From a virus, in IMG/VR virus record IMGVR_UViG_3300020465_000064, positions 1 through 30,199 of that record: a stretch of 30,199 nucleotides of DNA; one strand, 5' to 3'. The translations under genes were made by a program, and so were the position numbers. The first letter of the stretch is position 1. Every line of letters begins with the position of its first letter. The notes under the pieces were generated by a model. It worked only from the letters and a program-made list of their open reading frames with translations. It searched no databases and was not told the origin of the DNA. Shown here piece after piece: positions 1-30,199 of this stretch.

Positions 1-207
1 TGTGAGAACGTCGTATTCGCCTCGTTCGGCGTGGAATGTAGTGATGTCATTGTGGATTGGTACTTTAGGGAAGTTCTTCTTGAGAACTGACTGGCAATAG
101 GGGTCGATTTCAATAAAACGTTTTGTCTTATATCCACCGACTAACTTCTCTGCGGCGTACGAGAATCCTCCTATACCAGCAAAAGCATCCAGTAGTTTAA
201 GAGTCAA
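1..207 (-). CDS. DNA (cytosine-5) methyltransferase, N-terminal part (cut by window edge)
   Basis: Partial gene; only the first 69 codons are in the window. The protein has the C5-methyltransferase AdoMet-binding motif I, DAFAGIGGFSYAAE, at about residues 6-19, then EIDPYCQSVLKKNFP (motif II region) and a VPIHNDI segment, in the order normal for Dcm/HhaI-type enzymes. The family transfers a methyl group from AdoMet to C5 of cytosine in a short DNA target, usually in phages to evade host restriction. The catalytic PCQ motif would lie outside the window. I chose the TTG at 205-207 as start because it puts motif I at the usual distance from the N terminus; no ATG is available. It overlaps the end of the upstream gene and is the last gene seen in the leftward unit that starts at 3511. 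Confidence 0.85.
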   Translation of the reverse strand, partial: MTLKLLDAFAGIGGFSYAAEKLVGGYKTKRFIEIDPYCQSVLKKNFPKVPIHNDITTFHAERGEYDVLT

Positions 208-574
208 GCAACTTGTCCCATAGCTTGCCGTAATTTAATAGAACTGACTTCTGTTCGCCAGTTAGTATTTTTTCTTGATCAAAGTTGTCTTTCGGATTAG
301 CGAGGATGTCTCCTGCATCACCAAATTGAATTCTTTGATTGTCGCAGTAATTTCTCAGTAGATCTATTAAACATTTTTGCATGCACCATTCTTCATATTC
401 AACTTTGTCAAATGGAACTTTAAAAGCATAATTAATCTTGCGATACATTTTTCCACCAGTGTTATAAATCTGTTCTGTTTCTTCTTTTTCTAGGATTTCA
501 ACAGGGGAATTGTTTATGAATTCATCAAACTCTTCTGTTGTGGGAGTTTTTTGGTGGGTGAATTTAGTCGACAT
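197..574 (-). CDS. hypothetical protein, 125 aa
   Basis: Unrecognised soluble protein. It starts MSTKFTHQK and has a charged N-terminal half, an aromatic stretch and a CMQKC pair around residue 64. No membrane segment or known motif is seen. The ATG at 572-574 overlaps the 3' end of the upstream gene by 11 bp, so translation is probably coupled; the reading frame is open further upstream, but using it would bury most of the neighbour. Downstream it overlaps the methyltransferase by 11 bp. Confidence 0.7.
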   Translation of the reverse strand: MSTKFTHQKTPTTEEFDEFINNSPVEILEKEETEQIYNTGGKMYRKINYAFKVPFDKVEYEEWCMQKCLIDLLRNYCDNQRIQFGDAGDILANPKDNFDQEKILTGEQKSVLLNYGKLWDKLLDS

Positions 575-782
575 GATCGTCGGTCTCCTCGATAGTGTGA
601 ATGTTGTAGCCAGTGTTTTCTTCCATCTCAAGTTCATCGTCTTGAGTCATTTGCCAGTCCAGACCTGCTGATCTAGACATGGATTCAGCTTCGATGCGGT
701 CGAAAGCTTCGACTGTCGTGGTATAAGAGATTGTCTTGGAAGCAGTCAATCTCCACGTTTTAAGTTCGTTCATTTCAGTCAT
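564..782 (-). CDS. small acidic protein, 72 aa, related in pattern to 1081..1296
   Basis: The pattern is a beta strand (TWRLTASKTISYTTTVEA), a charged helix (AFDRIEAESMSRSAG), then an acidic tail rich in D and E with a final IHTIEE strand. The same strand, EAxS-type helix, acidic strand layout occurs in 1081..1296, so the two may be diverged paralogues. Small proteins of this type are common in phages; the function is not known to me. The start ATG (780-782) overlaps the 3' end of 775..951 by 8 bp. Confidence 0.7.
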   Translation of the reverse strand: MTEMNELKTWRLTASKTISYTTTVEAFDRIEAESMSRSAGLDWQMTQDDELEMEENTGYNIHTIEETDDHVD

Positions 783-951
783 GTAGTTCTTCTAAGGGAA
801 TAGTGTCTGAAACTTTCTCGAGAACTTCAAAGATCTCGTCTATTTCTTTAACGAGTTCTTCATCGTCATTGCCTTGCATGTATCCTTCCATTACGTAGAG
901 TGATGTGGATATTTGGTCAGCAGTAAGAAGTACGGGATACTTGTCAGTCAT
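775..951 (-). CDS. small acidic hypothetical protein, 58 aa
   Basis: Begins MTDKYPVLLTADQ, continues as an acidic amphipathic helix (DDEELVKEIDEIFEVLEK) and ends LEELHD. It fills what would otherwise be a gap between 782 and 944 and overlaps both neighbours by 8 bp, the pattern seen throughout this operon. Both facts support it as a real gene. Rightward ORFs over the same bases give low-complexity hydrophobic or arginine-rich products and look like shadows. No function recognised. Confidence 0.65.
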   Translation of the reverse strand: MTDKYPVLLTADQISTSLYVMEGYMQGNDDEELVKEIDEIFEVLEKVSDTIPLEELHD

Positions 952-1084
952 GGGAATCAGCTTCAGCTTCGAAGCGGCTTTGAGCTTCCTTGGAACATTG
1001 CTCCTTGGAATACTCAGGGTGCTCTTCCTTTACCTCGTAGTAGTGGTAGGAGAGTCTCTCTTGGTTTTGATCGTTACTCATCAT
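944..1084 (-). CDS. small hypothetical protein, 46 aa
   Basis: Very hydrophilic and helical, with tyrosines near the N terminus (LSYHYYEVKEEHPEY) and an E/A/D-rich C terminus. The start is the first of two adjacent ATG codons (1082-1084), which forms an ATGA overlap with the stop of the upstream gene. Its 3' end overlaps the next start by 8 bp. These junctions and the lack of any other plausible gene here are the support. Function unknown. Confidence 0.6.
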   Translation of the reverse strand: MMSNDQNQERLSYHYYEVKEEHPEYSKEQCSKEAQSRFEAEADSHD

Positions 1085-1296
1085 GTGTACGATGCAGCGT
1101 CGTGTTCAGAGTTGTAAGATTCATCTCCGTCAGGATCCTCGATACTATCTATACCGAGACAGTTGCTGGTTGAATCAACACGGTCGAGATCTTCGAACTC
1201 TGACTCATGCATTTCTTCAACATCTTCAATACTGTCAGCCTTAACATGAACGGTGTAGGTGGTCTTCTCTGAAAGAGTGACGTGAAAGGTTGGCAT
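1081..1296 (-). CDS. small acidic protein, 71 aa, related in pattern to 564..782
   Basis: It has an N-terminal strand (FHVTLSEKTTYTVHVKADS), a helix (IEDVEEMHESEFEDL) and an acidic tail. This is the same layout as 564..782 three genes downstream, so I suspect an old duplication. Strongly acidic, no cysteine cluster, no membrane segment. It is joined to both neighbours by overlaps (ATGA downstream, start and stop sharing a base upstream). Function unknown. Confidence 0.7.
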   Translation of the reverse strand: MPTFHVTLSEKTTYTVHVKADSIEDVEEMHESEFEDLDRVDSTSNCLGIDSIEDPDGDESYNSEHDAASYT

Positions 1297-1523
1297 TAGT
1301 TTTCCTCCTTTTGAGTGGTTACATTCTCAATTAGTTGATCCCATAGCTCTTCGTCATGTCTATCAACTTCTTCTTTCAACTCAATATCTGATAACGAGTC
1401 AACATAATTTGTCATATATTCATGTGCGTATTGTTCCAACACTTTGAAATCCATACCATCAATAACTAACACACAATATTGTGAAATTAGTTCATCTTTT
1501 TGTTTATTAGTGAGATCAATCAT
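1296..1523 (-). CDS. small acidic helical protein, 75 aa
   Basis: An all-helical, acidic protein (YCVLVIDGMDFKVLEQYAHEYM then LSDIELKEEVDRHDEELWDQLIENV). Short acidic proteins of this style recur in cyanophage genomes, but I cannot name a role. Two in-frame ATG codons are close together; I chose the one at 1521-1523 because it forms an ATGA overlap with the upstream stop. The other would add MQ. Confidence 0.7.
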   Translation of the reverse strand: MIDLTNKQKDELISQYCVLVIDGMDFKVLEQYAHEYMTNYVDSLSDIELKEEVDRHDEELWDQLIENVTTQKEEN

Positions 1524-1678
1524 TTGCATTTAATCCCCAAGATGGTAAGAATTTCGTCATAGACTTGTTTACCTGATGAGCTCATGCGGTCATAATCCCA
1601 TCCCAAGTCACAGATCTTTTCGATGATTTGCTCAAATTGTTTTTGAGTAATTTTTTTAGTAATGGTTTCAGTGGTCAT
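1520..1678 (-). CDS. hypothetical protein, 52 aa
   Basis: A small basic-to-neutral helical protein starting MTTETITKKITQKQ and ending ILGIKCK. The ATG at 1676-1678 lies inside the last codons of the upstream gene (11-bp overlap), matching junctions elsewhere in this operon. A longer reading with eight more residues is possible but would increase the overlap. No motif recognised. Confidence 0.6.
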   Translation of the reverse strand: MTTETITKKITQKQFEQIIEKICDLGWDYDRMSSSGKQVYDEILTILGIKCK

Positions 1679-1895
1679 GTTCGTAAGTGTCGTGAGGTCC
1701 ATCCAATTCTTGCTTCAGCTCATTGAGCAGAATTCCTTTAGTAAATGGACAGTTTGGAGTGGGGTCAAGGATGCCAGTCATTCTTGCTGATAAAGCATGT
1801 AGAATTTCTTGTTCTGTAGGAAAATCTTCGTTGTCTGTATCGACTGAAAATCCTAACCAGAAGGCATGATTGAATTTTTTAGTGAATTTAGTCAT
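1668..1895 (-). CDS. hypothetical protein, 75 aa
   Basis: An N-terminal strand segment FNHAFWLGFSVDTDNED, a helix EQEILHALSARMTGILD, and a charged histidine-rich end (HDTYEHDH). The strand-helix layout resembles a recurrent small phage protein type. No catalytic motif is visible. It overlaps both neighbours (8 bp upstream, 11 bp downstream). Confidence 0.65.
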   Translation of the reverse strand: MTKFTKKFNHAFWLGFSVDTDNEDFPTEQEILHALSARMTGILDPTPNCPFTKGILLNELKQELDGPHDTYEHDH

Positions 1896-2079
1896 CTGTA
1901 AAAGTGCATTGGATCTTGTACCTGTCTAAATCGTCGTGGGCTTTTTCTAAAACCCATCCATAATCTTCCATCAATTCATCGGGAGGAATTTGATCGTAAT
2001 TAGAACAGATGGAGTCATCGCCCATGTACTGTAAAATTTCACATCGATGAATGATTTTGTCTCTAGTTTTTGAATCCAT
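1888..2079 (-). CDS. hypothetical protein, 63 aa
   Basis: A hydrophilic helical protein with two cysteines in the first half (IIHRCEILQYMGDDSIC) and an acidic middle (PPDELMEDYGWVLEKAHDDLD). It starts at an ATG that shares one base with the upstream stop (TAATG). No known domain is recognised. Confidence 0.65.
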   Translation of the reverse strand: MDSKTRDKIIHRCEILQYMGDDSICSNYDQIPPDELMEDYGWVLEKAHDDLDRYKIQCTFTDD

Positions 2080-2426
2080 TAGAAGCCCCTCCCTGTTTGT
2101 GGATAACCACTTTCTCTTTTCTTTTCAAGAAATTTAGTGACATAAGTAATAGTTTCAGAAATAGTATCTAAGGTTGCAATTATCTTGGATTTCCCTGTGT
2201 ATGGATTATCTAATTGAATATGAAATTGATTCACATTGCACGTCATTAAATCATTTGTGAAACTATTTGGAATGAAAATAATAATCACTTTATTTGAACC
2301 ATATTCATAGCCAACAGAGGCACATAAATTATTGCTCCAACTGTAATCAGACCAGTCAGATCCTAATGTCTTAACAAGTTCATCTAGATAAGGTTGAGCA
2401 ATGGTTGGGTTATGGTGTTTATTCAT
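2079..2426 (-). CDS. hypothetical protein, 115 aa
   Basis: Probably a small alpha/beta protein: a helix (AQPYLDELVKTLG), strands around SVGYEYGSNKVIIIFIPN and NQFHIQLDNP, then a C-terminal helix and a basic tail (EKKRESG). The short hydrophobic IIIFIPN is too short for a membrane span. It is coupled to the upstream gene by an ATGA overlap. Function unknown. Confidence 0.65.
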   Translation of the reverse strand: MNKHHNPTIAQPYLDELVKTLGSDWSDYSWSNNLCASVGYEYGSNKVIIIFIPNSFTNDLMTCNVNQFHIQLDNPYTGKSKIIATLDTISETITYVTKFLEKKRESGYPQTGRGF

Positions 2427-2647
2427 GATCCCTCCGCAGTTTGAATAGCCGCAATTTGAATAGCTAAGTCAGCAGCAAATTGTTCTGCTTCTGACACTCT
2501 TCTGAATTGAGTAGTGAGTTCCTCTAGCGTTTCGTAGAGGGTATATTCTTGGCAGGGGTCGATGTTGCCCCAAACGAACTTTTCAACGCCAGCAAGGAAA
2601 TCGCTGACGGTTACGTTCGCTGAATAATCGTTAGTGCAACCTTCCAT
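2423..2647 (-). CDS. hypothetical protein, 74 aa
   Basis: A mostly helical acidic protein; the C-terminal half is a clear amphipathic helix (VSEAEQFAADLAIQIAAIQ). It ends in an ATGA overlap with the next gene and starts 2 bp after the upstream stop. No domain recognised. Confidence 0.65.
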   Translation of the reverse strand: MEGCTNDYSANVTVSDFLAGVEKFVWGNIDPCQEYTLYETLEELTTQFRRVSEAEQFAADLAIQIAAIQTAEGS

Positions 2648-2649
2648 AA

Positions 2650-2814
2650 TTACTTAGTAGCGAATTGAGAATCTTTAATTTGATCCATGATTTCTTCCAG
2701 AGATTGAACAAACTCTGGGTGAATTATGTGATCAGGTAGGAAAGCATAATTCCTAATCAAAGTCATAAGGTGAACTGTTTGCTTGCTTTCTAAATCGAGT
2801 TTGACTGGTTTCAT
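2650..2814 (-). CDS. hypothetical protein, 54 aa
   Basis: A short helical protein starting MKPVKLDLESKQ. I placed the start at the ATG at 2812-2814, 4 nt beyond the upstream stop, because the longer reading would run into the GP88-like gene. A hydrophobic middle (YAFLPDHIIHPEFV) is followed by an acidic helix. Function unknown. Confidence 0.6.
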   Translation of the reverse strand: MKPVKLDLESKQTVHLMTLIRNYAFLPDHIIHPEFVQSLEEIMDQIKDSQFATK

Positions 2815-2818
2815 TGTT

Positions 2819-3511
2819 TTAATGATCAATAAGGGCAAAGTTAAGATCTTGTTCACCGAAGGCGAGTGAGTCATTCACATCAACTGGTAAACCTAATTTG
2901 TCTGCTTCTGCTTGGTCTTTGACGACTCGAGCAGAGCGTGGAAAATCTGTGGAGTTAATCATATAGTCAAAGCGACCACCCCAACTAGCGTTGAGCCTGA
3001 AATTGTCAGGTAATTTGACATCTTTAAAGAGAGGAAGATTTTTCGTATAGGCGTAGTGGATCAAGTTGGATAATTCTTTAGCAAGAATAAAAACTGCATC
3101 TCTGTATTTAGGGAGGTAGAAATCTCCCGAGACATGCCATCTAAATAGATTGGCTTTCTTGAGCAGGCTTTTGTAATTGCACTCAAGGGAGAGAAGCATC
3201 AGGTCGACTATCTCATGGGTAGTGAGTCCGTCGATGATTGCTTTGTTGTGAGCACGAGCTTTACGAGTGTTGGCATAGACCACCTCGCCTTTACCTGCGT
3301 AGCAGATGTATTCGTTTTTGTCTCCTTTGACAAGCTTGACCTTGCCGTCTGAATCAACGACAGCCATTGCCCAGCACTTATCAGCACCAGGACAGCTTTT
3401 ACCAGCTGGAAGACTGAAATTAATAACATAAAGACCTTGCTGTTGAAGAGTCTTTTTAAATTTCATATTGGGTGGGCTGAATTTAAGAAACCCCGGCCCG
3501 AGCAATTTCAT
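2819..3511 (-). CDS. GP88-like phage protein, 230 aa
   Basis: It resembles the phage 'gene product 88' family by the pattern FSLPAGKSCPGADKC (Cys40 and Cys46), a further IC-YAGKG element (Cys70), and FRWHVSGDFYLPKY around residues 123-136 in a mostly helical frame. I recall this arrangement from actinophage and other phage GP88 proteins. Its biochemical role is not established; the spaced cysteines suggest metal binding, which is inference. It is the first gene of the leftward unit ending at the methyltransferase. Its ATG lies just downstream of a copy of the leftward leader element (3515-3538). No Shine-Dalgarno sequence precedes it. Confidence 0.65.
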   Translation of the reverse strand: MKLLGPGFLKFSPPNMKFKKTLQQQGLYVINFSLPAGKSCPGADKCWAMAVVDSDGKVKLVKGDKNEYICYAGKGEVVYANTRKARAHNKAIIDGLTTHEIVDLMLLSLECNYKSLLKKANLFRWHVSGDFYLPKYRDAVFILAKELSNLIHYAYTKNLPLFKDVKLPDNFRLNASWGGRFDYMINSTDFPRSARVVKDQAEADKLGLPVDVNDSLAFGEQDLNFALIDH

Positions 3512-3514
3512 ATT

Positions 3515-3538
3515 TTTGCACGGTTGATAAAGGACACC
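3515..3538 (-). promoter_or_regulatory. leftward leader element, copy 1
   Basis: Minus-strand reading GGTGTCC then TTTATCAACCGTGCAAA, followed by two more bases and the ATG of the GP88-like gene. One of 15 copies that head leftward units; probably the promoter of the 3511-to-1 operon. It is preceded by a T-tract and hairpin (3541-3560) although no leftward gene lies upstream. Confidence 0.75.
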
Positions 3539-3540
3539 AC

Positions 3541-3560
3541 AAAAATTCTCTACAGTAGAG
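3541..3560 (-). terminator. hairpin plus T-tract upstream of leader copy 1
   Basis: CTCTACTGTAGAG on the minus strand is a perfect 5-bp stem with a 3-nt loop (3548-3560), followed by AA and TTTTT. It has terminator shape but sits in a divergent gap, so its job is either to stop stray leftward RNA or as part of the leader element itself. The stem is short. Confidence 0.45.
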
Positions 3561-3577
3561 TTGACGATTTAGTTGTT

Positions 3578-4036
3578 ATGACAGAAGCACCAACAACAGG
3601 CACTGCTACTAAAGATGACAAGGCTAAAAAGCCTAAAGGTCCTCTCGGTAAATTGCGTGAAGCAATAGACGATCAAGAGGAACAAGTAGCCATATTGGGT
3701 ACATTTGTCAGACTTGGGGTAGTCGTATGGGCCGGATTCATCATTTCTTTGAACTACTTGACTATCCCAGGACTAGGTAAGCAAGAACCTCGCGATATAA
3801 CTTTCGTCGCCAGTATTTTTACCGGAGCTCTAGCTTCCTTCGGCTTGGATACAGCTAAAAAGAGAGGTGATGGAACTTATAAAGCTAATGGAGATGATAA
3901 GCCTATGACTAAGAGTGACATTGAAAAGATGCTTCTCAACGCAGGTAACGTTCAAACAATTCGAGTTGAGAACGGATTAAAGATTTTACCAACAGATGGA
4001 GTTAAAGTAATCGATAAGTCACAACCTAAGACATGA
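3578..4036 (+). CDS. membrane protein, two predicted spans, 152 aa (holin-like candidate)
   Basis: A hydrophilic Thr/Lys-rich N terminus is followed by two hydrophobic segments, about residues 41-65 (LGTFVRLGVVVWAGFIISL) and 77-95 (FVASIFTGALASFGL), and a soluble C-terminal domain. The ATG at 3578 is the first start after the divergent promoter region; the open frame extends further upstream through the leader element and GP88 start, which is implausible. It leads a rightward group of five small genes with membrane or coiled-coil character, the usual look of a holin or lysis region, but no endolysin is present, so this is a guess. Confidence 0.7.
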   Translation: MTEAPTTGTATKDDKAKKPKGPLGKLREAIDDQEEQVAILGTFVRLGVVVWAGFIISLNYLTIPGLGKQEPRDITFVASIFTGALASFGLDTAKKRGDGTYKANGDDKPMTKSDIEKMLLNAGNVQTIRVENGLKILPTDGVKVIDKSQPKT

Positions 4037-4239
4037 CTGAACCGTTAACTCTAGATGCGTCTCAGGAGACGCGCTTAGTTGTTCATGATTTAAAAATCGA
4101 AAGATTAGAAGAGAAGCAAGAGGAGTTACGTGAGAGATTAAAGGTTGTAGAGAAGTGGGTCATCGGAGCCGCAGCAGTATTGGCAGCTGGGGTTACTTTG
4201 ATAGGCTTTGCTACTAACATCTCGAAGGCATACCTCTAA
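4033..4239 (+). CDS. small coiled-coil protein with C-terminal membrane anchor, 68 aa
   Basis: Residues about 15-42 form a coiled coil (LVVHDLKIERLEEKQEELRE and onward), followed by one hydrophobic span (VIGAAAVLAAGVTLIGFA). This topology is that of XhlA/hemolysin-type phage proteins and of many small phage holin accessories; sequence similarity is not proven. Its ATG overlaps the stop of the upstream gene (ATGA). Confidence 0.7.
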   Translation: MTEPLTLDASQETRLVVHDLKIERLEEKQEELRERLKVVEKWVIGAAAVLAAGVTLIGFATNISKAYL

Positions 4240-4439
4240 TGGACGGAGCAGTTCAAGCCTGGAATAGTATGAGCTATGTTGATGGCTTTTTCTTTACTGT
4301 TTGGCTAGTCGGTATTTACTATTTGAAGTGTAAATTAGATAATCACTTCACTAGTAAGAGAAAGAACTGGTGGTCTAACAATTTCAAGAACACTATCAAG
4401 GAAGCTATTCGTGAATACAACGAAGAGCAATCATCCTAA
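4239..4439 (+). CDS. small membrane protein, 66 aa
   Basis: One N-terminal hydrophobic span (about residues 12-30, YVDGFFFTVWLVGIYYL) and a basic then acidic cytoplasmic-type tail (KRKNWWSNNFKNTIKEAIRE). The start shares a base with the upstream stop (TAATG). Probably part of the same membrane-associated group as its neighbours; no specific family recognised. Confidence 0.65.
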   Translation: MDGAVQAWNSMSYVDGFFFTVWLVGIYYLKCKLDNHFTSKRKNWWSNNFKNTIKEAIREYNEEQSS

Positions 4440-4542
4440 GAATCCGCCTTGCCAATGTTCTCATTGCTTGGAGCTGATTAAGCAACAAGACAGAATGGAG
4501 CAATGGCATAAGGATAGATTCACAATTAAACTCGCTTCTTAA
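4411..4542 (+). CDS. possible small Cys-rich protein, 43 aa, GTG start
   Basis: A GTG at 4411 opens a 43-codon frame that overlaps the end of the membrane protein gene and ends 2 nt before the next ATG, so it fills the only gap in the cluster. The product has a CQCSHC cluster near the middle and a basic C terminus. Tight fit and residue make-up favour a real gene, possibly a small zinc-binding protein, but the GTG start and 29-bp overlap make it uncertain. Confidence 0.45.
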   Translation: MNTTKSNHPKNPPCQCSHCLELIKQQDRMEQWHKDRFTIKLAS

Positions 4543-4544
4543 CA

Positions 4545-4748
4545 ATGACAACTGAACCTGAACATAAACTGATTACTCGTGAAGAGTACATTGCTGATAT
4601 CAAGGCAAGATGGTCACTCTTTGTTAAGGAGTGGAATGCGTTTGTCGAAGATGTTAAAAAGCTAATAGCTTTCCTACAACCTTATGTGACTAAGGCTATT
4701 GATACCGTTAAAGGTTGGATTACTAAACTAAAAACTAAAAAGGATTAG
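4545..4748 (+). CDS. small amphipathic helical protein, 67 aa
   Basis: An all-helical protein rich in Lys and Trp (YIADIKARWSLFVKEWNAF then VKKLIAFLQPYVTKAIDTVK), with no clear membrane span but strong amphipathic character, so it may lie on a membrane. It is last in the rightward cluster. Its stop overlaps the stop of the PsbN-like gene on the other strand by 4 bp. Confidence 0.65.
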   Translation: MTTEPEHKLITREEYIADIKARWSLFVKEWNAFVEDVKKLIAFLQPYVTKAIDTVKGWITKLKTKKD

Positions 4749-4912
4749 TTCTTTTTTAAATTGCTATGACCATGAGCTATCCCCAGCTCGTGCATTTTTG
4801 AGTGTTCTGAAATAGGATCTCTTAATTCTTCTTTACCTGGTCCTATAGTTAAATACATTCCCCATCCAAGAAGAAAGAAGAGTAGTCCAACGATGATGTA
4901 AACAAGAATCAT
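4745..4912 (-). CDS. psbN: PsbN-like protein, 55 aa
   Basis: One N-terminal membrane span (residues about 3-23, VYIIVGLLFFLLGWGMYL) followed by the PsbN signature: LTIGPGKEELRDPISEH here against the cyanobacterial TAFGPPSKELRDPFEEH pattern. Cyanobacterial PsbN is about 43 residues; this one has about 12 extra, His-rich C-terminal residues. PsbN is a thylakoid protein needed for photosystem II assembly and repair after photoinhibition rather than a stable subunit. A phage copy would fit keeping PSII working during infection. It is the last gene of the leftward unit from 7579 and starts in an ATGA overlap with 4909..5133. Read directly from the sequence because it is under 60 codons. Confidence 0.85.
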   Translation of the reverse strand: MILVYIIVGLLFFLLGWGMYLTIGPGKEELRDPISEHSKMHELGIAHGHSNLKKN

Positions 4913-5133
4913 TTCTTTAGTTGTTTATGTAATTCTGTTATACATCTTTGCTGTTGTCTTAATTCTTCTGGGTAATCGTCGCCAAGTTCACATCCTTCTT
5001 TTTCAGGTCTGTACTTACAGCTCCACATAAAAGGCTCAACCCTACTGTAGTAATAATCAATCCATTTCTCTGCCGAATCTAAGACAGAAAGAATGGTTTT
5101 TTCTTGCTGGTCAGTAAGGTTGAGTGTTGCCAT
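4909..5133 (-). CDS. hypothetical protein, 74 aa
   Basis: A small helical protein with a central aromatic and Cys-containing stretch (WIDYYYSRVEPFMWSCKYRP) and a basic coiled C terminus. No known domain. It is coupled to both neighbours by overlapping stop/start codons, so it is expressed with the PsbN-like gene. Confidence 0.65.
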   Translation of the reverse strand: MATLNLTDQQEKTILSVLDSAEKWIDYYYSRVEPFMWSCKYRPEKEGCELGDDYPEELRQQQRCITELHKQLKK

Positions 5134-5330
5134 TAGCCCATCAGTAAGTGTTCTGAATTGAAGTGTGATACACCTCTTTTAGGAGGATAGCGATGTTCGT
5201 GGTTCTTCAACTGATTCAGAACTTCCTGACCAGTGGATTGTAGTAAAGGCTCATTAGCCAAGTGTTCAAAGAGAGAGAGAAGTTTTCTTCTATGAGAAGA
5301 CATAGAGTCGTATTCTGCAGCTGAAGTCAT
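5133..5330 (-). CDS. hypothetical protein, 65 aa
   Basis: A basic, His-rich helical protein (SSHRRKLLSLFEHLANEPLL). It starts 9 nt after the DUF932 gene and its stop overlaps the next start (TAATG). Nothing further can be assigned. Confidence 0.6.
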   Translation of the reverse strand: MTSAAEYDSMSSHRRKLLSLFEHLANEPLLQSTGQEVLNQLKNHEHRYPPKRGVSHFNSEHLLMG

Positions 5331-5339
5331 CGTAGATTC

Positions 5340-6374
5340 CTAGGCTAGGGTTAATAATCCTTCAAGTTCATGTCTGACTAGACTGATCTCCTTTGATCTT
5401 ATTCCATTTAGATTGGACATGAGAGCCTTCTCTCTGTTAGTGCTGTGAAGGCAGGCGTGGGAATGGTATTGAGTGAATGTATTCATTACCTTCCATAGGT
5501 TATTCTGCCTATCGTTTTGTTCAGCACCTATTAAAGTTTCTTCAAATATCTTTGTTAAAGATTGCCTTTTATTGTTACGTTTCTTTTCTTTTGTTTCAGG
5601 ATCGTACTTGTCTGGAGAGAACTTCTTAATAACATTCATTGCTACATCATTGGATATAGGAGTGGAGATCATTTTGTCTTTCATAGTTGCATAGCAATGA
5701 GCTTCTCTAAGTGTTTCAGATAAGATGTCGATGACTAAATCTGAATCAAAGGCTCCTCGATGATGCAACTTACGAGTGTATTGATTCATCCTTCTGGACA
5801 TTCCATTAGTGCAAATGCATTCAACGCTTAAGAGATTAATAGTAGGAGCACCAACTTTACCGTAAGTATCAGTAACTACTAACCATTGGTCAGTTCTTTG
5901 CTCTTTCGGAATGTAGTTAGGACTGCTAGGTGAACTGATTCCCATTCCAATATCTTCTCCTGCATATAGCTTCCCATTGTTGTCGGTTAGCTTGCTGGCC
6001 ATGTAAATTGATTTTCCATGATCAAATGAACCAAATACATCCATTGATATTTCTTTGGGACATTGATCGATGAAGTATTGGAAAGTTTTGATGTGATCAA
6101 TAGGTTGGATGGGAACCCTCGAGCCGAACATTCCTAAAACAGAAGATACATCTTGTCTGTCTGATCGATGCCAAAAGTTGTACTTATCATGTTTGTTACC
6201 TAGATGATCAATATAAGGACGTACTTCGACTTCGAAGTTGCAATCCATCATTGCTAAGATTTCTTCTGGTGTTTGCCAGTCTTGAACAGCACCAGCTGAT
6301 CCTCTGAAGATCTTGATGTCTTCTTTGTTTAGTTTTGAGTTCATGATGTTTTTTCTTTGACCGAATGTGTTCAT
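5340..6374 (-). CDS. DUF932 family phage/plasmid-like protein, 344 aa
   Basis: It shows the DUF932 pattern of phage and plasmid proteins: SVLGMFGSRVPIQPIDHIKTF near residue 75, a segment with FGSFDHGKSIYMASKL, then WLVVTDTYGKVGAPTINLLS, the CICTNGMSRRM motif and RKLHHRGAF. The family is widespread on phages and plasmids; its biochemical role is unknown, though a DNA-processing role is often suspected. It is the largest gene of the leftward unit from 7579. The start may be the first ATG (MNTFGQ) or ten codons in (MNSKLN). Confidence 0.7.
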   Translation of the reverse strand: MNTFGQRKNIMNSKLNKEDIKIFRGSAGAVQDWQTPEEILAMMDCNFEVEVRPYIDHLGNKHDKYNFWHRSDRQDVSSVLGMFGSRVPIQPIDHIKTFQYFIDQCPKEISMDVFGSFDHGKSIYMASKLTDNNGKLYAGEDIGMGISSPSSPNYIPKEQRTDQWLVVTDTYGKVGAPTINLLSVECICTNGMSRRMNQYTRKLHHRGAFDSDLVIDILSETLREAHCYATMKDKMISTPISNDVAMNVIKKFSPDKYDPETKEKKRNNKRQSLTKIFEETLIGAEQNDRQNNLWKVMNTFTQYHSHACLHSTNREKALMSNLNGIRSKEISLVRHELEGLLTLA

Positions 6375-6384
6375 GGTGAGAGAG

Positions 6385-6978
6385 TTAAATTGGGTCTAAT
6401 CCGGGAAGGTCTTTCCTTTTTAGTTGTAATGATTCAAGCAATTCATCGCTGTAAAGCAAGTAACTAAATACTTCCTTGTCTAACATCTTGTTGTGAGGGT
6501 CAGTTCTACGTAGATGTTTTCTTATACAGTCGAGTCGAGATATAACTGTTGCTGTCTGCATACGTGTATACAGTTCAACAACTTTTGAAATCACAGCAGC
6601 AGTGTTCTGCTTGAATTGTTTCATCTGAGAAGCAACGAGTTTTTTATCTGCTTCTGTAATGTCTGCTCCTAGTTCCGCAATTAATTCTGGCGGTAGATCT
6701 ATAACATCGGTATTGGTTTCTATGGCGGCGTAAAGTCGTTCCAAGCAATACAGAGCTAAATCAATATGTTGCATGGGACAAGTTTTATTCTGAGATTTTT
6801 CTTCGATTTGTTTTACAACAAGCGTTAAATCTCTAAAGCCTCCACCAGCTTTACCGAAATCTAAAACAGGAATGACATCACTAAGTGGTGTCTTGTTTTT
6901 CATGTGTTTTTTGTATTTTTCCTTTAAAAGTTTTTCCAACTGTTCAGTTGTAACTCCATCAGGAAAAGTGTCAGACAT
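6385..6978 (-). CDS. hypothetical protein, 197 aa
   Basis: A soluble, helix-rich protein starting MSDTFPDGVTTEQ, with a Lys-rich N-terminal helix, a conserved-looking FGKAGGGFRDL loop near residue 51, and a basic C-terminal part (CIRKHLRRTDPHNK). The chosen ATG overlaps the upstream stop by 8 bp; the open frame upstream lies inside the neighbour. Its place between DUF932 and another unknown gene may indicate a joint DNA-related job, but this is inference. Confidence 0.65.
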   Translation of the reverse strand: MSDTFPDGVTTEQLEKLLKEKYKKHMKNKTPLSDVIPVLDFGKAGGGFRDLTLVVKQIEEKSQNKTCPMQHIDLALYCLERLYAAIETNTDVIDLPPELIAELGADITEADKKLVASQMKQFKQNTAAVISKVVELYTRMQTATVISRLDCIRKHLRRTDPHNKMLDKEVFSYLLYSDELLESLQLKRKDLPGLDPI

Positions 6979-7579
6979 CGATAGATCCAGAAATAGATTT
7001 AAATTGAGGAGCAAGCCCAAGATTGACTCTTGATTTATTAACTGCTTGTTCCATTGCTGCAATACCTGAGTCGATTAGTGGGGGATCTAATCTGACAGGT
7101 TGATTGTCGACAAAGAATTCGCAGAATGTTGCATCTCTTTTGCCTTGCTTACCTTGAAGTATGACGGATCTATTCTTCAGGTCAAGTTCTTTCGTGTAAG
7201 CCAAGAAGGAACGATATACATAACCAGATCCAGATGCAGGCATGGCTAATTGATATCGAATAGCAGGAGTAGGGGTTTGTAGAACTGCTATGACATACGG
7301 TCTATTACCTTTCCATTTCGTTTCACCCTTTTGACCAGCTTGACCGTAGAAGCTGACATACAGATCAGTAAGCATACATAGGAGAGCACTGTTATTAGAT
7401 TCATCTATTAATGGATCTCCATAAGCTTTGGGATTAGTTGGATGATACAGGCAGAAACATCCCCAGTAAGGATGTGAAGAATCTGCAACAAGCTTGATCT
7501 TCTGAGGGTGGACAGGGTTAGATACCACTCCTTGAGGACTGACATCTATTTGAGTTTCTAGTGAAGTTAGTTCTGCCAT
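6971..7579 (-). CDS. hypothetical protein, 202 aa, first gene of leftward unit
   Basis: A mixed alpha/beta protein starting MAELTSLETQ, with strands around RPYVIAVLQTPTPAIRYQLAM and YVYRSFLAYTKEL. No catalytic motif recognised. The frame can be read upstream to 7621, but that region is the leader element (7596-7619), so I take the ATG at 7577-7579, 16 nt downstream of the element. It leads the operon 7579 to 4745 that includes DUF932 and the PsbN-like protein. Confidence 0.65.
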   Translation of the reverse strand: MAELTSLETQIDVSPQGVVSNPVHPQKIKLVADSSHPYWGCFCLYHPTNPKAYGDPLIDESNNSALLCMLTDLYVSFYGQAGQKGETKWKGNRPYVIAVLQTPTPAIRYQLAMPASGSGYVYRSFLAYTKELDLKNRSVILQGKQGKRDATFCEFFVDNQPVRLDPPLIDSGIAAMEQAVNKSRVNLGLAPQFKSISGSIDV

Positions 7580-7595
7580 TGAGCAGTAGCTGCTT

Positions 7596-7619
7596 TTTGC
7601 ACAGCTGATAAGGGACACC
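7596..7619 (-). promoter_or_regulatory. leftward leader element, copy 2
   Basis: Minus strand GGTGTCC then CTTATCAGCTGTGCAAA, 16 nt before the ATG of 6971..7579. The added spacing shows the element is not tied to the start codon, which favours a promoter over a translation-only signal. Confidence 0.75.
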
Positions 7620-7621
7620 AC

Positions 7622-7645
7622 AAAAAGATTCTCTTATTGAGAATC
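7622..7645 (-). terminator. hairpin plus T-tract upstream of leader copy 2
   Basis: GATTCTC-AATAA-GAGAATC on the minus strand is a perfect 7-bp stem followed by TTTTT. It is terminator-shaped but lies between divergent genes, as at copy 1. Confidence 0.5.
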
Positions 7646-7700
7646 ATTGCCAACAAAGGGGTTTCAAGGTAATTAGAGTATGTAGGTATGCTTCTTAATT

Positions 7701-8249
7701 ATGGAATTAGTGCCACCTTTAGACAACCCGAAGAAAGAGCAACATATTTTGCTACAGATTGCAGAGCCTACAAAGGAGGAAGTGAAGTCTCCTTATGAAG
7801 AGTTATGTTCTAGCTTGACGTCTCTGGCTTCTTATGCCAAAGAATTGCAGACTCAGTCTCATTTGATTCATTTGAATTATGAAGCTGCTAATTTTTTAGA
7901 AGTACATCAGTTTTTAAAAGATCAGTATGAAGCTCACTTAGAACAATTTGATACATTGGCTGAATTAGTTCGAGCAATGGATCATCTTATGCCTATGTGT
8001 GACTGCGGATTAAGAGATAGTCTTCCTCAGAACTGCTTCCAAAGAGTATCTTCTTATGAGCCCAGGCAGCAGTTGAGTACTTATTATCAAAATCTTGAAG
8101 ATTTAGTTGATATGTCTCGCAAAGTTAATTGCATGGCAGAGCAGTGCGGGGAACTTGGTGTTTCTAATTACTTATCAGACTTGATGACAGATCTTAGTAA
8201 GTCTGCTTGGATGGTAAAAGCAACTTTAAGAAATTGTGCCTCAAGTTAA
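7701..8249 (+). CDS. Dps/ferritin-like protein, 182 aa
   Basis: The region at residues 50-95 matches the Dps core: HLNYEAANFLEVHQF aligns with E. coli HWNMRGANFIAVHEM, and FDTLAEL with LDTMAER. The ferroxidase ligands H57, H69, D84 and E88 have the same spacing as H51, H63, D78 and E82 of E. coli Dps; the position of D67 is K73, with D74 next to it. A C-terminal SAWMVKATL matches the conserved Trp helix. Dps forms 12-subunit cages that oxidise and store iron and protect DNA from peroxide. An unusual Cys-rich insert (MCDCGL...NC) follows the second helix. It starts 82 nt from the divergent leader element and is followed by a membrane protein gene. Confidence 0.8.
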   Translation: MELVPPLDNPKKEQHILLQIAEPTKEEVKSPYEELCSSLTSLASYAKELQTQSHLIHLNYEAANFLEVHQFLKDQYEAHLEQFDTLAELVRAMDHLMPMCDCGLRDSLPQNCFQRVSSYEPRQQLSTYYQNLEDLVDMSRKVNCMAEQCGELGVSNYLSDLMTDLSKSAWMVKATLRNCASS

Positions 8250-8448
8250 GTCATCTTATTACTACATCTTTTGGGGATTAGCCACAGCTGCAGTCGTAGC
8301 AGGCCAAATCTATGTTGGGACTGGCTACAGAGGAATGTCTCGTAGTATTAATCGTTTATTAAGCGATATTACTCTTGAATTGAATCGGGAGTTTCAGTTG
8401 GATTATTTAAATCCTCTTCCTTATCGTCCTTTTCAGCAACGTTTTTAG
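8236..8448 (+). CDS. small membrane protein, 70 aa, GTG start
   Basis: One N-terminal span (YYYIFWGLATAAVVAGQIYVG), then a hydrophilic tail with MSRSINRLLSDI. Small proteins of this look occur in cyanophages as far as I recall. The GTG start overlaps the end of the Dps-like gene by 14 bp. The last 80 bp overlap antisense with the zinc-ribbon gene. Function unknown. Confidence 0.6.
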   Translation: MPQVKSSYYYIFWGLATAAVVAGQIYVGTGYRGMSRSINRLLSDITLELNREFQLDYLNPLPYRPFQQRF

Positions 8449-8635
8449 GTCTAAACATTTCTACAAAGGCGTAACATCCTTTGCAATTCCCTACTGCAAC
8501 CGTATCGAATTCGAAGTCAGTACCAAAGTACTCTGGCTTGCATTCGTGGGTAGCATTCCATATAAGTTCATCGCCGCAGTGCCAGCAATGAGAAGGTTTT
8601 TTGTCTACTAAAATTTTGAGAGGTGGTTCTCTCAT
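8369..8635 (-). CDS. zinc-ribbon protein, 88 aa
   Basis: Two CxxC pairs, CWHC (residues 17-20) and CKGC (51-54), form a probable zinc ribbon, followed by a very acidic tail (EKDDKEEDLNNP). Its start shares a base with the stop of the oxygenase gene, so the two are co-translated; it may be a partner or regulator. It is the last gene of the unit from 13237 and overlaps the rightward membrane protein gene. Confidence 0.7.
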   Translation of the reverse strand: MREPPLKILVDKKPSHCWHCGDELIWNATHECKPEYFGTDFEFDTVAVGNCKGCYAFVEMFRPKNVAEKDDKEEDLNNPTETPDSIQE

Positions 8636-9273
8636 TAAAACACGATAGGATCTTGACCTTGAGACAGGACAGGTTGCTCGTTGTTTTGAGGTTGATCTTC
8701 ATGCACAAACGGAGACCAAAGGACTAAGGAATATCTTGTTCCTTCTGTTATAGGTTTTACTGAATGTACCAACAAGGAAGGAAAGACAGCAAGCTCTCCT
8801 TGATTTATTTTTATTGAGAGTGGTGTTGGTTTCTTTTCGTCTGGGTTAATCAGATCTCGGAAAGATAAGTCCCCTCCTTGAAAAGAACGATAGTTTGAAA
8901 GACATAAACTTGCAGAAGAAATCCTAGGAGTTGTAGGCGAAGAGTCCATGTGCCAATTGTAAAAATCTCCTTCCGCGTATTCCGTGAATTGAATTGCTTC
9001 TGTGTGATGGATTTCTTTATAAAACCCTGTCTTAGTACATTCAACAAATGCTTCAACTGTTTTTTGCATTAATGGCCGAATAGATTCGAATCTGCTGTCA
9101 TCAGGTCCAATTATGACACTTTTACTACGACGAAACTCTTCAATCACACTGGCAGAGTTGTCTGGTGTCTCTATGCTTGACGGTTCAACAAAAGGTTTAC
9201 AAGTTTCTATTATGTATGAACATTCTTCTGGCTTAAGAACGTCTAAACGAGTGATTACTCCTGGAAAAGTCAT
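8635..9273 (-). CDS. 2-oxoglutarate/Fe(II)-dependent oxygenase (prolyl-4-hydroxylase type), 212 aa
   Basis: It has the full iron-binding triad, H108 and D110 in WHMD and H170 in LLVHSV, and the 2-oxoglutarate-binding R180 in GTRYSLVLW, in a double-stranded beta-helix frame (GGDLSF, GELAVFPSLLVH). These enzymes couple decarboxylation of 2-oxoglutarate with hydroxylation of a protein, nucleotide or other substrate; phages, especially cyanophages, carry many of them with unknown substrates. It lies in an ATGA overlap after the ribbon-helix-helix gene. The length is normal for the family. Confidence 0.85.
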   Translation of the reverse strand: MTFPGVITRLDVLKPEECSYIIETCKPFVEPSSIETPDNSASVIEEFRRSKSVIIGPDDSRFESIRPLMQKTVEAFVECTKTGFYKEIHHTEAIQFTEYAEGDFYNWHMDSSPTTPRISSASLCLSNYRSFQGGDLSFRDLINPDEKKPTPLSIKINQGELAVFPSLLVHSVKPITEGTRYSLVLWSPFVHEDQPQNNEQPVLSQGQDPIVF

Positions 9274-9665
9274 GATGGTTGAGAGAATTGTTCAGAGAAA
9301 GATATATCGCTCAAAGGATCTGCAGCTTTAATAGCACCTAATTTAGCGTCTAATAACTCGGCTCCCCATAATTGATCGGGGTTGTTATGTAAAAGATCAG
9401 GAGTCTCGTTGATAATTGGTTCTTTATCCTCTAATACAGGTTGCATTAAGGCAGCTCGTGTAGTTTTTTGATAGAGCTCCTCAACAGCTTCAGGAATCAT
9501 GCGACCAGCAAAAGCTTCTTCTAGTCCTCTGTTAAAGAGAAGATGAAGCACTTGAGATTTAGGACATCCTAAAGCTGTTGACCATGCGTCTATGAGTTGA
9601 TTGATAGCTGGCGATAAAGATAATTGAACTTTGATTTGTTTAGGATTTTTGGTTGACGATTTCAT
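9270..9665 (-). CDS. ribbon-helix-helix-type DNA-binding protein, 131 aa
   Basis: Residues 11-50 fit a ribbon-helix-helix fold: a strand (IKVQLSLSP), a helix (AINQLIDAWSTALG) and a second helix (PKSQVLHLLFNRGLEEA). The family binds DNA as dimers through the N-terminal strand, often as repressors. The C-terminal two thirds are unrecognised. It could regulate phage genes, possibly the leader elements, but nothing here shows that. Confidence 0.6.
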   Translation of the reverse strand: MKSSTKNPKQIKVQLSLSPAINQLIDAWSTALGCPKSQVLHLLFNRGLEEAFAGRMIPEAVEELYQKTTRAALMQPVLEDKEPIINETPDLLHNNPDQLWGAELLDAKLGAIKAADPLSDISFSEQFSQPS

Positions 9666-9915
9666 TAGACGCTTGTTGCTTTTGTCCGATAGTTAATTGT
9701 ATCTCTCGTGTACCAATATGCAAGGTTGACTTAATCAGACAATCTTCACTGAGCTCTCTTTTAGCCCAGTATTCCTTGTCTTCTTGAGGAGTATGAGCGT
9801 AATCAATAGTCAGTAAAGACATAGAAGGGAGCGATGGTAAGCTCCCTATCTTCCAGCGTTCTTTAGTTGCCTGGGTTTTGCCGTTGAAACTGTAATCGTT
9901 GTCAACAAATTTCAT
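9640..9915 (-). CDS. hypothetical protein, 91 aa
   Basis: Mostly strands by pattern (SMSLLTIDYAHTP, CLIKSTLHIGTREIQLTIGQ). It overlaps the ribbon-helix-helix gene by 26 bp and is coupled upstream by ATGA. No family recognised. Confidence 0.6.
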   Translation of the reverse strand: MKFVDNDYSFNGKTQATKERWKIGSLPSLPSMSLLTIDYAHTPQEDKEYWAKRELSEDCLIKSTLHIGTREIQLTIGQKQQASNEIVNQKS

Positions 9916-10160
9916 GGGTTAGGCTCTTCTTTAACTAAGGTTAGGCGTTGTTGAACTGTTGGTTCAGGGATAGAAGAACCATCAGGTAACCAATCATAAA
10001 AATGAGTTAATCGACCGATACTATTTTCTTTAGGCTTGTACTCAACGATGCGTCCGTAAACAGGAGGTCGCCTAGCACTTGTTTTGTAGCCATCAGATTG
10101 TTTATAGACTCTGTCTCCTGCTTTGAAGAGTGGTCCTTTACGTTTGTATTCTTTGGGCAT
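9912..10160 (-). CDS. small basic protein, possible SH3-like barrel, 82 aa
   Basis: The pattern FKAGDRVYKQSDG, then PPVYGRIVEYKPK, then HFYDWLPDGS and a final QQRLTLV strand suggests a small beta barrel that may bind nucleic acid. Proteins with a similar GDRV...GRI...WxDG pattern are common in cyanophages as I recall; no function is known. The start overlaps the upstream gene by 23 bp. Confidence 0.6.
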   Translation of the reverse strand: MPKEYKRKGPLFKAGDRVYKQSDGYKTSARRPPVYGRIVEYKPKENSIGRLTHFYDWLPDGSSIPEPTVQQRLTLVKEEPNP

Positions 10161-10419
10161 CAGTTAGGTAAGCGTAGGTTTGTGCTGGGGGAGTTGACCA
10201 ATCAATCCAAGGATCGATTTTCATGTCACTGATCTTAAATTCTTTTCCGTCGTATCGTTTATAGAGATCTTTAGAAGCAAGTCCTAACTCGGATAAACGA
10301 GAAAGGAACTTGCTCCAAGCATCTGTTTTATCGTATGCGACTAAATCTAAGATCATTTCTCCTTCACAGGAGACGCGGAAGTAATAATTAGGAGAACTTG
10401 AGTCTGTCTTCTGGGGCAT
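10138..10419 (-). CDS. hypothetical protein, 93 aa
   Basis: An N-terminal strand pair (NYYFRVSCEGEMILDLVAYDKTDAW), a helix (KFLSRLSELG) and a Tyr/Lys-rich middle. The reading frame overlaps both neighbours (32 bp upstream, 23 bp downstream), among the longest overlaps in this operon. Function unknown. Confidence 0.6.
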   Translation of the reverse strand: MPQKTDSSSPNYYFRVSCEGEMILDLVAYDKTDAWSKFLSRLSELGLASKDLYKRYDGKEFKISDMKIDPWIDWSTPPAQTYAYLTDAQRIQT

Positions 10420-10621
10420 AGTTTCTTTCGAGTCTTTTCAGTTTCTTTACTGCTGAATTGATTTCTGGTTTTATCTCTTTATATGCTCTATCACTGATTT
10501 CACCATCTTCTATCTTAATCAATAGAGCAGATATTTCCTCTGGGAGGAGACCCGCATAGTAAAGGAACCGAGGCTCGTCAAGAGTTGCAATGTCTGCAAG
10601 GAGTTCTGTTGCTGCTGGCAT
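10388..10621 (-). CDS. hypothetical helical protein, 77 aa
   Basis: A helical protein with an acidic first half and a basic end (INSAVKKLKRLERNY). The ATG at 10619-10621 follows a 23-nt gap after the upstream stop; no clear ribosome binding site is seen. No domain recognised. Confidence 0.6.
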   Translation of the reverse strand: MPAATELLADIATLDEPRFLYYAGLLPEEISALLIKIEDGEISDRAYKEIKPEINSAVKKLKRLERNYAPEDRLKFS

Positions 10622-10644
10622 TTGTTTATAAAAAGTCGAAGTTT

Positions 10645-10860
10645 TTAATGGAGATTATCTTTAGCGTCGGGATCCATGTAATCCCAATCGCAGTGAAGAA
10701 TTTTGAGCTGGTAAAACTTAGCTCTGTTTTCAATGTCAGATTTAAGTTGTTTCATAAAGAAAGCAACGTATGAATCATCACTTTGACATTGATTTTCATC
10801 AGCCTCTATAAGGCAGGCAAATGAAATGACTCTTTTAGATTCGTCTTTTAATTCAGACAT
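10645..10860 (-). CDS. hypothetical protein, 71 aa
   Basis: It starts MSELKDESKRVISFACLIEAD and ends with an aspartate-rich segment (WDYMDPDAKDNLH). The ATG at 10858-10860 gives a 13-bp overlap with the upstream gene; the open frame further upstream is within that gene. No function seen. Confidence 0.6.
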   Translation of the reverse strand: MSELKDESKRVISFACLIEADENQCQSDDSYVAFFMKQLKSDIENRAKFYQLKILHCDWDYMDPDAKDNLH

Positions 10861-11060
10861 GGTGGGTCTGCGGTGAAAGAGGATGGTTTGTTCATGAAGT
10901 AGTAACAAGCATTTTTATCTGCTTTTTGGTACTTCTTAATTAGTTCACAGGCTTCTGAGAAAGAAGGACAAGAAGCAACAGTGGCGATGCTACTTTTATC
11001 TGGTTTTTCTAAAAAGCGTTTAAGTATATAGATCTTTTGAGGAGATCTCATAACATTCAT
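10848..11060 (-). CDS. hypothetical protein, 70 aa
   Basis: A basic protein starting MNVMRSPQKIYILKRFLEKP, with a SFSEACELIKKYQKADK helix like a short substrate- or RNA-binding helix. I chose the ATG at 11058-11060 because it forms an ATGA overlap with the 54-aa gene upstream; a longer frame starting at a TTG is open but would run through that gene. Confidence 0.6.
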   Translation of the reverse strand: MNVMRSPQKIYILKRFLEKPDKSSIATVASCPSFSEACELIKKYQKADKNACYYFMNKPSSFTADPPCLN

Positions 11061-11221
11061 AAGTCTTGCTCCATTGCGTGATAAGAATCTAATGTTGCGG
11101 GGTAAGGAGGCTTGACTGGCCAAGGATTATCGTGCTCAACAAGAGTGGTCTTATCGAAACTAATCCAAGGCCATTTAGCTTTGAAGATGATGGAAAATCT
11201 GTGGGCTTTCCAAGATGTCAT
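11057..11221 (-). CDS. small aromatic hypothetical protein, 54 aa
   Basis: Encodes MTSWKAHRFSIIFKAKWPW and onward, Trp- and Pro-rich, ending YHAMEQDL. ATGA overlaps at both ends (start 11219-11221 with the upstream stop, stop 11057-11059 with the next start) fill the gap exactly. This makes it a convincing small gene despite its size. Function unknown. Confidence 0.65.
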   Translation of the reverse strand: MTSWKAHRFSIIFKAKWPWISFDKTTLVEHDNPWPVKPPYPATLDSYHAMEQDL

Positions 11222-11559
11222 AGACCATAACGTTGATTTAGCTTGAGCCGCAGCTCCTCGTCTAAAGGAGGATGATAGAACATCTTTTCTGCTTGCTCAA
11301 GAGCATATGCCTTTATACGAAAGCAGAGTTCTTCAAGCTTGGCAAGCTCTGAAGGAGGTAGATCATGTTCGCTTTTAGCAAAGAGAACCCAGCCGCTTTC
11401 TTCTCCTTTGTTGTACATATCCCATTTCGGTTCGTAATGTTTCGTGACACATCGTCTTTCGCCGAATGATGTTTTAGTGCAATGATGGAAAGAAAGATAA
11501 GGGACTAAATCTATAGCTCTGGAAGCATAAGCATGTGGTCCGTACTTGGATCGTTTCAT
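11218..11559 (-). CDS. hypothetical protein, 113 aa
   Basis: A basic, His/Tyr-rich N-terminal half (RSKYGPHAYASRAIDLVPYL) with two cysteines, and a helical C-terminal half (SELAKLEELCFRIKAYALEQ). No motif is clear. Coupled by ATGA to both neighbours. Confidence 0.65.
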   Translation of the reverse strand: MKRSKYGPHAYASRAIDLVPYLSFHHCTKTSFGERRCVTKHYEPKWDMYNKGEESGWVLFAKSEHDLPPSELAKLEELCFRIKAYALEQAEKMFYHPPLDEELRLKLNQRYGL

Positions 11560-11765
11560 ACGTCCTCCTTAACGAATCTGTCGTGACAGTCTTTAGCTCT
11601 TTGATCGATAACGGCTTTACTGAACCAGTGTTCTGAATTACCTGCATCATGTAAGTCAGATTCGCCCTCTTCTAATTCTTTCCAAGCTTTGTCTCTGTCT
11701 TCTCTTGTCTTGAATTCAATCCACCCATCATCGGTGGTGTAGTAGTTAATAAAGAATCGTTTCAT
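11556..11765 (-). CDS. hypothetical protein, 69 aa
   Basis: Starts MKRFFINYYTTDDGWIEFKT, then a charged helix (REDRDKAWKELEEGE). The short strand-helix pattern suggests a small alpha/beta domain. Joined to both neighbours by ATGA overlaps. Not recognised. Confidence 0.65.
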   Translation of the reverse strand: MKRFFINYYTTDDGWIEFKTREDRDKAWKELEEGESDLHDAGNSEHWFSKAVIDQRAKDCHDRFVKEDV

Positions 11766-12520
11766 GAGACAGACTCCACTAAATCTTGATCAATTGGCAG
11801 TCCACCACTGGTCTGACCAGATCGGATGTAAGCAGTAACTGCAATTTTCTGTGCATCCATTGCTCTTGGAGATTCTTTGACTCCTAATGCAAACTGAATT
11901 GCATGTTGAGCATTGGTTAACTGAGCAATGTTATGCATCAGTGTGATATCTAGTTGAAAGTGTTCTGCTAGTAAAGCAATGGACTTGGTGTCTGTTTTAT
12001 ACAAAAGCATGCCACGACCGTCTTTGATGTAGCAATCTTGTACAGATGATTTGGTTTTAGGAGGCACGGCGGAATAGCTCACAGGTGGATGTTCAGTTTT
12101 CTCGTAAAAATCTTTAGCTGCTTGTGCATGAGGTAAAGATTCTTGAATTTGAGGTAAAGATTCTTGAATGTTGTCTGGGTCACCCCATCCCTCTTCTGGA
12201 GGCATGGATTTTTCCTCTGGGTAGACATGACCTGAAAAATCAGGCTCCCAAAGATGACCTTGATAGTGTTCATGGTATGGAGCATCTGATTTCTTAATCA
12301 AAAGACCTGTCTCTACTAGTGGTATTGCTACGTGATGCAATAGGACTAAGCATTTCTTGTCTGGTCTCTCAGGATCAAAAACCCATACATATTGAAGTTT
12401 GTCTTTTCTGCCCTGTATGTTTTTGTTAGCAGGGTAAGGGACGCTTGTTATTTGAAAACAGTCTTTTGGCACGAGTGGACTCCTCATAGGAAGTCTGTTT
12501 GTAGTGTCTGAACTGGTCAT
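11762..12520 (-). CDS. hypothetical protein, 252 aa, with internal tandem repeat
   Basis: A soluble protein: a beta-rich N-terminal domain (YVWVFDPERPDKKCLVLLHH), a Pro/Glu-rich linker with a tandem IQESLPQ-IQESLPH repeat, and a helical C-terminal domain. The start is uncertain: MTSSDTTNR at 12520 overlaps the upstream gene by 95 bp, and MRSPLVPKD at 12487 would overlap by 62 bp. No family recognised. Confidence 0.6.
   Translation of the reverse strand: MTSSDTTNRLPMRSPLVPKDCFQITSVPYPANKNIQGRKDKLQYVWVFDPERPDKKCLVLLHHVAIPLVETGLLIKKSDAPYHEHYQGHLWEPDFSGHVYPEEKSMPPEEGWGDPDNIQESLPQIQESLPHAQAAKDFYEKTEHPPVSYSAVPPKTKSSVQDCYIKDGRGMLLYKTDTKSIALLAEHFQLDITLMHNIAQLTNAQHAIQFALGVKESPRAMDAQKIAVTAYIRSGQTSGGLPIDQDLVESVS
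12129..12170. repeat. 21-bp tandem duplication inside a gene
   Basis: The sequence gaggtaaagattcttgaat occurs twice with a 21-bp period, giving two 7-residue units IQESLPQ and IQESLPH in frame. It lies in the linker of 11762..12520 and probably arose by recent slippage or unequal exchange. Confidence 0.8.
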
Positions 12521-12758
12521 CAGCTTTGATGTGAAAGTGAGAGGAAAGGAGAACGTCGACAATAAATTGACATTCTTTGATGGGTAAGATCCAGTACGTC
12601 CCCAAATCTTTGACAGATTCAGGGAAGTGAGAACCTAGATGGCATATAGAAGACAAGGCTGCCTTCGCTTCAGCCCTAGCAGGCGTCAGGAAAAAGCAGC
12701 CGTGTCGTTTAGCCTTAGTCACAAAGAAGTCAACGGGTCGACTTGGAGTGATAAGCAC
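12426..12758 (-). CDS. hypothetical protein, 110 aa, GTG start
   Basis: It begins GTG (VLITPSRPVDFFVTKAKRHG) and continues with SSICHLGSHFPESVKDLGTY; basic C terminus. No ATG is available at the front. It follows the upstream gene by 20 nt without a Shine-Dalgarno sequence. It overlaps the next gene in another frame, so one of the two starts is probably further in. Confidence 0.5.
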   Translation of the reverse strand: MLITPSRPVDFFVTKAKRHGCFFLTPARAEAKAALSSICHLGSHFPESVKDLGTYWILPIKECQFIVDVLLSSHFHIKADDQFRHYKQTSYEESTRAKRLFSNNKRPLPC

Positions 12759-12778
12759 CGAGTTATTTCGGTAAGTCG

Positions 12779-13237
12779 TTAAGCTGGTTGAGGCATTAAG
12801 TCAGGACTTAATGTTTGCTGGTTGGTAACATAGTCAACTGCTTTACGTTTCTCATCAAGAGACATCTGATGGACATCTTTAGTGAGCTGTTCAGCAGCAC
12901 GTTGCTCAGCGGTCAACTTATAGATGGCTTTGCCATACTTAAGCATTAGACCGTAAGTCTTAGTACCTGTCTTCTCGTTGATGACCACGTCATAAGGGTC
13001 TTCAACTCCTATTAGATCCAGTAAATGTTCAGACTTGAATCCAAGTTCGACACCAGATTCTCTACGGGCTTTACCCGCATGTCTATTGGTGACAAACATG
13101 AGTCTGAATCTAGACCAGTTGTTGCCGACTAAATAGTCAGCCTCCAATGGTCCCAGTTCTGCGTGACCGCATGGGATAACGTCAGTGAGTGTGCTCATAA
13201 GCAACAGGTAGGGTTTGAAACGAAGCAAGCCTTTCAT
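12779..13237 (-). CDS. hypothetical protein, 152 aa, first gene of leftward unit
   Basis: A soluble protein with a basic central segment (NNWSRFRLMFVTNRHAGKAR) and KTYGLMLKYGKAIYKLT further on, ending with a helical Lys/Asp-rich part. Not recognised. The start is taken at the ATG at 13235-13237 just after leader copy 3; a second ATG 13 codons later (MSTLTDVIPCG) is an equally good N terminus. It heads the long operon ending with the zinc-ribbon gene at 8369. Confidence 0.6.
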   Translation of the reverse strand: MKGLLRFKPYLLLMSTLTDVIPCGHAELGPLEADYLVGNNWSRFRLMFVTNRHAGKARRESGVELGFKSEHLLDLIGVEDPYDVVINEKTGTKTYGLMLKYGKAIYKLTAEQRAAEQLTKDVHQMSLDEKRKAVDYVTNQQTLSPDLMPQPA

Positions 13238-13245
13238 GCTATGTT

Positions 13246-13270
13246 TTTGCACAGTTGATAAAGGCCTGTA
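13246..13270 (-). promoter_or_regulatory. leftward leader element, copy 3 (degenerate 5' half)
   Basis: TATCAACTGTGCAAA is exact, but the GTGTCC half is replaced by TACAGGCC. It heads the 13237-to-8369 unit. No hairpin precedes it; an ACTAACAT repeat (plus strand 13273-13280) lies there instead. Confidence 0.65.
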
Positions 13271-13287
13271 CTACTAACATTTAGAAT

Positions 13288-13301
13288 GCGTATATTGCAT
13301 G
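13288..13301 (+). promoter_or_regulatory. candidate rightward promoter, TATATTGCATG type
   Basis: GCGTATATTGCATG lies about 17 nt before the ATG at 13318. Similar A/T-rich cores with following GTG/ATG occur at the same distance before 20338 and 26527. Three sites only, so weak. Confidence 0.3.
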
Positions 13302-13317
13302 TATTGATAGGATTGAC

Positions 13318-13917
13318 ATGGCTGGCAAGTTCGGAATGTTAGGAGATTGGGGCGGTCAATTGCAGCGTGGGCAAAAACATATGCATGGAAAGCATATACA
13401 GTCATTGAAAGATAGAGGGGATTGGAGGATTAAAGGAGTAATCTCTCAAGCTCAAGCGGCAGATACCGAAGATAAGAGAGAGTTGATATCTAATATTCTT
13501 GAAAGCACATTAGGTCGTAAAGGCTTCCAGCGTAAAACCTTTGGAGGCAAAGTTATGCCTGGTTTTAGTGCGGAAGCTTTAAAGCCTATTGATTACACTC
13601 CTGAGATGAAACTCAGGGATAAAAATGCTATCAAGATGATGGCAACCAGTGAGGTTGGTTCTAAAAAATACCAGAGAGGATCGGAGACCTTACAACAATC
13701 TCTTGGAGAAATGAAAAAGCGTGTAGGTCCAGGACCTAAAGCTTTTGTTGAAGGTGTATTAGCTGGTACTGATCAATTGGATCGTGTAGCACAAGTTACT
13801 GGTGGTGGTGCTCTTATATATGGTGGAGCTCAAGCTTTATCAGCTTTAACTCAGCAGATAGAGGCCGTCCTTGAATACCAGAAGGAAGGAGATGAAACCA
13901 AGCAGTCTAGGTCTTAA
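13318..13917 (+). CDS. virion-like hypothetical protein, 199 aa
   Basis: A basic, Gly/Gln/Lys-rich protein starting MAGKFGMLGDWGGQLQRGQK, with a hydrophobic Gly/Ala segment (VTGGGALIYGGAQALSALTQ, about residues 160-180) near the end. The composition resembles the proteins of the rightward block from 20338, so I think it is a structural or ejection protein encoded away from the main block. It runs rightward opposite the leader element at 13246. Confidence 0.65.
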   Translation: MAGKFGMLGDWGGQLQRGQKHMHGKHIQSLKDRGDWRIKGVISQAQAADTEDKRELISNILESTLGRKGFQRKTFGGKVMPGFSAEALKPIDYTPEMKLRDKNAIKMMATSEVGSKKYQRGSETLQQSLGEMKKRVGPGPKAFVEGVLAGTDQLDRVAQVTGGGALIYGGAQALSALTQQIEAVLEYQKEGDETKQSRS

Positions 13918-13919
13918 TT

Positions 13920-14123
13920 ATGAGTAGATATAGTGGAGATCTCTTTGATATAGACCTAAACGAAGAGATTAGTGAACCTGATCTTAGAAGTAAGATGCGT
14001 TTCAGGATGGATAAGATGATCCCTAGTTTTGATCAAGCATTTAATGAAATGGCTCCTGAGAATAGTGAGCCAATGTATAGTCAAAGTGGATCATACCAAC
14101 CTGAAGTAGCTTACGGAGCTTAG
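13920..14123 (+). CDS. hypothetical protein, 67 aa
   Basis: An acidic N terminus (GDLFDIDLNEEISEPDL), a basic middle (RSKMRFRMDKM) and a Tyr/Ser/Gln tail. It starts 2 nt after the preceding stop, so it is co-expressed with it. Its stop overlaps the stop of the leftward gene by 4 bp. Role unknown. Confidence 0.6.
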   Translation: MSRYSGDLFDIDLNEEISEPDLRSKMRFRMDKMIPSFDQAFNEMAPENSEPMYSQSGSYQPEVAYGA

Positions 14124-14332
14124 ATGTCGCATTCGTAGGAGATATCTCTGGAATACATAGCGTCTTCCGCCGCATCTAGTTCTATCTGATTCTGATCTTC
14201 TACCCATACCCAGTAGGCTTTTCGGGTGAGATCTTTATTGATAGCTGATTTCCATCGGTCAGTAGTGTAAACAGGATGTTGTCCCCACTCACCGTATTGG
14301 GAAATCAATTGATGGATAGGATTAATTGGCAT
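14120..14332 (-). CDS. hypothetical protein, 70 aa
   Basis: Starts MPINPIHQLISQYGEWGQHP and has Trp/Tyr-rich and acidic segments (KAYWVWVEDQNQIELDAAED). The start ATG overlaps the 3' end of 14322..14696 by 11 bp; the longer open frame lies inside that gene. Last gene of the 15424 unit. Unknown function. Confidence 0.6.
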   Translation of the reverse strand: MPINPIHQLISQYGEWGQHPVYTTDRWKSAINKDLTRKAYWVWVEDQNQIELDAAEDAMYSRDISYECDI

Positions 14333-14696
14333 CAGAGGCTGTCCGAATGACTTTATCGAGGTGTAATTGATGGTCTTGAACATAGCAAGCGATCCCACTA
14401 AGAAGGTTTGTGAATTGTTTCTTAGTGTGTTGAGCTTGTTCCAGTTCTTCTCCAGCAAATACGTACTTATCACTGAATCGTACCGCATAATGCTCAGGTT
14501 TCAACTCGATTCTGTTTAAACAGTGGAAGACTATATCTAGAGCTTTGTCTAGGTCGTCCCATTTAGCGAGTTGAGCTTTTGCTTCAGCTGGTGTTAGTGA
14601 AGGGAGAGGACATTCGTCCAACTTCCCTTTAATTGGTTTGAAGAGGAGTCGTTGTAACTCCTCCTCTGATTTGTTGGCGGTAGAAATGATGGTCAT
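14322..14696 (-). CDS. hypothetical protein, 124 aa
   Basis: A helical protein: a Glu/Lys-rich start (NKSEEELQRLLFKPIKGK), a LTPAEAKAQLAKWDDLDKAL helix and a CLNRIELKPEHYAVRFSD strand region. Coupled upstream by an ATGA overlap. No domain recognised. Confidence 0.65.
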   Translation of the reverse strand: MTIISTANKSEEELQRLLFKPIKGKLDECPLPSLTPAEAKAQLAKWDDLDKALDIVFHCLNRIELKPEHYAVRFSDKYVFAGEELEQAQHTKKQFTNLLSGIACYVQDHQLHLDKVIRTASDAN

Positions 14697-14836
14697 ACAT
14701 CCTTCTCCGTCATATTGTTGACCATAAAGTCAAAGTCCTTGTCAGATTTCTCTTGGTTGTAGAAATCTTGTAGTGCTGCTTCCCGTTCATCGATGTCAAT
14801 CAATTCGCCAGGAAGATTTTTGAATTCTTTGATCAT
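14693..14836 (-). CDS. small acidic hypothetical protein, 47 aa
   Basis: Encodes MIKEFKNLPGELIDIDEREA and continues helical to FMVNNMTEKDV. It fills the gap between 14696 and 14839: the start is 2 nt after the upstream stop and the stop makes an ATGA with the next gene. No function known. Confidence 0.65.
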   Translation of the reverse strand: MIKEFKNLPGELIDIDEREAALQDFYNQEKSDKDFDFMVNNMTEKDV

Positions 14837-14838
14837 GA

Positions 14839-15036
14839 TTATTCAAGGAGAGAATCAGGTCCACCTTCCTCCCAGAGTCTTTCTCTCTCAGCCTTAATAG
14901 CTGGAGAGCACTGTTCGAAAGGTGTATTGGACTGAGTGAGTTCATGTTCTTCATCACTGAGAACATAGTCTTCTTCATAGACATTGGTCACTGTGTGAGT
15001 ACCAATCTGAAGAGTTTTATGGGGATTAATGTTCAT
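14839..15036 (-). CDS. small acidic hypothetical protein, 65 aa
   Basis: An N-terminal strand pair (KTLQIGTHTVTNVYEED) followed by acidic helix segments (LSDEEHELTQ, AIKAERERLWEEG). The ATG at 15034-15036 overlaps the upstream stop by 11 bp. Unrecognised. Confidence 0.6.
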   Translation of the reverse strand: MNINPHKTLQIGTHTVTNVYEEDYVLSDEEHELTQSNTPFEQCSPAIKAERERLWEEGGPDSLLE

Positions 15037-15424
15037 CTTCTGGGATGTCGATGATGTTTGGTTCTCCCCAAGCAGGTTCAGGGCAAGTAGGACTTGGCTC
15101 AGTGGAACAAGCATTGTATTCTTCAGTAGTAGTAATCACTTGCATTAAGTCATCGAAACGAGGACCTAATACATGAGGTTGTTTGCTCATTAAAGATTTA
15201 ATGAAACTAGAAGAAGGATCTTCCCCTTTAGCAACTAAAAGGACAGCCAGAGTATGAGCTATACCAGCTAGATCTGGACTGCCATGCTGAACCAAGATCG
15301 AAGCAATCTCTTTGGTCTGATCGAGCGTTAAAGGAAGGACTATATCGCCTTTCTTCAGAGCTCTTTCAGCTGAATTCATGATTGCCAGAGCGAAATGATC
15401 GGGATTCATGTGGTTTGAAGCCAT
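15026..15424 (-). CDS. hypothetical protein, 132 aa, first gene of leftward unit
   Basis: A helical N-terminal domain (HFALAIMNSAERALKKGDIV, then DQTKEIASILVQHG, then GIAHTLAVLLVAKGEDPSS) followed by a Pro/Glu-rich tail. The ATG directly abuts a perfect copy of the leader element, which fixes the start. It heads a five-gene unit ending at 14120. Confidence 0.7.
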   Translation of the reverse strand: MASNHMNPDHFALAIMNSAERALKKGDIVLPLTLDQTKEIASILVQHGSPDLAGIAHTLAVLLVAKGEDPSSSFIKSLMSKQPHVLGPRFDDLMQVITTTEEYNACSTEPSPTCPEPAWGEPNIIDIPEDEH

Positions 15425-15448
15425 TTTGCACAGTTGATAGAGGACACT
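15425..15448 (-). promoter_or_regulatory. leftward leader element, copy 4
   Basis: GTGTCC, spacer, TATCAACTGTGCAAA with the ATG immediately following. Directly preceded by the T-tract of the terminator for 15481..15930. Confidence 0.75.
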
Positions 15449-15473
15449 AAAAAAGCCCCGAAGGGTCGAGGCT
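15449..15473 (-). terminator. terminator of 15481..15930
   Basis: AGCCTCGA-CCCT-TCGGGGCT, an 8-bp stem with one G-T pair, followed by six T on the minus strand. Confidence 0.8.
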
Positions 15474-15480
15474 AATCTTA

Positions 15481-15930
15481 TTACTCAATAGAGATGATGT
15501 AACGAAACTCGTACTGGCCGCCCAACATAGCTGCATTAGCAGGTAGTTCGGGTAGAGGAAGTGGTTCAGGGTCGTCTGATTCCTTGGCAAATATAAGGTC
15601 ATCATCATAATCGGCATTACCACCATCTAGGCTGATCCATTTATCTTCAATACGATTGTCATCCTTTACTGGACCTAGGTTTATATCTAGGAGCTCGGGA
15701 TTGAGAAATCGAAAGTATGGAAATGTTAACTGGGTAGGTTTAGCCCATGTATACCAATGAAGAATTCCTGGACATCTCGGATTGAATTTAAAGAATAAGT
15801 CTCGGATGTCCTTATGTGGGTCTACAACTTCGGGAGGAAATACGTTACTCATCTCATCTAAAACTTCTCCTAAGAAGAAGAATTTAGGCTTAAGAGTATA
15901 TTTGTTGAAGGTGATGGTTTCTGTTTCCAT
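15481..15930 (-). CDS. hypothetical protein, 149 aa, single-gene cassette
   Basis: An alpha/beta protein starting METETITFNKYTLKPKFFFL, with a PRCPGILHWYTWAKPTQLTF centre and an acidic C-terminal part (DDDLIFAKESDDPEPLPLP). No known family. It stands alone between its own leader variant and its own terminator. Confidence 0.7.
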   Translation of the reverse strand: METETITFNKYTLKPKFFFLGEVLDEMSNVFPPEVVDPHKDIRDLFFKFNPRCPGILHWYTWAKPTQLTFPYFRFLNPELLDINLGPVKDDNRIEDKWISLDGGNADYDDDLIFAKESDDPEPLPLPELPANAAMLGGQYEFRYIISIE

Positions 15931-15954
15931 GCTGACCTGTTGATATAGGACAAT
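15931..15954 (-). promoter_or_regulatory. leftward leader element, copy 5 (3' variant)
   Basis: TTGTCC then TATATCAAC are kept, but the last part reads AGGTCAGC before the ATG instead of TGTGCAAA. This suggests that the conserved core ends near ATCAAC and that the rest is a separate leader element. Confidence 0.65.
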
Positions 15955-15975
15955 AAAAAAGCCCCAAGAGGGGCT
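15955..15975 (-). terminator. terminator of 15982..16365
   Basis: AGCCCC-TCTT-GGGGCT stem, 6 bp, followed by six T. Confidence 0.8.
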
Positions 15976-15981
15976 ATTGAA

Positions 15982-16365
15982 TCAAGGGTTTAAAAGGTAA
16001 GTATCTGGGTCATCACCATAGAATTTGTCATGAGCCAAGTCGTCGGCGTACTCTATCCATTCAGGGAATATTAAATGGGCGTAAGTAACAACTATGGTTG
16101 TGATGACAACTCTTGGATCGAAGGTCTGCCAATTAGGAACTGAACTTAAGATTTCACTAATTGATACAGTTTCTATATGACCTTTATCCAAGGGATTGAA
16201 TAACCGAAGAGGTTTATCAAAGTGAACTGCTAGACAGACATCTCTAATACGTTCTATCTTGGCCCATTCGGTTGGGGAGAATCGGGAGTTCTCGCCTTGA
16301 ATATTAATAGAGGGATGTTTAAAGAACTCTTCTAGAAACTCCTCGTCTGAGAGTGGTTGATCCAT
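15982..16365 (-). CDS. hypothetical protein, 127 aa, single-gene cassette
   Basis: Starts MDQPLSDEEFLEEFFKHP, with a mostly helical, acidic sequence and a C-terminal VVITTIVVTYAHLIFPEW stretch. The frame reads through to 16419, but that would cross the terminator hairpin of the neighbouring gene, so I take the ATG at 16363-16365. No family recognised. Confidence 0.65.
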   Translation of the reverse strand: MDQPLSDEEFLEEFFKHPSINIQGENSRFSPTEWAKIERIRDVCLAVHFDKPLRLFNPLDKGHIETVSISEILSSVPNWQTFDPRVVITTIVVTYAHLIFPEWIEYADDLAHDKFYGDDPDTYLLNP

Positions 16366-16385
16366 ACGAAATGAAGGAGGACAGT
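16366..16385 (-). promoter_or_regulatory. leftward leader element, copy 6 (most degenerate)
   Basis: Only CTGTCC and a TTCA remnant remain between the T-tract of the previous terminator and the ATG. Recognised mostly by position and the T-tract boundary. Confidence 0.4.
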
Positions 16386-16417
16386 AAAAAAGCCCACTCA
16401 GTCGAAACCAAGTGGGC
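16386..16417 (-). terminator. terminator of 16428..17030
   Basis: GCCCACT/AGTGGGC, a 7-bp stem with a 12-nt loop, followed by six T. Confidence 0.8.
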
Positions 16418-16427
16418 ATAAGGGTAT

Positions 16428-17030
16428 TTACTGTTTACGGTCTAAGCGATCAAAAGCAGTGATTACCTTAGATGGTGGAAAACCAAATCCCTTACGGGTT
16501 CTTGCCTTCCCATTCTCATCTAGTAATGGCTCGTAACTTGAAGTACCGTCTTCACGGGTCACCTTACGAGTTATAGGTACGTCAGTAACTTCTGATCTCT
16601 TCGCAGACCATTTCCAGTAGAGCCTGACAACAATGTGTTCGTTATTCTGAGCAAGCTCGAACAACTCGGATCCAATAGTAGATCCAGTCTTGTCGTCATC
16701 CCAAGCTGTGAACCAAGTTTCTTGGACAACAACTTTGTCAAACGTGCCGTCGCCTAAAGCGATGTCGGCAGATTGAACAACAGGGAATTTAAAGCCATTA
16801 GGAACTACATCTCCTGATTTATATGTCATCTCTAAGACATTATTAACTAGCCCAACAGTCATGTTATTGGCGTTAGTCCTAGTTAAGTCAACTTCAGACT
16901 CTGCAAGTTTAGAATCTGCAGACTCACGAAGCTTATCCTGCCAAGGCATGAGTAAGTCTTTAATAAGCTGTGGCTTATTGATGTTGTTGAAATCGGAATA
17001 GGTGTAGTCCAACTTAGTGGCATTTTCCAT
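16428..17030 (-). CDS. hypothetical protein, 200 aa, single-gene cassette
   Basis: A soluble mixed protein, MENATKLDYTYSDFNNINKP, with strand-rich regions (FDKVVVQETWFTAWDDD, EHIVVRLYWKWSAKR) and a basic C-terminal part with KGFGFPPSKVITAFDRLDRK. Not recognised. The ATG is 33 nt after its leader element; that leader has no Shine-Dalgarno sequence. Confidence 0.65.
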   Translation of the reverse strand: MENATKLDYTYSDFNNINKPQLIKDLLMPWQDKLRESADSKLAESEVDLTRTNANNMTVGLVNNVLEMTYKSGDVVPNGFKFPVVQSADIALGDGTFDKVVVQETWFTAWDDDKTGSTIGSELFELAQNNEHIVVRLYWKWSAKRSEVTDVPITRKVTREDGTSSYEPLLDENGKARTRKGFGFPPSKVITAFDRLDRKQ

Positions 17031-17063
17031 GTGGAGTAAACCAGCCTTTCGACTGGGCGAGAT

Positions 17064-17087
17064 TTTGCACAGCTGATGCTGTACACC
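17064..17087 (-). promoter_or_regulatory. leftward leader element, copy 7
   Basis: GGTGTACAG, then CATCAGCTGTGCAAA, followed by 33 nt of leader before the ATG of 16428..17030. The long leader argues that this is a transcription signal. Confidence 0.7.
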
Positions 17088-17089
17088 AG

Positions 17090-17119
17090 AAAAGTCCCAC
17101 CCCGCAAGCGGAGTGAGAC
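17090..17119 (-). terminator. terminator of 17130..17441
   Basis: An 11-bp stem with three G-T pairs (GTCTCACTCCG/CGGGGTGGGAC), loop CTTG, followed by TTTTC. Confidence 0.7.
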
Positions 17120-17129
17120 ATCGGGTTAT

Positions 17130-17441
17130 TCAGTTAAGTTCAATAAACGTCTTATAAAGACGCCTAATGAGATGAATAGGACCTCTCAATAACTCCTTAA
17201 CCTCATAGATGACGGTTTGGAGTTTGTTATACAGGTCTCGTTTGTAATCTGCCCACGTAAAGTCACGAGTTTTCCACTCTAGGTTTAAAACATCAAGATC
17301 ATCGGCTAACCGATTGGCATGAGTTTTCAGGATTCTGACGTCGGCTTGTAATGCCACTCTCTCTGTCCATAGTTCATCTCGAGACCAAGTTTTACCAGTG
17401 TCTGGATTGATCTTGGTGAACTTCTTAGATTTGCTAATCAT
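17130..17441 (-). CDS. hypothetical coiled-coil protein, 103 aa, single-gene cassette
   Basis: Basic N terminus MISKSKKFTKINPDTGKTWS, a coiled-coil-like middle (LQADVRILKTHANRLADDL) and a C-terminal helix (HLIRRLYKTFIELN). Its ATG abuts leader copy 8. No membrane span. Function unknown. Confidence 0.7.
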   Translation of the reverse strand: MISKSKKFTKINPDTGKTWSRDELWTERVALQADVRILKTHANRLADDLDVLNLEWKTRDFTWADYKRDLYNKLQTVIYEVKELLRGPIHLIRRLYKTFIELN

Positions 17442-17465
17442 TTTGCACAGTTGATAGTTGACACC
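17442..17465 (-). promoter_or_regulatory. leftward leader element, copy 8
   Basis: GGTGTC, spacer AAC, TATCAACTGTGCAAA with the ATG of 17130..17441 immediately after. Confidence 0.75.
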
Positions 17466-17533
17466 ACAAAATCCCTACTCCGACTGTGCAACGAAGCAGG
17501 GATGATGGATGTCCACAGTTGATACAGGACACT
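17466..17533 (-). ncRNA. candidate small RNA cassette with loop complementary to the leader element
   Basis: This unit has a leader copy (17511-17533) and a terminator-like hairpin (17471-17503, then TTTT) but no recognisable gene between them. The hairpin is a 12-bp stem, with two G-T pairs, and a 9-nt loop. On the minus strand the loop is TTGCACAGT, the exact complement of ACTGTGCAA that lies right before the ATG of eight cassettes. The stem is of the same type as the terminator at 17757-17790, whose loop is only TTT; the difference is an insert of GCACAG. If transcribed, the loop could pair with the 5' end of cassette mRNAs. A 13-codon frame from the GTG inside the leader (product MDIHHPCFVAQSE) is an alternative reading, or the unit may be the remnant of a lost gene. 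Confidence 0.5.
17511..17533 (-). promoter_or_regulatory. leftward leader element, copy 9
   Basis: AGTGTCC, spacer, TATCAACTGTG, then GACATCC where other copies have CAAAATG. It heads the gene-less unit at 17466-17510 and shows that the conserved core extends through CTGTG. Confidence 0.7.
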
Positions 17534-17567
17534 AAAAAAGCCCCTAACTTCAAAACGAAGCAGGGGC
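17534..17567 (-). terminator. terminator of 17574..17732
   Basis: GCCCCT/AGGGGC stem extended inward by CTTC/GAAG with a small internal bulge, followed by six T. Confidence 0.8.
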
Positions 17568-17573
17568 TGTGAG

Positions 17574-17732
17574 TTAAGCTATCTTTCTAGCGTTTCTTAA
17601 GTCGACGTAATCAACTCGTTGACTACCAACCAAATGCCTGAGCAGGTCATACTCGGCAAGAGCTTGGATGGTATCGCTGTGATATTGGAGAGGTTGGTCA
17701 TCCATGAAGATCATGATTGGTTTGGTTTCCAT
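17574..17732 (-). CDS. small hypothetical protein, 52 aa, single-gene cassette
   Basis: Encodes METKPIMIFMDDQPLQYHSD then a helix (TIQALAEYDLLRHL) and a basic end (DLRNARKIA). The start is fixed by leader copy 10, which abuts the ATG, and the gene is followed by its own terminator. A rightward frame over the same bases has neither signal and looks like a shadow. It is possibly a small strand-helix protein; function unknown. Confidence 0.75.
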   Translation of the reverse strand: METKPIMIFMDDQPLQYHSDTIQALAEYDLLRHLVGSQRVDYVDLRNARKIA

Positions 17733-17756
17733 TTTGCACAGGTGATATGGGACACT
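17733..17756 (-). promoter_or_regulatory. leftward leader element, copy 10
   Basis: AGTGTCC, spacer, TATCACCTGTGCAAA, ATG immediately following. Confidence 0.75.
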
Positions 17757-17790
17757 AAAAAAGCCCCTAACTCCGAAACGAAGCAGGGGC
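17757..17790 (-). terminator. terminator of 17798..18190
   Basis: GCCCCT/AGGGGC stem with inner CTTCG/CGGAG pairing and a TTT loop, followed by six T. Confidence 0.8.
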
Positions 17791-17797
17791 GTTGGTG

Positions 17798-18190
17798 TTA
17801 AGAGAATGTAACGACAGGAGTGCAGTGCGGATTATCAAGAGCTAGAGCCCAAGATTGATAAGTTCGAGTGACTGTCAGACACCAGTCGTGGTAACTGATG
17901 TAATCCTTCCACTCACACTCGTAATCACCCACATGAGTAGCACCTTTCTCTGCTTCCATCATCTTGTCATAGAGACCTGTCTCGGTGTCTCGCATCTTTG
18001 CGATCTCGGATTTCATGTGATCCAGGATAACTTGATTGATGATTATGCGACCTTGAGCCTGCTTATGAGGGCGGTAAGGGGCAAACATTTGATGTCTAGC
18101 CCAAGAATTACCAAGGTCAGATAGGAAGAAGAAAGTAGTCTCTTCGGTCTCATTGTCTACTTCTACGTAGGCTTTGAAGTCGATTCCCAT
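17798..18190 (-). CDS. hypothetical protein, 130 aa, single-gene cassette
   Basis: MGIDFKAYVEVDNETEETTF begins a strand-rich N-terminal part; a helix (LDHMKSEIAKMRDTETGLYD) and a Trp/Cys-containing C terminus (WKDYISYHDWCLTVTRTYQS) follow. No known motif. The start is defined by the abutting leader element. Confidence 0.7.
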   Translation of the reverse strand: MGIDFKAYVEVDNETEETTFFFLSDLGNSWARHQMFAPYRPHKQAQGRIIINQVILDHMKSEIAKMRDTETGLYDKMMEAEKGATHVGDYECEWKDYISYHDWCLTVTRTYQSWALALDNPHCTPVVTFS

Positions 18191-18214
18191 TTTGCACAGT
18201 TGATGTAGGACACT
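18191..18214 (-). promoter_or_regulatory. leftward leader element, copy 11
   Basis: AGTGTCC, spacer, CATCAACTGTGCAAA, ATG immediately following. Confidence 0.75.
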
Positions 18215-18248
18215 AAAAAAGCCCCTAACTCCTAAGAGGAGCAGGGGA
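18215..18248 (-). terminator. terminator of 18225..18713
   Basis: CCCCT/AGGGG and CTCCT/AGGAG stacked stems with a small internal loop, followed by six T. The stop codon of the gene lies inside the stem. Confidence 0.75.
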
Positions 18249-18713
18249 CTTAATGCGATGAGGAACTCTTTCCTCTACTACCCAGTGGTCTTCCTTTCTC
18301 AGAAGACTCAAGTCAAACTGAGCCTCTAGACAAGTGAAAGGTTTCTGGCTATCACGCCATGATGAGAAGAGATCTGCATCTTCCCCATTCATGACAGGAA
18401 ACCATACATACTCAGACTCTCTCCAGTCTGTCAACCTAGTGAGGTAACAGGGAGTTATTGGTCCCCAAGGTATCTTGGTCATAACCAATTCAGCATCCTT
18501 GAAAGACTGGATAGACTCTTGCCAAGGATGATCTAGGTGTGCTTCTCGAATGAAGACATTGTCTACGACTTCAACAATGGAGTGACCTATGCATCGATGC
18601 ATGTTAGGGCTCCACTGCTCGTAGATATCACAAGCTTCTTGCGGTGTAGGACATTCGGCTATTAGATATTGGCCAAAGTCACCACACATAGTAAGAAGGT
18701 AAGTGGTAGTCAT
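18225..18713 (-). CDS. hypothetical protein, 162 aa, single-gene cassette
   Basis: An alpha/beta protein starting MTTTYLLTMCGDFGQYLIAE, followed by CPTPQEACDIYEQWSPNMHR and several Trp-rich strands. No active-site motif is evident. The abutting leader copy sets the start; the stop is buried in the terminator hairpin. Confidence 0.7.
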   Translation of the reverse strand: MTTTYLLTMCGDFGQYLIAECPTPQEACDIYEQWSPNMHRCIGHSIVEVVDNVFIREAHLDHPWQESIQSFKDAELVMTKIPWGPITPCYLTRLTDWRESEYVWFPVMNGEDADLFSSWRDSQKPFTCLEAQFDLSLLRKEDHWVVEERVPHRIKSPAPLRS

Positions 18714-18737
18714 TTTGCACAGTTGATATAAGACACT
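18714..18737 (-). promoter_or_regulatory. leftward leader element, copy 12
   Basis: AGTGTCT, spacer, TATCAACTGTGCAAA, ATG immediately following. Confidence 0.75.
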
Positions 18738-18773
18738 AAAAAAGCCCTACCGCATTCGAAAACGCAGCAGGGC
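18738..18773 (-). terminator. terminator of 18781..19029
   Basis: A stem of about 13 bp starting GCCCT/AGGGC with several G-T pairs, capped by a TTCG loop, followed by six T. Confidence 0.8.
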
Positions 18774-18780
18774 ATTGGGA

Positions 18781-19029
18781 TTAGGACTTGGCAGCAGCCG
18801 CAGCTTCTAACTCTGCCTGGTAATTGAGGGCGGCTTCACGCCTCTCCTCACGAGCTGACTGCTCGGATAGATACTTCTCGAAGGTAGCACCTAGACCTTT
18901 AGCAGCTCCAGCTTGGGTTTGACGAATCTTCTCGATAATGATCTCATCGATAGGACGTCCCTCCAACTTGGATTTGGCAGATAGACAGGCTGACCGAGCA
19001 ACCTTAAAGCGCAACAGTTGAGAAAACAT
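18781..19029 (-). CDS. small Ala-rich helical protein, 82 aa, single-gene cassette
   Basis: MFSQLLRFKVARSACLSAKS, then RPIDEIIIEKIRQTQAGAAK, and an Ala/Glu-rich C terminus (QAELEAAAAAKS). Probably a coiled coil. The frame is open to 19194, but the leader copy abuts the ATG at 19027-19029, so I use that start. Confidence 0.7.
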   Translation of the reverse strand: MFSQLLRFKVARSACLSAKSKLEGRPIDEIIIEKIRQTQAGAAKGLGATFEKYLSEQSAREERREAALNYQAELEAAAAAKS

Positions 19030-19053
19030 TTTGCACAGTTGATATAGAACACC
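19030..19053 (-). promoter_or_regulatory. leftward leader element, copy 13
   Basis: GGTGTTC, spacer, TATCAACTGTGCAAA, ATG immediately following. Confidence 0.75.
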
Positions 19054-19055
19054 AC

Positions 19056-19074
19056 AAAAGCCCCCGAAGGGGCT
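19056..19074 (-). terminator. terminator of 19088..19288
   Basis: AGCCCC-TTCG-GGGGCT, 6-bp stem with a TTCG loop, followed by TTTT. Confidence 0.8.
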
Positions 19075-19087
19075 CGCGGCTTGAGCG

Positions 19088-19288
19088 TTAGCGGCCAACG
19101 TAGTAACCTTCGTCACTACAGAATTTGACAAGGGCCTTGTGCTCAGGTAGATCTGAAGCTTGAAGGTACTCTGCGCTTGAGCATTGCAACGCAACCTTCG
19201 CGTCTAAACCTTGAATGGAGGCAATAACATTGTTAACTATCATGCTTACGCCAAATACGATGATGACGTTGCGTAGTGTAGTTGTCAT
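19088..19288 (-). CDS. small membrane-anchored or exported protein, 66 aa, single-gene cassette
   Basis: A hydrophobic N terminus (LRNVIIVFGVSMIVNNVIAS, residues 5-24) acts as a signal or anchor, and the rest is hydrophilic with two cysteines (C36 and C57) that could form a disulfide outside the membrane. The start is defined by the abutting leader copy. Function unknown. Confidence 0.7.
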   Translation of the reverse strand: MTTTLRNVIIVFGVSMIVNNVIASIQGLDAKVALQCSSAEYLQASDLPEHKALVKFCSDEGYYVGR

Positions 19289-19312
19289 TTTGCACAGTTG
19301 ATATAGAACACC
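19289..19312 (-). promoter_or_regulatory. leftward leader element, copy 14
   Basis: GGTGTTC, spacer, TATCAACTGTGCAAA, ATG immediately following. Confidence 0.75.
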
Positions 19313-19314
19313 AG

Positions 19315-19332
19315 AAAAGCCCCGAAGGGGCT
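19315..19332 (-). terminator. second terminator-like hairpin after the 19394..19540 unit
   Basis: AGCCCC-TTC-GGGGCT followed by TTTTC. It lies about 35 nt beyond the hairpin at 19369-19387, so this unit carries two hairpins in tandem. Confidence 0.7.
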
Positions 19333-19368
19333 AGAGCCTAGGACGTCCGAAGGAACTCTCCGGACCCG

Positions 19369-19387
19369 AAAGCCCCCTAAAGGGGGC
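19369..19387 (-). terminator. first terminator of 19394..19540
   Basis: GCCCCC-TTTA-GGGGGC, 6-bp G/C stem, followed by TTT, 7 nt after the stop codon. Confidence 0.75.
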
Positions 19388-19393
19388 GTCAAG

Positions 19394-19540
19394 CTAGAAG
19401 GGAATTACAGTGTTGAACTTTTCTAATGGACCTATCTCTATTGGATGCCACTCATCTGGGGCATTGCAATCAGAATTGTCAGTAAGAAGAATGTAAGTTC
19501 CATCATCATCTAAGAAGATGTGGTCAGTGATGAAATTCAT
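19394..19540 (-). CDS. small acidic hypothetical protein, 48 aa, first single-gene cassette
   Basis: MNFITDHIFLDDDGTYILLT, then DNSDCNAPDEWHPIEIG and LEKFNTVIPF. A small strand-rich acidic protein. It has the leader element directly before the ATG and two hairpins after the stop, so I accept it despite its size. It is the rightmost leftward gene. Confidence 0.75.
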   Translation of the reverse strand: MNFITDHIFLDDDGTYILLTDNSDCNAPDEWHPIEIGPLEKFNTVIPF

Positions 19541-19564
19541 TTTGCACAGTTGATGTAGATCACT
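19541..19564 (-). promoter_or_regulatory. leftward leader element, copy 15
   Basis: AGTGATC, spacer, CATCAACTGTGCAAA, ATG immediately following. There is no hairpin ahead of it; two direct ACTAACATC repeats lie there instead. Confidence 0.7.
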
Positions 19565-19581
19565 AACATCGAACTAACATC
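19562..19581. repeat. direct repeat ACTAACATC x2
   Basis: ACTAACATC at 19562-19570 and again at 19573-19581, next to leader copy 15. A related ACTAACAT lies at 13273-13280 beside copy 3, and CTAACATC at 19952-19959. Confidence 0.5.
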
Positions 19582-20310
19582 AAACGCAGCAGTTGGTGGT
19601 AGGTGTGGGTGGTTATAAAATATTGCAACGTAGTAAGAAGTACGAGCACAAAATGTAGCGAACGAAGTGAGCGAAATGCATGAGCGAGGCGAACACTGAG
19701 CGAGCAAAGCGAGCGAATCCTTATCCAGAAAAGGAGTAATTTAGCATCTGTCTTTAGATAAGACGCCCCGCAGCGCGGTCGCTTGGAGCATTCGAGAAAC
19801 GCATCGTAGACGCGTATGTGTGTGGGATAACTGTTAAATATACAGGCGTAGTGGGATAGAGCATGCGAAAAACTGAAGGGAGGGGTGGGCTACGTGCCAG
19901 AGCGTCGCGTTATTAAATAGCGTGGAGATTGTGGCCGCTGTTAAACATCAGCTAACATCGGCAGCCTACGCATTAACTTCGGCTACTAATAGGTAGCTAT
20001 CGCCAGGCATACGTCAACGCAGGCAGCGCTGTCGCTTTCGCGTTAACAACGAACGAAGCAGGTAACTAAGCGAGGACGGGACGTCCGAGCGGCGCGGCAA
20101 CGTACCACCTTCTTTTTTTGTTTGAGGACTTTTCGAATGTGCGGGGGGTGTTTAATGTATGCCGAGCGACGCAACAAAAATCGCTCAGGTCCCGCGAGGC
20201 CTTTTAGGTACAAACTTTCGCTTCTTGAGGATTAATAGTGAACAAATTTTTACTAAAAAATTATTTATCCCTATTCGCGCGAGGCGAAGCCTTTTGAGAC
20301 CCCCGATAGA
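19582..20310. other. long non-coding intergenic region between the leftward and rightward arms
   Basis: No convincing gene in about 730 bp. It holds a purine-rich stretch of imperfect GAGCGA/GCGAAC repeats at about 19658-19720, a GGACG-GGA-CGTCC hairpin near 20075, a T-tract at 20111-20117, an AATTTTT/AAAAATT hairpin near 20244-20262 and TTCGC/GCGAA shortly after. It looks more G/C-rich than the flanking genes. A 95-codon frame from 20159 runs into the next gene and has an unlikely composition, so I do not call it. Candidate roles: origin, packaging site, regulatory RNA or late control region. Confidence 0.5.
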
Positions 20311-20323
20311 CTGTATATATGTG
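20311..20323 (+). promoter_or_regulatory. candidate rightward promoter, TATATATGTG type
   Basis: CTGTATATATGTG lies about 15 nt before the GTG at 20338, matching sites before 13318 and 26527 in position and A/T core. Weak on its own. Confidence 0.35.
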
Positions 20324-20337
20324 TTTAGTAGACGACT

Positions 20338-23300
20338 GTGGCTGGTAGCGTTTGGGAACCTCATCATGGTGGTAACGAACCACCTAAAAATAAGCAAGGC
20401 AGACCGTGGGTTAGCGAAAGAAGTAGGTATGCAAATCCAGAATTAAGTACTTTTCAGAAGTGGTTTTCAGCTGTCAAGAAAGATCAAGCAAGATATCAGC
20501 AGAAAAATGCTCCTCAAGGCTTTGGTGCGACACAACAAAAGCCTCAAGGACCTCAAGATGCGGATAGTTTTGCCTTTGAAGCGATTAAAAGGGCCAAAAA
20601 CCCTCAACTCAATGTCAAAAAGAACCTCGTACAGCACAGATATATAAGTAATAAGAAGACACAAATTGCCAATATCAAAGATCAGGGCAGCAGGAACCTT
20701 AAAGAAGGTGAAATATTTACTAAAAACAATCCTTTGGTGCAGGAAAAGGCCGCACAGGATAAAAAATTAAATGAGAGCCTCCCTTCGGGAGTCGAAAGCA
20801 GGGCTGAGCAAATCTCAAACAGCCTTCAAAATCGGGTTACCAGTTCGGATCCGAAGCAAAGGGGCTGGGGTAACGTTGCTGCACAAGGTGGCTTAGTCGC
20901 AACGCAAAAGGTTAAGCAGGCTGCGCTCGCTCAGGCCGCGACTCCTGAAGCTGTAAGCCAAATAGCAGGTAAAAGTATCCCTGCAAATGTTGCTAAAGAG
21001 ATGCAAGAAATAATGAAGGCGGCTCCAACCCTCTCAGCACAGGATGCATATAGGTATGCGTTACGTTCTACTGAAAATCCTGAAGCTTCTGGTGACTTGC
21101 AAGGCTTAGGGGCTAAAGCCTATTTCGAAAAAATACGTAACCAGCAAGCAAAATTTGGCGATATTGCTCAAAAATTAGAAAATCTTCCTGAAAGAAGCCT
21201 TGTTACCGAGGCGGTTGGTGATGTAAACGTAGAAATTTCGCAGGAAGAGGTAAAACGCAGGCTTGTGGGTGAGTTCTTCAATGTCGATGGCACTCAAAAA
21301 ATACCTGTGACTCCTGCAAATGTTTTAGCGGTTTTGGAAGATAGGAATAAGTTTTCCGCTAGGGAAGCAGCTCAGATCAAGCAAAGTGATCTTCAGCCTT
21401 GGATGAGTGGTTATCTAAAGCAATCCACTAAAGAGGAGACAGAGCAAGTAGCACTTACGGAAGGAAAAGAGTCTACATATAAAGGTAAGCGCACAGCAGA
21501 GCTCAAAGAGAAAAAAGAGACAATAGACCCATTCATGATTCCCATGCTGATGTCTCCTGTCACAGAGACGGTGAATCTTGTAGATGCTAAGACAGGTTTA
21601 GGTGGACAAGGTGCTACATACCTAGAAGGGTTAAGCGTTAACAAGAAAGATCCTAGTCAACTCAGGAGGTTCCGTAAACTGGACGCCGGTAAGGTTAAAC
21701 TTGCAATGTTAAATCCTGCGTATGTTCTTCCAGATGAAATAGCAGGAACAAAATATAGACGTTATAACGATAACGAGAGTTCTGAGGGTATGTCTAAATA
21801 TGTAGGAGTACCTACAGAAGATCCTTTGCAGCAGGCAACCTTACCTCAGTTCGACCCTAATCGTCGCAGAGGAGCAGCAGGAAATATGACTCTAGGTCAA
21901 GCATTGACTCAAATACTGCTAGAAGGTAGAACCCCTATCAGAGACTTCGCTAAAGGAGAAGTTATAGAGGTTCAGGATGGAAAGAAGACAAGATACTTCC
22001 TTCCTGATCAGACAGCTTACGAACAAGGACTGATAGCAAGTGATAGTAACTGGAAGTTACAGGGTCCTAGGCAAGATCAATCCTATGCAGTTACTTCTGA
22101 TGATATTGGTCAGGTAGCTTCATCTTCCACGTCAACAGCCATACCTTGGAACAAATCTGGTGCAGTGGATCCAAAAGCAGCAATGTTCCCCACGTTTAGG
22201 ATGCCTACGCCTTTTAATTCTTCTAAAACTACTGAGAAAGTTTTTACTAGTCAGGGATACGTGCCAACCCCTCGTAATAGGGGATTAGATGAATTAGATG
22301 ATATAGAGCTAGGAGTAAGGGGTCAGCAAATGAGAGTTCGAAATCTGATAGATGCTTATATGCCTAACAGGATTGATGCTCAGACTCCAATCCCTACAGG
22401 ACTTGAATTATTTCCTCTTTACGGTTCAGCCGAAGGTGGAATGAGATCCTACAGGGTAGGTAACAGTTTTATGTACTCTAATGATGCTATGAGGGCTGTT
22501 AGCGATTTAATAGAGCAGGTTACTCGTTTAGATCCTAATATCGACGGTGCTTACAGACCATCAATTAATGAGCCTTTAGCTAGGGATGATTGGAGATTGA
22601 AAAAAATTCAAGGTATGGCTTTGTTAGATACAACACCTAAAGTTCTCGCGGATAAAAAATTATGGCCAAAAGAAGTATTAGATGTTTACGATCAGATGGA
22701 GTACGAGCTTAGAAAACGCAAGGCAGTCAATCCTAATTACAAAATGCCAGAAGCAGCCTTAGATTGGAGAAATAGCATGTTATTCGATCCCGGTGGAGTA
22801 GCAGGGTCTCAAGCTTTAAAAGGAAAAAAATTAGTTGATTATCCTTTAGGAATCTGGAGATCACCCAATGCTAAGAGTTTGCAAGACTTCCTTACAACTT
22901 TACCAGGAGGTGACTCTCCTCTACCTAAGTGGCAAGGACAGTGGGGAATGATTCAAAAGTTATTAAATGCGTCTGGTGGTATCATTCCTGACGAGTCTAA
23001 TATCCAATCAAGACTACCTGGTGTAGTTATGAGAGATAACTTTGGAAGTATGGGTGCGGAAGGTAGATCTTATGAGGACTTAGCTAAAGCTTTAGATATT
23101 CCACTGCAGGGTTTAAGTGGACAACAAAAAGAACGCTTGAAAGTTTTAGCTAGACAATTTGGTCCGCAGGCTCTTACATCGACTTCAGATCCTACTCCTA
23201 TCAATCCTTCCCTAACAGCAGAAGCAGTAGGAGCAATATCAGGAAATACAAATCCTCAGTCAGGAGCTGTAGATCCTCAAATGGCAGTGGGAGGATTGAA

Positions 23301-23358
23301 AAATATGGATCCAATAGCAGCTTATAAATTCTTAACTAATAAGATGAGGCGTAGATAG
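20338..23358 (+). CDS. large virion-like protein, 1006 aa, GTG start
   Basis: The largest gene of the window. The N-terminal 150 residues are Gln/Lys/Asn-rich and probably disordered (NEPPKNKQGRPW, KKDQARYQQKNAPQGFGA); then come Ala-rich helices (KVKQAALAQAATPEAVSQIAG) and a long mixed region with many Pro, Arg and Tyr. No enzyme motif or membrane span is seen. An in-frame TAG sits three codons before the GTG, so this is the first possible start. It leads the rightward block and is probably an internal or structural virion protein, judged from size, composition and neighbours only. Confidence 0.7.
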   Translation: MAGSVWEPHHGGNEPPKNKQGRPWVSERSRYANPELSTFQKWFSAVKKDQARYQQKNAPQGFGATQQKPQGPQDADSFAFEAIKRAKNPQLNVKKNLVQHRYISNKKTQIANIKDQGSRNLKEGEIFTKNNPLVQEKAAQDKKLNESLPSGVESRAEQISNSLQNRVTSSDPKQRGWGNVAAQGGLVATQKVKQAALAQAATPEAVSQIAGKSIPANVAKEMQEIMKAAPTLSAQDAYRYALRSTENPEASGDLQGLGAKAYFEKIRNQQAKFGDIAQKLENLPERSLVTEAVGDVNVEISQEEVKRRLVGEFFNVDGTQKIPVTPANVLAVLEDRNKFSAREAAQIKQSDLQPWMSGYLKQSTKEETEQVALTEGKESTYKGKRTAELKEKKETIDPFMIPMLMSPVTETVNLVDAKTGLGGQGATYLEGLSVNKKDPSQLRRFRKLDAGKVKLAMLNPAYVLPDEIAGTKYRRYNDNESSEGMSKYVGVPTEDPLQQATLPQFDPNRRRGAAGNMTLGQALTQILLEGRTPIRDFAKGEVIEVQDGKKTRYFLPDQTAYEQGLIASDSNWKLQGPRQDQSYAVTSDDIGQVASSSTSTAIPWNKSGAVDPKAAMFPTFRMPTPFNSSKTTEKVFTSQGYVPTPRNRGLDELDDIELGVRGQQMRVRNLIDAYMPNRIDAQTPIPTGLELFPLYGSAEGGMRSYRVGNSFMYSNDAMRAVSDLIEQVTRLDPNIDGAYRPSINEPLARDDWRLKKIQGMALLDTTPKVLADKKLWPKEVLDVYDQMEYELRKRKAVNPNYKMPEAALDWRNSMLFDPGGVAGSQALKGKKLVDYPLGIWRSPNAKSLQDFLTTLPGGDSPLPKWQGQWGMIQKLLNASGGIIPDESNIQSRLPGVVMRDNFGSMGAEGRSYEDLAKALDIPLQGLSGQQKERLKVLARQFGPQALTSTSDPTPINPSLTAEAVGAISGNTNPQSGAVDPQMAVGGLKNMDPIAAYKFLTNKMRRR

Positions 23359-23404
23359 ATCGTTTTGATAGACAGGCTAAGATAAGTAAAACACTAGTAT
23401 TTAC

Positions 23405-23686
23405 GTGAAGCGGCCAGGTTTCGATAACAGCAAACTTGATACGTCGACAGCTATTCGCATGGCTCTTATTACCAAAGAGCAATTAGGTGAAAAGCCAGTC
23501 CACGGTTTAGGTGCTAGTGGGTCTGTAGTGGGCTTCGCTGGTGAAGCTTTAGCTGATATTGATAATTTAGGTGCGGCTGGAGAATTTGGTCGTCTACTGC
23601 AAGATCCTACGATTGCTCCGCAGATCTTCCAGAACGAACAGCGTAAAAATAATAGCGACTTCGGCCCCTACGGTATCTACGCATGA
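23405..23686 (+). CDS. virion-like hypothetical protein, 93 aa, GTG start
   Basis: Begins MKRPGFDNSKLDTSTAIRMA and has a Gly-rich middle (VHGLGASGSVVGFAGEALAD). It starts with GTG 46 nt after the previous stop and overlaps the next gene by 4 bp (ATGATG start region). Small, soluble, no known family. Probably a minor virion component. Confidence 0.6.
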   Translation: MKRPGFDNSKLDTSTAIRMALITKEQLGEKPVHGLGASGSVVGFAGEALADIDNLGAAGEFGRLLQDPTIAPQIFQNEQRKNNSDFGPYGIYA

Positions 23687-24291
23687 TGAACGTTGTATCT
23701 AGATTTGCTACTCAGATCCTGCCGAAGATAGGGAAACAGCTCTCTTACTTACGACCTCGTAGTACAGCTGATGCAGCCCTTAGATACATGCCTGAATTGG
23801 TATGGCCTATTTATTCAATGGCTCAATTACCAGAAGGTACACCTTTAAGCACTCGAATGTTTGTAGCGGGTGAAGATTTAGGTATTAACTTGCTTGGTTC
23901 ATTAGGTGGACAAGCTATTGGCTTAGGCGTTGGTAAAAATATGGCTACTAATAGATTAAGAAAACAAGGCAAGATAGGACTTAATTCAACTCTTGATGAT
24001 TTATATGATGGCTTTGACGGAATTAAACCTCCTGCAGGCTTAGATGCCGACATGGCAAGGCTTATGGAAATTGGACCTGCTATAAACGTTGGAGATATAA
24101 GTGGAAGCATGGCTGCAAATATGTTCTTACCTAGAAATCAGCTTCAAAAAGCATGGGCAGCTGCAGAAGGTACAGGATTAGAAGGCATGGATCAGCAAGC
24201 TCTGCTACAAATTTTGGCTGAAATTCAAAGACGAGAGGAATTAGGGGGCTTTGCCGCTACCGCTGCTAATCCTTACAGCTTTATGGGTTAA
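23683..24291 (+). CDS. virion-like hypothetical protein, 202 aa
   Basis: A basic N terminus (VVSRFATQILPKIGKQLSYL), a Gly/Leu-rich weakly hydrophobic middle (GINLLGSLGGQAIGLGVGK, about residues 68-86) and a helical, Gln-rich C terminus (MDQQALLQILAEIQRREELG). This is the type of composition seen in phage ejection or internal proteins. Two adjacent ATG codons are possible starts. Confidence 0.65.
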   Translation: MMNVVSRFATQILPKIGKQLSYLRPRSTADAALRYMPELVWPIYSMAQLPEGTPLSTRMFVAGEDLGINLLGSLGGQAIGLGVGKNMATNRLRKQGKIGLNSTLDDLYDGFDGIKPPAGLDADMARLMEIGPAINVGDISGSMAANMFLPRNQLQKAWAAAEGTGLEGMDQQALLQILAEIQRREELGGFAATAANPYSFMG

Positions 24292-24294
24292 ATA

Positions 24295-25509
24295 ATGGCA
24301 GAAACAAACGCTTTTGAAGGTTTCGGACCTACTTTTCGTCAACGACTAAGTCAAGTACCTAGCAGAATCGATGGCGATTTAAAATATCTGTCTAAGGCAT
24401 ACGAAAATACGCCTGTAGAGGCGATGCTTTCCAGTTCTCCTCTGGCTTTTAGGGCTAAATGGTCTTTACCTGAGTGGCTAGGAGGTTTTACTGACGATGC
24501 TAAGAACCAAATACTAGAGCTTCGCAACGACGATCCTCTTCTTAGGCGTTACACGTCTGTTCCTGGACTATATCCTGACCCTAGTTCTGCAACAGGTCGT
24601 GAACTAGGTCAAGCCACTTTCGGAAGAAAGCTTGGAAGTGGAATGGGAACCCTAATTGCAGACATTATGCAAGATGGAGCTCGTAATATTTGGTGGTTTT
24701 TAAACGCACCTCAAGCTTTAGCTCAACTTGCTACGTTGCAAGCGGTTTCTGAAGGCACAAACGCTGCAGAGAGGCAGGCACTAGGCTTGGATAAGTTGCC
24801 ATACGACAAGAAAAAACCCACTATCCGACACAAAGGACGGAGATTGGCTGCAACTTTACCCGCTGTTGTAGGTGTTTCGTATGCAATTGGAAACTTAAAC
24901 AGGCAGGACGGATATAAAGCAATTATTCCAGACGAGAATGATCCTCGTAAATCAGCTGATCCTGTATCTGAAGTACTCAGTCGTTATTTCTTAGGTCGAA
25001 CTGGCAGACTTCTTCCTTACGACGAGTTTATAAAAGAAAGACCTGACGTTTCGCCTGAGCAGTACAAAGCCTATAAGAGGTATCTGTTCTCAGGCACGTC
25101 TCCTGTAAAAGCTACAACAGAAGGCATTCATGGCCCTGAGGTTACATTCCTTGGAAAATCTATCCCATTAACAACAGGGATTCTTCCTCTAGTCGCTGCT
25201 GCAGCTGGTGGTTATAGAGGTTCAAGAAACGCTGCTGCTCGTTTAAGAAACAAGAAAAACCAAGCTGTGGAATTAAGTGATAAGCTTAGACGTATTAAGA
25301 CAGATTTAGATAAGGGTAAAAAAGGTGTTACCAAGCTTGATTACGAAAAGGCAGCTAAAGACTATGCAGACCTAGATACGGCTAATGAAGTGGAAGCATT
25401 GAAGTCAATCATGCTTAATAGTGGTGTAGGCGTTGCTGGAGGAATAACAGTGGGAAGTATCCTAGAATCAATGAGAAGAGGTCAATCCCAAAGGGAATTA
25501 GAAAGTTAA
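24295..25509 (+). CDS. virion-like protein with weak membrane segments, 404 aa
   Basis: Several moderately hydrophobic Gly/Ala stretches (LAATLPAVVGVSYAIG near 186, TTGILPLVAAAAGGY near 290, VGVAGGITVGSILE near the end) lie between basic, Arg/Lys-rich regions, including a helical RLRNKKNQAVELSDKLRRIK. This fits a protein that inserts into a host membrane during DNA delivery, but no homologue is recognised. It begins 3 nt after the previous stop. Confidence 0.65.
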   Translation: MAETNAFEGFGPTFRQRLSQVPSRIDGDLKYLSKAYENTPVEAMLSSSPLAFRAKWSLPEWLGGFTDDAKNQILELRNDDPLLRRYTSVPGLYPDPSSATGRELGQATFGRKLGSGMGTLIADIMQDGARNIWWFLNAPQALAQLATLQAVSEGTNAAERQALGLDKLPYDKKKPTIRHKGRRLAATLPAVVGVSYAIGNLNRQDGYKAIIPDENDPRKSADPVSEVLSRYFLGRTGRLLPYDEFIKERPDVSPEQYKAYKRYLFSGTSPVKATTEGIHGPEVTFLGKSIPLTTGILPLVAAAAGGYRGSRNAAARLRNKKNQAVELSDKLRRIKTDLDKGKKGVTKLDYEKAAKDYADLDTANEVEALKSIMLNSGVGVAGGITVGSILESMRRGQSQRELES

Positions 25510-25510
25510 C

Positions 25511-25975
25511 ATGACATTTACTGCATACAGCCCTCGAGTCGCAAGAGGAAGTTTAAGTGATGATTTTTCTAAATCTCAAGCAGTCGCTGATCAAGTAAGG
25601 AAAGACATAGAAAGAGATGCAATAGAGAGAGCATTGAAGTGGCAAAGCAGCGAAATAAGAAAAAATATCAGAGGTGCTCAGCCTGTACAAATGGGACCGT
25701 CCGAGCCTAGCATGGCTGAACAGTTGCTTGGTATTGGTGCTAATTATTTAAACGAAAAAGGAGTCTTCGATAACGGACTAAGAGGAATATTCGGAGGAGG
25801 ATCTGATCCTACTTTCGGAACAGGAATACCAAGCGGAACTAACCTTCCTGATGGTTCTTTCGGAATAGGTTCTAAAGCTAGCGATGTTGTAAGTAGACAT
25901 GTTGCAGGGTCGTCAGCAATTCAGCCTGTCACTAGTGGTGGTATTGATTTCTCATTCCTTCCTTGGGTTAATTGA
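25511..25975 (+). CDS. virion-like hypothetical protein, 154 aa
   Basis: A basic helical N-terminal half (VADQVRKDIERDAIERALKW) and a Gly/Ser/Pro-rich C-terminal half (FGTGIPSGTNLPDGSFGIGS), probably flexible. It is packed 1 nt after its neighbour and ends directly before the next ATG. Function unknown; likely structural from context. Confidence 0.65.
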   Translation: MTFTAYSPRVARGSLSDDFSKSQAVADQVRKDIERDAIERALKWQSSEIRKNIRGAQPVQMGPSEPSMAEQLLGIGANYLNEKGVFDNGLRGIFGGGSDPTFGTGIPSGTNLPDGSFGIGSKASDVVSRHVAGSSAIQPVTSGGIDFSFLPWVN

Positions 25976-26479
25976 ATGGCACGTTACTCGTCAGATTGGA
26001 TTACAGGCACAGGCCTTGATGCTCGGAGAGATTCACCGACGGTAGGCTATGACTGGTTAAAGACTAAGGATGTTTTCGATCCAAGTGAAACAGGCTTGAG
26101 AAAACAAGAAATAATAAATGATTTAAGTAGTAAATATAACGTAGGTATTCAAAATCCTTATAGCACTCCTGACTATCAACCAACAATTGCTAGTTCAGAC
26201 GTAGGTTTTGGTACTGATTTTTCTGATATTCTTGCTGCAGATATGTATAAGGATTACGCTAGTGAAATGCGTATGGCTGGTAATGTTTACGATGATATCT
26301 TCTTAACTCGCTTCTATGACGGACAAGCAGATCTTAATAAGCCTCAGAAGAAGAAAGGTGGAATTTGGGGAACTCTTGGATCTATCGCTGGCATGGTTAT
26401 AGGTAATACAGTGGCACCAGGTATTGGTGGCCAAATAGGTGCAACGATAGGTGGCAAGGTAGGGTCTGGAATCGGTTAA
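25976..26479 (+). CDS. virion-like protein with C-terminal glycine zipper, 167 aa
   Basis: A hydrophilic N-terminal region is followed by a C-terminal glycine-zipper stretch (WGTLGSIAGMVIGNTVAPGI, GGQIGATIGGKVGSGIG) after a KKKGG hinge. Glycine zippers of this kind occur in phage ejection and pore-forming proteins. The sequence ends immediately after the zipper. Confidence 0.65.
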   Translation: MARYSSDWITGTGLDARRDSPTVGYDWLKTKDVFDPSETGLRKQEIINDLSSKYNVGIQNPYSTPDYQPTIASSDVGFGTDFSDILAADMYKDYASEMRMAGNVYDDIFLTRFYDGQADLNKPQKKKGGIWGTLGSIAGMVIGNTVAPGIGGQIGATIGGKVGSGIG

Positions 26480-26496
26480 CGAAAACGTCTACACTT

Positions 26497-26511
26497 AGTA
26501 CATATAGTGTG
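26497..26511 (+). promoter_or_regulatory. candidate rightward promoter, CATATAGTGTG type
   Basis: TAGTACATATAGTGT-type core about 16 nt before the ATG at 26527, in one of the few gaps (47 nt) of this block. Compare the cores before 13318 and 20338. Confidence 0.35.
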
Positions 26512-26526
26512 TAATTTGACTGTCTG

Positions 26527-27384
26527 ATGGGAAGAAAACCTAATCCTGCACCTGGTTTCCTACAGGCAGTTCAGGAGCAATATAGAATAGCTCTCCAAAA
26601 CGGACAAAAGGGTGTAAGCGAGTTTTTCACCACAGTTTTACCTGCCATGCAAATGCTATGGGGAGGAGCTAAAGAAGGAACTACAAATGCTGCCAACACT
26701 GCTAAACAAGCTGTCAAAAATGCGGCTAGCAAACTTCCTAAAACTTCTATCCCGACAGCTGGTGCGAGGCCTGAATTTCTGCAAGGCGTAGGAGATGTTC
26801 TCTTAGATTCGGGGTCTACAGGCAGATTACCTATCAGCAAAGGCCTTGCTAGTGCTGGATTGCTGACTGCTATCTTGGCAGGAGGAATGGAATTAGCAGA
26901 TGATAATGATCCTTTAGCTAGAAATATTGTTGAAGGCGCAGGCGTTACAGGCGGTCAAATAGGTGGTGGATACTTAGGAGGTGCAGCTGCAGCTGCTTTA
27001 GCAGGTGGCAAGCTTGGCCTAGCCGCAGGTCCTTGGGCTCCTATAGCTATTCCTGCGGGGATGATTATTGGTGGTCTAGCTGGTGGTGATATTCTTAAGA
27101 ATTTGGGTGGAGCTTCATACGATGCGGTTACAGGAATTAATGCTGAAGATCGTGCAATGGGTAGACAGAAGGAAGATTTAGAAAGAAGACAAGAATTGGC
27201 TTTATACGAAATGCAGCTTGCTATGGAGAATCAAAGAGCAATGGATCAGTTCAATGCTGATCAGTTTGAGAATCAATTACTCATGAGAGATAAATTAGAT
27301 GACAGGGGTCGTGTCCAGCAGCTTTATGATAATAGTATGGCTAATGATCAAGCACTGATCACTTCTATCTTGGCGAGTTTGTAA
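26527..27384 (+). CDS. virion-like protein with long glycine zipper, 285 aa
   Basis: A hydrophobic Gly/Ala region of about 75 residues in the middle (GVTGGQIGGGYLGGAAAAAL, then PWAPIAIPAGMIIGGLAGGD) likely spans membranes. It is flanked by an Ala/Lys-rich N-terminal half and a C-terminal helical, Gln/Glu/Asp-rich half (LERRQELALYEMQLAMENQR). The composition is that of internal virion or ejection proteins of podo- and siphophages. It may have its own promoter (26497-26511). Confidence 0.65.
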   Translation: MGRKPNPAPGFLQAVQEQYRIALQNGQKGVSEFFTTVLPAMQMLWGGAKEGTTNAANTAKQAVKNAASKLPKTSIPTAGARPEFLQGVGDVLLDSGSTGRLPISKGLASAGLLTAILAGGMELADDNDPLARNIVEGAGVTGGQIGGGYLGGAAAAALAGGKLGLAAGPWAPIAIPAGMIIGGLAGGDILKNLGGASYDAVTGINAEDRAMGRQKEDLERRQELALYEMQLAMENQRAMDQFNADQFENQLLMRDKLDDRGRVQQLYDNSMANDQALITSILASL

Positions 27385-27387
27385 ATT

Positions 27388-27930
27388 ATGGGATTAGCTC
27401 AACAATTCTTAGCAGGGAGATCTCCACACCGAGTTTTAGTAGGGGATGAACCTTTAGATACTAAATTTTCTGAAGCATTAGAAAGAGCTGTCACCGCGAG
27501 AGCTAAGAATGAATTCGGATTGGTTGAGAATGCAATGGATGAGGAAGGTGCTCTTGCTAGGACTCAAAATGCGTACCGTCAACAAAGGCAAGCGAAGCTA
27601 GAAGAAGCACAATACAAAGAAGCAGTAGAACAAGCTGCCGCAAAAGCTAAAGCAACAGATGCCATACTTGGCGATATCTTCCAGACCAAGCAAGAACGTT
27701 TTGATACATACTTAGATAACAAGGCGAAATGGGACAAGGCTCAAACAGACGACGCAATCAGTGGTCTTATAGAAAATCAGATAGCCAAAGAAAGGATAGC
27801 AAGCATGATATCTAACGCGACCACAGCACAGGAACTAGCAGAAGCAAGGAAATTGTTGAACGAATATAAGAATCAGAAGCTTAGATTGAATTCCAGTAAT
27901 ATAAATAAAGAAACGACTACGGCTAATTAA
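27388..27930 (+). CDS. coiled-coil virion-like protein, 180 aa
   Basis: Nearly all helical: Arg/Glu/Gln/Ala-rich (AYRQQRQAKLEEAQYKEAVE, then QAAAKAKATDAIL), with long heptad-like stretches and an Asn/Thr-rich end. It begins 3 nt after the preceding stop. It may be a structural or scaffold-type component; no family recognised. Confidence 0.6.
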   Translation: MGLAQQFLAGRSPHRVLVGDEPLDTKFSEALERAVTARAKNEFGLVENAMDEEGALARTQNAYRQQRQAKLEEAQYKEAVEQAAAKAKATDAILGDIFQTKQERFDTYLDNKAKWDKAQTDDAISGLIENQIAKERIASMISNATTAQELAEARKLLNEYKNQKLRLNSSNINKETTTAN

Positions 27931-27932
27931 GG

Positions 27933-28730
27933 ATGAGCGATTTAGTAACAGAACTTCAGAATGCAAAAAACGCTCGTGATTTGTCGTTCTTTCAAACTCT
28001 TAACAGAGCATCACGAGATAGATTTGACAGATCTCAAGGTCTGATTCCTTCGGGAACCATACCTAATCTTTTAAGTACAGATTATTGGGACTTCAAGAGA
28101 GATATTGGAGACCAGTTTACTCGTGATGCCGAGGTTACGGTTAGCTTGGACGATTTTAATGCTATAAGAAATTTACCAACATTAAAGAGAAATTATTTCA
28201 AAGGAGGAGGTCAGTTTACAGAAGAAGCAGGAGAAGGATCTGGTTACGGAGGAGGATACCAGAGTGCTACTGATTTTATCAATAATTTCAATATCAAGGA
28301 TGTAAAGCTCGATGGCTCAGGGAATCAGATCACACTTCGCTTTACAGACGCACTTTCTGCAGATACATTTAACGAGGGCTTGCAGCTGAGCAAGTCAAAT
28401 ATGAGAACTGATAAGACGAATTACAATTTAGGAACATATGCTGATTCGTCGAAAGGTTATTTTCAATCCGATCTAGCGGATGCTAAGGATATAAAACTAG
28501 AAGAAAGGAAGCAGGAATTATTAACTGAAATGGAATCTATACAAGACAAATCTGACAGCAGGATAGATCGTTTATTAGATTTAAAAGAAAAAACTAAAAT
28601 GAAAGAATTAGATGTTATCAGTGGTGCTTCAGGTTTCGATGCTAATAGTCTCATTCGTAATATCTTGAATCGAGTTAACGCAGGGAATAGAGGCTCTAGC
28701 CTCCCCACTCAAATCCGTATTGGTCAATAG
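27933..28730 (+). CDS. virion-like hypothetical protein, 265 aa
   Basis: A mixed protein: a helical N terminus (LVTELQNAKNARDLSFFQTL), a Gly-rich loop (GEGSGYGGGYQSAT near 105), a strand-rich middle and a Lys/Glu coiled region (ERKQELLTEMESIQDKSDSR). It starts immediately after the previous gene, and its stop is just ahead of a strong ribosome binding site for the next. Confidence 0.6.
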   Translation: MSDLVTELQNAKNARDLSFFQTLNRASRDRFDRSQGLIPSGTIPNLLSTDYWDFKRDIGDQFTRDAEVTVSLDDFNAIRNLPTLKRNYFKGGGQFTEEAGEGSGYGGGYQSATDFINNFNIKDVKLDGSGNQITLRFTDALSADTFNEGLQLSKSNMRTDKTNYNLGTYADSSKGYFQSDLADAKDIKLEERKQELLTEMESIQDKSDSRIDRLLDLKEKTKMKELDVISGASGFDANSLIRNILNRVNAGNRGSSLPTQIRIGQ

Positions 28731-28734
28731 GAGG
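28729..28734 (+). promoter_or_regulatory. strong Shine-Dalgarno AGGAGG before 28743
   Basis: AGGAGG lies 8 nt before the ATG at 28743. It is the best ribosome binding site I see in the window; most other genes lack one and seem translated by coupling or from short leaders. It points to high expression of the repeat protein. Confidence 0.8.
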
Positions 28735-28742
28735 TTATTACT

Positions 28743-29714
28743 ATGAGCTGGTTATCTGATTTTTATGCTGCAAACAATATCGGCGGCCCTGGCGGTAAAT
28801 TAGACGGCGGTGCTATCGCTTATTGGGAAAGTGAGAAAGATCGCTTAGGGGGAGGAACTGCTGGGGAGAACGCAGCAAAAGACATTATCAGGGGAACTGC
28901 TATAAATCAGGGAACATGGCAAATGACCAGTTCTAGTAATGCTGGTGGAAATACTGGAGCAGGTAACACTGTTAACGCAAACGCTAATAACACAGTTAGT
29001 TCAACTGACTTTGGATCGATGTTGGATAACCTCACTATCGAAGGATCTGCATTGCAAGGTGGTCTAAGTGGATTAACTACACTCGCTAATACATTCGATA
29101 AAAACACCGATATAACAGGGAATGTTGTTGGAAAATTAGGCGACATTTTTACAACCCAAGCGACTAAGGGGATAATGTTGAATTATGAAAAAGACTTAGC
29201 TAATGCGACTTACGAGATAGATAGTAAGAAGATGGATCGCGAAACCGAAGAAGCTCTTGAATTAGGAGCTGCTGAGCATGGTTGGAAGAAAGATGAATAT
29301 GCTGCACTAGGTGATCAGGATCGTTTAACTATCGGCAAGACAGGAGAAGAAACAAGATTAAATATTGGAGCAGAAGGAGCTCAGGATCGTCTTAATATTG
29401 GTGCTCAAAAAGATGCTGATATTGCAACGATTGGTGAAACAGGAAAGCAGCAACGTCTTGGAATTATGGAGACAGGCGAACAGCAGAGAATGAACATAGG
29501 AGCCGAGGGTACTCAGGATCGCTTGAATATTGCAGCAACAGGAAGAGAGCAAAGATTAGGTATTAAAGAAACAGGTCAACAGACAAGATTGACCAGAATG
29601 ACTGAAGGTGATGAAAAGCGTAAGACAATGAAAGAAGACTACAGACAACAAAAAGGAATGCGAGCTGATGCAAGAGGTGCTATATCTAGTGCAGGTGCTA
29701 GATTCTTCGGTTAA
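28743..29714 (+). CDS. virion-like protein with 11-residue repeats, 323 aa
   Basis: A Gly/Asn-rich N-terminal half (residues 60-85) precedes ten 11-residue units at residues 190-299, consensus GxQxRLxIxxT (for example GAQDRLNIGAQ and GEQQRMNIGAE), then a basic tail. Proteins with runs of TGxQQRL-type repeats occur in cyanophage and pelagiphage virions as I recall. An 11-residue period fits three helical turns and a stalk- or coiled-coil-like shape. A strong Shine-Dalgarno sequence precedes it, as expected for an abundant structural protein. Confidence 0.7.
   Translation: MSWLSDFYAANNIGGPGGKLDGGAIAYWESEKDRLGGGTAGENAAKDIIRGTAINQGTWQMTSSSNAGGNTGAGNTVNANANNTVSSTDFGSMLDNLTIEGSALQGGLSGLTTLANTFDKNTDITGNVVGKLGDIFTTQATKGIMLNYEKDLANATYEIDSKKMDRETEEALELGAAEHGWKKDEYAALGDQDRLTIGKTGEETRLNIGAEGAQDRLNIGAQKDADIATIGETGKQQRLGIMETGEQQRMNIGAEGTQDRLNIAATGREQRLGIKETGQQTRLTRMTEGDEKRKTMKEDYRQQKGMRADARGAISSAGARFFG
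29310..29639 (+). repeat. ten in-frame 33-bp units encoding 11-residue repeats
   Basis: Codons 190-299 of 28743..29714. The protein repeats are clearer than the DNA repeats, so the duplication is old. Unit 4 (KDADIATIGET) is the most diverged. Confidence 0.75.
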
Positions 29715-30199
29715 ATGCCTAAAGAAAAAGAAGAAGTTATTCAGTCTTTTTTAACTTCTTTAGATCAAGGATATCGTGAGAATTTTTTGTCGTATGTAGA
29801 GCATACTTATTCTGTTTTTGAAATATGGTTATATGCGTCTGTCTTAGGTTATGAGGGTGGTTTTCATGCTTTAGAAAACTGGGTCAACCAGTATTATCCA
29901 AAGTTAAATCGTCGAGAAATACTTTTAGCTGAGATTGTTAAATTAGAATCTGATATCGATTTTCTCCGTCAGCAGGTTCATGCAGATCTAGTAAAACCTG
30001 ACGCAGCAGCAACACGTATTGCTCATCTTTCAAAAGAGTTACGTGGGCATCTAGTAGAGGTTGATAAAATCACAAAAGGAACCGATAGAAGGGGTTTAGT
30101 GTTAGCAGGTGCTGATAAGGTAATGAGAGAATTACGTTCAATATTTAAAGAGAACGAGGATGTGACTAACGCTTTGGAATTAGCCTATGAATCTGTATG
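29715..30199 (+). CDS. possible small terminase subunit, partial at window end (at least 161 aa)
   Basis: The first 161 codons, starting MPKEKEEVIQSFLTSLDQGY. A helical N-terminal domain (YVEHTYSVFEIWLYASVLGY) is followed by a coiled coil (EILLAEIVKLESDIDFLRQQ) and a conserved-looking C-terminal part (HLSKELRGHLVEVDKITKGT, then GADKVMRELRSIFKENEDV). An N-terminal helical DNA-binding-type domain plus a coiled coil and such a basic region resembles phage small terminase subunits, which bind the packaging site and feed the large subunit. I am not certain; a large terminase directly downstream would settle it. It starts right after the previous stop. Confidence 0.45.
   Translation, partial: MPKEKEEVIQSFLTSLDQGYRENFLSYVEHTYSVFEIWLYASVLGYEGGFHALENWVNQYYPKLNRREILLAEIVKLESDIDFLRQQVHADLVKPDAAATRIAHLSKELRGHLVEVDKITKGTDRRGLVLAGADKVMRELRSIFKENEDVTNALELAYESV

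Follow-up and report, generated by a model that had tools for sequence, protein, structure and literature searches.

The hairpin at positions 17471-17503 on the minus strand of the analyzed window (the whole stretch of viral DNA, 30,199 nucleotides long) is, with a probability of about 0.6 as judged from sequence comparison, an ordinary intrinsic terminator belonging to an emptied cassette in a modular array of an S-EIV1-lineage phage. The match of its loop to the repeated element of the array is most likely a by-product, the partner of the loop being only hypothetical. The array that surrounds the hairpin is a more solid finding than the regulatory-RNA interpretation. The array and the features of the hairpin locus are listed below.

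15422-19563, minus strand: array of promoter-like element, small gene(s) and terminator
15447, 17086, 17464, 17532 (damaged), 17755, 18213, 18736, 19052, 19311 and 19563, minus strand: starts of the array element copies
17574-17732, minus strand: 52-aa gene of the preceding cassette (ortholog at 1402-1560 of the related contig L060)
17534-17568, minus strand: terminator of the upstream 52-aa cassette, with a 5-nt loop, sister of the hairpin at 17471-17503
17509-17532, minus strand: element copy of the emptied cassette, GTGTCCTGTATCAACTGTGGACAT, with a damaged 3' end (CAAAA in other copies)
17504-17513, minus strand: body of the emptied cassette, approximately 10 nt (approximately 133 nt in L060, 1621-1753, with no substantial reading frame)
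17471-17503, minus strand: terminator-type hairpin of 12 bp, ATCCCTGCTTCG-TTGCACAGT-CGGAGTAGGGAT, then TTTGTGG; identical in L060 (1754-1786)
17483-17491, minus strand: 9-nt loop TTGCACAGT, exact reverse complement of ACTGTGCAA, with a 6-nt insert GCACAG relative to sister terminators
17439-17464, minus strand: next element copy, GTGTCAACTATCAACTGTGCAAAATG, with its ACTGTGCAA at 17443-17451, 31 nt downstream of the loop
17130-17441, minus strand: 103-aa gene of the next cassette (ortholog at 1816-2121 of L060)

On the minus strand, the hairpin is preceded by AGTGTCCTGTATCAACTGTGGACATCCATC and followed by TTTGTGGTGTCAACTATCAACTGTGCAAAATG. Its folding energy is -16.9 to -18.3 kcal/mol, and the 55-nt stretch 17466-17520 folds with z = -3.3. 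The combination of a G+C-rich hairpin and a U run that characterizes intrinsic terminators is present, as a 12-bp stem and then TTTGTG; the U run is short, similar to TTTTGTG and TTTTCTG at other junctions. The preliminary description had given a 12-bp hairpin followed by TTTT; the stem length stands, and after such a stem just TTT is found. It had also likened the stem to that of a neighboring terminator with GCACAG added to the loop, and this was borne out: the sister terminator upstream of the 52-aa gene (about 17763-17790) reads CTTCG-TTT-CGG, whereas the hairpin reads CTTCG-TT-GCACAG-T-CGG. The loops of the remaining junction terminators are 3-5 nt long. The cassette is indeed gene-less, with no gene from the preceding element copy to the hairpin.

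The complementarity of the loop to ACTGTGCAA was confirmed over all 9 nt. The statement that ACTGTGCAA directly precedes the ATG needs correction, since one A intervenes between them. As for the eight cassettes in which the complement of the loop was said to stand before the ATG, seven of the eight CAAAATG starts carry it exactly, and the eighth reads CCTGTGCAA.

The window represents a cyanophage of the S-EIV1 lineage, most likely a marine one. The cyanophage assignment is based on the Photo_RC gene (photosynthetic reaction-centre, as in psbA) carried by a relative of the window, G011, and on the portal-like protein of another relative, G001, which shares 48.5% identity with its counterpart in Synechococcus phage S-EIV1, the sole match among phage records. 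At the DNA level, no match to phage records was found for this phage. The closest long relatives share roughly 83-93% DNA identity with the window across many kilobases, with G001 covering its right side and G011 and G012 its left side; the G001 and G011 contigs stop just outside the cassette array. The small minus-strand genes of the array (15.4 to 19.6 kb) have no assigned function, and between them lie a terminator hairpin, a T run and the repeat GTGTCC-TATATCAACTGTGCAAAATG. A tRNA search of the window found none, and the Rfam search gave no match above the gathering score in the window and none up to E = 1 in 13000-20400.

A region of ~700 bp without convincing genes (19600-20330) separates the minus-strand array from the structural genes on the plus strand; it is rich in GAGCGA/GCGAGC-type repeats and may be an origin or control region. 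In addition, a ferritin-like gene is located at 7701-8249 on the plus strand, and S-EIV1 also has an annotated DNA-binding ferritin-like protein.

The repeated element, termed a leader earlier, was aligned using copies from the window, L060, G011, G012 and G015, with a few chance matches included that slightly lowered the scores. The conserved parts of the 24-nt element are GTGTC, then 4-5 variable positions, then ATCAACTGTGCAAAA. Besides the array copies, the following copies were found.

13243-13260, minus strand: element copy without an upstream terminator, heading the 12779-13252 transcription unit
7593-7618, minus strand: element copy preceded by a terminator, at the head of the transcription unit of 6971 and below; at the same place in G011 and G012
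3513-3537, minus strand: element copy at the head of the GP88-family gene's transcription unit; at the same place in relatives, with the variant TATCATCTGTGCAAATG (also given as TATCATCTGTGCAAA) in G015-G017

Of the 14 minus-strand genes that start a transcription unit, 12 have the element upstream, against 0 of 35 internal genes (Fisher p ~1e-9). For this comparison, 49 minus-strand genes were hand-picked from mechanical ORFs, three start coordinates being approximate; a unit start was defined by an upstream gap of at least 34 nt (or an unknown one, for the first gene), and an internal gene by a smaller gap or overlap. The core is kept with the ATG immediately after it or up to 32 nt later, without a following ATG (L060 1602) and without a preceding terminator (13243). 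Because the element marks transcription-unit starts whatever the distance to the ATG, it looks like promoter DNA or another transcript-start signal rather than a ribosome-binding site, as far as position and repetition indicate. Two unit starts, 15930 and 16365, have no good element. The stretches 16365-16417 and 15902-15968 carry a terminator and GTCC with the element core missing or degenerate, and are possibly swap junctions.

The element does not look like a sigma-70 promoter in sequence: the stretch where the -10 hexamer would fall is variable among its copies, and the region contains 7 sigma-70-like sites versus 12.8 expected from shuffles. A search for sigma-70 region 4 in S-EIV1 and relatives found none with controls positive, in records that may be fragments. 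The search for a T7-type RNA polymerase in the same set gave no match; the control genomes were likewise unmatched, hence this result is uninformative. S-EIV1 (L053/L054, KJ410740.1) has its own repeated element, GTCC(C/T)(A/G)AGCATGACATTAAACTGCT, also written GTCC(C/T)(A/G)AGCATGAC.TTAAACTGCT, with seven copies, all on the minus strand (25919, 29169, 30513, 33602, 38809, 39528 and 43012), and none in five shuffled genomes. It sits a few tens of nucleotides before genes, farther from the ATG than the element of the window; it also appears promoter-like and differs from the latter in sequence. S-EIV1 additionally carries, on the minus strand at 40739-40787, 41449-41478, 43499 and 43793, two pairs of repeated leaders that look structured and closely precede start codons (CCCTGGGC.TCCATA...AAGTCCCAGG and CTGATCCGTCAAAGCGGGT...), with no Rfam match.

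A search of genome contigs with the cassette proteins detected a second phage sequence, L060 (NHEF01000002.1, 9,365 bases), which shows about 92-98% DNA identity to much of the window. This cyanophage contig was binned into a gammaproteobacterial metagenome assembly (TMED78) and carries genes of this phage. It is the only one among the relatives that covers the hairpin locus, and the same hairpin, which the preliminary description had proposed to seek in related phages, is present there: the stretch made up of hairpin, T run and next element agrees at 65 of 65 nt, so that loop and element are both unchanged. In the adjoining 103-aa gene, 25 of 306 aligned positions differ (8%). At this rate, 65 nt would stay unchanged with a probability of 0.004 and the loop with one of 0.46, hence the identity of the loop is uninformative by itself. 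Another nearby junction is conserved to a similar degree between the two sequences.

The cassette itself differs between the two phages. In L060, its upstream element has an intact core (TATATCAACTGTGCAAAAACGAG) with no ATG directly after it, and the longest frame of its body is ~28 codons between stops; the cassette folds no better than shuffles (z = -1.0), and no relatives of its body were found in phage records. In the window, an element copy does stand upstream of the hairpin, as had been described, in damaged form: it reads ACTGTGGACAT where ACTGTGCAAAA is expected, and the conserved CAAAA end is lost. Since the cassette of L060 is ~120 non-coding bases longer and its upstream element retains an intact core, the window copy is, on this comparison, an emptied cassette. 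Neither phage has a coding sequence in this cassette, and the window holds the shortened version. The L060 body would then be a decayed gene or else a non-coding RNA, of which a deletion left just the terminator in the window. A lost gene had been suggested earlier as an alternative, and the extra bases of L060 fit lost or decayed content; a non-coding RNA gene is weighed below as well.

No third sequence covering the hairpin locus was found in the following searches. An exact scan of viral contigs for the element gave nine matches, all in contexts unlike cassette junctions, and a degenerate scan matched only unrelated sequence and relatives with contigs that do not reach into the array. Of five matches to the hairpin core TTCGTTGCACAGTCGGA, none was in a comparable hairpin. 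Protein searches of viral contigs with the cassette genes and with the 1006-aa protein detected no relatives, and among 396 and 39 genomes near the L060 assembly, the sole match was the L060 assembly itself.

One strand of 30 kb is expected to contain ~1.9 antisense matches of 9 nt or more to some stretch of the 26-nt element, and the match as such is therefore unsurprising. The probability that a given 9-nt loop matches exactly is ~7e-5, and that of the 6-nt insert in a fixed register is 2e-4; apart from the loop, no antisense match to the element reaches 9 nt on the strand that bears the genes, either in the window or in L060. Allowing for ~15 junctions and for the post-hoc choice of the pattern, we estimate the chance of such a loop match at roughly 0.5-1%, which is suggestive, not decisive.

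Several observations argue for an ordinary terminator. The stem and tail match those of the sister terminators, the difference being a short loop insert; L060 keeps the hairpin and the next element at 65 of 65 nt while the flanking gene has diverged, and its cassette body holds no substantial frame; the element heads unit starts, and cassette swaps break in the terminator or the element; S-EIV1 also has a repeated minus-strand element of its own; and the emptied cassette has its own element damaged at the CAAAA end. The element would act as a phage-specific promoter, with transcription starting at or near its 3' end and yielding leaderless or near-leaderless mRNA, and the hairpin would halt transcripts ahead of the next element, as the sister terminators presumably do. 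The cassette would have lost its content, from the ~133 non-coding nt of the relative to ~10 nt in the window, and the GCACAG insert may stem from local template switching at TT/T microhomology, which copied it in inverted form from the element lying 31 nt away, or may have arisen by chance. Against an ordinary terminator stands the fact that the 9-nt match fills the loop exactly (7e-5 for a given loop) and recurs unchanged in the second phage. Despite the emptying of the cassette, the hairpin was kept and could itself be useful, and the two unit starts without a good element count on the same side.

The function proposed in the preliminary description was that of a phage small RNA: a short RNA ending in the hairpin, whose loop UUGCACAGU would pair with ACUGUGCAA where the cassette mRNAs begin, beside the start codon, exerting group control of translation or decay. 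The exact 9-nt complementarity is displayed in a stable hairpin loop, the predicted duplex has ~-12 kcal/mol, the array holds many identical targets, and the hairpin is unchanged in L060, where the cassette is also non-coding. Beyond the complementarity, this function gained no support, as the element resembles promoter DNA and the cassette's own element copy is damaged. If the element behaves as promoter DNA, the mRNAs may start downstream of ACTGTGCAA, which makes its inclusion in them doubtful; with the CAAAA end of the element lost, transcription of the window cassette is doubtful too, and the RNA may not be made. Moreover, a transcript begun upstream of an intact ACTGTGCAA would include the complement of its own loop, the z-value of the L060 cassette gives no sign of structure beyond shuffles, and the region has no Rfam match. 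We therefore regard a small RNA of this kind as unlikely. Its broader form, in which the terminator of the emptied cassette has turned into a small RNA (or a cis pseudoknot) whose loop recognizes the shared start element of all shuffling cassettes, is improbable to the same degree. So is the possibility that the L060 cassette is a genuine non-coding RNA gene of ~170 nt, the window being a deletion derivative and the loop match secondary. The intact element core, the ~133 nt without a substantial frame and the terminator of L060 agree with such a gene, but its folding energy is no better than that of shuffles, its body is without relatives in phage records, and a decayed small gene would look alike.

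A cis-acting element is quite unlikely. Here, the loop would pair in read-through transcripts with the element 31 nt downstream (pseudoknot), hiding the start of the 103-aa gene, which would be translated only from transcripts of its own promoter. T4 genes such as lysozyme have early read-through transcripts with hidden start sites, which provides a precedent, and the loop and the next element lie on the same strand, 31 nt apart, in one block identical in L060. However, nested folding of the complete stem has its minimum in the terminator form and leaves the leader and AUG ~70% unpaired, as with random 6-nt inserts, and no comparable loop exists at other junctions. A fold in which the read-through RNA forms a hairpin that hides the leader seemed appealing for a shortened sequence and was rejected, as nested folding with the complete stem did not favor it. 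A decoy, which the preliminary description had offered as an alternative, also gained no support. A DNA decoy or extra half-site appears very unlikely: the inverted ACTGTGCAA, whose centre is 40 bp upstream of that of the next element, would bind the same putative phage factor and modulate the next promoter. The inverted copy is exact over 9 bp and close to the next element, but it covers 9 of roughly 15 conserved core positions, the GTGTC block is wholly absent, and the copy is unique to this junction.

Returning to the array in which this probable terminator lies, the comparison of the window with L060 revealed cassette replacement, gain and loss. L060 has one cassette (142 aa) in place of two cassettes of the window (162 aa and 130 aa), is without the 15982-16365 cassette and has an additional 72-aa gene; the breakpoints lie in or beside terminators and elements. 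Judging by these breakpoints, the element and hairpin are junctions at which cassettes were swapped, as are the promoter early stem-loops (PeSLs) of T4-type phages. According to PMC4503421, PeSLs are composite promoter-terminator motifs (Arbiol et al. 2010, Comeau et al. 2014) in which the breakpoints of gene gain, loss and swapping lie. As in that account, a repeated terminator stem-loop and a promoter-like element stand between small genes here, most array junctions have a stem-loop followed by a T run, and the shuffling breakpoints fall in the motif. The array would thus work like a PeSL array, but two features that this account gives for PeSLs are absent: the phage belongs to the S-EIV1 lineage and is not T4-type, and the element is unlike a host-type sigma-70 early promoter. 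In addition, the terminator and element are fused here within ~30 nt, and the element mostly runs into the ATG.

Other repeat systems are more distant. The SAS/ESAS sequences of Cluster K mycobacteriophages are short conserved repeats before some start codons, some with upstream inverted repeats; SAS is the 13-bp GGGATAGGAGCCC, with a proposed role in translation initiation (PMC3203893). Both systems have short repeats just before the starts of a gene subset and inverted repeats nearby, but the element of the window is another sequence, its core is kept up to 32 nt from the ATG, and it tracks transcription-unit starts rather than start codons. Intergenic repeats of halovirus HF2 carry promoters, shown with reporters (PMC8707807); these are likewise repeated intergenic sequences within one virus lineage, whereas HF2 is an archaeal virus with its own 58-bp and 29-bp repeats. 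Phage-encoded small regulatory RNAs, as treated in the review PMC12197685, are the kind of molecule proposed earlier for the hairpin, which is known here from its sequence.

If the hairpin is an ordinary terminator, the main gain is an array that shuffles cassettes in the manner of PeSLs in a phage that is not T4-type. Its promoter-like element has apparently not been described before and comes from a lineage, S-EIV1, about which little is known; the locus also exemplifies a cassette caught once its content had gone. If the small RNA were real, a single phage RNA would regulate any gene landing in the array, each arriving with the same start element, and one RNA would thus control an open-ended set of accessory genes.
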